Shown here: piece after piece, positions 1 through 49,230 of the stretch
Layout: each line of letters starts with the position of its first letter
Numbering within the stretch: position 1 is the first letter of the stretch
Assembly (NCBI RefSeq): GCF_000169155.1
Contig: NZ_AAWL01000017.1
Location: 1-49,230, forward strand
DNA length: 49,230 bases
Direction: 5' to 3'
DNA from: Thermosinus carboxydivorans Nor1
GTDB lineage: Bacteria; Bacillota; Negativicutes; Sporomusales; Thermosinaceae
Made by a program: the position numbers and the translations under genes
Notes under the pieces: model-generated
Database searches by the model: none
What the model was told of the DNA's origin: nothing
What the model saw: only the letters and a program-made list of their open reading frames with translations

Positions 1-2
1 AC

Positions 3-593
3 CATCAAAAAATGATGCTATCCATGCAACTAAAACATATTGAAACGCTAGATGAAAGTATTAAAGAATTGGATAAAGAAATAGCAGACCGTATGCGCCC
101 TTTTGAAGAAGCCTTGGAGCTATTAGACACCATACCCGGTGTTAATCGGCGCAATGCAGAAGAAATCATTGCTGAGATTGGAGTAGATATGAGTCGCTTC
201 CCATCCGCGGAGCATCTTTCATCTTGGTCAGGAATGGCTCCAGGGCATAACGAAAGCGCTGATAAGCGAAAATCAGGAAAAACCCGTAAAGGAAACCAAC
301 ATCTGCGAACAACACTTGTACAATCAGCTCGCTCTGCCGCCCGCCAAAAAGATACTTATCTTGCGTCTCAATACCGTAGAATCTGTTCCCGTCGTGGTTC
401 TAACCGTGCTGCAGTAGCTGTAGGACATAGCATTTTAATAATTGCCTATCATATTCTCAAGAAAAAACAGCCGTACATTGAATTAGGTGCCAACTACTTT
501 GAACAGCGAAGTAAAGATGCTGCAATAAAAAGAGCACTTCAACTTTTACAAAACGCAGGAATTGAAATAAACCTTGAAAATATAGTTGCTTAA
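3..593 (+). CDS. IS110-family transposase, C-terminal part (5' truncated by window edge)
   Basis: The frame is open back to the window edge, so the ATG at 12 need not be the start; about 195 residues are visible of a family usually near 400. It covers the C-terminal Transposase_20 region: a helix-hairpin-helix-like stretch (LLDTIPGVNRRNAEEIIAEI) and then the WSGMAPGHNESADKRKSG...KGNQHLR block, which matches the conserved region carrying the catalytic serine of IS110 enzymes. The N-terminal RuvC-like DEDD domain is missing from view. IS110 enzymes are serine/DEDD recombinases guided by an element-encoded bridge RNA. The same protein sequence is encoded at the other end of the window. Confidence 0.9.
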   Translation, partial: HQKMMLSMQLKHIETLDESIKELDKEIADRMRPFEEALELLDTIPGVNRRNAEEIIAEIGVDMSRFPSAEHLSSWSGMAPGHNESADKRKSGKTRKGNQHLRTTLVQSARSAARQKDTYLASQYRRICSRRGSNRAAVAVGHSILIIAYHILKKKQPYIELGANYFEQRSKDAAIKRALQLLQNAGIEINLENIVA

Positions 594-721
594 GATCAGT
601 TTAAAAGTAAATCCTTCTTTACAAATGCCTACTATAAAAAACCTATAGAGTAGGCCTTGGGATCTCTTTGTCTCTATTCGAAGTAGTTGACATAAATTTT
701 TGAAGTGAGTTTTCGGAGTAG
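5..721 (+). mobile_element. IS110-family insertion sequence, 3' part (left copy)
   Basis: These 717 bases are, as far as I can align them by eye, the exact reverse complement of positions 48514-49230. The segment holds the C-terminal half of an IS110-type transposase gene and about 128 bases of noncoding 3' end. Identity stops at 721; beyond it the left copy runs on toward the rpsR terminator, while the right copy meets a dispersed palindromic repeat. The 5' part of the element lies outside the window. Two identical, inverted copies at the very ends suggest that the sequence was assembled between two IS copies. Confidence 0.9.
594..721 (+). other. Noncoding 3' end of the IS110 element with a stem-loop
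   Basis: It lies between the transposase stop codon and the point where the two copies diverge. It contains a stem-loop at 627-655 (GCCTACT pairing with AGTAGGC, extended by AT pairs). In the IS1111 subgroup the bridge RNA is made from the 3' noncoding end, and in the IS110 subgroup from the 5' end, so this is either part of a bridge RNA locus or simply the right end. The sequence alone does not decide this. Confidence 0.5.
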
Positions 722-740
722 TAGCGCAGCTTTGACCTGG

Positions 741-778
741 TAAAAACAAAAGAGCCGGAGAAAAAATTCCGGCTCTTT
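741..778 (-). terminator. Rho-independent terminator of the rpsF-ssb-rpsR operon
   Basis: On the minus strand an 11-bp perfect stem (AAAGAGCCGGA pairing with TCCGGCTCTTT, 749-759 and 768-778) is followed by TGTTTTTA. It lies 5 bases beyond the rpsR stop codon and only 20 bases from the IS110 end. Confidence 0.9.
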
Positions 779-782
779 GGTC

Positions 783-1013
783 TTATTCCGCCGTAAACGG
801 CAGGAGGGCCATATTACGCGCCCGTTTAATGGCAAGCGTGAGTTGACGTTGATGTCTGGCGCAGTTGCCCGAGATGCGGCGCGGCAGGATTTTGCCCCGC
901 TCGGTGATAAACCGGCGCAGTCTGGGCACATCTTTGTAGTCAACACGCTCTATCTTGTCAACGCAGAAACTGCAAACCTTTTTCTTCGGTTTTCTGCCTC
1001 GTTCGCGTTTCAC
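783..1013 (-). CDS. rpsR: 30S ribosomal protein S18
   Basis: A 76-residue protein, the usual size for S18, with the family core from VCSFC through [42 protein letters not shown]18 binds S6 and 16S rRNA in the platform of the small subunit. The start is a GTG at 1013, preceded by the Shine-Dalgarno AGGGAGG. The cysteine pair near the N-terminus (CSFC) with a later Cys resembles the zinc-binding form of S18. It is the third gene of the conserved rpsF-ssb-rpsR operon and is followed directly by a strong terminator. Confidence 0.97.
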
Positions 1014-1030
1014 CTAACCTTTACCTCCCT

Positions 1031-1435
1031 TTAAAATGGAATTTCCTCTTCAGGAGGGAAGACGTCGCTGCCAATGGACGACACGTCGAAGGACGAACCG
1101 CTGCCACCGCCGGCGGCAGCCGTCTGCTTGCGCTCCAGAAACTCGATGCTCAGGGCGACGACCTCGGCAACCCGCCGTTTTTGGCCGTCAGCAGTCTCAT
1201 AGGAGCGGATTTGCAGGCGTCCTTCCACCAAAATCCGCTGTCCTTTGGTAAGGTTATTTCCACAAGTTTCGGCCAGTCGTTCCCACGCGACAATGGGAAT
1301 AAAATCGGTCTGCTGTTGTCCCTGGCTAACATAGCGGTTAACGGCGAGATTAAACGACGCCACCGCTTTGCCTGTTTGCGTATAGCGAACTTCCGGGTCC
1401 TGGGCGAGACGACCGACTAAGATAACCTTATTCAT
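1031..1435 (-). CDS. ssb: Single-stranded DNA-binding protein
   Basis: A 134-residue SSB. The OB fold occupies about residues 1-105 (MNKVILVGRLAQDPEVRYT... and later ILVEGRLQIRSYE). A Gly/Ser-rich linker follows, and the acidic tip EEEIPF, which in this family recruits repair and replication proteins. The start is the internal ATG at 1435, preceded by AGGAGGATGTGCC; the longer open frame to 1471 overlaps the end of the rpsF region and has no ribosome site. SSB coats single-stranded DNA in replication and repair. It lies between rpsF and rpsR, as in most Firmicutes. Confidence 0.97.
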   Translation of the reverse strand: MNKVILVGRLAQDPEVRYTQTGKAVASFNLAVNRYVSQGQQQTDFIPIVAWERLAETCGNNLTKGQRILVEGRLQIRSYETADGQKRRVAEVVALSIEFLERKQTAAAGGGSGSSFDVSSIGSDVFPPEEEIPF

Positions 1436-1451
1436 GGCACATCCTCCTGGC

Positions 1452-1736
1452 CTATTCGTCTTCTTTAACAACCATATGACGCAAAATCTCGTCCGTAATC
1501 TTCATCACGCGCTCAAGCTCGAACACGGCTTTGGGCTCGGCGTCGAAATAGATGACGCAGTAGTAGCCCTCGGTGAAGTCTTTCACCGGATAAGCCAGGC
1601 GCCGCTTGCCCCACCGGTCGATCTTCTCCACATTGCCGCCGTTGTTTTTAATGAGGTTCTCAAACTTGGCAATCACCGCGTTGGTCGCCTCTTCGTCGAG
1701 CGGCTTCACAATGAATATGACTTCGTATTTTCTCAC
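1452..1736 (-). CDS. rpsF: 30S ribosomal protein S6
   Basis: A 94-residue S6 with the typical opening [11 protein letters not shown] and the stretch [33 protein letters not shown]6 pairs with S18 on the 30S platform. I take the GTG at 1736 as the start: a strong AGGAGGAGGTG site ends about 6 bases upstream, and the GTG at 1745 overlaps that site. It is the first gene of the operon, behind a consensus promoter and a roughly 95-base leader that may be autoregulatory. Confidence 0.96.
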
Positions 1737-1831
1737 GAAAATCACCTCCTCCTATGGACTAGTGGCCCCCGTAGGGGCAGGGAAGGTTTGCAATGTAAAA
1801 TTGAAACCTGCGTCCAGGCCCTGTCCTAGAC
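1737..1831 (-). promoter_or_regulatory. 5' leader of rpsF; candidate S6:S18-binding autoregulatory RNA
   Basis: Between the predicted transcription start (about 1831) and rpsF the minus-strand RNA can form a two-part hairpin: CAGGG pairs with CCCTG, with an inner AGGTTT/AAACCT stem. Leaders bound by the S6:S18 complex are known in front of rpsF in many bacteria. I could not match the conserved bulge with certainty, so the assignment is tentative. Confidence 0.4.
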
Positions 1832-1837
1832 TGATAT

Positions 1838-1866
1838 ATTATACCATTATCCGGCAGCGTAATCAA
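1838..1866 (-). promoter_or_regulatory. Sigma-A-type promoter of rpsF-ssb-rpsR
   Basis: Minus strand: -35 TTGATT (1866-1861), a 17-base spacer, and -10 TATAAT (1843-1838). It is near consensus, with a start expected around 1831. Confidence 0.85.
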
Positions 1867-1869
1867 GGG

Positions 1870-2160
1870 CTTTCCGGTGATGGCCCTTTATTTATCCGCG
1901 CTTGTTCATAAAGCGTCCGCCTTATTAGCCGGACCGGCTTTGCCGGCGCCCATAAACGGGAGGATGGCTGCCAAGCGGCACGGAGAAAGTTTTTCCGTAA
2001 TAAACCCGTGCCTATCCGACATGGACTTTGGTTTAAAGCAATTGCATTTTTGGCCCGGTTTTTAGCTGCAACCTGTTCAAAATTAACAACCGGCGGCAGG
2101 ATTTTAGCGCTATTTGGAATAAAAATATAGTACCAAAGCGCGTCGCTTTTGGCTGTATAA
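1870..2160. other. Intergenic region with several hairpins, no gene recognised
   Basis: It separates the rpsF promoter from the divergent symporter genes. Visible dyads are CCGGCTTTGCCGG (about 1929-1941), a GGCACGG...CCGTGCC pair enclosing a smaller ACGGA...TCCGT stem (about 1975-2017), and CCAAAGCG...CGCTTTTGG at 2133-2152, just upstream of the small membrane protein gene. I see no known riboswitch consensus. Structured leader RNA for the transporter operon is possible but unproven. Confidence 0.3.
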
Positions 2161-2185
2161 AATTAGCATGAAAGGAGCTGCAGGT

Positions 2186-2386
2186 ATGAACTCGGTTAAA
2201 GTAATTCTGACGTTAATTCCGTTTATCTGGACTATTGGCATGATTCCCTTTGTTAACAGGGTGAAGCCCTTTGTCTTGGGACTGCCGTTTTTGGCCTTCT
2301 GGCTGATTGCCGGAATTGTCGTCGCGTTTTTGTGCATAAGTGCCCTTTATCGCCTTGATAAGAACAAAAACGATTCCGAAATCTAA
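2186..2386 (+). CDS. DUF3311 small membrane protein
   Basis: A 66-residue protein with two hydrophobic segments (about residues 4-22 and 32-54) and a short charged tail (RLDKNKNDSEI). Small DUF3311 proteins are regularly encoded just upstream of sodium:solute symporters, as here, and may be accessory subunits; that role is inference from context. The ATG at 2186 is chosen because AAAGGAG lies 8-9 bases before it, whereas the ATG at 2168 overlaps that ribosome site. The symporter gene follows after 30 bases, so the two are probably cotranscribed. Confidence 0.85.
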   Translation: MNSVKVILTLIPFIWTIGMIPFVNRVKPFVLGLPFLAFWLIAGIVVAFLCISALYRLDKNKNDSEI

Positions 2387-2416
2387 CCTAAGTAACCGGC
2401 GAAAGGTTGGTGTAGT

Positions 2417-3892
2417 ATGTCAAACGAATTACTTGCTCTTGTTGTCATCTTCACTTTTGTTATTGGCGCAACAATTGTCGGCATGATCCCCGGGATGAAG
2501 CAAAAAATGAACCTCGAAGAGTGGGCGGTAGGTGGCCGTAACTTCGGCCGGTGGCTCAACTGGTTCATTCTGGCGGGCGAAATTTACACCGCTTTTGCGT
2601 TTCTGGGCGCAAGCGGCTGGGCCTATGCCCGCGGCGGCCCCACTTTTTACATACTCGGCTATGGCGCGCTGGCGTATCTGGTAGGCTACTACCTATTGCC
2701 GGCTATTCAGCCGCTGGGACGCAAATACGGCCTGATGACCCAGCCGGATTTGGTGGAACATTTATATAAGAGCAGACCGCTGGGTATTTTGACCGCCTGC
2801 ATTGGCGTTGCGTTTCTTTTGCCTTACCTGCAGCTGCAACTCACCGGGTTGGGCCTCATTATTGAGACTTGTTCCTACGGCCAGATTACCCGCGTTCCGG
2901 CAATGCTCATCGCCTTTACCATGGTGGCGACCTTTGTTTACGTCAGCGGTCTGCGCGGCGTAGCAGCAACGGCTGTTATCAAAGACGTTGTCATGATGGT
3001 CGCCGTGGTCTTTTTCGGGCTGTACCTGCCCATCCACTACTTTGGCAGCGTCGGCGGCATGTTTGAGGCGCTTGACGCGGCCAAACCGGGCTTTCTTGCT
3101 TTGCCAGGGGGTACGAAAAACCTGGATGTCAGCTGGGTAATGTCCACCCTCGTCTTAACCAGCTTAGGGTTTTATATGTGGCCCCATTTCTCGGCCAACA
3201 GCTTCAGCGCCAAGAACCCCGACGTTCTGCGGCACAACGCCGTATACCTGCCGCTATATCAGTATTGTCTTATTTTCCCCATGCTGATTGGGTTTACTGC
3301 CCTGCTGGTGATTACGCCGCCACTAAAAACGCCGGATATGGCCTTTATGACCATTGTTCAAAAAGTATTCCCCGGGTGGGCTTTAGGCCTCGTTGGCGGC
3401 GCCGGCGCCCTGGCCTGCATGATTCCCGCGGCCGACCTGCTACTATCTACGTCCATGCTATTTACCCGCAATATTTACGGTAAAACCATCGGCAAAGACA
3501 CAAGCCCGGAAAAAATGGGCCGCTTAGCCCGGATAGTTGTTCTTATCCTTACGGCCATAGCTTTGTACCTGGCGATCTACAAGCCTAATATGCTGGTCAA
3601 TCTCCTGCTCACCGGCTACTCAGGCGTAACCCAGTTCTTCCCCATGATTGTCCTGGGACTGTTCTGGAAAAAAGCGACCAAGATCGGGGCATATGCCGGC
3701 CTTATTGTCGGCGAAGTTATTGTCTTCTCGTTAATTCTCAACAAAATGGACCCCTTCGCCATTGCCGGACTTAACCTTAATGCCGGGTTTGTGGCCCTGG
3801 TGGTTAACATGATTGTCTTTGTCAGCGTCAGCTTGCTTACCTACAAGTCTACGGCTGATGAAAACCAGACGACACAAACGGTAAAAGCATAA
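2417..3892 (+). CDS. Sodium:solute symporter (SSS family), probably monocarboxylate/pyruvate uptake
   Basis: A 491-residue integral membrane protein with about 13 hydrophobic segments, the usual length for the SSS family. Family features include EEWAVGGRNFGRWLNWFILAG near the N-terminus, a substrate/Na+ region around YARGGPTFYILGYG, and AGALACMIPAADLLLSTSMLFTRNIY toward the C-terminal third. SSS proteins drive uptake of sugars, amino acids or carboxylates with sodium. Pairing with DUF3311 is typical of the short-chain monocarboxylate branch, so pyruvate, lactate or acetate is a reasonable substrate guess, but the sequence does not fix it. A strong terminator follows. Confidence 0.9.
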   Translation: MSNELLALVVIFTFVIGATIVGMIPGMKQKMNLEEWAVGGRNFGRWLNWFILAGEIYTAFAFLGASGWAYARGGPTFYILGYGALAYLVGYYLLPAIQPLGRKYGLMTQPDLVEHLYKSRPLGILTACIGVAFLLPYLQLQLTGLGLIIETCSYGQITRVPAMLIAFTMVATFVYVSGLRGVAATAVIKDVVMMVAVVFFGLYLPIHYFGSVGGMFEALDAAKPGFLALPGGTKNLDVSWVMSTLVLTSLGFYMWPHFSANSFSAKNPDVLRHNAVYLPLYQYCLIFPMLIGFTALLVITPPLKTPDMAFMTIVQKVFPGWALGLVGGAGALACMIPAADLLLSTSMLFTRNIYGKTIGKDTSPEKMGRLARIVVLILTAIALYLAIYKPNMLVNLLLTGYSGVTQFFPMIVLGLFWKKATKIGAYAGLIVGEVIVFSLILNKMDPFAIAGLNLNAGFVALVVNMIVFVSVSLLTYKSTADENQTTQTVKA

Positions 3893-3903
3893 AACAAAAT
3901 TAA

Positions 3904-3956
3904 GCAGGCCTTGGCTCCAGCGGTCCGGCCGTCGTAGCCCAAGGCCTGCTTTTTTA
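3904..3956 (+). terminator. Strong terminator, probably bidirectional
   Basis: An 11-bp perfect stem, GCAGGCCTTGG (3904-3914) with CCAAGGCCTGC (3939-3949), is followed by seven T on the plus strand. On the minus strand it is followed by a looser T-rich run, so it may also end the converging diguanylate cyclase transcript. Confidence 0.9.
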
Positions 3957-3986
3957 TGTCCGCTCTGACAATCGTTAAGGCTGCCG

Positions 3987-5948
3987 TCACCAACAACAGC
4001 AGTCTTGCCACCCCGCCGGGCCAACGACCCGATTGCGGCCAGCCTGCTTCGCCTGATACAGCCGGCTGTCCGCCAGCCGCACCAAGTCCTCGCCGCTAGT
4101 GGCGTCGCCGGGATAAACCGCCACACCGGCCGACAACGACAGCGGGCCTACTATTTTTTCGCGATAAATAATCGCCAGCCCGGCAAACCCTTGTCTGAGT
4201 TGTTCGGCCCGACGGCAGACCGCCTCGGCCAACGTGTTGGGCAAAATGACGGCAAATTCTTCGCCGCCAAACCGGCAAGCAATATCGCCTTTCCTGACGC
4301 TTTCGGCAATAAACCGGCCGAGCCGCTTCAGGACGACGTCGCCTGCCTCATGACCATAGCTGTCGTTGACACGCTTGAAAAAATCAATATCCAGCATAAT
4401 AACGCCGATCGTTCCCCCGGTCCGCTCCGTCTGCGCCAGCTCCATCGCCAACACTTCCTCCATATAGCGCCGGTTGTACAGTCCGGTAAGCGGGTCACGA
4501 ATCGCCTGCTCGTACAATTTTTCTTTTAGCCGCAAATTAGCCAGCGCCAAAGCCAAGTGGTCAGCCACCGTAACGGCAAAGTTGCTGTCGTCTTCCGGCC
4601 AGACCGGCGCGCTGCCGCTAGCCGAGCGCGCCACCAGGTTGATGACGCCGGTCTTTTCGCCATTTGCTATCAGCGGGATGCACCAGGAACTGTCGCCGCG
4701 GCTGGCCAATAACAGCGCACAGTCCCGGCCCCAACGGCAATAGTCAATCCGCCCCTCGTCCCAACAACGCCGCGCAACAAACCCGGCCAGTTCCGGCGGA
4801 TAGTCGCCCCAGACGGCTGCCAGCCGCAAAAAATCCCGGTCCTCCTCATAAACATACAGCCCGCCGCTTACGCCCGGAAACAATTGGGGACCATAGGCGG
4901 CAACTACTTGATACGCTTCGTCGGTACTTGTACAACGCTGTACCGCCTGCCCGACTTCCTGCAGCAACACCATTTGCTGGTTACGTTTTCCCAATGTTCT
5001 TACATTTGCCGCCAGTTCCTCGGCCAAAACCCGGTACCGTTCTTCCGAAACGCGGGTAATATCATACATCTTGGCATGGCTAATTGCCACCGCCGCCAAA
5101 GCCGCCAAACGCTCCAGCTGCTGCAGTTGGTTAGACGAAAATGCGTCTTTGACCGCCGCTTCCACCGTAAGAGCGCCAATTAGTTGATTATCGGCAAACA
5201 ACGGTACCGCCATGCCGGAAACGCCGCCGTCACTTAAGGAGCTAAGCCCGTCGCCGGCCAGGTCGGCCGATAGAACCGCCTGGCGCCGCGCTGCTGCTTG
5301 TCCCGCCAAGCACCGACAGCCAGATTTGCAAATAACAGCCGCGGTTGTCAGCCCTGTGCTGGCTTTCAAGATCAAGTCGTCGCCATCACAGAGGAATACC
5401 GCAACAAAATCCGTGCGTAGCATACTGCGAATTTTGGTCGCCAGCATTTGCAAGCATTCGTGCAAATCAAGTGACAGAATACTGGCACTAATGCGCTGCA
5501 CTGTTTCCAGCTCGGCAATCTGCTGGCGCAGCTCGTCCTCGCGGCGTACCCGTTCAGTTACGTCGTGGATAACCGTAAGCGTGCCGACGACCTGTCCCGC
5601 CTCATCCCTAACCGGCATTATCTGCGCAGTCTGCTGCATCATTGCGCCGTCACGTGACGCGTTAACCGCCGGCAATGGCAGCAGATAGCTGTGAAACCGC
5701 TGGGCCAGTACTATAGTGCGGCCGGTCAGCGCCTCGCGGTACTTGCCGTCAATCCCCCGTTCACGCAGCTGGGGAAAAAGCTCAAATAAGCATTTGCCCA
5801 CCGCCGCCCTGCTGCTGATACCTGAATGCATTTCCAGCCAATAGTTCCAGCTACAGATTATGAAATTCCGGTCAGTAATGATCAGTCCAAAATCAGCGCT
5901 CGTCTCGAGCCACGCTAGCTTGGCCTTGCTCCAGTCCTGCATAATCAT
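3987..5948 (-). CDS. PAS-GAF-GAF-GGDEF diguanylate cyclase
   Basis: A 653-residue soluble sensor. A PAS domain (about 10-135, ending DVTERVRREDEL), two GAF-like regions (about 150-300 and 330-490) and a C-terminal GGDEF domain (about 495-645) can be followed. The active-site loop is GGEEF at residue 561, and the RKGD five residues upstream matches the RxxD inhibitory site, so both cyclase activity and product feedback look intact. It would make cyclic di-GMP from GTP. It lies 8 bases downstream of the CheC-like gene, in the same operon as the CheY-like regulator. No membrane segments are seen. The C-terminal DCCCW is unusual. Confidence 0.93.
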   Translation of the reverse strand: MIMQDWSKAKLAWLETSADFGLIITDRNFIICSWNYWLEMHSGISSRAAVGKCLFELFPQLRERGIDGKYREALTGRTIVLAQRFHSYLLPLPAVNASRDGAMMQQTAQIMPVRDEAGQVVGTLTVIHDVTERVRREDELRQQIAELETVQRISASILSLDLHECLQMLATKIRSMLRTDFVAVFLCDGDDLILKASTGLTTAAVICKSGCRCLAGQAAARRQAVLSADLAGDGLSSLSDGGVSGMAVPLFADNQLIGALTVEAAVKDAFSSNQLQQLERLAALAAVAISHAKMYDITRVSEERYRVLAEELAANVRTLGKRNQQMVLLQEVGQAVQRCTSTDEAYQVVAAYGPQLFPGVSGGLYVYEEDRDFLRLAAVWGDYPPELAGFVARRCWDEGRIDYCRWGRDCALLLASRGDSSWCIPLIANGEKTGVINLVARSASGSAPVWPEDDSNFAVTVADHLALALANLRLKEKLYEQAIRDPLTGLYNRRYMEEVLAMELAQTERTGGTIGVIMLDIDFFKRVNDSYGHEAGDVVLKRLGRFIAESVRKGDIACRFGGEEFAVILPNTLAEAVCRRAEQLRQGFAGLAIIYREKIVGPLSLSAGVAVYPGDATSGEDLVRLADSRLYQAKQAGRNRVVGPAGWQDCCCW

Positions 5949-5956
5949 CCCAACCT

Positions 5957-6583
5957 CTAGACGATCTCTTGCTCTAGACGGTCAATGCCTTCGAGCAGAT
6001 TTTCCAGGGAGGTTATCCCCAGTACGATTATTATGTATCCGTTCACCGTCGCGTCAGCGACATGGAAGCGTGTAAATACGACCACGGCATACCGCAGTTC
6101 TTCACCGCCAATAACCAGCGTCTTCACCAGCGCGTCCAGCGATTCCAACCGGAGGCGCGGCACCGAAAAAAACACCTGAACTTTGAACAAATTGCCGAGC
6201 ATGCCGATGCAGGCATTGAGCAGAATATTACCCACCTCAGTCAAAACTTCGGCAGTCATTTCATCAATTCGATCCGGCGTTCTCGGCTCCTCACCGGCAA
6301 ACAATCTGCCTAACGCTACGGCATTAGATCGACGAAAAAGCAGCAATGCGCTGCCGGCAAAGGGACCTTCAAAAATTTGTTGAACGGTAGCTACTTCCTC
6401 GCCGACCATTTCCTTCAGCACCTCTGCCAGCCGCCCGACCGTCTCGAGACGCAACTGCGGCCGGTCCAGCAGCACCCGGCGGCCGATAATCTCAGAGAGA
6501 GCAGCTGCTGTTCGATGAAACGCTATATTAATGATTTCGGTTACAGCATCTTCCTGTTTCTGTGTAAGCAGCAACTCGCTCAC
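5957..6583 (-). CDS. CheC-family phosphatase
   Basis: A 208-residue protein with the two pseudo-repeated active-site helices of CheC. The first reads D-AVT-E-II-N followed 22 residues later by P and fits the D/S-x3-E-x2-N-x22-P pattern exactly. The second reads EVLTEVGN...SVP with Glu in place of the first D/S, again with 22 residues to the Pro. CheC proteins dephosphorylate CheY-P. The substrate is probably the CheY-like protein encoded immediately upstream: its TGA stop overlaps this gene's GTG start (6580-6583). Coupling to the downstream diguanylate cyclase suggests this module controls cyclic-di-GMP output rather than classical chemotaxis; no CheA or receptor is nearby. Confidence 0.88.
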   Translation of the reverse strand: MSELLLTQKQEDAVTEIINIAFHRTAAALSEIIGRRVLLDRPQLRLETVGRLAEVLKEMVGEEVATVQQIFEGPFAGSALLLFRRSNAVALGRLFAGEEPRTPDRIDEMTAEVLTEVGNILLNACIGMLGNLFKVQVFFSVPRLRLESLDALVKTLVIGGEELRYAVVVFTRFHVADATVNGYIIIVLGITSLENLLEGIDRLEQEIV

Positions 6584-6939
6584 CTCCCCAGGACCTCGCT
6601 GACCACCGTCATAACCTTGTCAGGCGTAAACGGCTTATTAACCACGGCCGCGGCGCCGGCTTTAAGCGCCATTTGGCGCGTCAACTCCTGAATATCGGCA
6701 CTGGCGATAATTATCCGAGCCGCACTATCCAGCGCCTTAATCCGTTCCAGCACCTCGAGGCCGTACATGCCGTCCATCGTCAAATCAAGCATTACCAAAT
6801 CCGGCTTATTGACGAAATACGTCTCCAGGGCCGCCATGCCGTTATCCGCCTCAATTACCTCATGCCCCGCTCCTTCTAGAATACGGCGGAGAATACGTCG
6901 CGAAAAGCCTGAATCATCAACTATCAATACCTTAGCCAT
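6580..6939 (-). CDS. CheY-like single-domain response regulator
   Basis: A 119-residue receiver domain with nothing attached. The acidic pocket DD is at residues 8-9 (VLIVDDSG), the phosphoacceptor Asp lies in PDLVMLDLTM, and the switch Lys in NKPFTPDK. The ATG at 6939 follows GGAGGTAGTGTG. Its partner kinase is not obvious; the histidine kinase encoded 1.2 kb upstream is a candidate. The GTGA overlap with the CheC-like gene indicates translational coupling, and CheC is the natural off-switch for such a protein. Confidence 0.93.
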   Translation of the reverse strand: MAKVLIVDDSGFSRRILRRILEGAGHEVIEADNGMAALETYFVNKPDLVMLDLTMDGMYGLEVLERIKALDSAARIIIASADIQELTRQMALKAGAAAVVNKPFTPDKVMTVVSEVLGR

Positions 6940-7083
6940 CACACTACCTCCAAAATCGCGTCCGCCTGTTCAATTCGGGGGGAAAAGCCATTAATTTTTT
7001 TGTTCCCGCCAGCCACACTATTCATCTGCCTGCCTTGACCCACGGCTTAATACCCGTTCGGCCGCCGTCATTGCGGCAGGGGT

Positions 7084-8169
7084 TCATGCCAGCCGGTCAT
7101 CCGGCAACAGTTCGCTGTAACGCCCTTCAATCTCGCGAATTTCCGGCAATATGGCCAAAAATGCGTCCACTACTGCCGGGTCAAAATGCCGGCCCCGCTC
7201 CTGCCGCATGATGACCAGCACCTGCTCGAGCGGCAGCGGCTGCTTGTAGGGCCGCCGCTGCCGCAAGGCGTCAAAAACATCAGCGACGGCAACAATGCGC
7301 CCGGCCAGGGGAATGGCCTCGCCGGCCAGACCATAGGGATAACCCGCGCCGTCCCACCGCTCGTGGTGGGACAAGGCGATAATCCGCCCGGTCTCAATCA
7401 GCTCCAGTTCCGACCCTTCCAGGATGCGGGCGCCGATGACGGTGTGCTGCTGCATCAGCTGCCGCTCGTATTCATTAAGCGGCCCGGGTTTCTGCAGGAT
7501 ATGGTCGGGAATGGCGATTTTGCCGACATCATGCAGCGGCGCGGCGTGATGCAGCAGGTCGCAGGTCTTAGCATCAAGGCCGAGCTGCCGCGCGATCGCG
7601 GCGACATAGTGGCTGATGCGCCGCAGGTGCTGGCCGGTGTCTTCATCGCGGTACTCGGCCGCCCGGCACAACCGGTAAATAGTTTCAAGCGACGCATGTC
7701 TCACCTGTTCCAGCGCCTGCTCCAGCTCGCGGGTGCGTTCGGCGACCTCGGCAGCCAGTCGCTGGTTTTGCTCCTGCAGCTGGTCATAATACGCCTTAAT
7801 GCGCAGCAGCGACCGCACCCGGGCATACAACTCGATTTTCTCGACCGGCTTGATAATAAAATCATCCGCCCCCAGCTCAAACCCGCGGGCCCGGCTCTTG
7901 GCATCCGCCAGGGCGGTTACCATCACTACCGGCACGGCCTGCCCGGCCGGTTCGGCCTTCAGCCGGCGCAGCACTTCGAACCCGTCGATGTCCGGCAGCA
8001 TGATGTCGAGGAGAACCAAATGGGGTTTAAACGTCTCTATTGCCGCCAGCCCTTCGGCACCGCTGCCGACTGTCTGCACTTCGTAGCCGGCCGGCATAAG
8101 GAGGGCTTCCATCAGGCGGGCGCTGCGCGCGTCATCTTCGATTACCAGGATTTTCGCTTTAGCGTTCAC
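7084..8169 (-). CDS. Response regulator with HD-GYP domain (cyclic-di-GMP phosphodiesterase type)
   Basis: 361 residues. A receiver domain (about 1-125: IEDDARS, phosphoacceptor in HLVLLDIMLPDIDGF, Lys in IKPVEK) is followed by a coiled-coil linker (about 130-165, QLQEQNQRLAAEVAERTRELEQALEQ) and an HD-GYP domain. The latter has HDVGK and HHERWDGAGYP, the metal-binding and substrate signature of c-di-GMP phosphodiesterases. The start is a GTG at 8169 behind GGGGTGATAG, overlapping the 3' end of the histidine kinase gene by 11 bases, so kinase and regulator form a clear two-component pair. Phosphorylation likely controls c-di-GMP breakdown. Confidence 0.93.
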   Translation of the reverse strand: MNAKAKILVIEDDARSARLMEALLMPAGYEVQTVGSGAEGLAAIETFKPHLVLLDIMLPDIDGFEVLRRLKAEPAGQAVPVVMVTALADAKSRARGFELGADDFIIKPVEKIELYARVRSLLRIKAYYDQLQEQNQRLAAEVAERTRELEQALEQVRHASLETIYRLCRAAEYRDEDTGQHLRRISHYVAAIARQLGLDAKTCDLLHHAAPLHDVGKIAIPDHILQKPGPLNEYERQLMQQHTVIGARILEGSELELIETGRIIALSHHERWDGAGYPYGLAGEAIPLAGRIVAVADVFDALRQRRPYKQPLPLEQVLVIMRQERGRHFDPAVVDAFLAILPEIREIEGRYSELLPDDRLA

Positions 8170-10153
8170 GAACTATCACCCCACACTCGCCGCCGTCCTG
8201 CCTGACCGGCAACACGAAAGTAAACCGGCTTCCCTGGCCCGGCTCGCTGCGTTCAAGCCAGATACGGCCGCCGTGCAGCTCGACAAGCTGGCGGGTGATC
8301 GCCAGTCCCAGGCCGGTGCCAGGTGTCTTGGCCGTCAGGTTGCCGCTTACCTGGTAAAACGGTTCAAAAATGTGTTCGGCATGCGTGGCGGCGATACCGA
8401 TGCCTGTATCTTCCACGCTTATTTCCAACCACTCGCCGGCATCGCGGCATTCCACTTTGATAGCGCCGCCATCCGGCGTGAACTTTACGGCATTGGACAA
8501 TAGGTTGTACATGATCTGCTTGAACCGGCGGACATCCACCTGGACTTGTGGCGGGACGCCGGCGTCCACCGCCAGTTCCACCGCAATGTTTTTGGCCGCC
8601 GCCCGGTCTTTAATGATGCCCAGCGTCTGGCGCAGCAGCTTCGCAATATCGACCGTTTCGGGATAGAAGTTGGTTTTCCCTGCATTAAGTTTGGCCAGGT
8701 CGAGCACGTCATTGATGATTTCCAATAAATGCCGCGCGCTGTCTAGAATATCGTTAACATAGACCTGCTGTTTATCGTTAAGGGGCCCGAAATGCTGGTC
8801 CAGCAAGACTTCGGAAAACCCCATGATGGCATTGAGCGGCGTGCGCAACTCATGCGACATGGCGGCCAGAAACTGGTCCTTGGCCTGATTAGCCGCTTCC
8901 GCTGCGGCCAGCGCCTCGGTCAGCTTCACTTCCAACTGCTTATGTTCGGTAATGTCCACCGCCAGGCCGATAATGCCGGTCACCCTGCCAGCTTCGTCCC
9001 GCACCGGCACTTTCTGCATATACACGATGAGCTTGCGGCCGCCGCTGGCAATCAACTCCTCGTCGGCCCATACCGACAGCTCGCCGTCAATCAGTTGCTT
9101 GTCCTCGGCGGCATACCGCTGCGCCCGCGCCGGCTCATGCAGTTCATAAATAGTCCGCCCGATCACTTCGTCCGGCCGCAGACCCAGCGCCGCGGCAAAC
9201 TGCTGGTTGACAAGAAGATAGCGGCCGTCAACATCGCGGTAAAAAGCATAGCCCGGCAGGCTTTCAAACACCGTCGCCACCAGCCGCTGTTGCTGCTGCA
9301 GCTCGGCTTCCGCCTGGTGGCACTTAGCCTGCGCCTGTTCCAACTGCGCCTGCAGCTGCACCTTTTTCATAATCAACGCGACCAGCGCTGCCAATTGGCC
9401 CATGAGGTAAATAGCCTCGCTTTTTTCACCATGTTGAAGTTTGCAATCATAAAAGACAATTATGCCGTGTACATTAACAGCCGTGTCAAAGACCGGAATG
9501 CCAACCGTTACCCCGCCGCCGTCGCCACCGCAATCAAACCGGATTGAGCCGCTCTGGCACACTTGCTCCACCAGACTGGGTTCCGGTTGGACGCCGGCGG
9601 CCACGTCGGCTGCCGCCACCACCTTCGGCCCGTCCGGACCGCAGAGAATGAACTGCCCGCCGCTGGCCCGAAAAATATTGGCGGCGGCCTCCAGAACCAT
9701 TGTGAGTATAACGGTTAGCACCGCATCTTTTACCAAATCGGTCAGCGCATTGTTCACAACTGCCAGCCAGCTATTTACCGCCGCCTGGCGTTCGGCCGGC
9801 GCCCCGGCCGCATCGCTTTCCCCCAGCTTGTCGTCCGCCGCCGTGGCCTCAATAATTCCGGTAACCATTCTGCTGCCGGCCGCCGCTGGCGGCGCGGCCT
9901 GTCCCCGCAGCCGCCAGCGGCGGCCGGCGGCGGTAAAGGCAATATTGATGCTGCCGCCATCAGCGGCAGCATCCAGATGCTCATTGAGCCGCGCCGCCTC
10001 GGGCGGCGGCAGCAGCGCCAGCAGGTCGGCGCGCAAGATTTCTCCGCCAACCAGGCTGCAGCCTGATCCGAAAACGAACACATCATCGTCAAGATGCCAT
10101 GTCCATACTGCCCACTCCGCGTCAGGCGCTTGTCTGTCGCATTCCGGCAACAT
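8159..10153 (-). CDS. PAS-domain sensor histidine kinase
   Basis: 664 residues, with no clear membrane segment. An N-terminal region of unclear type and a GAF-like region (about 120-260) are followed by a short coiled coil rich in Gln (LQAQLEQAQAKCHQAEAELQ), a PAS domain (about 290-410), a HisKA domain with the H-box MSHELRTPLNAIMGFSE (about 430) and a HATPase domain with the N-box NLLSNAVKFTPDGG, VEDTGIGI and GTGLGLAI. GAGAGGAGCGAG precedes the ATG. It is the cognate kinase of the overlapping HD-GYP regulator gene and lies 36 bases downstream of the riboswitch-controlled HD-GYP gene. Confidence 0.93.
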   Translation of the reverse strand: MLPECDRQAPDAEWAVWTWHLDDDVFVFGSGCSLVGGEILRADLLALLPPPEAARLNEHLDAAADGGSINIAFTAAGRRWRLRGQAAPPAAAGSRMVTGIIEATAADDKLGESDAAGAPAERQAAVNSWLAVVNNALTDLVKDAVLTVILTMVLEAAANIFRASGGQFILCGPDGPKVVAAADVAAGVQPEPSLVEQVCQSGSIRFDCGGDGGGVTVGIPVFDTAVNVHGIIVFYDCKLQHGEKSEAIYLMGQLAALVALIMKKVQLQAQLEQAQAKCHQAEAELQQQQRLVATVFESLPGYAFYRDVDGRYLLVNQQFAAALGLRPDEVIGRTIYELHEPARAQRYAAEDKQLIDGELSVWADEELIASGGRKLIVYMQKVPVRDEAGRVTGIIGLAVDITEHKQLEVKLTEALAAAEAANQAKDQFLAAMSHELRTPLNAIMGFSEVLLDQHFGPLNDKQQVYVNDILDSARHLLEIINDVLDLAKLNAGKTNFYPETVDIAKLLRQTLGIIKDRAAAKNIAVELAVDAGVPPQVQVDVRRFKQIMYNLLSNAVKFTPDGGAIKVECRDAGEWLEISVEDTGIGIAATHAEHIFEPFYQVSGNLTAKTPGTGLGLAITRQLVELHGGRIWLERSEPGQGSRFTFVLPVRQDGGECGVIVRER

Positions 10154-10189
10154 CGCTTTCTCTCGCTCCTCTCTATAAATTATTTATAC

Positions 10190-10894
10190 CTATTCTTCTT
10201 GCCCGCCTGACGCACTATGCCAGGCAGGTGGCAGGACTCTCTCCAGCCCCGCCACCGCTTCCGGCAAAAACAGGTGCTGCTCCTTTTTTATCAGTGCAAA
10301 GGCCTGGCGTGGTTCCAGCCTGAGTCGATAGCTCCGCTCCGACGTCACGGCGTCAAAGGCATCGGCAATTGCCACGATACCGGCCAGCAAGCTGATCTCG
10401 CTTCCCCGTATCCCGGCCGGATACCCGCTGCCATCGTAGCGCTCATGATGCTGGGCAATAATTGTCAAGACCGAGTCTTCCATCGCCAGCGGTCTGAGCA
10501 TGTCGCAGCCGACGCGGGGATGCTGCCTTACCAGCAGCCACTCCTCGGCCCGCAGCCGGCCAGGTCGGTTGAGAACTTCCGGCGGCACCAGCACCATGCC
10601 TATGTCATGGAGCAGCGCGCCAAGCCCGAGCGCCTGACCAGCCTGCCTGTCCAGCCCCAGTCTTTCGCCAATCATTATCGCCAAGAGCGCCACATTCAAA
10701 GAATGGGAATAAACCCAGCCGGCATACCCGACCAGCGCGCCCAAGTGTACGCCCCAAACGCTGTGGCGGGCGGTTTCGAGAAACGCTCCTACCCGCGCCG
10801 CCGCGGCCGCGATCAAGTCCTGGTCCAACCCGTGTATAGTTTCAGTTAGCCTAGTGACTGCAGCAACTACTAGTCCATCATCGTGCGTTTGCAT
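10190..10894 (-). CDS. HD-GYP domain protein, catalytic part (separated from its N-terminal part by a poly-C frame break)
   Basis: Its 234 residues carry HDIGM (Met replaces the Lys of HDxGK) and HHERYDGSGYP, followed by IADAFDAVTSERSYR, so this is an HD-GYP domain of the c-di-GMP phosphodiesterase class, with one motif position changed. The apparent ATG at 10894 has no good ribosome site. It sits just after a run of 15 C (minus strand) that breaks the frame from an upstream segment at 10870-11091. With 16 or 13 C the two would fuse into a single protein of about 300 residues. It is the first gene after a c-di-GMP-I riboswitch and precedes the histidine kinase gene by 36 bases. Confidence 0.85.
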   Translation of the reverse strand: MQTHDDGLVVAAVTRLTETIHGLDQDLIAAAAARVGAFLETARHSVWGVHLGALVGYAGWVYSHSLNVALLAIMIGERLGLDRQAGQALGLGALLHDIGMVLVPPEVLNRPGRLRAEEWLLVRQHPRVGCDMLRPLAMEDSVLTIIAQHHERYDGSGYPAGIRGSEISLLAGIVAIADAFDAVTSERSYRLRLEPRQAFALIKKEQHLFLPEAVAGLERVLPPAWHSASGGQEE

Positions 10895-11091
10895 GCGCGG
10901 GGGGGGGGGGGGGACGTAATTTCGGTCCCCCTTCGCTCGAGTGCCACTTTGCGCTCGAGCAGCCGCCGATAGACCTGCGGCGTTATTTCTTTGCCTTTGG
11001 CCACCAGCAAGACGCCGTCCTCATCATAAATATCGCGTTCGGCAATGTTGCCTGCCGTCTCTAAGCCGCCGTTTCCGCCTGTTCCGGCCAT
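10870..11091 (-). CDS. N-terminal part of the HD-GYP protein, out of frame after poly-C
   Basis: The start is an ATG at 11091 behind GGGAGGG at 7-base spacing. About 60 residues make sense (GNIAERDIYDEDGVLLVAKGKEITPQVYRRLLERKVALERRG); this opening is common on stand-alone HD-GYP proteins. The frame then runs through four Pro codons made by the poly-C tract and stops about 30 bases later at a TAG inside the HD-GYP coding sequence. I interpret it as one gene with the downstream HD-GYP frame, in an OFF or low-translation state, unless the tract length is a sequencing error. Confidence 0.7.
   Translation of the reverse strand: MAGTGGNGGLETAGNIAERDIYDEDGVLLVAKGKEITPQVYRRLLERKVALERRGTEITSPPPPRACKRTMMD
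10899..10913. repeat. Homopolymer run of 15 G (C on the coding strand)
   Basis: A mononucleotide run inside a coding region, exactly where the reading frame of the HD-GYP gene breaks. Runs of this length are prone to slipped-strand mispairing. Adding one base or removing two restores the full frame. Confidence 0.95.
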
Positions 11092-11158
11092 TGCGCTTCC
11101 CTCCCGGCAAAATTTATACGCCAAATAATAGCGAAAGCAATGAAACCAGGTTGTCCGC

Positions 11159-11191
11159 GAAAAACAGCAAAAATGCAGGCTGTCCGCCTGC
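11159..11191 (-). terminator. Terminator-like hairpin, expression platform of the c-di-GMP riboswitch
   Basis: GCAGGC and GCCTGC pair around GGACA on the minus strand, followed by ATTTTTGCTGTTTTT. It lies between the c-di-GMP-I aptamer and the HD-GYP start codon, so it probably controls read-through. Which ligand state favours it cannot be read by eye. Confidence 0.75.
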
Positions 11192-11251
11192 CAACCAGCT
11201 TATAATCGCTTCATCATTGCATAATATACAAACAATTAGCTCTAATGCTAA

Positions 11252-11336
11252 TTGGCAACCTGGCGATCATAGACACCCAATGTCCTTAGACCCATGGCTT
11301 TGCGTCCCCGGCTTTCGCCGGGTTTGCCCAACTTAT
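11252..11336 (-). ncRNA. Cyclic-di-GMP-I (GEMM-I) riboswitch aptamer
   Basis: The minus strand carries the GEMM-I blocks in order: GGGCAAACC, a stem capped by the GAAA tetraloop (CCGGCGAAAGCCGG), GGGACGCAAAGCC, then a second arm containing GGGTCTAAGG and closing near ATCGCCAGGTTGCC. A promoter lies upstream, and a terminator hairpin and then the HD-GYP gene lie downstream. Regulation of a c-di-GMP phosphodiesterase/kinase operon by c-di-GMP itself would form a feedback loop. Confidence 0.93.
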
Positions 11337-11375
11337 GTATATCGAAATATGTCGAAAACCTACCTCTTTTGTTTT

Positions 11376-11404
11376 ATCATACTATAGCTTCCAGGCCTTG
11401 ACAA
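11376..11404 (-). promoter_or_regulatory. Promoter of the c-di-GMP riboswitch/HD-GYP operon
   Basis: -35 TTGTCA (11404-11399), a 17-base spacer, and -10 TATGAT (11381-11376) on the minus strand. The start is expected near 11369, giving a leader of about 280 bases that contains the aptamer. Confidence 0.85.
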
Positions 11405-11408
11405 GTCC

Positions 11409-11449
11409 TTTTTTGGGCAATAAGTCCCATTTTTGGGAATTTTGTCCCA
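11409..11449. promoter_or_regulatory. Two operator-like dyads upstream of the riboswitch promoter
   Basis: Two near-identical 20-21 base units in direct repeat, each an inverted repeat of the form TTGGGA-N6-TCCCAA (the second unit is perfect; the first has C for A). They lie just upstream of the -35 box, two helical turns apart. This looks like a tandem binding site for a dimeric regulator, which I cannot name. Confidence 0.5.
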
Positions 11450-11581
11450 ACCGGAGCCCGACCCGGTCGCCACCTGGCCCTTGACAGCCTGCAGCGCCGG
11501 TAAACTGCTCACCGGGCGATTGGCTAGCCAATTGCCCACTGCAGAACCTCCGCCTGAGTTTCGGACGGTATTATATGACAA

Positions 11582-11622
11582 AGACCTCCTGTTCGCAGCC
11601 TTAAAGCTGCTGCAGGAGGTCT
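11582..11622 (-). terminator. Probable terminator downstream of ychF
   Basis: AGACCTCCTG (11582-11591) pairs with CAGGAGGTCT (11613-11622), with an inner CAGC/GCTG stem. On the minus strand it is followed by TTTGTCAT, a weak T-tract. It lies about 70 bases past the ychF stop codon. Between it and the dyads upstream of the c-di-GMP operon I see no gene. Confidence 0.55.
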
Positions 11623-11690
11623 GGTCTTTCACCGTCTGAAATTGGAAATTCAGGCGAAATATTGCCCGGGAAATGGCGGTTTTGCACCTC

Positions 11691-12797
11691 TTACACGTTG
11701 AACCGGAAATAGACCACGTCGCCGTCCTGCATCACGTAGTCTTTACCTTCCAGGCGGATGAGGCCCTTTTCTCGGGCCGCGCCGTAGCTGCCAGCGGCCA
11801 TGAGGTCGGTATAAGACACTACCTCGGCCCGGATAAAGCCGCGCTCGATATCGCTATGAATTTTGCCGGCCGCCTGCGGCGCCTTGGTGCCCTGCCGGAT
11901 GGTCCACGCCCGCACTTCCTGTTCGCCGGCGGTGAAAAAGGTGATAAGGCCCAGCAGCTTATACCCGGCCTTAATGAGCTTGTCCAACCCCGACTCGGCA
12001 AGGCCCAGCTCGACCAGAAACTGTTTGGCTTCCTCGTCGGGCAGCTCGGCAATTTCCGCCTCGAGTTTGGCCGAAACGGCGATCACCTCTGCCCCTTCCC
12101 CGGCGGCATACTGTTTAACCGCCTGCACATAGGGGTTGGCGTCCGGAGCGGCTACATCGTCTTCGCTAACATTGGCGACAAATAGCACCGGTTTGAGGGT
12201 GAGCAAGTTGAGATCGCGCACCAACGCCTGTTCTTCTTCGCTTAAGCCCAGCCGTCGCGCCGGCTGGCCCTCACCCAGCCCGGTCCGCAGGCGCTCAAGG
12301 ACGGCAAACTCGCTCTGGGCTTTTTTATCACCGGCTTTGGCCATTTTTTGTGTGCGCTCAAATCGTTTTGCCACCGTCTCCAGGTCGGCAAGGCACAGCT
12401 CGGTGTTGATAATCTCAATATCGCGCAAGGGGTCAAGCGCTCCTTCGACATGGGTGATGTTGGCATCGGCAAAGCAGCGTACCACCTGAGCCACGGCATC
12501 GACCTGACGGATGTGGGACAAAAACTTGTTGCCAAGCCCCTCACCCTGGGATGCACCCTTGACCAGACCGGCGATGTCGACAAACCGCATGGCGGTTGGT
12601 GTTGTCTTGCGCGGCTTATACATCTCGGCCAGCGTCCACAGCCGCTCGTCCGGCACTTCCACCACACCCACGTTGGGTTCAATGGTGCAAAAGGGGTAAT
12701 TGGCCGCTTCCGCCCCTGCCTTGGTAATGGCGTTGAACAAAGTGCTCTTGCCCACGTTGGGCAGCCCAACAATACCTACTTCCAAATTGGTGCTCAT
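11691..12797 (-). CDS. ychF: Redox-regulated ATPase YchF (Obg-family)
   Basis: A 368-residue protein of the usual YchF length. The P-loop [15 protein letters not shown] is at about 10-24, switch II is [24 protein letters not shown], and the usual NKxE base-recognition motif is replaced by NVSE (ANVSEDD), which explains the ATP preference of this family. A helical insertion and a C-terminal TGS domain ([30 protein letters not shown]) follow. YchF binds the ribosome and ATP. A homologue lies near rpsF-ssb-rpsR in B. subtilis (yyaF). The start ATG is preceded by AAGGTGGAG. Its probable promoter is 5' of a dispersed palindromic repeat, so that repeat would be part of its leader RNA. Confidence 0.96.
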
Positions 12798-12813
12798 GTA
12801 AACTCCACCTTAC

Positions 12814-12942
12814 TGCAAAGATAATCATGCCAATAAATTGGCACCACAAAGCATGAAAACCGTTATTCAACCACGGAGGACACAGAGGCGCGATATTCAT
12901 CGCGCTAAAGCAAAAATTATCTCTCTCCGCGCCTCCGCGGTT
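12814..12942 (-). repeat. Dispersed nested-palindrome repeat, copy A
   Basis: Minus-strand unit: an outer arm AACCGCGGAG..., an inner stem GCGCGAT/ATCGCGC, a second outer arm ending in CCGTGGTT, then GAATAACGGTTTTCATGC and the palindrome TGCCAATTTATTGGCA, ending ATGATTATCTTTGC. It lies between the predicted ychF promoter and the ychF start. Confidence 0.85.
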
Positions 12943-12976
12943 CCCCTCCACTTTCCATGCTCGCTGTAACCTATAT

Positions 12977-13006
12977 ATTTTAGACCATTCGGGCGGGTAT
13001 TGGCAA
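12977..13006 (-). promoter_or_regulatory. Probable promoter of ychF
   Basis: -35 TTGCCA (13006-13001), an 18-base spacer, and -10 TAAAAT (12982-12977) on the minus strand, right after the stop codon of the preceding small gene. Confidence 0.55.
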
Positions 13007-13011
13007 GGTTT

Positions 13012-13197
13012 CTATCTCTCCCTGTGCCGCCAGTTGACCCAGACGTATTTCAGGCGGGCCATGCCAAGGAGAATAAACACCGACCCGGCGATAACGCCGA
13101 CGGTGACGTTAATAATGCGGCCGAAATCGGTGCCGATAGCCACCAGGACGATTCCCGTAATAAAGGTGGATAAACCGAGCAATAATTGGGAAAGCAT
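13012..13197 (-). CDS. Small two-helix membrane protein, unknown function
   Basis: 61 residues with two hydrophobic helices (about 3-22 and 28-47) separated by GTDFGRIIN, and a basic tail KYVWVNWRHRER that would sit in the cytoplasm. GGAGGT precedes the ATG. It resembles no family I can name. It lies between the pfl genes and ychF on the same strand, 28 bases after the pflA stop, so it may be cotranscribed with pflB-pflA. Confidence 0.7.
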   Translation of the reverse strand: MLSQLLLGLSTFITGIVLVAIGTDFGRIINVTVGVIAGSVFILLGMARLKYVWVNWRHRER

Positions 13198-13225
13198 GCA
13201 TACCTCCGGCCAATATAATTTCCTG

Positions 13226-13960
13226 TTAGTATTCTGCCTCGATTACCTTAATTCCTTGCGCTGTTAAGGCTGCCTGCACGGCAAGCATATGCTCGCGCCG
13301 GGCGCCCGCGATGCCGTCCAAAGGATAGCGGCGACCAAGGCCCTCCCATTTGGCCCGGCCAAGGGTATGATAGGGCAAAAGTTCCACGGCGACGAGCCGC
13401 GGCAGGCCATGCAGCAAGGCGGCCAACGCCGTTAAATCAGCCGCCCCGTCGGTTAAACCGGGGATGACGACATACCGCACCGTCACCGGTACGCGGGCGG
13501 TGGCAACGCGCAAATTTTCCAGAATTGGTCCCGGCGGCCTCCCGGTAAGCCACACATGCTTGTCCGGGATGGCCGTCTTAATACTGAACAAGACGGCGTC
13601 GGTATAGGGCAGCACCTGCGCCAGCTTGGCCGGCGCCGCAAAACCGGCTGTATCCAGCGTGGTATGAATACCTTGCTTGCGGCAGGCGCGAAACAGAGCG
13701 GCTATAAAGTCGGCCTGCAAGAGCGGCTCGCCGCCGCTCACCGTCACCCCGCCCCCGGAAAAGCGGTAAAACGCCTCATACCGGGCCAGGTCGGACAGCA
13801 CCGCGTCAACGGTGACCGGCCGGCCGGTCGGCTGCCATGTATCGGGGTTATGACAGAATTTACAGCGCAAGGCGCAGCCGGCGAGAAACAGGACATAGCG
13901 GATACCCTGTCCGTCGACGGCGCCGCATGGTTCACAGGAATGGCAGATGCCGGTCGGCAT
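13226..13960 (-). CDS. pflA: Pyruvate formate-lyase-activating enzyme (radical SAM)
   Basis: A 244-residue radical SAM enzyme. CALRCKFC gives the Cx3Cx2C cluster ligands, followed by HNPDTW; GGGVTVSGGEPLLQ is the SAM-binding region, and the substrate-typical opening AVDGQGIRYVLFLAGC is present. It abstracts hydrogen from the glycyl-radical glycine of PflB using SAM and a 4Fe-4S cluster. The open frame extends to 14161, but the start is the ATG at 13960 behind GGAGGTAGTC, 10 bases after the pflB stop. The N-terminal pair CHSCEPC is extra compared with common PflA (HSFESFG) and may be incidental. Confidence 0.95.
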   Translation of the reverse strand: MPTGICHSCEPCGAVDGQGIRYVLFLAGCALRCKFCHNPDTWQPTGRPVTVDAVLSDLARYEAFYRFSGGGVTVSGGEPLLQADFIAALFRACRKQGIHTTLDTAGFAAPAKLAQVLPYTDAVLFSIKTAIPDKHVWLTGRPPGPILENLRVATARVPVTVRYVVIPGLTDGAADLTALAALLHGLPRLVAVELLPYHTLGRAKWEGLGRRYPLDGIAGARREHMLAVQAALTAQGIKVIEAEY

Positions 13961-13970
13961 GACTACCTCC

Positions 13971-16205
13971 TTACAACCGTTCATAGAAGGTGCGCTCCAG
14001 CACTTCGCGCTGCTGCCGGGGCGACAGTTTCGTAAAGTGAACGGCATACCCCGAGACGCGGATGGTGAGATGGGGATAATTTTCGGGATGGGCCATAGCG
14101 TCCTCCAGAACACGGCGGTCCAAGGCATTGATATTAATATGATGTCCTCCCTGCGCGGCATAGGCGTCGAGGATGCCTGCCAAGTTATCCCGCCGCGCGG
14201 CCGCCGTTTTGCCTAAGGCGGGAGGCAAGACAGAGAAAGTATACGAAATACCGTCCCGGCAGTCGTCATACGATAGTTTGGTAATCGACCGGATAGCGGC
14301 CAGCGCCCCGCGGCGGTCGCGCCCGTGCATGGGATTGGCGCCGGGGGCGAAAGGCTCACCGGCTTGGCGGCCGTCAGGTGTTGTCCCCGTTTTCTGGCCA
14401 TAAACGACATTAGAGGTAATGGTAAGGATCGACAGGGTATGCTCAGCGCCCCGATAGGCGGCATGTTCCTTCAGCCTGTCGATAAATTCGCGACAGATCT
14501 CGGCGGCGATGGCATCCACCCGGTCGTCGTCGTTGCCAAAACAGGGATAGTCGCCGCTAATGACAAAATCTACCGCCAGGCCGCGGTCGTCGCGCACGGC
14601 TTTCACTTTGCCGTACCGGATGGCGCTCAAACCGTCAGCCACCACCGACAAGCCGGCCGCGCCGAAGGCCATCAACCGCTCCACTTCCGTGTCATGCAGC
14701 GCCATCTGCGCGCTTTCGTAGGCATATTTATCGTGCATATAGTGAATAAGGTTCATGGTATTGACATACAGGCCGGCCAGCCAGGCAAGGACACGCGAAA
14801 AGTTTTGCCGCACCTCGTCGTAGTCGAGATATTCACCCTGCGGCAGCGGCAGGACCGGCCCCACCTGCTCGCCGGTTAGCTCATCGCGGCCGCCGTTGAT
14901 AGCATATAAAAGCGCCTTGGCCAGGTTAGCCCGGGCACCGAAGAACTGCATTTGCTTGCCTACCTTCATCGCCGACACGCAGCAGGCGATGGCATAATCG
15001 TCACCATAGACCGGTCGCATTATATCGTCGTTTTCGTACTGAATAGCGCTCGTGTCCAGCGATACTTGGGCACAGAACCGCTTAAAGCCGTCAGGCAGGT
15101 TTGTTGACCACAGCACCGTCAAATTTGGCTCAGGCGCCGGTCCCAGATTATACAGTGTTTGCAGGATGCGGAAAGAAGTGCGGGTAACCAGCGTCCGGCC
15201 ATCCAGGCCCATGCCGCCGATGGCCTCGGTCACCCACAGTGGGTCGCCGGCAAATAGTTCATTGTATTCAGGTGTGCGCAGTTGGCGGGCCAGCCGCAGT
15301 TTAATCACCAGCTGGTCGATAAGCTCCTGCGCCTCGGCTTCGCTGATGCGGCCGGCCGCTAGGTCCCGTTCCAGGTAAATATCAAGAAAGGTAGACACGC
15401 GCCCGAGCGACATGGCGGCGCCGTTCTGCTCCTTGATGGCCGCCAGGTAGCCGAAATACAGCCACTGCACCGCTTCACGCGCATCAAGCGCCGGGCGGGT
15501 AATGTCAAAACCGTAGGCGGCGGCCATTTTGGCCATGTCCTCCAAGGCGGCGATCTGCATGGCGACCTCCTCGCGGAGCCGGATGACTTCTTCCGTCATC
15601 GGCACGGCGGCCAGCCGGCCAAGGTCAGCTTGCTTGGCGGCGATCAGGCGATCCGTGCCGTACAGGGCTACCCGCCGGTAGTCGCCGATGATGCGGCCCC
15701 GCCCATAGGCATCAGGCAGGCCGGTGATAATCCCCACCCGCCGCGCCAGCTTCATTTCCTCGGTATAAGCGCGGAAGACGGCGGTGTTATGGGTAACGCG
15801 ATGCTCATGATAGATTGCGGATATGGCCGGATCAAGCCGGTAGCCATAGGCTTCGCAGGCCTGTTCGGCCATCCGGATGCCGCCGTTTACGATGACGCCG
15901 CGCTTAAGCGGCTCATCGGTCTGCAAGCCAACGATTATTTCCAGATCACGGTCAATATATCCCGGCGCATGGGCCGTGATGGTGGAAACCTTCCCGGTAT
16001 CGACGGCGAGCACGCCGCCAGCGGCCCGTTCTGCGGCCAGCAGGCGGCAGCATTTGTCCCACAATGCGGCCGTCCGCGCAGTAGGCCCGACGAGAAAAGC
16101 GCCATCCCCGGTGTAAGGTGTATAGTTTTGCTGAATAAAATCGCGTACATCAATCGTTTCTGTCCACCGTCCAGGTCGAAACCCCTGCCATGCATTCACT
16201 GCCAT
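13971..16205 (-). CDS. pflB: Pyruvate formate-lyase (glycyl radical enzyme)
   Basis: A 744-residue enzyme, the usual PflB length. The adjacent active-site cysteines are in ACCVSAM, and the glycyl-radical motif near the C-terminus is RVSGYAV. It splits pyruvate and CoA to acetyl-CoA and formate in anaerobes. The adjacent Cys-Cys pair and the strong similarity to the PflB pattern favour true PFL over glycerol or choline lyases. The ATG at 16205 lies behind GGAGGAGTG; the GTG at 16214 overlaps that site. Upstream are a heptamer repeat, a ZTP riboswitch terminator and its promoter, so formate production appears linked to the one-carbon/purine state. Confidence 0.97.
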
Positions 16206-16235
16206 TGCTATCACTCCTCCTACCTCTTTCCCTTT

Positions 16236-16277
16236 ACCTCATACCTCATACCTCATACCTCATACTTCATACCTCAT
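16236..16277. repeat. Heptanucleotide tandem repeat (ACCTCAT x6)
   Basis: Six consecutive ACCTCAT heptamers, one with a single change (ACTTCAT), in the leader region between the ZTP riboswitch terminator and pflB. The same heptamer recurs in reverse complement at 39271-39302. Confidence 0.9.
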
Positions 16278-16300
16278 ACATTTACCCCCAAAAATAAATA

Positions 16301-16330
16301 CCGCCTGGGCTAATTTTTGCCCAGGCGGTC
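16301..16330 (-). terminator. Intrinsic terminator of the ZTP riboswitch
   Basis: A 10-bp perfect stem CCGCCTGGGC/GCCCAGGCGG is followed on the minus strand by TATTTATTTTT. Its 5' arm is the conserved 3' block of the ZTP aptamer, so the two structures exclude each other. Confidence 0.88.
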
Positions 16331-16389
16331 GGCTTTTCTTCGGATACAGTCCACGTGGTTGCTTCCACTAATCCGCCAGTCCTGTATCC
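16317..16389 (-). ncRNA. ZTP/ZMP (pfl motif) riboswitch
   Basis: The minus strand shows the pfl-motif order. GGATACAG pairs with CTGTATCC to close the first domain, which contains GACTGGCGG and a CCACGTGG stretch. After the linker GAAGAAAAGCCGA comes the highly conserved CCGCCTGGGCA. That last block is also the 5' arm of a terminator, so ligand binding should block termination and switch pflB-pflA on when ZTP/ZMP rises (folate shortage). This motif class was named after its association with pfl genes. Confidence 0.94.
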
Positions 16390-16413
16390 TGTCTGTTAAA
16401 TTATTCTGGTTAA

Positions 16414-16443
16414 ATTATAAGCGGCAGCAGCAGCCGGCGTCAA
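16414..16443 (-). promoter_or_regulatory. Promoter of the ZTP riboswitch-pflBA transcript
   Basis: -35 TTGACG (16443-16438), an 18-base spacer, and -10 TATAAT (16419-16414) on the minus strand. It lies just downstream of the malate dehydrogenase stop codon, so the pfl genes have their own transcription unit. Confidence 0.85.
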
Positions 16444-16465
16444 CAGGGAAGAATTTTCGCACTTT

Positions 16466-17377
16466 TTACAGGAGCTGTTCCATTTCCTTAACATATTTTT
16501 TGATATTGGCTACCGATGCCGCCAGCTGCTCCTGCTCCGCCGCCGTCAGCGCGAGGGGCAGAACCGGACCGGCGCCGCCGCGGCCGACAATGGTAGGCAG
16601 GCTTAACGCCACCCCGTACTGCGGATTGTAGGTGCAGACCGGCAGCACGGCCCGGCTGTCGCGGACAATGGCCTCGAGAACGGCGCAAGCCGCCGTGGCT
16701 GGGGCAAAAACGGTGCCGCCTTTCAGAGCGATTACCTGACTGGACGCCTGTACAACATTTTCAATAATTGGGGCCAGTTTGGCCTGGTCGTAACCCGGCA
16801 GAGCGGTAAGGGGCACGCCGCGCACCGTAATCTGGGAAGTGAGGCACACCATCGTTTCGCCATGTTCGCCCACTACATATGCATCAATGTCCCGCGCGTC
16901 GGCGTCGAACGCAACCGCCAGGTAGGAGCGGTAGCGGGCGGTATCCAGCACCGTGCCCATACCAATAACGCGGTTTGCCGGTAAGCCAGATACCTGATAG
17001 GCCAATTGGGTCATAACATCCAGCGGATTGGTTACCATAAAAATAATGCAATTGGGACTATAATGAACAGCTTGGCGCACCAGGTCGGCAATGAGGGCGG
17101 CGTTGCGGGACAGGAGCAGCACCCGCGGCTCATCGGCTTTGCGGGGGATGCCGGCGGTAATGACAACAATGTCCGCACCGGCCGTGTCCGCCATCTCCCC
17201 ATGGCGGATCCGCGCCGGCGGCGCAAAGGCCAGGCACTGGAGCATGTCGAGAGCTTCACCGTGGGCTTTGTCCCGGGCGGCGTCAACCATCACGATTTCG
17301 TGCGCCAGCCCTTTCAGCATGGCCGTATAGCCAATCGCCGCACCCACTTTGCCGCTGCCGACAATCGCTATTTTCAT
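16466..17377 (-). CDS. mdh: Malate dehydrogenase (LDH-like MDH family)
   Basis: A 303-residue NAD-dependent dehydrogenase of the lactate/malate family. The Rossmann motif is GSGKVG near the N-terminus, followed by the acidic MVDAARDK. The specificity loop reads GIPRKADEPR with Arg at the position that selects oxaloacetate/malate (Gln in lactate dehydrogenase). The catalytic His is in GEHGE. The start is the ATG at 17377 behind AAGGAGTGGACGTC. It is preceded by a sigma-54-type promoter and, 160 bases up, the end of a sigma-54 activator gene. It would interconvert malate and oxaloacetate. Lactate dehydrogenase is the alternative but fits the loop less well. Confidence 0.88.
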   Translation of the reverse strand: MKIAIVGSGKVGAAIGYTAMLKGLAHEIVMVDAARDKAHGEALDMLQCLAFAPPARIRHGEMADTAGADIVVITAGIPRKADEPRVLLLSRNAALIADLVRQAVHYSPNCIIFMVTNPLDVMTQLAYQVSGLPANRVIGMGTVLDTARYRSYLAVAFDADARDIDAYVVGEHGETMVCLTSQITVRGVPLTALPGYDQAKLAPIIENVVQASSQVIALKGGTVFAPATAACAVLEAIVRDSRAVLPVCTYNPQYGVALSLPTIVGRGGAGPVLPLALTAAEQEQLAASVANIKKYVKEMEQLL

Positions 17378-17431
17378 GACGTCCACTCCTTTTCACCATC
17401 GCTATATTTAGTACCTTTGCCACCCTTCCTA

Positions 17432-17448
17432 TGCAAATTTCATACCAA
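17432..17448 (-). promoter_or_regulatory. Sigma-54 promoter of the malate dehydrogenase gene
   Basis: The minus strand reads TTGGTATGAAATTTGCA: a GG and a GC separated by exactly 10 bases, as the -24/-12 elements require. It starts about 70 bases upstream of the ATG, predicting a leader of roughly 45 bases. Confidence 0.8.
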
Positions 17449-17537
17449 CTTTTCAAACCACCCAACTTTCCTCTTAGTAGGCAGCATGGGCGGGCAACTC
17501 CGGTGAGAACAGCCGTAGTCCGAGTGGACAACACGAA

Positions 17538-17570
17538 AACAGCATCGTTTCATTTTGAAACGATGCTGTT
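17538..17570. promoter_or_regulatory. 33-bp near-perfect palindrome, likely activator site (and terminator of the activator gene)
   Basis: AACAGCATCGTTTCA, a TTT loop, and TGAAACGATGCTGTT form 15-bp perfect arms. It touches the stop codon of the sigma-54 activator gene and is centred about 130 bases upstream of the predicted malate dehydrogenase start site, a usual distance for an enhancer. On the minus strand it is followed by TTCGTGTTG, so it could also work as a weak terminator. Confidence 0.75.
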
Positions 17571-19456
17571 CATTTTGAAATGTCGTCCGCTATTCCCAGT
17601 TCGCGCAGTTTGCGCCATAAGGTCGACCGGCCAATGCCGAGCAAGCGGGCGGCCTGTTGTTTATTGCCGTTGGCACGGGCCAGGGCGTCCCGGATGGCGG
17701 CCGCCTCGGCCGCCTTCATCCCCGGCGCAGCCGGCCGGTCGGAAGAACGCAGGCGACGCTCGAGACATTGCCGCACCTCAGTCGCGGTAATTACCGGACC
17801 GGCCGCCAGCGCCATCAACCGGTCAACGACATTATGCAACTCGCGAACATTGCCCGGCCAGTCATAGGCAGCCAAGAGCGCCAGCCCCTCGTCGTCAATC
17901 CCCTGGACAGCACGGCGGTATTTATGGTTAAATTCGTCGATGAATTTGCGGACAAAGAGCGGGATGTCCTGCTTGCGGGCTCTGAGTGGCGGCACTTCCA
18001 GGGCCAGCACGTCGAGGCGGTAATATAAATCTTCGCGGAAGCGGCCGGCCGCGACCATCGCCCGGAGATCACGGTTGGTAGCGGCGATGACCCGGATATC
18101 GACAGGAATAACGCGGTCGTCGCCGATACGGTATATTTCATGCTCCTGCAGCACCCGCAGCAGCCTGGCCTGCAGTTCTTCCGCCATTTCACCGATTTCG
18201 TCCAGAAAAATCGTACCGCCGTGGGCTTGTTCGAAAAGCCCGACTTTGCCGCCTTTTTTCGCGCCGGTGAAGGCTCCCTCGGCATAGCCGAAGAGCTCGC
18301 TTTCCAGCACCGTCGCCGGGATGGCCGCGCAGTTGACGGCCACGAACGGGCCGTACCGGCGCGGGCTGGCCGCATGAATGGCATGGGCGAAATATTCCTT
18401 GCCGACGCCGGTTTCCCCCTGAATAAGGATCGTGGCATCGACGGCCGCAAAGCGGCGGGCCTCGTCGATAACCGCCCGCATTGCCGGCGCGGCAGTTTCC
18501 TCCAGTTCCAAAAAGGTATGGCGCGCCAGGCGGCCCCGCCGGGCCAGCTCCTGCCGCGTCCGCCGTTCGATGTCCTGGAACTGGCGCAGTTCCTGCAGCG
18601 TGGCCACCGCTCCGGCCGTTTCGCCGCCGATGGTGATCGGCAAGTAATTAATTACCAATTCGCGCCCGTCCTCCAGACGCTCGACCGACCCGGTAAGCCG
18701 CTCGCCCAGCTGGCCATGGCGGCGCAACTTGACCAGCAAAGGGTGGTTATCCGGAGCGCCGTGCGCCAGCGCGAGCAGGCGGCGGGCTTCCCGGTTAAGC
18801 GCCGTCACCGCCCCGGCGTTGTCGACGGCGATAATGCCATAATCGACCGAATTAATAATCGTCTCAATCCGGCGGGCGTTGGCCTCTTCCATTCGCTGGA
18901 TAGTGAGCATCTGCCGGGACAGCTCCAGGGCGTGGCGGATGCCCTCCGGCCCGGACCGCAGCAGGATGCCGCGCAGGCCATAGGCTTCGGCTTCGTCGAC
19001 CACTGCCTGGTTACCGATAATACAGGCCGCTCCCGCCCGAACCGCCTGATCGACCCCGGCCCGGTACTGCCGGTAGTCGTCAATGGCAATCTTCCGGGCT
19101 TTATCGGGCACGCCAAGAATTTCTTCAATTGCCGCCAGCCCGGCCAGCACTTCCTGCCGGTCGACGATAGCCACCGGCCCGCCGGCCGCCTGCGCTTCGA
19201 GCAATGCCCGCAAAAGATCGAAACCGGTAAACTTTACCTCCACCAGCGGTACCTGGGGCAGGGCAGCGGCAATCATACCGCAGGTTACGCCGCGGCTAAT
19301 CAGCACCCTCGCCCCTTCGGCCACGGCCTGCCGGGCGGCGGCCACCCCGGCGGCTAACCGGGCCTGGACAACGCTTACGGCACTGTCGCCGGCGGCCAGC
19401 TGGCGGGTAAGACTGGCCCACTCGCCATGGGTAGCGATTACGACGATGTCGGGCAT
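17570..19456 (-). CDS. Sigma-54-dependent transcriptional activator, PrpR-N/PAS type
   Basis: 628 residues: a PrpR N-terminal sensor domain (about 1-170; [24 protein letters not shown]), a PAS domain (about 195-300), an AAA+ domain (about 315-550) and a Fis-type HTH at the C-terminus ([25 protein letters not shown]). The AAA+ domain shows Walker A GETGVGKE, the sigma-54 contact loop GAFTGA, Walker [12 protein letters not shown] and the arginine-finger region FREDLYYRL. It should activate sigma-54 promoters from a distance. The palindrome after its stop and the sigma-54 promoter of the next gene make malate dehydrogenase the obvious target. Its ligand is unknown. It overlaps DUF951 by 19 bases at the end of the selD operon. 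Confidence 0.95.
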
Positions 19457-19662
19457 GAACTTTCTCCGCCTGCCGCCGGCTGGATAATCGCTTTTACGGC
19501 TTTTTCAAATTTGGGCCGGGGCAGCATGACCTGCCGGCCGCAGCCCAGGCACTTGATGCGAAAGTCGATGCCGGTCCGCAGGACTTCCCAGCGGTCTGAG
19601 CCGCACGGATGCGCTTTTTTCATTTTCACAATATCGCCGACCTGATAACGGACAATCATCAT
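19438..19662 (-). CDS. DUF951 family protein
   Basis: A 74-residue protein with the family pattern YQVGDIVKMKKAHPCG, WEVLRTGIDFRIKCLGCGRQVMLPR and FEKAVK. The conserved cysteines (HPCG, KCLGCG) suggest metal binding, but no function is established. The ATG overlaps the mscS stop codon (ATGA), and its 3' end overlaps the sigma-54 activator start, so it is translationally embedded in the operon. Pairing with an MscS gene near the origin is common in clostridial-type genomes. Confidence 0.9.
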   Translation of the reverse strand: MMIVRYQVGDIVKMKKAHPCGSDRWEVLRTGIDFRIKCLGCGRQVMLPRPKFEKAVKAIIQPAAGGESSCPTSS

Positions 19663-20498
19663 TTTCCCCCCTGCTCTGCCAGGTCACGGATGGCAGGCGC
19701 CGCCGGCGGCGGCACCTGGGCGGCGTCAAAGAGCTCCTTGATGCGCTGCCTGAGCGCCGCTTCCACTTTCACTTGTTCGAGCGGTACCGTTTTGGCCACC
19801 AGGCGAATAACAAGGTCATAGGTGCGCAGGTCAACCACCCCTACCACTTTGGGCCCCTCAATTACCTCCGGCAGCTTGGCGGCAACCTCGGTGCAGGCCT
19901 GATTGAGCAGCGCCATCACCTGGGCGAGGTCGGCCTCATATGACACCGGCACATTAACGGCGGCTTGCATCGTCCCTCGCGTGTGATTGCTTACCCGGGA
20001 AACTTGGCCGTTGGGAATAATGTGCAGCACGCCGTTGCCGTCCCGCAGTTTCGTTACCCGGAAGCCCATCTCCTCCACCGTGCCGGCGATGTTACCAATT
20101 TCGATATAATCACCAATAGCGTACTGGTCTTCGAGAATGATAAAAAACCCGGTCATAAAGTCCCGTATCAGGCTTTGGGCGCCCACGCCGAGGGCCAAGC
20201 CCACGATACCGGCGCCGGCAATCAGCGAGGTGGTGTCAATACTGAATTCCTGCAGCACCAGAACGATGGCGATAAAGTAAAGGCTGTAGCGGGCAATGCT
20301 CTGAACCAGGCCGCTCAGCGTGCGCGCCCGCTTTTCATCCACGTTAAACGACTTGAGCCCCGCCTGGGCCAAAAAGAACCGGTCGATAACAACGCGGGCA
20401 AAGCGCACAGTTAGGCTGACGGTAAAAATGATGGCTGCAATCCGCATGACTTTGCCGCCCATTTGCAGCCAAAAGGCCGATGATAAAAAATCGCTCAC
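19659..20498 (-). CDS. MscS-family small-conductance mechanosensitive channel
   Basis: 279 residues with three membrane helices (about 17-37, 66-84 and 90-112); the third is the pore helix, rich in Gly and Ala (LIAGAGIVGLALGVGAQSLIRDF). The cytoplasmic beta domain follows (FFIILEDQYAIGDYIEIGNIAGTVEEMGFRVTKLRDGNGVLHIIPNGQV), matching the MscS core. It would open under membrane tension to release solutes during osmotic downshock. The GTG start overlaps the stop of the DUF3343 gene (GTGA), so they are translationally coupled. Confidence 0.94.
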   Translation of the reverse strand: MSDFLSSAFWLQMGGKVMRIAAIIFTVSLTVRFARVVIDRFFLAQAGLKSFNVDEKRARTLSGLVQSIARYSLYFIAIVLVLQEFSIDTTSLIAGAGIVGLALGVGAQSLIRDFMTGFFIILEDQYAIGDYIEIGNIAGTVEEMGFRVTKLRDGNGVLHIIPNGQVSRVSNHTRGTMQAAVNVPVSYEADLAQVMALLNQACTEVAAKLPEVIEGPKVVGVVDLRTYDLVIRLVAKTVPLEQVKVEAALRQRIKELFDAAQVPPPAAPAIRDLAEQGGK

Positions 20499-20794
20499 AG
20501 GCTACCTCCTGCTACCGACGACTTGTATTCGTGCAGCAGCTCATACACCCTCCGGCCGGCGTCGCGACTGAATAGCCGCGACCACCGCACCTTGGCGGCG
20601 GCCAGCGTCGCCAACACGGCCGCTTCGTCGGCGGCGGCAAACAGCAAGCACTGGCCGCAGCTTAGCGATACTTCCCGCGGCGTCGGTGCCGCCGCGGCCG
20701 CGATGCCGGCCGCGGTGAGAACTTTTTCGGCCCGGAGGGCATGGTGTACGGAATCAAAGGTGATTAACCGGTCATATTCGCTAAACGTAGTTAT
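20495..20794 (-). CDS. DUF3343 protein (putative Se/S carrier-like), start codon unclear
   Basis: The open frame codes about 99 residues: EYDRLITFDSVHHALRAEKV, then TPREVSLSCGQCLLF and VYELLHEYK. The FDSxHHALRAEK and TPRExSLSCG pattern is typical of DUF3343, a family often next to yedF and selD. No ATG, GTG or TTG lies in frame near the expected start; the frame begins with ATA just after a TGA. A GTG at 20798 (coding MNNYV) lies in another frame and would join it if one T of GTTTAGC were absent. So there is a sequencing error, a real frameshift or a rare start. It sits between yedF and mscS. Confidence 0.75.
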   Translation of the reverse strand: MTTFSEYDRLITFDSVHHALRAEKVLTAAGIAAAAAPTPREVSLSCGQCLLFAAADEAAVLATLAAAKVRWSRLFSRDAGRRVYELLHEYKSSVAGGSL

Positions 20795-20801
20795 TCACCG
20801 C

Positions 20802-21404
20802 CTACAAGGTAATTGCCCGGTGGGACGTGATTTCGTCCACTATTGTATACATATTGGTGACTTCGCCGACAGCCAGTTTTTCCTTCAGGCCGAAATAGTC
20901 GAGACAGGTGCCGCAAGCCCGCACGGTTACACCTTTCGCCGCCAACGTCCGCAGGTGGTCCAGCACCGGCGAACCTTCGACGGCGAGCCGGACGGCGCTG
21001 TTAATCAGCAGCACCGCCCGCGGCAGCGGCTCTTTCTCCGTAAGGGTAAACAGAAAAGACTTCATCAGCACATCGCCCAGCTCGCTGCTGCCATGGCCAA
21101 GTGCGGCGTTGGTCAAAAGATACACCGGGCCGCCTGCCGCGGCAGCCGCCGGGGACGGGGACGAGGCCGGTCCGGCAGCCTGAGTCCCCTGCCCTTTGGT
21201 AATCGCAAGATAATAATGGCCGTCTTTTTCTTCTACCCGGACACCGTAGCCGTTCGCCGTGGCGAACTTAATCACGTTTTCTTTGGCGACGGCGTTATCC
21301 ACAATGGTGGTAACTATCCCCTGCTCGATACTGTCAAGCGCCTTTTTGGTGGCAATTACCGGCTGGGGACAAGCCAGCCCCCGCGCATCAACACTAATCG
21401 ACAT
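20802..21404 (-). CDS. yedF: Selenium metabolism protein YedF (TusA domain + DsrE-like domain)
   Basis: 200 residues in two parts. The N-terminal SirA/TusA domain (about 1-70) has DARGLACPQPV, with the CPxP cysteine. After a Pro/Ala-rich linker, the C-terminal DsrE/F-like domain (about 95-200) has GSSELGDVLMKSF and VRACGTCLDYFGLKEKL. This TusA-DsrE fusion occurs with selD across anaerobes and is thought to handle sulfur or selenium transfer; the exact reaction is unproven. I chose the ATG at 21404, with AAGGAAG upstream; it overlaps the selD end by 11 bases. Confidence 0.93.
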   Translation of the reverse strand: MSISVDARGLACPQPVIATKKALDSIEQGIVTTIVDNAVAKENVIKFATANGYGVRVEEKDGHYYLAITKGQGTQAAGPASSPSPAAAAAGGPVYLLTNAALGHGSSELGDVLMKSFLFTLTEKEPLPRAVLLINSAVRLAVEGSPVLDHLRTLAAKGVTVRACGTCLDYFGLKEKLAVGEVTNMYTIVDEITSHRAITL

Positions 21405-22437
21405 AGATTTCGCCACTTCCTTCCTTGGTTACTTCGCCGATGATGGCCGCATGGGCCAGGCCGCGTTCGTGGAGCGCGGCCAGCAGCTCCTGGGCGGGCG
21501 CCGCCGGCAGGCTGAAGAGCAGCCCGCCTGATGTCTGCGGGTCAAAACAGAGATCGCGTATGTTTTCCGGCACTGCATCAGCAAACGTCACGGTTTTAAG
21601 ATAATCACGGTTGGCATAGGCCCCGGCCGGCACAAACCCCATCGCCGCCGCGGCCGCCGCCTCAGGCAAAAGCGGCAGGGCGGCGCTGTGGACCGTGACC
21701 TGCACCCGGCTGGCGCTGGCCAGCTCATAGAGGTGGCCGAGCAAGCCAAAACCGGTGATGTCGGTGCAGGCGTTTACCGAGTACCTTGTCGCCGCCTCCG
21801 CGGCGTAGCGGTTGAGGGCGGCCATGCTTTCCGTCGCCGCCCGTACCCCTTCGGCAAACATATCGGCCTTGGCCGCCGTGGCGAGCACCCCCGTCCCCAG
21901 CGGTTTGGTCAGGATTAAAAGATCTCCCGCTTTCGCGCCGGCATTGGTCAAAATCCGGTCAGGACGGGCAATGCCGGTAACGCTGAGACCGTATTTGGGC
22001 TCGGCATCATCGACGGTATGCCCGCCGACAATAACGGCCCCGGCCTCACGCACCTTGTCCTGACCGCCCTGGAGGATGGAAAGCAACACTTCCGGCGGCA
22101 AGGAACACGTCGGAAACGCGACAATGTTCATCGCCGTCAGCGGTCGGCCGCCCATGGCATACACATCGCTCAGGGCGTTGGCGGCGGCAATTTGGCCGAA
22201 GGTATACGGATCGTCGACAATGGGGGTGAAAAAGTCAATGGTTTGAATAAGGGCAATATCGTCGCTTAATTTATAGACACCGGCGTCATCAGCCGTATCG
22301 ACGCCGACAAGTAGCCGCGGGTCATCCGGCGGCGACAGTTGACGCAGAACCTGCGCCAGGGCTCCCGGCCCGATTTTGGCCGCTCAGCCGCCGCTTTTGG
22401 TATAATGGGTGAGCATTATGCGGTCGGCTTTTGCCAT
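21394..22437 (-). CDS. selD: Selenide, water dikinase, a selenoprotein with in-frame UGA (Sec)
   Basis: It makes selenophosphate from selenide and ATP. An uninterrupted search sees only 256 residues, but translation from the ATG at 22437 (behind AAAGGATG) gives MAKADRIMLTHYTKSGG-TGA-AAKIGPGALAQ. The TGA at 22386-22384 thus lies exactly at the catalytic Cys/Sec position of SelD, followed by the conserved Lys. Full length is 347 residues, normal for SelD. Further motifs are QTIDFFTPIVDDPYTFGQIAAANALSDVYAMGG, GGHTVDD and the C-terminal DPQTSGGLL. selA and selB in the same window supply the decoding machinery. It is the first gene of the selD-yedF-DUF3343-mscS-DUF951-activator operon. Confidence 0.96.
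22356..22379 (-). promoter_or_regulatory. Candidate SECIS hairpin of selD
   Basis: About 12 bases after the UGA the mRNA can form GGGC-CGGGA-GCCC, with possible CCA/TGG extension. Position and the GG in the loop suit a bacterial SECIS element, but such elements are too variable to be sure by eye. Confidence 0.5.
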
Positions 22438-22484
22438 AAGCAATCATCCTTTCGCGTGAAATGAAAACCAATTTTACCAATTTT

Positions 22485-22540
22485 CCACTTTCCACTTTCT
22501 ACTTTCTACTTTCCACTTTCTACTTTCCGATTGCCACTTT
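22485..22540. repeat. Heptanucleotide tandem repeat (CCACTTT/CTACTTT)
   Basis: Eight consecutive heptamers, seven of them CCACTTT or CTACTTT and one diverged, in the divergent intergenic region between selD and the unknown gene at 22686. The rest of 22441-22649 is AT-rich, with no gene seen. Confidence 0.85.
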
Positions 22541-22685
22541 CCAGGGTAGATATATAAATATAACTATGCTTTCTTATATATTTTATTTATACTTCGCCCG
22601 GTAAAATCCTTTTTGCTACGTTTCGCCAAACCGGCAAGTTACGCATATAATGATACAGCATTATACGGCAAGCGAGGCGAAGAAG

Positions 22686-23393
22686 ATGAGCAGCGCCAGC
22701 CAAACCCCCCCATCGTCGATTATTGATTTAATTTTAGCGGACGTCAATGCTATTGTTCCCAATTTTAATTCGCTTGTTAGCTCCTACCGGCTGCTGGTCG
22801 GCGCCGCCGAGGAAATCCGCCGCACGAGCGGCGTCTGCCCCGATGTTTTCGAACGGGCCGTCCGGCGCTATGACAATACCGGCACCCTGATTGACATTCT
22901 GATTGAACTCTTATGCTGTAAAATTGCCTTTAGCGCTCAGTTCCTTACCGTCTCGTGCGCGCCGGTCGACCTTTTCCGCCTGCTCGCCACACGCGATTCC
23001 GCCACCGCTACGCCCCACTGCACGGCAGAACAGGTCGTCATTTTGGAAGCGGTGCGCCGGGTGTTACAGCAATATTGCCAGGACGGACCTTGCCTGCCTT
23101 ATAATCCGGTTGTTTATCCCACCCCCACGCCGAAGCCATCGGCATCAAAGCCGCCGGCGGCAGCGCCGCCAAACAGCGATATTGCCGAGGTAGTATTTAC
23201 TGAAGAGATTGCCGGCGGCACCATCAAAGAACAGCAGCTCTCGCCGCGTGAGCCGGCGCCGGCTGCGAAAGCCGCTCCCCACCAAACGCAGCCGGCAGCT
23301 AACACCGTGCCTGATCCCGAGCCGACGAAAAGCCGCCTGCGCCCCCGCCATTTGCTCAACTTGCATTCTGGCGACAAGCCGAAAAAGCGGTAA
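22686..23393 (+). CDS. Unknown protein with disordered Pro/Ala-rich C-terminal half
   Basis: 235 residues from the ATG at 22686 (GAGGCGAAG upstream); an earlier ATG at 22650 would add 12. Residues 1-130 look folded and helical, with several Cys (GVCPDVFERA, LCCKIAF, SCAPVD, QYCQDGPCLPY). The remainder is low-complexity Pro/Ala/Lys (PTPTPKPSASKPPAAAPP) with a basic end (RLRPRHLLNLHSGDKPKKR). No signal peptide or membrane segment. I do not recognise a family. The next small gene follows after 39 bases on the same strand. Confidence 0.65.
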   Translation: MSSASQTPPSSIIDLILADVNAIVPNFNSLVSSYRLLVGAAEEIRRTSGVCPDVFERAVRRYDNTGTLIDILIELLCCKIAFSAQFLTVSCAPVDLFRLLATRDSATATPHCTAEQVVILEAVRRVLQQYCQDGPCLPYNPVVYPTPTPKPSASKPPAAAPPNSDIAEVVFTEEIAGGTIKEQQLSPREPAPAAKAAPHQTQPAANTVPDPEPTKSRLRPRHLLNLHSGDKPKKR

Positions 23394-23432
23394 CGCCGCT
23401 TCATAAAAGCTGCTGCGAAAAGGAGAAAACCG

Positions 23433-23654
23433 ATGGCCCTTCCAGCCGACATTCACGATATCGTGGAAGTTTTTTTGATCCAAAACCTGGCGGCGCTTGG
23501 CTCGCCCGCCGCCGGTCTTATCTTCCCGGCTAACCCGCTTTTAATCCAAACCGCGGTCATTAACAGTTTTGACCGCTATGCCCTCCCGTCCGATTACCAA
23601 GAGATTTTGGACATCATCGTCCTGTACCGCCTAAGAGGGTTAGTCCTAACTTAG
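23433..23654 (+). CDS. Small unknown protein
   Basis: 73 residues behind a good ribosome site (AAAAGGAGAAAACCG then ATG). The sequence is hydrophobic-amphipathic (DIHDIVEVFLIQNLAALGSPAAGLIFPANPLLIQTAVINSF) without a clear membrane helix; it contains no Cys. It probably shares a transcript with the preceding unknown gene. I recognise no family. Confidence 0.65.
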   Translation: MALPADIHDIVEVFLIQNLAALGSPAAGLIFPANPLLIQTAVINSFDRYALPSDYQEILDIIVLYRLRGLVLT

Positions 23655-23738
23655 CCAATTAACCGGACAAACGCTCAGCAATGTGCTATTATAAATATAA
23701 GGACTAAAACGGCTAAATACATAAGAAGCGGGTGAAAT

Positions 23739-23826
23739 ATGGAAGAGCTGCTAAAACAGCAATTAGTTGACCGCCCGTTCTATTCGGCATGAAGCCGAAA
23801 TTGAGCATTTGAAGCTGGCAAAATAA
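23739..23826 (+). pseudogene. Possible small gene broken by a frameshift
   Basis: An ATG at 23739 begins MEELLKQQLVDRPFYSA and stops at 23792. In another frame the DNA continues RSIRHEAEIEHLKLAK and stops at 23826, right before a strong terminator. Read together they resemble a single charged peptide of about 30 residues. The upstream GGGTGAAAT is a weak ribosome site. It could equally be a leader or chance. Confidence 0.3.
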
Positions 23827-23833
23827 CCACGGC

Positions 23834-23879
23834 AAAACCCCCTGGGTAGACCACCGCTAATCTCCCCAGGGGGTTTTTG
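23834..23879 (+). terminator. Bidirectional terminator
   Basis: AAAACCCCCTGGG pairs with CCCAGGGGGTTTTT. The stem is flanked by A-runs and T-runs, so it can end transcripts arriving from both sides: the unknown plus-strand genes and the minus-strand cation transporter gene. Confidence 0.88.
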
Positions 23880-23920
23880 CTGTATAAACGCAATTTGGCT
23901 TATGACCAGGCCCGCCGCAG

Positions 23921-24808
23921 TCAGGCGCCATACTCTTCATGATAGCCGTACGGCTCGAGATGAATGACGACATCGCACGAGCCAAAGACATTTCTAATGG
24001 CCGCTTCAATTTCGTCGCACACGGCATGGGCCTGCTCCAGATGCATGTCTTTGTGCAACACCAGGTGGACGTCAATATGGCGCATACAGCCCGACCGGCG
24101 GGTACGCAGGCGGTGAAAGGCAATGACGCCGGGATGGCTGGCCAAAATATTGCCAATGAGTTCTTCTTCCTCCGGCGGCAAACTGACATCGGTCAGCTCG
24201 TTCAAACTCTTTTTCGTCATGGTGTAGCCTGCTTTGAGGACAATCACGGCGACAACCAAGGCAATTGCCGGGTCTAGCCAATTAAAACCGGTCACTTTTA
24301 TAACCGCCAGGCCGCCGAGCACCCCGGCCGACGTCCAGATATCGGCCTTAAGGTGGATGGCATCAGCCTCCAGTGCCTGGGAGCCAGTCGCCTGCGCCAC
24401 CTTCATCAGCCGCGTCGCCACGACATAGTTGACGCCAATCGAAACCAGCATGATGGCGATGCCGTATTCCAGATAGGCCGGCGCGTGGCCGGCGGTGAGC
24501 TTTTCCACCGCCTCATACATAATCCAGATTGCGGCCAACACAATGAGAAAGGCCTCGGCCGCCGCCGACAAGTTTTCGAATTTGCCATGCCCGTAGGCAT
24601 GCTGCGCATCAGGCGGCTGGCTCGACTTGCGGACGGCGTAATAGGCAATAAGGGCGGCTAAGAGGTCAACCCCCGAGTGGGCGGCCTCAGAAATAATGCT
24701 GACCGCGCCGCTATAGAAACCTACGACTAGTTTCAGGAGCACTAAGAGCGTATTAGAAATTACCGACAGCCGCGCCGTGCGCTGTTTAAGCGCTTCCGCA
24801 TTTCCCAC
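23921..24808 (-). CDS. Cation diffusion facilitator (CDF) family metal exporter
   Basis: A 295-residue membrane protein with about six helices in the first 210 residues and a cytoplasmic C-terminal domain. Metal sites match the family: HSGVD in helix 2 and HLKAD (HxxxD) in helix 5. HAYGHGKFENLSAAAEA follows helix 2, and the His-rich C-terminal domain has RRSGCMRHIDVHLVLHKDMHLEQAH. CDF proteins exchange Zn, Fe, Mn, Co or Cd for protons; the metal cannot be assigned here. It stands alone on the minus strand. Confidence 0.94.
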   Translation of the reverse strand: MGNAEALKQRTARLSVISNTLLVLLKLVVGFYSGAVSIISEAAHSGVDLLAALIAYYAVRKSSQPPDAQHAYGHGKFENLSAAAEAFLIVLAAIWIMYEAVEKLTAGHAPAYLEYGIAIMLVSIGVNYVVATRLMKVAQATGSQALEADAIHLKADIWTSAGVLGGLAVIKVTGFNWLDPAIALVVAVIVLKAGYTMTKKSLNELTDVSLPPEEEELIGNILASHPGVIAFHRLRTRRSGCMRHIDVHLVLHKDMHLEQAHAVCDEIEAAIRNVFGSCDVVIHLEPYGYHEEYGA

Positions 24809-24875
24809 GTCATTCCCTCCACAAAAGACCCGTCTATTATCAACCTATCAACCACAAAGGATTAAGTTAGTATTT

Positions 24876-25005
24876 AACCGCAGAGGACACGGAGAAAAAT
24901 TATTTTTTAGCGCGATGGATATCGCGCTCTCTGCGTTCTCCGCGGTTGAATAACGGTTTTCCTACTTTATGGTGTCAATTTATGGGCATGATTATCTTTG
25001 CGGTT
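24876..25005 (+). repeat. Dispersed nested-palindrome repeat, copy B
   Basis: A full plus-strand unit: AACCGCAGAGGACACGGAG, an AT-rich stretch, inner stem GCGCGATGGATATCGCGC, CTCCGCGGTTGAATAACGG, then a diverged TGTCAATTTATGGGCA palindrome and ATTATCTTTGCGGTT. It abuts the T-run of the terminator behind the CBS-ACT gene. Confidence 0.9.
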
Positions 25006-25041
25006 AAAATAAAAAGACCTGCCCCCCTTAAGGTGCAGGTC
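25006..25041 (-). terminator. Terminator of the liv/CBS-ACT operon or of a small RNA
   Basis: GACCTGC pairs with GCAGGTC around ACCTTAAGGGGG on the minus strand, followed by TTTTTATTTT. Confidence 0.85.
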
Positions 25042-25130
25042 CCGCAGAGCCTTTCTGCTGCAAACGCCCGGCTGCACTGCCTCGCGGCAGCCGCCTGTTC
25101 CTGTTGTATTATATTAACACGGCGGAGGAA
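25042..25130 (-). other. Structured noncoding stretch, candidate small RNA or long 3' end
   Basis: Between the CBS-ACT stop codon and the terminator the minus strand carries GC-rich hairpins: CTGCC-GCGA-GGCAG, a GNRA-type loop nested in GGCTGC...GCAGCC, and GCAGCAGAAAGGCTCTGC. A weak promoter (TTTACA, 17 bases, TAATAT) lies upstream, overlapping the stop-codon region. I recognise no RNA family. Confidence 0.35.
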
Positions 25131-25159
25131 ATGTGTAAAGACCGAAGCGCTAGAAGTTC

Positions 25160-25804
25160 TCAGCCAATTTTTGCCACATGGGCTACTTTAAAGCCCAGCT
25201 TCTCCAGGCGAGCGGCAAGTTCGGTCACATCGCGCACATCGGCACGGATGACGATCTCGGCCTTGTCGTCGCCATTTTTATAACAGGCCAGGCTGCCAAT
25301 GTTAATGCCCAGTTCTTTGAACACTTCGGTAATGTCATGGATCACCCCGACCGTGTCGGTTGCGTTGATGGTCAGGCGAGTTTTTCCTTCCGGTAGCCCC
25401 ATAACATCAACAAAGGTCTTAAAAATATCGGTTTCGGTGATAATGCCCACCACCGCGCCGGCCGCGTTTACCACCACCAGGCCGCCGATTTTGTTGTTAT
25501 ACATTAGCAGGGCTGCTTCTTCAATCGTGGCATCGTCCCGAATGGTAATAACATTGGTGCGCATTACCTCTTTGACCTGCATCTTGGCGAGCAGGTAATT
25601 GAGTTCAAAGATAGAGAGCGTTGTCGCCGGCGAGGGAGAGACTTCCCGCAGGTCGCGGTCGGTGACAATACCTACCAGCCGCCCCTTATCCACCACCGGC
25701 AAACGGCGAAACTTATGGGTCCGCATCAGTTCGGAGGCATCGGCCACCGTCGCCGTAGGGCTGATGGTAACGGGATTGGGAGTCATCCGTTTGGCCACAA
25801 ACAT
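25160..25804 (-). CDS. CBS-CBS-ACT domain protein (AcuB-like)
   Basis: 214 residues: two CBS domains (about 1-60, MTPNPVTISPTATVADASELM and RRLPVVDKGRLVGIVTDRDL; about 75-130, MRTNVITIRDDATIEEAALLM and GGLVVVNAAGAVVGIITETDIF) and a C-terminal ACT domain (about 142-212). CBS pairs bind adenosine nucleotides and ACT domains bind amino acids, so a sensor of energy and amino-acid state is plausible; no catalytic domain is present. The ATG at 25804 follows AAAGGAGCGTGCAGTGT. It lies 51 bases after livF with no terminator between, so it probably belongs to the transporter operon. Confidence 0.9.
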   Translation of the reverse strand: MFVAKRMTPNPVTISPTATVADASELMRTHKFRRLPVVDKGRLVGIVTDRDLREVSPSPATTLSIFELNYLLAKMQVKEVMRTNVITIRDDATIEEAALLMYNNKIGGLVVVNAAGAVVGIITETDIFKTFVDVMGLPEGKTRLTINATDTVGVIHDITEVFKELGINIGSLACYKNGDDKAEIVIRADVRDVTELAARLEKLGFKVAHVAKIG

Positions 25805-25855
25805 ACACTGCACGCTCCTTTCATCTATCGAAATATGCTTGCCAATTCGGCCCTG

Positions 25856-26560
25856 CTAGCCGCCCAGATAGGCCTTGCGCACCGCCTCGCTTTGCGCCAA
25901 ATCGGCGGCCTTGCCGGCCAAGGTAATGCGGCCGGTTTCCAGGACATAGGCCTGGTGGGCAATGGACAGGGCCATATGGGCGTTCTGCTCGACAAGCAGA
26001 ATGGTAGTGCCACTTGCATTTATTTCCTTAATAATCGCGAATATTTCCTTAACCAACAGAGGCGCCAAACCCATGGACGGCTCGTCTAACAATAAGAGGC
26101 GCGGCCGGCTCATCAGGGCACGACCAATGGCCAGCATCTGCTGCTCGCCGCCGGACAGGGTACCGGCAATCTGGCTGCGCCGCTCGGCCAGGCGAGGAAA
26201 ACGGGCAAACACCTTCTCCAGGTCGGCGGCAATGCCGGCGCTGTCTTTGCGAGTATAAGCGCCCAGTTCCAGGTTTTCCAGCACCGTCATATTGGCAAAA
26301 ATGCGGCGGCCTTCCGGCACTTGAGAAATACCCATTTTGACGATGTCCTGGGCCGGCAGGCCGGCAATATTCTTGCCTTCAAACAGGATTTGCCCCGCCC
26401 TAGGCTTAAGCAGGCCCGAAATGGTCCGCAGGGTAGTGCTTTTGCCCGCGCCGTTGGCACCGATAAGAGTGACGATTTCGCCTTCTTTAACTTCGACGCT
26501 TATACCTTTTAAGGCATGGATGGCGCCATAGTATACGCTGATATTATCGAGCTTGAGCAT
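25856..26560 (-). CDS. livF: Branched-chain amino-acid ABC transporter ATP-binding protein LivF
   Basis: 234 residues with Walker A GANGAGKST, the signature LSGGEQQ, Walker B LLLLDEPSMGLAP and the switch His region LVEQNA. The LivF hallmark YGAIHALKGISVEVKEGEIVTLIG is present. It is one of two ATPases powering LivHM. The start is the ATG at 26560, overlapping the livG TGA; the longer open frame into livG is not used. Confidence 0.96.
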   Translation of the reverse strand: MLKLDNISVYYGAIHALKGISVEVKEGEIVTLIGANGAGKSTTLRTISGLLKPRAGQILFEGKNIAGLPAQDIVKMGISQVPEGRRIFANMTVLENLELGAYTRKDSAGIAADLEKVFARFPRLAERRSQIAGTLSGGEQQMLAIGRALMSRPRLLLLDEPSMGLAPLLVKEIFAIIKEINASGTTILLVEQNAHMALSIAHQAYVLETGRITLAGKAADLAQSEAVRKAYLGG

Positions 26561-27327
26561 CAGTGCACCTCCTCGCCGAGGTAAGCCTCGATGACTCGCG
26601 GGTTGGTCTTTATTTCCTGGGGTGTGCCATGAGCGATAACGCTGCCGTAATCGAGCACATAGATGCGCTCGCACACCCCCATGACCAAGCTCATGTCGTG
26701 TTCAATCAGCAGAATGGTCAAGTTAAACTGGCGGCGAATCCAGCGGATCATTTCCATAAGCTGCTGAGTTTCCTGGGGGTTCATGCCGGCCGCCGGCTCG
26801 TCTAAGAGCAGCAGTTTTGGTTGGGCGGCCAGCGCCCGGGCAATCTCGAGACGGCGCTGCTCGCCGTAGGAGAGATTTTTGGCAATTTCATCTTTTTTAT
26901 CAGCCAGTTGAAAAATTTCGAGAAACCGAAGCGCCTTGGCCTCGATTTCCGCTTCTTCCTGCCAGTAGCGCCCCAGGCGCAGGATGGACTCGACCAGGCC
27001 GTAGCGCACATGGAAGTGATAGGCGATTTTTACGTTGTCCAGCACCGTAAGGTCGGCAAACAGGCGGATATTCTGAAAGGTGCGGGCAATACCGCGTTGG
27101 GTTATCTGGAAGGGGCGCAGGCCCACCACGCTTTTGCCGTCAAATTCGATTTCCCCCTCGGTCGGCTCGTAAACGCCGGTGAGCAGGTTAAACACCGTCG
27201 TTTTGCCGGCGCCATTAGGGCCGATAAGTCCAACCAGCTCACCGGGATGGATTTCGAGGTTGACGTTGGAGACGGCGCGCAGGCCGCCAAATACTTTGGT
27301 CAGTTTAGTTGTCTTGAGCAGTGCCAC
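26560..27327 (-). CDS. livG: Branched-chain amino-acid ABC transporter ATP-binding protein LivG
   Basis: About 255 residues. [35 protein letters not shown] gives the LivG-type start and Walker A; the signature is [15 protein letters not shown] and Walker [14 protein letters not shown]. The C-terminal LivG extension [23 protein letters not shown] is present. I choose the GTG at 27327 because GGGGAGGTG sits about 6 bases before it; a TTG at 27354 is the alternative. It overlaps the end of livM and ends in the TGATG junction with livF. Confidence 0.95.
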
Positions 27328-28282
27328 GGACGCCACCTCCCCGCAGTTTGCCAAATACCTTAAGACTGAGTTCCTTGTTGCCGAACAGCCCCTGCGGCCG
27401 ATAAAGCATCAGGGCGATGAGGAGCAGCGAGTAAATAACCATCCGCCACTCGGGATAGCCGGCCAGCGCGGCCGAGACAAAGGTAAGCAATATGGCGGCG
27501 GTAATGGAGCCGGTAAGGCTGCCGAGACCGCCGAGAACCACCATGGTCAAGATATCAAAGGATTTCATGAAGGTAAACGATGCCGGATGGGCGATATAAA
27601 AGTAGTGGGAAAAGAGGGCGCCGGCAATGCCGGCAAAAGCCGCGCCGATCGTAAACGCCAGCACCTTGTACCGCGTGGTGTCAACCCCCATGGCTTCGGC
27701 AGCAATTTCGTTTTCGCGAATGGAAATGCACGCCCGGCCGTGGCTGGAATTGATTAAATTTTTGATCACAAAAACAGTGAATACCATGGCCCAAAACACC
27801 CAGGTAAAACTGGTATAACGGGGGATGCCCATGAAGCCCGAGGCGCCGCCCACATAGGGAATGTTCAAAATGGTGATGCGGATGATTTCCCCCAGACCCA
27901 GGGTGGCAATTGCCAGATAGTCGCCGCTCAGCCTGAGGGTCGGCAGGCCGATGACAAATCCGAGCACCCCGGCGGCCACGGCACCGGCCAGAATGGCGAG
28001 AATAAACGGAACCTGGAACTTGACGGTAAGCACGGCGCTCAGGTAGGCGCCAACGGCCATAAAGCCGGCGTGTCCGATCGAGAACTGGCCGGTAAAGCCG
28101 TTGATGAGGTTGAGACTGACGGCGAGAATAATGTTGATGCAGATAAGAATAATATTGAGCAACCAGAAAGAACCGATGATGTCAAACTCGATCATGGCCT
28201 GCACGGCCGCATAAAGGCCTAGGCACGCCGCGAGGCTGACAAGATCGGTCTTTCTTTTTGCGTTCATACCTAGTATGGTCAT
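27305..28282 (-). CDS. livM: Branched-chain amino-acid ABC transporter permease LivM
   Basis: A 325-residue integral membrane protein with about nine hydrophobic helices. Family features are [40 protein letters not shown] and, near the middle, [20 protein letters not shown], the ATPase-coupling loop. It forms the membrane channel with LivH. The ATG at 28282 has AGGTGAGAG upstream; a GTG at 28291 would directly follow the livH stop codon. Confidence 0.95.
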
Positions 28283-28291
28283 CTCTCTCAC

Positions 28292-29188
28292 CTACACTTT
28301 CTCGCGCACATTTTTGCCTAAAAGGCCGGACGGTTTAAAGAGCAGAATAATGATCAGAATGGCAAAGGCTGCGGCATCGCGGAAAGTGGAGGAAATGAAG
28401 CCACTAACCAACGCTTCGATGATGCCCATAATAATTCCGCCTAACATTGCCCCGGGAATAATGCCGATACCGCCCAGCACGGCGGCCACGAAAGCTTTAA
28501 GACCAGGCATGATACCCATCAGCGGGTCGATCGAGTTATAATACACCCCTACCAGCACGCCGGCGGCGGCAGCCAAACTAGAACCAATGGCAAAGGTCAC
28601 CGAAATGATGCGATCCACGTCGATACCCATCAGGCGCGCCGCATCGGTATCGTAAGATACCGCCCGCATGGCCTTGCCCACTTTGGTGCGGTTAACGACA
28701 TAGGTCAGTACGACCATTAGAATTAACGAAACGGTAAGGATAACGATCTGCTGGTTATTGACCACCAGCCCACCAAAATGATACAGCTCGGCCGGGAAAA
28801 CGGCCGGGAAGGTGCGTGGCTGCGGCGTCACCAGTAAGATGCCGCCGTACTCTAACAGTAGCGATATACCGATGGCCGTAATAAGTACGGCGATTTTCGG
28901 TGCATGGCGCAGCGGACGGTAAGCAGCCCGCTCGATGATGATACCGGCCGCGGCAGCAACAGCCATGGCAAAAACCAATGACGGGATAAACGGCCATTTA
29001 AATACGGTCGTAGCAAAAAAACCGGCATAAGCGCCCAGCATATAAATATCGCCATGAGCAAAGTTAATCAGGCGGATGATACCATACACCATGGTGTAGC
29101 CCAAAGCAATTAAGGCATAAATGCTGCCGAGGGAGATACCGTTAATAAGCTGCTGGCCAAGTTGCTGGGAAAATGAGCTGAATTCCAT
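28292..29188 (-). CDS. livH: Branched-chain amino-acid ABC transporter permease LivH
   Basis: A 298-residue membrane protein with about eight helices. The LivH opening QLINGISLGSIYALIALGYTMVYGIIRLINFAHGDIYMLGAY and the coupling-loop region GKAMRAVSYDTDAARLMGIDVDRII are clear. It pairs with LivM. GGAGGGGAG precedes the ATG. About 246 noncoding bases separate it from the binding-protein gene upstream. Confidence 0.96.
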   Translation of the reverse strand: MEFSSFSQQLGQQLINGISLGSIYALIALGYTMVYGIIRLINFAHGDIYMLGAYAGFFATTVFKWPFIPSLVFAMAVAAAAGIIIERAAYRPLRHAPKIAVLITAIGISLLLEYGGILLVTPQPRTFPAVFPAELYHFGGLVVNNQQIVILTVSLILMVVLTYVVNRTKVGKAMRAVSYDTDAARLMGIDVDRIISVTFAIGSSLAAAAGVLVGVYYNSIDPLMGIMPGLKAFVAAVLGGIGIIPGAMLGGIIMGIIEALVSGFISSTFRDAAAFAILIIILLFKPSGLLGKNVREKV

Positions 29189-29280
29189 GTGCTCCCCTCC
29201 TCATAAATCCGGTAGTTAAACGTATCCAAGGTACACCCCGCCAATTGTAACATCCGCAAATGACAATTTTTCATAAGAAT

Positions 29281-29308
29281 AGGGATTAGGCTCCCCCCTA
29301 ACCCCCAT
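29281..29308 (-). other. Hairpin in the livJ-livH gap
   Basis: GGGGTTAGG and CCTAATCCC pair on the minus strand, followed by a short TATTCTTATG. Such intercistronic stems often lower transcription of the permease genes relative to the binding protein, or stabilise its mRNA. The rest of 29189-29434 holds no gene. Confidence 0.4.
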
Positions 29309-29434
29309 TGGTTATGTGGTCTTTCGTTTGAATTGGCATTTAATGTTCTTGTTGTTTTGTTAAATTTTCCGTATGAGCTTCTTTATTCGTCAGTTTTAGG
29401 CTTTTTCCTGCTTGATTATGTTATTTTCTCACCC

Positions 29435-30610
29435 TTAAGGATTGATTTTTTCCTTGAAGATTTGTTTCCCGTCTTTCAGTTCAATAATGGCCGCGCTCTT
29501 AACCGGATTATGGTTGGCGTCAAGCGAAATCACGCCGGATACCAGCTGCAAGTTTTTGGTCTGCGCCAACGCGTCTTTTATTTTAGCGGGTTCAGCGCTG
29601 CCGGCCCGCTTAATGGCGTCGACGAGGAGCATGGCGGCGTCATAACCGAGCGCCGCCAAGGCGTCCGGCACTTGGCCGTATTCTTTCTTGTACGCTTCAA
29701 CGAACTTCACGACGCGCGGGTCTTTGTCTTCCGGCGAGTAATGGTTGCTGAAGTAGACGTTGTTGAGGGCAGCGGCGCCGGCGATTTCGACAAGTTTAGG
29801 CGAATCCCAGCCGTCCGCGCCCAGAAGCGGTACGGTAATGCCCAGTTCACGGGCCTGTTTCACGATTTTGCCCACTTCTTCATAGTACGCCGGGATAAAG
29901 ATAACATCCGGGTTAGCGGCTTTAATCTTGGTTAGGGCTGCTTTAAAGTCCTGGTCTTTTTGCAGGAAGGCTTCTTTGGCCACTATTTTGCCGCCGTTTT
30001 TGGTAAAGGTCTGCTCAAACACTTCCGTCAAACCTTTGGAATAGTCCGAACTGTTATCGGTATAAATCGCGGCTGTCTTGGCATTAAGCGACTTGCTAGC
30101 AAAGTTGGCCATGACCGAGCCTTGGAAGGGATCAATGAAGCAGGACCGGAAGACCCATTCGCGCACCTTACCGTTTTCCACCGTCACGCGCGGGTTGGTG
30201 GAAGTTGGTGTAATCAGCGGGATCTTGTTATCCTGAGCGACCTGGACCGCTGCCAGGGTGTTAGTGCTGGCGACCGCGCCGATAACCGCGACCACTTTAT
30301 CTTTGGTGATCAGTTTGGTAATGGCATTGGTCGACTCGGACGGTTCCGACTTATTGTCGGCCGCGATGAAAACCAGTTGTTTACCAAGCACGCCGCCGGC
30401 GGCATTTACTTCCTTAAACGCCAGTTTTACACCGTTGGCCACGGAGTTGCCAAAAGTAGCGACCCCACCGGTGAGTTCAAGGTTACCGCCAACCTTTATT
30501 TCTTTTGCATCACTGCTGGTCGTGGACGAGCCGCCGCAGCCGGCGACAAGACCGGCAACCATCGTCAGCGCCACCGCCAGCCCCGTAAAGGACAGCCATT
30601 TCTTCTTCAC
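29435..30610 (-). CDS. livJ: Branched-chain amino-acid ABC transporter substrate-binding lipoprotein
   Basis: 391 residues. The N-terminal signal is typical of a lipoprotein, with the lipobox VAGC at about residues 22-25 followed by a Gly/Ser-rich tether. The Leu/Ile/Val-binding fold follows (KVGGNLELTGGVATFGNSVANGVKLAFKEVNAAGG; VIGAVASTNTLA; TPTSTNP). It would capture branched-chain amino acids at the membrane surface for LivHMGF; related family members bind other amino acids or amides. The GTG start at 30610 is preceded by GAGGAGGATTGC. It is the first gene after the ykkC-type riboswitch. Confidence 0.94.
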   Translation of the reverse strand: MKKKWLSFTGLAVALTMVAGLVAGCGGSSTTSSDAKEIKVGGNLELTGGVATFGNSVANGVKLAFKEVNAAGGVLGKQLVFIAADNKSEPSESTNAITKLITKDKVVAVIGAVASTNTLAAVQVAQDNKIPLITPTSTNPRVTVENGKVREWVFRSCFIDPFQGSVMANFASKSLNAKTAAIYTDNSSDYSKGLTEVFEQTFTKNGGKIVAKEAFLQKDQDFKAALTKIKAANPDVIFIPAYYEEVGKIVKQARELGITVPLLGADGWDSPKLVEIAGAAALNNVYFSNHYSPEDKDPRVVKFVEAYKKEYGQVPDALAALGYDAAMLLVDAIKRAGSAEPAKIKDALAQTKNLQLVSGVISLDANHNPVKSAAIIELKDGKQIFKEKINP

Positions 30611-30752
30611 GTTTGCAATCCTCCTCGTCGTAAGTCATTAAAATTATTAACATTAGTCCGCAATTTTGCGTTCGCCCAGGTCAGGTCTGCCACCGCCTCC
30701 TTTTGCGCCTTGGCCGGTGCTACGCTGCTTACAACTGCTCATATTCATAAAG

Positions 30753-30806
30753 GAAAAACCCCGGCAGAAAAACTCCTGCTCCAGGAGGATTTTCCGCTAG
30801 GGTCTT
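30753..30806 (-). terminator. Terminator of the liv-operon riboswitch
   Basis: A long stem on the minus strand: CGGAAAATCCTCCTG pairs with CAGGAGTTTTTCTGCCG, extended by ACCCT/GGGGT, and is followed by TTTTCCTTT. Its 5' arm reuses the GACCC at the end of the aptamer, so ligand binding should interfere with it. Confidence 0.85.
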
Positions 30807-30902
30807 TTCTACCCACGGTGTATGCCTGGTCTTCGGCGCCGGCACTTGTACCGCTCGGACCTGCCCGCCGCTACCGGCGCGGAACCCTAAGGTACACTCC
30901 TC
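30797..30902 (-). ncRNA. ykkC-type riboswitch, probable ppGpp subtype (2a), liv operon
   Basis: The minus strand carries TTAGGGTTCCG, CAGGTCCGAGCGG, ACACCGTGGGTA and GAAAAGACCC in the order of the ykkC core, with two GC-rich variable arms between. ykkC RNAs split into guanidine, ppGpp and PRPP classes. The gene controlled (branched-chain amino-acid uptake) and the second copy on glutamate synthase fit the ppGpp class. Confidence 0.85.
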
Positions 30903-30926
30903 GCAGATATTTGTTCCCCGTGAATA

Positions 30927-30956
30927 ATTATACGAGGACTCTTTGCGGCATGTCAA
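30927..30956 (-). promoter_or_regulatory. Promoter of the liv operon
   Basis: Consensus -35 TTGACA (30956-30951) and -10 TATAAT (30932-30927), with an 18-base spacer, on the minus strand. Start expected near 30920. Confidence 0.92.
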
Positions 30957-31024
30957 GTGTAATAGTGTAAAATTTTATTATGTTCGCCGGGGCGGGACGT
31001 TATACACCCGCCGTCAATTTAAAT

Positions 31025-31765
31025 TTAGGGCACGTACAACAGCCCGTACGGGCGGTGGGTCACCGGCGCAAGCTTCACGAACGGCGCATCCAGTATGGCC
31101 TGTGTATCGCCGCCAAAATAGCGGCAATAGTCCTCTACCAAATTCCGGATGGTATCCCAGTCGGCATCGGTCAGCGGCAGAACGCTCACTTCCTTACCCA
31201 GGCAGTCGCTATCAACGCGGCCCCGGATATAAATAACCCCGCCGTGCATACCTGTCCCGACATAATCGCCGACCGGCGGGCGATCCTTTGCCCCCAGGCC
31301 CAGAACAAGGATGACGCCGCCGGCCATATATTCGCCGAGAAAATGTTGGGCGGCGCCGCCAATGACGATGACCGGCTTCATCTCCCGGTAGGCTTTCATG
31401 TGAATGCCGGCGCGGTAACCGACATAATCGCGAATGAAAATGCGCCCGCCCCGCATCGAAACACCCAGGACATCATTGACATGACCGTGGATTACGATTT
31501 CCCCGGCATTGAGTGTATTACCCACCGCTTCCTGGCCGTTGCCGTAGACGGTGATGCGCGGCCCGTTGCCAAAAGCGGCCAAATCCGAGCCCGGCGTGCC
31601 GTAAATCTCGATATTTACCGGTGCGTTCACGCCGGTGCCGATGTAGCGCTGGCCACAGGCGCCCTCCACCTTTATCGTAGTGGCGCCGGCTGCCACCGCG
31701 GCGCGAATCTCGTTATTCAGTTCCCGATAACCCAACTTATGCGCATCCACCACCCTTATGTTCAT
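31025..31765 (-). CDS. Glutamate synthase, GXGXG domain subunit
   Basis: 246 residues of parallel beta-helix, as in the C-terminal domain of GltB and FwdC: repeated G-x-x-G-x-x-x-G spacing (VEGACGQRYIGTGV, EIYGTPGSDLAAFGNG, VYGNGQEAVGNTLNAGEIVIHG, MRGGRIFIRDYVGYRAGIHM). The domain is structural and links the glutaminase to the synthase site. Here it is a separate gene, 5 bases after the FMN-domain gene, as in the split archaeal-type enzyme. A GGCGGG...CCCGCC hairpin follows near 31000 without a clear T-run. Confidence 0.92.
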   Translation of the reverse strand: MNIRVVDAHKLGYRELNNEIRAAVAAGATTIKVEGACGQRYIGTGVNAPVNIEIYGTPGSDLAAFGNGPRITVYGNGQEAVGNTLNAGEIVIHGHVNDVLGVSMRGGRIFIRDYVGYRAGIHMKAYREMKPVIVIGGAAQHFLGEYMAGGVILVLGLGAKDRPPVGDYVGTGMHGGVIYIRGRVDSDCLGKEVSVLPLTDADWDTIRNLVEDYCRYFGGDTQAILDAPFVKLAPVTHRPYGLLYVP

Positions 31766-31770
31766 AGCTA

Positions 31771-33267
31771 TTACCTCCCCACCGGTTTTATACCAAGAAT
31801 GTCGAGCGTCTGGGCATCAAGGCCCACGCCGCGCAGGCGTTCCCGGCTGCCGCGCAGCGATTCCAGGGCGTTGACCCCAAGAGCGCCGAGCATTTCCTTA
31901 ATTTCCAAGCTCCAGGCTCTAAGCAGGTTGGTCAGCATCTTGGCGCCAATCTCTGGATCCAAGCGGCTGACCAGGTCGTCGCGCTGAGTAGCGATGCCCC
32001 AGGCGCACTTGCCCGTATGACAGCGCTGGCACACATGACAACCAAGGGCGACCAAGGCTGCCGTGCCGATCGCCACGGCGTCGGCGCCAAGGGCGATGGC
32101 CTTAACCACATCGGCACTGTTACGGATGCCGCCGGCCACGATGATCGAAGCCCGATTTCTGATGCCCTCGCGCCGTAGGCGTTCGTCAACAACGGCTAGC
32201 GCAATCTCGATCGGGATGCCGACATTGTCACGGATCATGGTCGGGGCCGCCCCGGTGCCGCCGCGGAACCCGTCGATGGAAATGATGTCGGCGCCGGCGC
32301 GGACAATACCGGACGCAATGGCGGCAATGTTGTGGACGGCCGAAACTTTGACCGCCACCGGTTTTCGGTAATGGGTAGCTTCCTTGATGGCAAAGATTAG
32401 CTGCCGCAAGTCTTCAATGGAATAAATGTCATGGTGCGGCGCCGGCGACAGGGCGTCGGACTGTTCTGGAATCATGCGGGTCTCGCTGATCGCGGCGCTT
32501 ACCTTTTCTCCCGGCAGATGGCCGCCGATGCCTGGCTTGGCGCCTTGGCCGATTTTGATTTCAATAACCGCCCCGGCATTGAGATAGTCGGCATGAAGCC
32601 CGAAACGGCCGGAAGCGCACTGGGTGATGATATGCTCGCCATAGGCGTAAAGGTCGCGGTGCAGGCCGCCTTCGCCGCAGTTCATCAGCGTGCCGCTCTG
32701 TTTGGCGGCAGCAGCGAGGGCCTTATGGGCATTGAGGCTGATCGCCCCATAGGACATGGCGCCAAAAGTTATGGGCGTTTCCAGGCGGATTTGCGGCGGC
32801 AGCGGCTCGACCAGCCGCACTTTTCCCCCGTCGGTCGCCAGCCTTACCCGATCGGGCCGTCCGCCCAAATACGTCCTGAGCTCCATCGGTTCGCGCAACG
32901 GGTCGATGGACGGATTGGTTACCTGGCAAGCGTCGAGAAGAATATGGTCCCAGTACACGGGATAAGGTTTGTCGCAGCCGGTGGAAGTCAGTAGTTTTCC
33001 GCCCGTATTGGCCTGTTTGTAAATATTATGCAGGTGGTATGGCTGCCATAAGGCATTTTCCTTGTAAGCGCAGGGATTCTTGGTGATAGTGATGGCTTCC
33101 GCCGGACAAGTGGTCACGCAGCGATGGCAGGCCACGCAGTTTTTGTGGTCTGCTATGACGCGGCCCTCGAATTTAAGGGCGCCGAAGCTGCACTCGCGCG
33201 CGCAGCGGCCGCAGCGCACACAAGTTTCATCAATATGCACTTTGAACTCTGCCGGCAGTTTATGCAT
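31771..33267 (-). CDS. Glutamate synthase, FMN/iron-sulfur domain with N-terminal ferredoxin domain
   Basis: 498 residues. Two 4Fe-4S motifs open the protein (CVRCGRCARECS, CVACHRCVTTCP; about residues 15-60). The (beta/alpha)8 FMN-binding synthase domain follows, with FGAMSYGAISLNAHKALAAAA, GIGGHLPGEKVS, SIDGFRGGTGAAP and the 3Fe-4S cysteines in GCHVCQRCHTGKCAWG. It makes glutamate from 2-oxoglutarate and ammonia released by the glutaminase subunit. No GltD-type NADPH subunit is nearby, so reduced ferredoxin or an unlinked partner probably delivers electrons. It overlaps the glutaminase gene by 8 bases. Confidence 0.94.
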   Translation of the reverse strand: MHKLPAEFKVHIDETCVRCGRCARECSFGALKFEGRVIADHKNCVACHRCVTTCPAEAITITKNPCAYKENALWQPYHLHNIYKQANTGGKLLTSTGCDKPYPVYWDHILLDACQVTNPSIDPLREPMELRTYLGGRPDRVRLATDGGKVRLVEPLPPQIRLETPITFGAMSYGAISLNAHKALAAAAKQSGTLMNCGEGGLHRDLYAYGEHIITQCASGRFGLHADYLNAGAVIEIKIGQGAKPGIGGHLPGEKVSAAISETRMIPEQSDALSPAPHHDIYSIEDLRQLIFAIKEATHYRKPVAVKVSAVHNIAAIASGIVRAGADIISIDGFRGGTGAAPTMIRDNVGIPIEIALAVVDERLRREGIRNRASIIVAGGIRNSADVVKAIALGADAVAIGTAALVALGCHVCQRCHTGKCAWGIATQRDDLVSRLDPEIGAKMLTNLLRAWSLEIKEMLGALGVNALESLRGSRERLRGVGLDAQTLDILGIKPVGR

Positions 33268-34354
33268 GAGTAGCGCCTCCTTTCAAACGGCCGATGATTG
33301 GCGTGCCCGCTTCCGGGATCCAGATGCGGTCAGGGCTTGAGCATACTTCGCGGATAGCCGCTTCCTCGGTAGCCACCAATAACGTCGCCCCCTGCCGCGC
33401 CGCCACCATGGGCCTTAGCTTGATGCGGTCGGTAAGGGCGATCAATTCGCCGCTGCGGGCCACCAGGACGGAAAAAGGCCCATTGAGCAGCAGACTGCCA
33501 TAGACGATGCGCAGCGTCCGCAGGAGCTCTCGTTCGTCGTCATCGCCTATTTTGTCAATGTCCTTCCAGAACGGTGCCGCCAGCACTTTGGCCGCCAGCG
33601 TCACCGGCAGGCCGTGTTTGCGCACTAATAAATCAAACGCATAAACCACTACTTCGGTATCGGTCATGAGACTGCATCTATAACCATGTTCCTCCAGATA
33701 GCGGTAGTTGATGCCGTAGGAGGATATTTCGCCATTATGCACGACCGACCAGTCCAGCAGGCTAAACGGATGGGCGCCGCCCCACCAACCCGGCGTATTG
33801 GTGGGAAACCGCCCGTGGGCAGTCCACATATAGCCTTCATATTCTTCCAGACAGTAAAAGCGGGCCACGTCTTCGGGATAACCGACAGCCTTGAAAGCGC
33901 CCATGTTCTTGCCGCTTGAGGCGACAAAGGCGCCGTCGATAGTTGAGTTTATCGTCATCACGATGTCAGTGATATAACACTCTTCATGAATAATTTCCCG
34001 GCGGCGCAGCGGCGGAATTTCTACAAAATACCGCCACAACAGCGGCGAATCGCCGATTTCGGGAATTTTGCGCGTGGGGATGGGTTCATCCTTAACCACC
34101 ACGACTTTTTCTGCCAGAAAGGTTTCCGTTTCTGTCCGCGCCTTGCGGGAACTATACATCATGTGCAGGGCATAATAGTCTTTGTACTCCGGGTAGATGC
34201 CGTAAGCGGCAAACCCGCCGCCCAGGCCGTTGGAGCGTTCCCGCATGTTGGCGATAAATTTGCGGATGCGCTCGCCGTTTTCCCGCCGGCCATCCTCGTT
34301 AATAAAGCCGGCAATTGCACACCCTGAGGGTATCCGTTCGTCTCGTCCCAGCAT
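33260..34354 (-). CDS. Glutamate synthase, class-II glutamine amidotransferase subunit
   Basis: 364 residues of the Ntn-type glutaminase domain of glutamate synthase. The nucleophile is probably the Cys in SGCAIAGFI (residue 12), which would need removal of a short leader; later blocks are HGRFPTNTPGWWGGAHPFSLLDWSVVHNGEISSYGINYRYLEEHG and TDTEVVVYAFDLL. It frees ammonia from glutamine for the FMN subunit. GAGGTGGTGGGAG precedes the ATG. It is the first gene of the three-gene operon behind a ykkC-type riboswitch and a repeat unit. Confidence 0.93.
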   Translation of the reverse strand: MLGRDERIPSGCAIAGFINEDGRRENGERIRKFIANMRERSNGLGGGFAAYGIYPEYKDYYALHMMYSSRKARTETETFLAEKVVVVKDEPIPTRKIPEIGDSPLLWRYFVEIPPLRRREIIHEECYITDIVMTINSTIDGAFVASSGKNMGAFKAVGYPEDVARFYCLEEYEGYMWTAHGRFPTNTPGWWGGAHPFSLLDWSVVHNGEISSYGINYRYLEEHGYRCSLMTDTEVVVYAFDLLVRKHGLPVTLAAKVLAAPFWKDIDKIGDDDERELLRTLRIVYGSLLLNGPFSVLVARSGELIALTDRIKLRPMVAARQGATLLVATEEAAIREVCSSPDRIWIPEAGTPIIGRLKGGATHA

Positions 34355-34495
34355 TCTCCCACCACCTCATTACATGGCAAAATATAACAGACAGGCTAAA
34401 AAGCGCAACCGCGCCCTTTAGTGAAAGCGAAGGGCGCGAAGAACGCCCGCGCCGTCTACCATTTGCGTAACTTGCTCTACCCTGGAAAGCGTAAA

Positions 34496-34640
34496 AACCG
34501 CAAAGGACGCAAAGAACACAAAGGGCTACGCGCGCGACAATTGTCGCGCGAGAGATTAGTTCAAAAGCTTACTTTTCATCGCTTGTGGTGCCAAATTATT
34601 GGTATGATTATCTTCGCGTACTCTGCGTTCTTCACGGTTA
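34496..34640 (+). repeat. Dispersed nested-palindrome repeat, copy C (variant subfamily)
   Basis: Unit AACCGCAAAGGACGCAAAG..., inner stem CGCGCGACAATTGTCGCGCG, then TTTTCATCGCTTGTGGTGCC, AATTATTGGTATGATTATCTTCGCG and a closing arm ending CACGGTT. It lies between the riboswitch terminator and the glutamate synthase genes, so it is in their leader. The 34421-34495 stretch just upstream also carries GCG-rich dyads (GGGCGCG...CGCGCC). Confidence 0.85.
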
Positions 34641-34668
34641 AAAACTTATACTTTCTGATATAGCAAGG

Positions 34669-34719
34669 AAAAGACCCTGGCAAAAGATACCGGTTATCCG
34701 GGACCTTCCGCCAGGGTCT
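34669..34719 (-). terminator. Terminator of the glutamate synthase riboswitch
   Basis: GACCCTGGC pairs perfectly with GCCAGGGTC on the minus strand, followed by TTTTCCTTGC. The 5' arm includes the 3' end of the aptamer. Confidence 0.87.
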
Positions 34720-34809
34720 TTTATACCCACGGTGTAGTGCTGGCGCCACGCTGCACCTGTGCCGCTCGGTCCAGTCCGCCGTTTGGCGCGGAACCCTAGG
34801 CACTCTCCC
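34709..34809 (-). ncRNA. ykkC-type riboswitch, probable ppGpp subtype (2a), glutamate synthase operon
   Basis: Minus-strand blocks: GGGAGAGTGCCTAGGGTTCCG (split over two helices), GGACTGGACCGAGCGGCAC, ACACCGTGGGTATAAAAGACCC. It is clearly homologous to the RNA at 30797-30902, with the conserved bases kept and the helices changed. Glutamate synthase and branched-chain amino-acid genes are the hallmark targets of the ppGpp class. Confidence 0.88.
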
Positions 34810-34853
34810 AATATACTTTTGTATTTTTATAGGATACCTGTCTGTGTATTTTT

Positions 34854-34882
34854 ATTATAAAAACAGCATTTTTCCTTGTCAA
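34854..34882 (-). promoter_or_regulatory. Promoter of the glutamate synthase operon
   Basis: Perfect -35 TTGACA (34882-34877), a 17-base spacer, and -10 TATAAT (34859-34854) on the minus strand. It lies just past the selB stop codon. Confidence 0.93.
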
Positions 34883-34909
34883 TATGTTGCATATGTATAC
34901 ATCGTCTGA

Positions 34910-36781
34910 TTATTTATGCAACTTTGCCCCCGGACGGCGGACATCGCCATCACGAATGGTATATTTCTGCAAGTCGAAATACTCCATGAGCGGTAGCGCC
35001 ACTTTTCTGGAGGTCTGCAAAAGGTCGCGCAGCTGTGCGACGGTGATCGTCGGCTGGCTGGCAAAATGGCGCCTGAGAGCATCGAGCGCCTGCTGCACCA
35101 CTTTATAGTAAAGGACAAGGTCGCCGCCGATGCGCACCAACAGCCCTTCGCGCTGCAGTAGTTCCATGGCTGCTTCCGCTTTAGCCGGCGGCAAATTCAG
35201 CTTCGCGGCCAACATGGCCGTATCAATGGATATCGGCCCGCAGGCGCTCAGCGCCTGGTCAACTTTGGCCGCCAGGTCTTGTTTCCAGTCCCGGTGACGC
35301 GCGGCATGGTGGGGCAGGGCCACCTCGGCGCCCCCGGCTACAATAAAACCAGCTGCCTGCCAATGCTCCACCAGGTGATTAAAGGCTTTTTCGTCAAGGC
35401 CAAGCTGCTGGCGCAGCACTTCCCGCGCCATCCCGGGCCGGTCGGGCTGCGCCGCATGATAGCTCGCCAGGAGACTATGGCATTTTTCCCGCAGCGTCGC
35501 GAACTGCTCGGCGGTGAGATAGTAGGCGCCCTGCTGGACAATCCGGCCACCGGCCACCAGCGCCGCCAGCGCTCTATCAAGCGTTTTTTCCGACAAATAC
35601 CCGGCTTGCCGCGCCAATTCCCCGGCTTCCAGGGGCAACCCGCTATCGGCCAGCACAGCATACACCAGCTTCGCCACATCGCCGCCCAGCGCTTCGGCCC
35701 GGGCCAGGCGCGCCTGGCCGAGCTGGCGCTTGCTCAGGCTGGGAGCGACTACGATCACGCCGCCCAACAGGTGCTGCGGTGAATAAAGACGCAGAATGCC
35801 CCGGTCGCCGGCCCCCGCTCCCACGGGACTTTCCAAAACCAGCCGGGCATAGTCTTTCGGTGCGTCCCGGAAAAAGTAGATGCGGCCGATCGACTCACCG
35901 GTGCCAAGATGCAGCCGGATACGGGCGCCGTTTTCCACCTCACTGTGCCAGGTAACTTTTACGTCCCAGACGTCACTGACCTGGCCATGGCGAGGTGAGC
36001 TGAGACACATCCCCCGCCCCACCGCACCAAGGTCGACGCCGGCGAGATTGATGGCGGCCCGCTGGCCGGCATGGATTTGTTCCACCTTTTGTCCGTGCCA
36101 TTCGAGCCCCCGCACACGCACCATTATTCCCGCCGGATATAAGGTAAGGCTGTCGCCGGTTTTCGCCGTCCCGCTCAGCACCGAACCGGTGACGACGACG
36201 CCATAACCTTTCACGGTAAAGGCGCGGTCAATCCACAGCCGAAACGGCGCGTCATTGTCCCGGCCGGGCAGCCGCTCGGCAACCTGTCTTAATACGGCCC
36301 GCAACTCGGCCAAGCCCTCGCCCGTAACCGCCGAAACCCGGCACAGCGGCGCGCCGGCCAAGAAGGTGCCGGTGAGCAAGTTTTGCACGTCCTCGGCCAC
36401 TAGGTCAAGCCATTCGGCATCGACTTTGTCAATCTTATTCAGCACTACCACGCCCTGGCTGATGCCGTACAGGTGGAGCATGGCCAGGTGTTCGCGCGTC
36501 TGGGGCATGACACCTTCGTCGGCGGCCACCACCAGCATGGCCATATCGATGCCGCCCGTTCCGGCCAACATATTTTTTAAAAACCGTTCATGGCCCGGTA
36601 CGTCGACAACGCCGGCGACAATATCGTCAGCCAGCGGCAGGGAGGCAAAACCCAAATCAATAGAGATGCCGCGCAGTTTTTCTTCCTTGAGCCGGTCGGT
36701 GTCCGTGCCGGTCAACGCTTTGATGAGCGCCGTCTTGCCGTGGTCAACGTGCCCGGCGGTGCCGATAATGATATATTTCAT
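34910..36781 (-). CDS. selB: Selenocysteine-specific elongation factor SelB
   Basis: 623 residues. The GTPase domain (about 1-170) has GTAGHVDHGKT, DVPGHERFLKNM and NKIDKVD, followed by EF-Tu-like domains and a C-terminal set of winged helices (about 370-623) that bind the SECIS hairpin. It delivers Sec-tRNA to UGA codons. The start is the ATG at 36781 behind AAAGGAG, overlapping the selA TGA by the usual ATGA; the open frame reaching 36850 is not used. With selA here and selD at 22 kb, only the tRNA gene selC is missing from the window. Confidence 0.96.
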   Translation of the reverse strand: MKYIIIGTAGHVDHGKTALIKALTGTDTDRLKEEKLRGISIDLGFASLPLADDIVAGVVDVPGHERFLKNMLAGTGGIDMAMLVVAADEGVMPQTREHLAMLHLYGISQGVVVLNKIDKVDAEWLDLVAEDVQNLLTGTFLAGAPLCRVSAVTGEGLAELRAVLRQVAERLPGRDNDAPFRLWIDRAFTVKGYGVVVTGSVLSGTAKTGDSLTLYPAGIMVRVRGLEWHGQKVEQIHAGQRAAINLAGVDLGAVGRGMCLSSPRHGQVSDVWDVKVTWHSEVENGARIRLHLGTGESIGRIYFFRDAPKDYARLVLESPVGAGAGDRGILRLYSPQHLLGGVIVVAPSLSKRQLGQARLARAEALGGDVAKLVYAVLADSGLPLEAGELARQAGYLSEKTLDRALAALVAGGRIVQQGAYYLTAEQFATLREKCHSLLASYHAAQPDRPGMAREVLRQQLGLDEKAFNHLVEHWQAAGFIVAGGAEVALPHHAARHRDWKQDLAAKVDQALSACGPISIDTAMLAAKLNLPPAKAEAAMELLQREGLLVRIGGDLVLYYKVVQQALDALRRHFASQPTITVAQLRDLLQTSRKVALPLMEYFDLQKYTIRDGDVRRPGAKLHK

Positions 36782-38169
36782 TGTCCCGCTCCTTTCGCCA
36801 CTTCCAGACAGGCCTGACAAATCAGGCCAGCGTCTTCGTCGGTCAGACACCGGACGTCAAAAACGACTTGGTCGTCCTGAATGCGGGCGACAATGGGCAC
36901 CCGCCACTGCCGCAGGTACCGCTCCAGGGCGGCGGTACTGAGCCCTTGCGGCCGGACGGCTACGCCCCACCCGGCAAGGTCGACGGCTGGCAGCGATCCC
37001 CCGCCGGCCTGGGCGGAAATTTCCACCAGGTCAATGTCCCAGCCATAGGCATGAAGCGGCGTCAGCCGCTCTTTCAGGGCGGCCGCTTTTTCCGCCAGCT
37101 CGTCCCGGGATAAGCGCAGCATGCGCTGCACCGGCACGTCGCGGAGCGGATCGCCGACGGTATAGTCAATCAGCGTACCTTCAAGGGCGGCCAGCGATAG
37201 TTTGTCCATGCGGAGCGCCCGCAGCAGCGGGTGTTTTTTCATGATTTCGATATACCGGCGCCGGCCGGCGATAATGCCGGCCTGGCCGGCCCCGAGCAGT
37301 TTGTCGCCGCTGAAGGTAACAATATCCACACCGGCCGCGATGGATTCGCGCACCGTGGGCTCATTCCAGCCGCCGGCGGCAAGCGGAACAAGGGTCCCGC
37401 TGCCCAGGTCCTCGATAACCGGGATGCCGCGGGAATGCGCGAGCTTGACGAGCTTAGCCGTATCCGGCTGGGCGGTAAAGCCGACAATGCGGTAATTGCT
37501 GGTATGGACTTTCAAGATAGCCGCCGTATTCGCGGTTATCGCGTTGGCAAAATCGGCCAAGTGGGTTTTGTTGGTGGTGCCGACCTCGACCAGGATGGCC
37601 CCGCCCTGCTGCATCACTTCGGGAATGCGAAACGAACCGCCGATTTCTACCAGCTGGCCCCGGCTGACGATAACTTCCCGTCCGCTGGCCAGGGCCGACA
37701 GGACGAGCAGTACTGCCGCGGCGTTGTTGTTGACCACGAGGGCGTCCTCGGCGCCCGTCAATGCGCAAAGCCGGTCGACAACATGGGCGTAACGGGTCCC
37801 CCGCTGGCCGGTGGCCAGGTCGTACTCGAGCGTACAGTACCCTTCCATGACATCCCGGACCGCGGATGCCGCCCGTGCGCTGAGGGGCGCCCGGCCCAGA
37901 TTGGTGTGCAGCACCACGCCGGTGGCATTGACTACTTTGCGTAGGCTCCGGCCGCCCGTCTGCTTAAGCCGCGCCCAGGCGGCAGCGATTAAGGCCGCTA
38001 CGCTAATATCGCAGTCCTCGCCGGCGCGCAGGCGCTGTCGCGCCTGGGCCGCCGCCTCCCGTAAGGCGGTGACGACGAGGTCGCGCGGCCATTCAGCCAC
38101 AGCTGGATCTTTATACATTTCGGCCAGCAACCGATCAATTGCCGGAATAAGTTTAAGTTTTTCCTGCAT
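36778..38169 (-). CDS. selA: L-seryl-tRNA(Sec) selenium transferase
   Basis: 463 residues, the standard SelA length. The PLP lysine is in TFSGDKLLGAGQAG; other landmarks are RKVVNATGVVLHTNLGRAPL, VVNNNAAAVLLVL and HTSNYRIVGFT. It converts seryl-tRNA(Sec) to selenocysteinyl-tRNA(Sec) using the selenophosphate made by SelD. The ATG at 38169 starts MQEKLKLIPAIDRLL. It forms a two-gene operon with selB by start-stop overlap. Confidence 0.96.
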   Translation of the reverse strand: MQEKLKLIPAIDRLLAEMYKDPAVAEWPRDLVVTALREAAAQARQRLRAGEDCDISVAALIAAAWARLKQTGGRSLRKVVNATGVVLHTNLGRAPLSARAASAVRDVMEGYCTLEYDLATGQRGTRYAHVVDRLCALTGAEDALVVNNNAAAVLLVLSALASGREVIVSRGQLVEIGGSFRIPEVMQQGGAILVEVGTTNKTHLADFANAITANTAAILKVHTSNYRIVGFTAQPDTAKLVKLAHSRGIPVIEDLGSGTLVPLAAGGWNEPTVRESIAAGVDIVTFSGDKLLGAGQAGIIAGRRRYIEIMKKHPLLRALRMDKLSLAALEGTLIDYTVGDPLRDVPVQRMLRLSRDELAEKAAALKERLTPLHAYGWDIDLVEISAQAGGGSLPAVDLAGWGVAVRPQGLSTAALERYLRQWRVPIVARIQDDQVVFDVRCLTDEDAGLICQACLEVAKGAGQ

Positions 38170-38327
38170 ATGTTCCTCCCTAGTCTGTCTTTTCCTTTTC
38201 CATTGTACTATACTTTGCCGCCCCTCTCCAAATTATCCTGTTTTTCCTTATTCTGCCGCCCACCACGAATAAGACGGCCAATTTTGTCGCATAATCATAG
38301 TAAAATAAAAGTTGTCAGGGAGTATTT

Positions 38328-38903
38328 ATGCTGAATAACCTGTTCAACCTTCCCAAGCAGCCCTCCGAATTAAAATTCAATATTTACCTGCCCAGCGCCC
38401 TGCATGATGTTGCGGCTACGGTTAGCAGCTATGTCCAGGAAGCCGAGGCCGCCGGCCGCGAAGTTGTCATATTGTGCATCGGCACCGACCGCTCGACCGG
38501 CGATGCGCTCGGCCCGCTGACCGGCAGCAAACTGAAGACGCTGCACCACCATCCGTATATTTACGGGACGCTTGATGATCCGGTCCATGCCACCAACCTT
38601 CCGGCGATGATTAAGTTTATCGAAGTCAATTTTGCCAACCCCTTTGTCATCGCCGTCGACGCCTGCCTGGGCCGGCTGGAAAGTGTTGGCTGCGTCTCGC
38701 TCGGCCGCGGACCCGTGAAGCCTGGTGCCGCCGTCAACAAAGAACTGCCGCCCGTCGGCGACGCTTATATAACCGGCATCGTCAACGTGGGCGGCTTCAT
38801 GGAACACCTGGTCTTGCAGAGCACCCGCCTCAATTTGGTAATCAAGATGGCCGATATTATCGCCCACGGCTTGGCCTTCGGCCTGGGCGGAAGAAAAAGT
38901 TAA
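38328..38903 (+). CDS. yyaC: Sporulation protein YyaC (GPR-like)
   Basis: 191 residues with the YyaC core VILCIGTDRSTGDALGPLTGSKL, HATNLPAMI, VIAVDACLG and GDAYITGIVNVGGFMEHLVLQSTRL. YyaC resembles the germination protease Gpr, and in B. subtilis its gene lies next to spo0J/parB. Its presence marks an endospore-forming lineage, though not proof that this strain sporulates. GGGAG precedes the ATG. CATAGTA at 38296-38302 recalls a -10 element of forespore sigma factors; I could not define a matching -35. Confidence 0.9.
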   Translation: MLNNLFNLPKQPSELKFNIYLPSALHDVAATVSSYVQEAEAAGREVVILCIGTDRSTGDALGPLTGSKLKTLHHHPYIYGTLDDPVHATNLPAMIKFIEVNFANPFVIAVDACLGRLESVGCVSLGRGPVKPGAAVNKELPPVGDAYITGIVNVGGFMEHLVLQSTRLNLVIKMADIIAHGLAFGLGGRKS

Positions 38904-38963
38904 TTGCGCCAAAGTTATCCAACAGGTAACCAATTAATTATGCACAGGCGCACACATAAGATT

Positions 38964-38991
38964 GAGAGCTCCGCTAGATAGCGAAGCTCTC
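38964..38991. terminator. Hairpin between converging yyaC and UPF0180 genes
   Basis: GAGAGCT and AGCTCTC enclose a further CGCT/AGCG stem, giving a long near-perfect hairpin between two converging genes. T-runs are poor on both sides, so its strength as a terminator is uncertain. Confidence 0.55.
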
Positions 38992-39000
38992 ACGCACTAA

Positions 39001-39243
39001 TTACAGGCGCTCGAGTTCAGCCACGATTTCCTCGGGCGTCTTGCCGGCGGCATTGATGACCGGCACCTCGGTTACCGTGTCCTGGATGTTCATAAGGTTG
39101 ATATCGGCGCCACTGACAATAATGGCATCGACGCCATGGAGACTGGCCTCGTCCAGGTCTACTACTTCATAGCCTTCACTTTCCAAAATATCGACCAGGT
39201 TGGAGAGACTTTTTTCCACTGCGATTACACCGATACCTTGCAC
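39001..39243 (-). CDS. UPF0180 (YkuS-like) protein
   Basis: 80 residues with the YkuS pattern: an IGVIAVEKSLSNLVDILESEGYEVVDLD opening, VDAIIVSGADINLMNIQDT in the middle and VINAAGKTPEEIVAEL at the end. The function is unknown. It is one of two tandem paralogues; both share the GYEVVD and VNAAG/INAAG blocks. It is separated from the other by 114 bases that include a heptamer repeat. Confidence 0.85.
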   Translation of the reverse strand: MQGIGVIAVEKSLSNLVDILESEGYEVVDLDEASLHGVDAIIVSGADINLMNIQDTVTEVPVINAAGKTPEEIVAELERL

Positions 39244-39270
39244 GCCTTTGCACCTCCGTATTTTTAATAA

Positions 39271-39302
39271 AGTATGAGGTATGAAGTATGAGGTATGAAG
39301 TA
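39271..39302. repeat. Heptanucleotide tandem repeat (AGTATGA/GGTATGA)
   Basis: Four full units alternate AGTATGA and GGTATGA, then a partial unit. It is the reverse complement of the heptamer type at 16236-16277. The remaining 39303-39357 shows no gene. Confidence 0.85.
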
Positions 39303-39357
39303 AACGGGGAAACGGAGCGTAGTAAGCGGTAAATAGTTAAAAGGTGGAAGCAGGGAC

Positions 39358-39597
39358 TTAGCCGAGGCGTTCGGCCAGGACGCTGGCCACCTGCTCCGCC
39401 GTAAGACCGGCGGCGTTGACCATCACCGTGTTTTCCGCCAACTTGCCGGCCGCCGCTTGGGCGCCGGGCTCGCCCGTATAAACCACGGCTTCGACAGGAC
39501 GCACACAGTCGGCCATGTCCACCACTTCATAGCCGCAGGTACTTAAATGTGCTTTGATGTCGTCCAGTCCGGTTTCGACCGAAACCAACCGCAACAT
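39358..39597 (-). CDS. UPF0180 (YkuS-like) protein, second paralogue
   Basis: 79 residues from the ATG at 39597 (GCAGGAGGTGCTTTTT upstream). It keeps the family shape (LDDIKAHLSTCGYEVVDM, EAVVYTGEP, ENTVMVNAAGLTAEQVASVL), but the middle SGxDxNxMGIQDT block has decayed to TGEPGAQAAAGKLAENT, so it is a diverged copy. It contains two Cys absent from the first paralogue. Function unknown. Confidence 0.75.
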   Translation of the reverse strand: MLRLVSVETGLDDIKAHLSTCGYEVVDMADCVRPVEAVVYTGEPGAQAAAGKLAENTVMVNAAGLTAEQVASVLAERLG

Positions 39598-39669
39598 AAA
39601 AAGCACCTCCTGCATTTTTTTATAGTGTTTGCAGAGGCGCTTTTTTCATGCCTGTCAATCTTTTGCTAT

Positions 39670-40053
39670 TTACTTGGTCTTGGTTGCCGCGGCTTCTTCG
39701 CCAGCGCGGCGCATTTCGCAAGCGCCCTTGAACACGGCGCCTTCACCGATAATCAGTGTTCCAACTTTAATATCGCCGTAAACCCGGGCTGTAGATAGCA
39801 GCTCCAATTTTTCCGCAATGTCAAGATTGCCGTTGATCGTGCCGGCGATGGTTCCGTTGCGCGCCTTGATTTGCGCCCGGATAACGGCAGTTTCGCCGAC
39901 CAAAAAATCACTGAGGGACTGTATTTCGCCTTCGAACTGGCCATCAATACGGACCGCGCCTTTGGTCGTAATCGTCCCCTTAATACACGTTTCCTTGCCA
40001 ATAATCGTTTCGACCTGTTCAATCGCCGCCTTTTTATTACTGCCGCCAAACAT
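39670..40053 (-). CDS. Bactofilin family cytoskeletal protein
   Basis: 127 residues. The central beta-helix repeats are plain (ETCIKGTITTKGAVRIDGQFEGEI, VGETAVIRAQIKARNGTIAGTINGNLDIAEKLELL, ARVYGDIKVGTLIIGEGAVFKG), flanked by short disordered ends. Bactofilins polymerise without nucleotides and localise cell-wall enzymes. The neighbouring M23 peptidase gene, 23 bases upstream on the same strand, is a typical partner. The ATG at 40053 follows GAGGGGAG; the ATG at 40071 overlaps that site. Confidence 0.93.
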   Translation of the reverse strand: MFGGSNKKAAIEQVETIIGKETCIKGTITTKGAVRIDGQFEGEIQSLSDFLVGETAVIRAQIKARNGTIAGTINGNLDIAEKLELLSTARVYGDIKVGTLIIGEGAVFKGACEMRRAGEEAAATKTK

Positions 40054-40076
40054 GCCTTTAACTCCCCTCATTCATA

Positions 40077-40952
40077 CTATAAAAAATTGGCAGGATTAAC
40101 CGCGGTGCCGTTGACACGAACTTCATAGTGAACATGCGGTCCGGTGCTTATGCCCGTGCTACCCATATAGGCGATAATTTCGCCTTTCTTTACCCGTTGA
40201 CCTGTTTCCACCAAATTCTGGCTGTTGTGGCCGTAGATGGTGACAATCCCGTTGCCGTGGTCAATCTCCACCATTTTACCATAACCGCCGTACCAGCCGC
40301 TGTAAGTCACCACCCCATCGGCCGTAGCGACAATGGGCATGCCATAATCACCGGCAATGTCAATGCCGGGATGCCAGTCACTACCCCAACCCCAAGGCGA
40401 ACTACGCCAGCCGAAGCGAGAGGTAACCTCGCCGCTGGCCGGCCAAATCGACGGCGTTGCCGCCAGGCGGGCGTTGCGCTCAATCAAACGGTCCCTTAGA
40501 GTCTCCAGGCTCTGCTCCCGCGCTTTGGCGACCTGCTGAAGGTCGTGCACAACCGCGGCAATTTCGTTAAGTTGTGGTTTCACCACTGGACCACCCTGAC
40601 CGCCATGGCCGGCCGTAGGACGGCTGACGCCGGAACGGGAAGGTCCTGTTTCCTCGGTATTAACCAGACGGCGGATTTCCGCATCGAGTTGATTGAGGCG
40701 GTTCATGTCCTCCTGCAGGGCGGCCGTCGCTTTCGCCAGCTGTTCAATTTGGGCTAGCTGAGCGCCGTTGACCTGGCGCAGCCGCTCCAGTTCGGCCCGT
40801 TCGGCCTGGGCCGCGTTAACGGTATGCCGATAATTAATCACCCCTCCGACTACTGCCACCAAAAACAAACAAAGAATGGCGGCGGCAATTTTTACCGCGC
40901 GGATAGGGATCCGAATGCTTTTTATGGCTTGCCCGTGATGGGGTACTATCAT
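40077..40952 (-). CDS. M23 family metallopeptidase, membrane-anchored
   Basis: 291 residues. One N-terminal membrane helix (about 22-42), a coiled coil (about 50-100, AERAELERLRQVNGAQLAQIEQLAKATAALQ), then a C-terminal LytM/M23 domain. Zinc ligands are in HPGID and HVHYEV, with the usual GYGKMVEIDHGNGIVTIYGH between. It would cut peptidoglycan cross-bridges outside the membrane. I use the ATG at 40952 (GGAGAGAG upstream). Its pairing with bactofilin suggests localised wall remodelling, perhaps cell shape or sporulation. Confidence 0.93.
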   Translation of the reverse strand: MIVPHHGQAIKSIRIPIRAVKIAAAILCLFLVAVVGGVINYRHTVNAAQAERAELERLRQVNGAQLAQIEQLAKATAALQEDMNRLNQLDAEIRRLVNTEETGPSRSGVSRPTAGHGGQGGPVVKPQLNEIAAVVHDLQQVAKAREQSLETLRDRLIERNARLAATPSIWPASGEVTSRFGWRSSPWGWGSDWHPGIDIAGDYGMPIVATADGVVTYSGWYGGYGKMVEIDHGNGIVTIYGHNSQNLVETGQRVKKGEIIAYMGSTGISTGPHVHYEVRVNGTAVNPANFL

Positions 40953-41152
40953 AATGGTGTACTCTCTCCGGTCTGGCTGGCGGGGCCAGTTCGGTATGCT
41001 AGCCAACGGCATCACCTCTTTTTCGCTAAAAATTTACAGAGATACTAAGCTGGAATATAATTCAACTTTTCTTATAAAAATCCTTCTTTTTTCCACAAAT
41101 TACCATAAAAATGTTGCTAAAAAACATAAGCGCTGACGCGTCTTTTTGGCAA

Positions 41153-41705
41153 AACCGCAAAGGCCGCTAAGGACGCAATTGGCATACTGAGCGCGACGCA
41201 TGTCGCGCCAAAAAACTACTTTGCGGAGCTTCCGCGTTCTTGGTGTACTACCTTGGAAATCGGAACTTAAAAAGGGATGATATATGAAACCGCAGAGGAC
41301 GCGGAGAGGATATTTTTTAAACTTTAACACGATGAATATCGCGCCTCTGTGTCCTACCATGAAAACGGATAAAATCATACGGTGAATATTGGAACCGCAG
41401 AGGACACAGAGAATATTTTAAATTTAATTGATAATTCAAAGTGCGATATCTATCGCACTCTTCGTGCGCTACCCTGAAAAATCAGTGACTTCAAGTTGGA
41501 AAATATAGGGAACCACAGAGGACACAGAGCGCGTGATAGATATCACGCGCTTTCTGTGTCCTTCTGTGGGGTTAAACTTCAATGTTTTCATGCTTTGTGA
41601 TGCCAATTATTGGCATGGATATCTTTGCGGTTATAAATAGTTATAAATAGTTTTTCATTATTTGTGGTGCCGATTAATCGGTAAGATTATCTTGGCGATT
41701 AAAAA
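41153..41705 (+). repeat. Array of dispersed nested-palindrome repeat units (copies D1-D5)
   Basis: Units begin near 41153, 41288, 41393 and 41511, with a final partial unit at 41641-41705. Inner stems differ between units but stay paired: GCGCGAC/GTCGCGC, CGAT/ATCG (D2, partly mismatched), AGTGCGAT/ATCGCACT, and GCGCGTGAT/ATCACGCGC. D4 is complete and ends with TGCCAATTATTGGCA and ATCTTTGCGGTT. It fills most of the 770-base gap between the M23 peptidase and the nitroreductase genes, where I see no gene. Confidence 0.85.
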
Positions 41706-41746
41706 CCGCTGCTGTTTGCTATAGCAAAAATACCAAGCTATATAGC

Positions 41747-41776
41747 AAACTGCCGTCCATCGTTGGACGGCAGTTT
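41747..41776 (-). terminator. Terminator-like hairpin downstream of the nitroreductase gene
   Basis: AAACTGCCGTCC and GGACGGCAGTTT form a 12-bp perfect stem with a 6-base loop, 9 bases past the nitroreductase stop. A TTTGCTATA/TATAGCAAA dyad adjoins it. The T-run is short in either direction. Confidence 0.75.
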
Positions 41777-41784
41777 GTATTATG

Positions 41785-42354
41785 TCAACCTATAACAATC
41801 TCGGCCAATTTGCGCTTGGGTACATGGTGAACCTGCCGTTCGTCCCGCCAGTACTTGATATCCCCGCCGGGTGCAATCTCGTCAATCACCACTTCTTCCT
41901 TCGGTCGACCAAGCGCGAGGACAAGGACGATCTCAAGATGATCGGGCAGCGCCAACACTTCTTTCAGGGCTTTGCGCTGAATATTGGCAATCATACAGCC
42001 GCCCAAGCCCCGTTCCACGGCGGCCAGCATGATCGTTTGGGCAGCAATGCCAATGTCTGCTACCGCCGCCAAATTAATGGTTTTGTCCTCCACCATAACA
42101 ATATAAGCCGCCGGCCGTTCGCCCGGCGCCGGCCCCGGCCAATCGGGTAAATACGCCGCCCAGCCCAATGTTGCAAAAATGCGCTCATTGAGGGCCTTGT
42201 CGCTCGCCAGCACATACTTGATGGCCTGCCGGTTCGCCCCTGACGGCGACAGCCGGGCGTGATCCACCAGCTCCAGTAACACCTCGCGGCTCACGGGAAC
42301 ATCTTCGTAAAAACGGCGGTAGCTGCGGTTTTTCCGCACCAGTTCCTTCAACAT
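41785..42354 (-). CDS. Nitroreductase family protein
   Basis: 189 residues with the FMN-binding nitroreductase pattern: RKNRSYRRFYEDVPVSREVLLELVDHARLSPSGANRQ, AAYIVMVED, AVADIGIAAQTIMLAAVERGLGGCMIAN and the C-terminal LVLALGRPKEEV. Substrates of such enzymes vary widely (quinones, nitro compounds, flavins), and this one cannot be assigned. AAAGGAGGAGAG precedes the ATG. It follows DUF4446 after 13 bases. Confidence 0.92.
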   Translation of the reverse strand: MLKELVRKNRSYRRFYEDVPVSREVLLELVDHARLSPSGANRQAIKYVLASDKALNERIFATLGWAAYLPDWPGPAPGERPAAYIVMVEDKTINLAAVADIGIAAQTIMLAAVERGLGGCMIANIQRKALKEVLALPDHLEIVLVLALGRPKEEVVIDEIAPGGDIKYWRDERQVHHVPKRKLAEIVIG

Positions 42355-42367
42355 ATTCTCTCCTCCT

Positions 42368-42883
42368 TTATTCTTTTACCCGTACTGTCCGGGCCTTGTC
42401 CAACGCCTCTTTTTCTTCATTGGTCAGGAAATAGCTTGACTGACCGTTGACAATCGGTTTGGCGTAAACGCGCGAATCATCGCGGCCAAAAATACTGGAC
42501 AGAACGACCCCGTTATCTTGGGCATCGAGGAGGGCGATGGCAAAACTTAGGTCGCTGCCCGTGTCATTAAACGCGTTGAAACGGACAATACCAACCCGCT
42601 GGATGCAGGTCTTGGTAACGGCATCCAGGTGGCGGCACTGAGCGGCAAGCGTATTGACTTTTTCTACCGTCTCACGCACTTCATCAATATGGGCCAACAA
42701 CAGCCGTTCAATATTGGCCCCTTCCATGCCTTGCATGAGCTTTTGGTAACGCCGGTTAAGGCGGCTAAGTTTGATATTGATGTTTATAAAGAAAATCAGG
42801 GCAATTAAAATAATCACGGTAATGGCCAGCAGGATATAATGCAAATTGGTCATTACCAAACCGCTTAAAAAGGCTAAATCCAT
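42368..42883 (-). CDS. DUF4446 family protein
   Basis: 171 residues: one N-terminal membrane helix (about 15-37), a coiled-coil region (about 40-100), then the conserved DUF4446 core (QRVGIVRFNAFNDTGSDLSFAIALLDAQDNGVVLSSIFGRDDSRVYAKPIVNGQSSYFLTNEE). The function is unknown; homologues are often encoded near parAB in Firmicutes, as here. The ATG at 42883 follows AGGAGTGAAGATT. Confidence 0.9.
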   Translation of the reverse strand: MDLAFLSGLVMTNLHYILLAITVIILIALIFFININIKLSRLNRRYQKLMQGMEGANIERLLLAHIDEVRETVEKVNTLAAQCRHLDAVTKTCIQRVGIVRFNAFNDTGSDLSFAIALLDAQDNGVVLSSIFGRDDSRVYAKPIVNGQSSYFLTNEEKEALDKARTVRVKE

Positions 42884-42905
42884 AATCTTCACTCCTGCGA
42901 TGATA

Positions 42906-43586
42906 CTAAGCCGGCCATAGCAGCGTCAAGATGGCCGCGACCGGAATGGCAGGCAGCAGATTAGCTACCTTGATTTTTTTTATCTCCAACATCATCAGAG
43001 CGATACCGACAATCAACACTCCGCCCACCGCCGTCATCTCCACAATAACACTTTCCGACAACACGGCGCTCAGCGAACCGGCCAACAAGGTCAATCCTCC
43101 CTGATAAACTAAAATAACGATACTGGATAAGGCAACGCCGATACCCAGGCTGGAGGCAAAGACTATCGACGAAATGGCATCCAACGTTGACTTGGCATAT
43201 AGGGTTGTGGCATCGCCGGTCAGACCATCCTGCAGGGATCCGACAATCGCCATGGCGCCCACGCAAAACACCAGGCTGGCCGTTATGAAGCCTTGGCCGG
43301 CGTTGCCGTATTCGCTGCCCAACCGGGCGGTGACAAAGTCGCCCAGCCGGTTAAGCCGTTCGTCAATGTCGATTGCCTCCCCCACAATGCCGCCGAGCAC
43401 CATGCTGAGAATGACAACCACTATATTATGTGTTTTAAACGCCATCTGTAATCCAATGAGCAGCACCGCCAACGCCAGCCCCTGCATGACGGTCTGTTGA
43501 TACCGCACAGGGATGCCCCGTTTAAGCAGCAGGCCTACGCCCGAACCGACCAGCACGGCGACGGTGTTGACAATCGTACCTTTCAT
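42906..43586 (-). CDS. DUF554 family membrane protein
   Basis: 226 residues with about seven hydrophobic segments. It opens MKGTIVNTVAVLVGSGVGLLLKRG and contains GGIVGEAIDIDERLNRLGDF and GDATTLYAKSTLDAISSIVFASSLGIGVALSS, all typical of DUF554. The transport role is unproven. I use the ATG at 43586 (GGGGTGAGCTG upstream); the open frame to 43760 runs through the end of the cysteine desulfurase gene and is not used. Confidence 0.9.
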   Translation of the reverse strand: MKGTIVNTVAVLVGSGVGLLLKRGIPVRYQQTVMQGLALAVLLIGLQMAFKTHNIVVVILSMVLGGIVGEAIDIDERLNRLGDFVTARLGSEYGNAGQGFITASLVFCVGAMAIVGSLQDGLTGDATTLYAKSTLDAISSIVFASSLGIGVALSSIVILVYQGGLTLLAGSLSAVLSESVIVEMTAVGGVLIVGIALMMLEIKKIKVANLLPAIPVAAILTLLWPA

Positions 43587-43590
43587 CAGC

Positions 43591-44733
43591 TCACCCCTTT
43601 GCGGCAACCTTTCGGACAGCCCGGAGGGCATCCTCAATCTCTTGTTCGGTCGTAAAATAGCCGGGACTGAACCGGACAGTCCCGGTCTTAATCGTGCCAA
43701 TCGTCTGATGAGCCCAGGGCGCGCAGTGCAGCCCGGCCCGGCAGATGATACCATATTCATTTTCCAGCCGATAAGCCACTTCGCCAGAGTCCTGGCCGTC
43801 TACGGTGAAGGAAACAACAGCCGTTTGCTTTGCGGTTTGCCGCGGCCCATACACCGTCACGCCCGGGATGGCAGCCAACCCGCCAAGCAGCGCCTCGATC
43901 AATTGTCCTTCGCGAGCGCGGATGACCTCCCGCCCGACCCGGCGGATAAACCGGACGCCAGCGGCTAATCCGGCCACCCCCGGCGTGTTGGGTGTGCCGC
44001 TCTCCAGCCGGTCGGGCAGAAACTCAGGCTGCTGGTCAAGTTCAGACAGACTGCCTGTCCCGCCGTAGCGAAGCGGCACAAGGTCAATGTCTTCCCGGAT
44101 ATAGAGACCGCCGGTTCCTTGCGGCCCCAAGAGGCTTTTGTGGCCGGTAAAGGCCAGCATGGCGATATTTTGCGCGGCAACGTCGATTTCTTCCACCCCG
44201 GCGGTCTGGGCCGCATCAACAATAAGCGCGGCGCCACAGCGGGCCGCCAGCTCACCAACCGCGGCCACCGGCATGATCGTACCGGTAACATTGGATGCAT
44301 GGCACATGATCACCGCCCGCACCCCTTCCCGCAGCGCGGCGGCCATGGCGGCCAAATCAAGCTGACCGGTCTGGTCGCAAGGGACAATGGTCAAGTCAAC
44401 CCCCATGGTTTCAAGTTGCCGCAGCGGCCGGGCAACAGCGTTATGTTCCATCGAAGTTGTGACAACCTTGTCACCTGGGCGTAAATACCCAAAAAGGGCC
44501 ATGTTGAGCGCATCGGTGGCATTGTGGGTAAAAACAATCCGACTGGGATCAGCGACCCCAAACATGTTAGCTAACTCTTCGCGGGCCTCGTACAGGACGC
44601 GGCCAGCCTGGTATTCGGCGCTGTAGCCGCCCCGGCCCGGATTGCCGGCCAGGTGACGCAGGCACGCATCTACCGCCTGGTAAACCTCCTCCGGCTTAGG
44701 CCAACTGGTTGCCGCGTTATTAAGATAGATCAT
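43591..44733 (-). CDS. Cysteine desulfurase family protein (class V aminotransferase)
   Basis: 380 residues. NNAATSWPKPEEVYQAV opens the fold; the PLP lysine is in AFTGHKSLLGPQGTG; the probable sulfur-carrying Cys lies in CRAGLHCAPWAH. The sequence fits the cysteine-desulfurase-like subgroup seen in Firmicutes, not classical IscS/NifS. It would take sulfur (or selenium) from cysteine (or selenocysteine); with SelD and YedF in the window a role in selenium supply is possible but not shown. GGAAAGAGAG precedes the ATG. Confidence 0.92.
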   Translation of the reverse strand: MIYLNNAATSWPKPEEVYQAVDACLRHLAGNPGRGGYSAEYQAGRVLYEAREELANMFGVADPSRIVFTHNATDALNMALFGYLRPGDKVVTTSMEHNAVARPLRQLETMGVDLTIVPCDQTGQLDLAAMAAALREGVRAVIMCHASNVTGTIMPVAAVGELAARCGAALIVDAAQTAGVEEIDVAAQNIAMLAFTGHKSLLGPQGTGGLYIREDIDLVPLRYGGTGSLSELDQQPEFLPDRLESGTPNTPGVAGLAAGVRFIRRVGREVIRAREGQLIEALLGGLAAIPGVTVYGPRQTAKQTAVVSFTVDGQDSGEVAYRLENEYGIICRAGLHCAPWAHQTIGTIKTGTVRFSPGYFTTEQEIEDALRAVRKVAAKG

Positions 44734-44806
44734 AGCAAACTCTCTTTCCGTTAACTCACTTGTCGTTGTTTTTTAAAATACTTTTATCTCTACCCTGAAA
44801 AGCGTT

Positions 44807-45006
44807 AAACCGCCAAGGACGCAAAGAACGCAAAGGGCTACGCGCGCGACAGTTGTCGCGCTTGAATTTATATTATAAAACCACAGAGGACGCGGAGCGT
44901 ATTTTTACTTTAGCGCGATGAAATCGCGCTCTCTGCGCTCTCCGCGGTTGAATAACTATTTTCATGCTTTGTGGCGCCAATTTATTGGCATGATTATCTG
45001 GTTTTG
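44807..45006 (+). repeat. Dispersed nested-palindrome repeat, copy E (two units)
   Basis: The first unit (44807-44865) is of the AACCGCCAAGGACGCAAAG type with inner stem GCGCGACAGTTGTCGCGC. The second (44879-45006) is the ACCACAGAGGACGCGGAG type with inner stem GCGCGATGAAATCGCGC, CTCCGCGGTTGAATAAC and CGCCAATTTATTGGCA. They fill the gap between hydF and the desulfurase gene, which contains no coding sequence. Confidence 0.87.
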
Positions 45007-45036
45007 TTAAGAAGGAGCGTCTGTGCTTTTTTATAT

Positions 45037-46263
45037 TCACTTATCTTCCAAAACCCGCCGCGCGGCCGGAAACGGCATGAGCGCCCGGGGCAATATACCG
45101 TGGACATAGGCAATCAGGACGCCGTAATTGACAATGGGAACGCCCTTTTCTCGGGCTACGGCCAAGCGGTACAGCATTTCCCGCCGGTTGAGCATACAGG
45201 CGCCGCAATGAACAATCAGCTGGTACTGTTCTAAATCGGTCGGAAAATTACCGCCGCTCACCCATTCAAACTTGAGCTCGCCGCCCACTTTCTGCTGCAG
45301 CCAGCGGGGTATTTTCACCGTGCCAATGTCATCTTTCTGGCGGTGATGGGTGCAGCCTTCAGCGATAAGAACGCGGTCGCCCGGCTTAAGCCTGTCAATC
45401 GCCTTGGCGCCGGCCGTCAGTGTCTCCAGGTCGCCTTTGTAGCGGGCAAACAGGATGGAAAAGGACGTGAGCGTCACTTCGTCCGGCGTAACGGCCGCCA
45501 CATGCTTGAAGGCCTGTGAATCGGTGACAACAAGCCGCGGTGGCTGCTTTAAATTGGCAAGGGCATCGGCCAGCTGCGTCTCTTTGACCACCACCGCGAT
45601 GGCGTCTTGGTCAATAACATCTCGGATTGCCTGCACTTGCGGCAGAATAAGCCGGCCTTTGGGTGCCGCGGAATCGATGGGCGTTACCAGTACGACGGTA
45701 TCGCCGCTGGCGATAAGGTCGCCAAGAATCGGCGGTCCTTCCCAGTTGTCCGGTGCATGTTTAATCATCTGCCGTTTGAGTTCTTCTACCCCTTGCCGGG
45801 TTTTAGCGCTTACGGCTACCATCGGTATCGCTAACCGTTTGGCCCAGTCCAGCGTTTCTGCTGCCGCCGGCTGGCCGGTATCAATCTTATTCACCACGCC
45901 GATGACCGGAATTTGCCGCTTTTTAAGTTCGGCAACCAACCGCTCTTCCCACTCGGAAACCCCTGCTGCCTGGTCGATTACCACCAGGGCCTGGTCGGTC
46001 TTATTGAGAACTTGCAGCGTGCGTTCAACGCGGAGCGCTCCCAGTTCACCTTCATCGTCGATGCCGGCCGTATCAATAATGACCACCGGTCCGATTGGCA
46101 GTATTTCCATAGCCTTGTAGACAGGGTCAGTCGTCGTCCCCGGCACATCAGAGACGAGAGCGATATTTTGATTGGTCAAAGCGTTAATGAGACTGGACTT
46201 ACCGGCATTACGCCGTCCGAAGATGGCGATATGCATTCTTGCTCCCCGTGGTGTGTCTTGCAT
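45037..46263 (-). CDS. hydF: [FeFe]-hydrogenase maturation GTPase HydF
   Basis: 408 residues. The N-terminal GTPase domain has GRRNAGKSSLINAL, DVPGTTTDPV, DTAGID and NKID. The C-terminal part carries the cluster ligands of HydF: EGCTHHR and, about 50 residues on, HCGACMLNRRE. HydF is the scaffold that assembles the 2Fe subcluster of the H-cluster with HydE and HydG, so the organism should carry an [FeFe]-hydrogenase; neither hydE, hydG nor hydA is in this window. The start is the ATG at 46263 behind AAGGAGGA. Confidence 0.95.
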   Translation of the reverse strand: MQDTPRGARMHIAIFGRRNAGKSSLINALTNQNIALVSDVPGTTTDPVYKAMEILPIGPVVIIDTAGIDDEGELGALRVERTLQVLNKTDQALVVIDQAAGVSEWEERLVAELKKRQIPVIGVVNKIDTGQPAAAETLDWAKRLAIPMVAVSAKTRQGVEELKRQMIKHAPDNWEGPPILGDLIASGDTVVLVTPIDSAAPKGRLILPQVQAIRDVIDQDAIAVVVKETQLADALANLKQPPRLVVTDSQAFKHVAAVTPDEVTLTSFSILFARYKGDLETLTAGAKAIDRLKPGDRVLIAEGCTHHRQKDDIGTVKIPRWLQQKVGGELKFEWVSGGNFPTDLEQYQLIVHCGACMLNRREMLYRLAVAREKGVPIVNYGVLIAYVHGILPRALMPFPAARRVLEDK

Positions 46264-46323
46264 AAATATCCTCCTTATTATTCCCTGTTTGGCCGATTTT
46301 ACCAATAGAAATTTAGTGATTAA

Positions 46324-46456
46324 AACCGCAGAGGACACGGAGGAATATTTTTTACTTTAATCTTTAGCGCGAGGGATATCGCGCTCTCTCCGCGGTTGAA
46401 TAACGGTTTTCATGCTTTTGTGGTGCCAATTTATTGGCGTGAATATCTCCGCGGTT
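46324..46456 (+). repeat. Dispersed nested-palindrome repeat, copy F
   Basis: A full plus-strand unit: AACCGCAGAGGACACGGAGG, inner stem GCGCGAGGGATATCGCGC, CTCCGCGGTTGAATAACGG, TTTTCATGC, TGCCAATTTATTGGC and a closing TCTCCGCGGTT. It lies between parB and hydF, next to a parS site. Confidence 0.9.
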
Positions 46457-46512
46457 CTCTCCCCTTATCACTTTTCCTTTATTACTTTCTCTTTGCCCCT
46501 TTCCCTTACCAA

Positions 46513-46528
46513 TGTTTCACATGAAACA
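46513..46528. promoter_or_regulatory. parS: parS site 1
   Basis: TGTTTCACATGAAACA matches the parS consensus TGTTTCACGTGAAACA with one change (G to A in the centre). It lies 8 bases past the parB stop codon. ParB binds and spreads from such sites to organise the origin. Confidence 0.93.
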
Positions 46529-46535
46529 ATTATTC

Positions 46536-47432
46536 TTATACAACGATTGGTCCCTGGCGGCGGGTTACTGCCGCCTGTTGGTGCGCTTCAGACAAAATAT
46601 CGAGAATACGATCCAAATCCTCCATACTGTAAAACTCAATTTCAATCTTGCTCTTCATCTTACCTGGCTTGATTTTTACTTGCGTCCCCAAGAGCAATTT
46701 TAACCGATCCTCGGCTTCCGCCACAAAAAATTCCTTTTTCTCTGGCTGCGACTGTTTTTTCTTGCGCGGCGCGCTGCTGAGACGTTTAACCAATTCCTCT
46801 GCATCGCGCGCCGATAAATCTTCGGCGATAATCATCTCCGCCGCCTCAATTTGCAATTCCTCTTTATCCAAAGCCAATAATGGCCTGGCCTGGCCCACCG
46901 TCAATGTTCCACGTGAAACATGGTCCTGCACCGCCGGAGCCAGATTCAAAAGCCGCACCATATTGGCGATCAGCGACCGGCTGCGGCCAATCTTGCGAGC
47001 CACTTCCTCCTGCGTCAACCCAAACTCATCCATTAATCGCCGGTAAGCGTTCGCTTCTTCAATAGGATTCAAGTCTTGGCGCTGCAGATTCTCGATAAGG
47101 GCGATTTCCGTCATTTCCGCGTCGGTATAATCCCGTACAACCGCGGGAATGGTCTTCAGTCCGGCCATCTGGGAAGCCCGCCACCGCCGCTCGCCCGCTA
47201 CCAGCTCATATCCGTTCATGGTTTTGCGAACGACAATGGGCTGCACAACCCCGTACTGCCGGATTGATTGGGCCAGTTCTTCGAGCGCCTCAGGATCAAA
47301 AGTGCGCCGCGGCTGAAACCGGTTAGGAGTAATTTCTTTTATGGCAATTTCATTGACTGGTTCATCATCGCTGGCCGGCGCCGCGGGGAAAAGAGCGTCC
47401 AAACCGCGTCCGAGGCCACGGGCCTTAGTCAT
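46536..47432 (-). CDS. parB: Chromosome partitioning protein ParB (Spo0J-type)
   Basis: 298 residues. The N-terminal CTPase/ParB domain has [28 protein letters not shown] and [16 protein letters not shown]; the [24 protein letters not shown] block and the helix-turn-helix ([23 protein letters not shown]) follow, and a C-terminal dimerisation domain closes. It loads at parS, using CTP to slide along DNA, and acts with ParA. The ATG at 47432 overlaps parA by 8 bases. Confidence 0.97.
46905..46920. promoter_or_regulatory. parS: parS site 2, inside parB
   Basis: TGTTCCACGTGAAACA, one change from consensus, within the parB coding sequence. A parS inside or near parB is common in Firmicutes. Confidence 0.93.
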
Positions 47433-48195
47433 CGCCAATCACCTCTTTCGCTAAATCAAAATAAACTTCCGCTCCTTTCGACTTGGGATCATATTTGATA
47501 ACCGGCTTGCCGTGACTAGGAGCTTCGCTTAGCCGCACATTACGGGGAATAATCGTCTGATACACCTTATGGCGAAAATGATTTTTAACTTCATCCACAA
47601 CCTGAATCGATAAATTGGTCCGGGCGTCAAACATCGTCAGCACTACCCCTTCCAGCGTAAGGACGGGGTTAAGGTTTTTCTGGACCAAGCTGATCGTATT
47701 CATCAGTTGGGTCAACCCTTCCAAAGCGTAAAATTCGCATTGGATGGGAATAATGACAGAGTTAGCCGCCGTTAAGGAGTTAATGGTGAGGAGTCCCAGC
47801 GACGGCGGACAGTCAATGATAATATAGTCATATTTATATTTCACCTTATCAAGGGCCCGCTTGAGCTTAGTCTCCCGCGACATAAGCGAGACCAGCTCAA
47901 TTTCGGCGCCGGCCAATTGGATGGTTGCCGGCAGCAGCATTAGATTAGGCAGTTCGGTCGGCAGCAGCAGGGTCTCGACCGGAACGTCGTTAATCAGGGC
48001 ATCGTAGACGCAGTGCTTGATACTGGCCTTATTGACCCCAAGCCCGCTGGTCGAATTGCCTTGCGGGTCGATATCGACGAGCAGTACCTTTTTCCCCAGC
48101 TCGGCCAGGCAGGCGCTCAGGTTTACCGACGTGGTCGTCTTGCCGACACCGCCCTTTTGGTTGGCAATGGCAATAATTTTGCCCAACTTTTTCAC
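47425..48195 (-). CDS. parA: Chromosome partitioning ATPase ParA (Soj)
   Basis: 256 residues. The deviant Walker A is KGGVGKTT near the N-terminus, followed by [14 protein letters not shown] and [16 protein letters not shown]. ParA binds DNA in its ATP form and drives ParB-parS segregation. The GTG at 48195 is a possible start; a TTG at 48186 has a better-spaced GGGGTGA. A leader-like ATG in another frame (48202) follows AAAGGAG but has no good protein. It marks the region as chromosomal and near oriC. Confidence 0.96.
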
Positions 48196-48333
48196 CCCAG
48201 AGCATACAAAATAGCATCCGAAATTCTCCTTTCATTTCAACGCTCTTTTCTTAATATCCTGCAAAAATTTGTTAGGAAACCGATAAAAAATAGTTTACAT
48301 AACTTAATAAATTGATCCCGCCTCTGCTCCCCC

Positions 48334-48363
48334 TTGACACCGCTTGGGAAAATATTCTATGAT
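48334..48363 (+). promoter_or_regulatory. Strong promoter pointing into the IS-disrupted region
   Basis: -35 TTGACA (48334-48339), an 18-base spacer, and -10 TATGAT (48358-48363) on the plus strand, divergent from parA. Transcripts would start near 48370 and run through a repeat unit into the antisense strand of the transposase. No plus-strand gene is visible; the original one may lie beyond the IS. Confidence 0.6.
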
Positions 48364-48386
48364 GGAAAAAACCGCAAACCATGCCA

Positions 48387-48513
48387 AAACCGCTAAGATA
48401 TTCATGCCAATAAATTGGCACCACAAAACATGAAAACCGTTATTCAACCACGGAGGGCACAGAGGCGCGATATTCATCGCGCGAAGAATTGAATAAAAAA
48501 TTTTCTCCGTGTC
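48387..48513 (-). repeat. Dispersed nested-palindrome repeat, copy G, truncated by IS110
   Basis: A minus-strand unit with GACACGGAG, inner stem GCGCGATGAATATCGCGC, CCGTGGTTGAATAACGG, TTTTCATG, TGCCAATTTATTGGCA and ATCTTAGCGGTT. The first about ten bases of the unit (AACCGCAGAG) are missing; the IS110 end begins there. Confidence 0.88.
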
Positions 48514-49230
48514 CTACTCCGAAAACTCACTTCAAAAATTTATGTCAACTACTTCGAATAGAGACAAAGAGATCCCAAGGCCTACTCTATAGGTTTTTTA
48601 TAGTAGGCATTTGTAAAGAAGGATTTACTTTTAAACTGATCTTAAGCAACTATATTTTCAAGGTTTATTTCAATTCCTGCGTTTTGTAAAAGTTGAAGTG
48701 CTCTTTTTATTGCAGCATCTTTACTTCGCTGTTCAAAGTAGTTGGCACCTAATTCAATGTACGGCTGTTTTTTCTTGAGAATATGATAGGCAATTATTAA
48801 AATGCTATGTCCTACAGCTACTGCAGCACGGTTAGAACCACGACGGGAACAGATTCTACGGTATTGAGACGCAAGATAAGTATCTTTTTGGCGGGCGGCA
48901 GAGCGAGCTGATTGTACAAGTGTTGTTCGCAGATGTTGGTTTCCTTTACGGGTTTTTCCTGATTTTCGCTTATCAGCGCTTTCGTTATGCCCTGGAGCCA
49001 TTCCTGACCAAGATGAAAGATGCTCCGCGGATGGGAAGCGACTCATATCTACTCCAATCTCAGCAATGATTTCTTCTGCATTGCGCCGATTAACACCGGG
49101 TATGGTGTCTAATAGCTCCAAGGCTTCTTCAAAAGGGCGCATACGGTCTGCTATTTCTTTATCCAATTCTTTAATACTTTCATCTAGCGTTTCAATATGT
49201 TTTAGTTGCATGGATAGCATCATTTTTTGA
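48514..49230 (-). mobile_element. IS110-family insertion sequence, 3' part (right copy)
   Basis: The inverted duplicate of positions 5-721, including the 3' noncoding end. The element joins the outer arm of dispersed repeat copy G at 48513/48514, giving a junction where ...GGAGTAG meets GACACGGAG. Confidence 0.9.
48642..49229 (-). CDS. IS110-family transposase, C-terminal part (5' truncated by window edge)
   Basis: Identical over its 193 shared residues to the left copy, open to the window edge. It has the WSGMAPGHNESADKRKSG...GNQHLR block and the downstream helix TYLASQYRRICSRRGSNRAAVAVGHSILIIAYHIL. Low-GC codons (Lys/Ile rich) contrast with the GC-rich neighbouring genes, which supports a mobile origin. 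The identity of both copies indicates recent movement or a shared assembly repeat. Confidence 0.9.
   Translation of the reverse strand, partial: QKMMLSMQLKHIETLDESIKELDKEIADRMRPFEEALELLDTIPGVNRRNAEEIIAEIGVDMSRFPSAEHLSSWSGMAPGHNESADKRKSGKTRKGNQHLRTTLVQSARSAARQKDTYLASQYRRICSRRGSNRAAVAVGHSILIIAYHILKKKQPYIELGANYFEQRSKDAAIKRALQLLQNAGIEINLENIVA

Follow-up and report, generated by a model that had tools for sequence, protein, structure and literature searches.

An HD-GYP gene of Thermosinus carboxydivorans Nor1 is parted into two reading frames by a run of 15 C, which raises the question whether this tract is a switch of c-di-GMP turnover or has a more ordinary origin. The locus was analysed within a window of 49,230 nucleotides (the whole of the stretch taken from contig NZ_AAWL01000017.1) and compared with the only other Thermosinus genome in the set used (G001, hereafter the congener), the two being its sole members of the genus and family. 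On the minus strand, the order is the ychF-like gene, then the riboswitch, the terminator and ATG 11091. The features are as follows.

11691-12797: ychF-like GTPase gene, first in the minus-strand order of the locus.
11251..11338, minus strand: c-di-GMP-I riboswitch aptamer (RF01051), 84.1 bits against a gathering threshold of 35.
11160..11191, minus strand: predicted intrinsic terminator of the riboswitch, a GCAGGC/GCCTGC stem plus T runs, conserved in the congener.
10870..11091, minus strand: N-terminal reading frame as ended in the C15 state, starting at ATG 11091.
10899..10913, minus strand: C15 homopolymer (G15 on the plus strand) in polyproline codons, the proposed slippage switch.
10190..10921, minus strand: HD-GYP reading frame (Pfam HD_5, 1.3e-35) with an internal ATG at 10894; a tract of 13 or 16 C is needed to connect it with the N-terminal frame.
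8159..10153, minus strand: downstream PAS-histidine kinase gene in the same direction, 36 bases past the HD-GYP stop, an adjacency that the congener lacks.
7084..8169, minus strand: downstream response regulator with an HD-GYP domain, of the same orientation; it, too, lies elsewhere than next to the gene in the congener.

The original prediction had placed the split exactly at the C15 run, and the coordinates were confirmed (10913-10899 on the coding strand). Translation from ATG 11091, which is preceded by GGGAGG, is stopped by TAG 10872-10870 when the tract holds 15 C. The predicted frame arithmetic also proved correct: lengths of n = 1 mod 3 (13, 16) join the N-terminal and HD-GYP frames, while 14 or 15 C lead to a stop within 7-9 codons past the tract. 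Both alternative frames terminate shortly after the tract in Nor1 and congener alike, and in both species a change of one unit is, by this arithmetic, a switch between a full-length and a truncated product. An uninterrupted C15 inside a gene has the form expected of a simple-sequence contingency locus, and we consider it likely that this tract is such a locus and governs the HD-GYP protein.

Homopolymers are the sequences most often miscounted, and the Nor1 genome (2,889,774 bases) is an old draft assembly of 49 contigs in which the count may be off by one. The exact number of C, and with it the ON or OFF state in this assembly, is thus uncertain. However, a one-base miscount would alter the state of Nor1, not the presence of the tract. 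At the orthologous site of the congener the run is likewise of exactly 15 C, after the same TACGT, in a colinear locus with ychF and riboswitch, so that tract length was read as 15 in both of the two assemblies. Since the same tract stands in an independent assembly, a simple sequencing artefact is unlikely and was dismissed as the whole explanation; the miscount that had been named as the alternative could account for the OFF state in the Nor1 assembly but cannot account for the tract. The shared position indicates that the tract is older than the species split.

The congener gene is open, with 311 aa from its ATG and the sequence FTSPPPPRRTQ across the tract. Nor1 and congener are 79% identical in nucleotides and 71% in amino acids over the HD-GYP part, and a five-base difference just past the tract shifts the frame that is required, so that the equal length of 15 C is ON in the congener and OFF in Nor1. 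Tract position is therefore conserved, and both states are seen among relatives, of which only one is close. This also bears on a reading in which recoding makes the tract length irrelevant. Polymerases and ribosomes can slip on long homopolymers, and slippage of either on C15, or re-initiation at ATG 10894, would yield some HD-GYP product in every cell; this ATG lies four bases 3' of the tract in the HD-GYP frame, and the N-terminal frame ends about 22 bases beyond. Yet ATG 10894 is not conserved in the congener and is preceded by poly-C instead of a purine-rich Shine-Dalgarno sequence, and the in-frame tract of the congener means that no conserved frameshift is required. We regard such recoding as quite improbable.

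A further reading accepts the tract but fixes its length: it would encode a polyproline linker in a gene that is always ON, and the 15 would be an error of the consensus, the true length being in frame. The draft state of the Nor1 assembly and the constraint on the HD-GYP frame (below) would both fit. Against it, the two species differ by 0.24-0.37 per synonymous site, and synonymous interruptions of the CCC codons could be expected since the split, but 15 uninterrupted C are found in both, and the congener independently reads 15. Moreover, a tract of this length is intrinsically unstable. A fixed length is therefore held to be unlikely.

Pattern searches of genomes were used to ask how common such runs are. 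Nor1 (2.89 Mb) has only 18 C/G runs of at least 8, all 8-10 long except one of 13 and one of 15, and the sole run of at least 11 in the congener sits at the orthologous position of the C15 tract. Chance is therefore no explanation of the tract. Together the two genomes hold 27 runs of at least 8, and those common to both are only the long tract and a run 5' of a gene that has 8 bases in one species and 9 in the other. For the order, 28 genomes with a summed listed size of roughly 117 Mb gave 12 runs of at least 12. Nine of these fall outside long reading frames; the remaining three interrupt a long frame, all in HD-GYP genes of Thermosinus, one of them unshared and possibly decaying.

In the wider class, runs of at least 12 occur in 61 of 300 genomes. 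Some of them, mostly in one family (f18), break outer-membrane receptor-like, methyltransferase-like and other frames (names read from the sequence, not from a family search). Repeat-tract switching is therefore plausible in the class, but none of the loci read there would direct it at a c-di-GMP gene. In several genomes of a single family, runs of at least 12 are numerous, with 64 in one, and some stand in receptor- or methyltransferase-like frames (loci L158, L169, L170, L171, L174 and L175), possibly as a set of contingency loci. A near-pure poly-G stretch of about 2 kb in a draft genome of the class (L165) is probably a sequencing artefact.

Shorter runs were seen at other sites. One G10 run of the congener lies directly 5' of the Shine-Dalgarno sequence of a small ORF (L052 4533-4542), and a SAM riboswitch (RF00162) that precedes an ABC-transporter ATPase gene has a G10 run at its 3' end (L053 3186-3195). 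A 102-aa gene beside an EPSP-synthase-like gene (L054 2663-2971, minus strand) has a G10 run about eleven codons in, in frame, with an in-frame ATG just past the run, and could be another contingency site.

When about 20 relatives of the same class are aligned with the protein, the tract falls in a hypervariable linker that connects a small N-terminal domain to the HD-GYP domain; in these relatives the protein is fused and no tract is present. A scan of contigs from named genomes yielded distant HD-GYP proteins only. Intact homologues lacking the tract had been named as evidence against phase variation; the distant homologues are indeed tract-free, but the only close orthologue has the tract. 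The HD-GYP halves of Nor1 and congener align over 217 codons free of gaps and stops with a dN/dS of 0.31 (bootstrap 0.22-0.46), compared with 0.54 for the N-terminal half and 0.04 for ychF, which indicates purifying selection on the HD-GYP half. Under neutrality this frame would stay stop-free over the whole lineage with P about 0.02, a value still compatible with a recent loss.

These data weigh on the idea that T. carboxydivorans is losing the gene by decay, with the tract as a harmless mutational product. One observation in the same genome would fit such decay. On another Nor1 contig (C42), a G13 run in the coding strand (L051 3332-3344) parts an HD-GYP frame from the frame 5' of it, the two being out of register by one; this gene and its congener counterpart share the same two neighbours, pdxS- and pdxT-like, and the counterpart (L055 869-1954) is an intact PAS-HD-GYP gene free of a tract. 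Since homology is lacking over the 5' part of the C42 gene and the encoded PAS domain is damaged, this gene may be decaying. However, the C15 tract is older than the species split, the HD-GYP half of the gene is gap-free, stop-free and under purifying selection, and the riboswitch and leader are conserved, which makes a neutral relic very improbable. The G13 run was also considered as a second contingency locus; it is kept as a lead on which the case does not rest, as the alignment shows the tract to be unshared and the 5' part of the gene not homologous.

The gene product is predicted to be a c-di-GMP-degrading HD-GYP enzyme. The metal ligands H, HD and H align, as does HHE..DGSGYP with the HHExxDGxGYP motif. 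The lysine of HDxGK, the form found in active HD-GYP enzymes, is absent, the two Thermosinus proteins having HDIGM and HDVGM with the other motif residues kept; this position is K in the aligned same-class relatives, except for one N, and in 4mcw. Because HDxGM stands in place of HDxGK, phosphodiesterase activity is uncertain.

A c-di-GMP-I riboswitch lies 5' of the gene in both species, with aptamer and leader nearly identical. A predicted alternative antiterminator pairs 11257-11252 with 11194-11189 and uses bases of the aptamer closing region, which suggests that high c-di-GMP would turn the riboswitch OFF. The predicted energies of terminator and antiterminator are near-equal (-63.6 versus -61.1 kcal/mol in Nor1 and -62.2 versus -65.5 kcal/mol in the congener). 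Elsewhere in the two genomes, class-I riboswitches stand 5' of chemotaxis-receptor genes and, in the congener, also of another HD-GYP gene (names read from sequence). One of them lies 5' of a truncated-looking chemotaxis-receptor gene (L144 1938-2842) of 202 aa, compared with a 682-aa congener copy (L146 92-2140). The window further holds ZMP/ZTP and NiCo riboswitches at 16312-16393 and 25035-25112, both on the minus strand.

Phase variation of the gene, as proposed originally, is favoured by a tract that is common to two species and in frame in one, by the constraint on the HD-GYP half and by the tolerant linker; the OFF state of Nor1 may still be a miscount. For the contingency locus we infer that slipped-strand mispairing, when the C15 run is replicated, would alter its length in living cells. 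Two MutS-family genes are present, so mismatch repair may slow this slippage. Tracts of 1 mod 3 length would give a fused protein of N-terminal domain, polyproline linker and HD-GYP domain; at other lengths translation would stop within about ten codons past the tract. Heritable but reversible differences between cells in an HD-GYP c-di-GMP phosphodiesterase would result. If the ligand favours the terminator, as predicted, high c-di-GMP would lower expression, and a phosphodiesterase under an OFF riboswitch would form a double-negative loop that sharpens two states. Switching may in addition be polar on the kinase and response-regulator genes that follow. That stochastic poly-C slippage in a riboswitch-controlled c-di-GMP hydrolase sets the side of a self-reinforcing c-di-GMP switch on which a lineage stands, possibly with two such HD-GYP genes (C15 and G13) in one genome, is a more tentative proposal, to which we give somewhat less than even chances.

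The closest known systems are of three kinds. In Clostridioides difficile, pdcB and pdcC are phase-variable c-di-GMP phosphodiesterases switched by DNA inversion (PMC9286219). As proposed for Thermosinus, a c-di-GMP phosphodiesterase is there turned ON or OFF heritably, in an anaerobe of the Bacillota that has c-di-GMP riboswitches. That system relies on an upstream site-specific invertible element and an EAL protein, whereas Thermosinus would use a homopolymer inside an HD-GYP gene that has a riboswitch of its own. Contingency loci with poly-C or poly-G homopolymers are known from Campylobacter and Neisseria (PMC8355987, PMC5320596; reviewed in PMC11868660) and share the intragenic G/C tract and ON/OFF control by frameshift. 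Their known targets belong to host-associated bacteria and are for the most part surface structures and DNA methyltransferases, whereas here the target would be a second-messenger enzyme of a free-living thermophile. A phosphodiesterase of the E. coli sfa operon is likewise an example of c-di-GMP turnover reached by phase variation; its switch is epigenetic (PMC11868660), not repeat-based as proposed here. A repeat-switched HD-GYP protein or diguanylate cyclase was not found in the open-licence papers searched, an absence that is weak evidence.

Phase variation is known mainly for surface genes of pathogens, and the links to c-di-GMP described so far are DNA inversion or epigenetic switching. 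If the proposal is true, an environmental thermophile would have a repeat-tract switch in a c-di-GMP enzyme that is under its own c-di-GMP riboswitch, and the second-messenger state itself could be bet-hedged through slippage.
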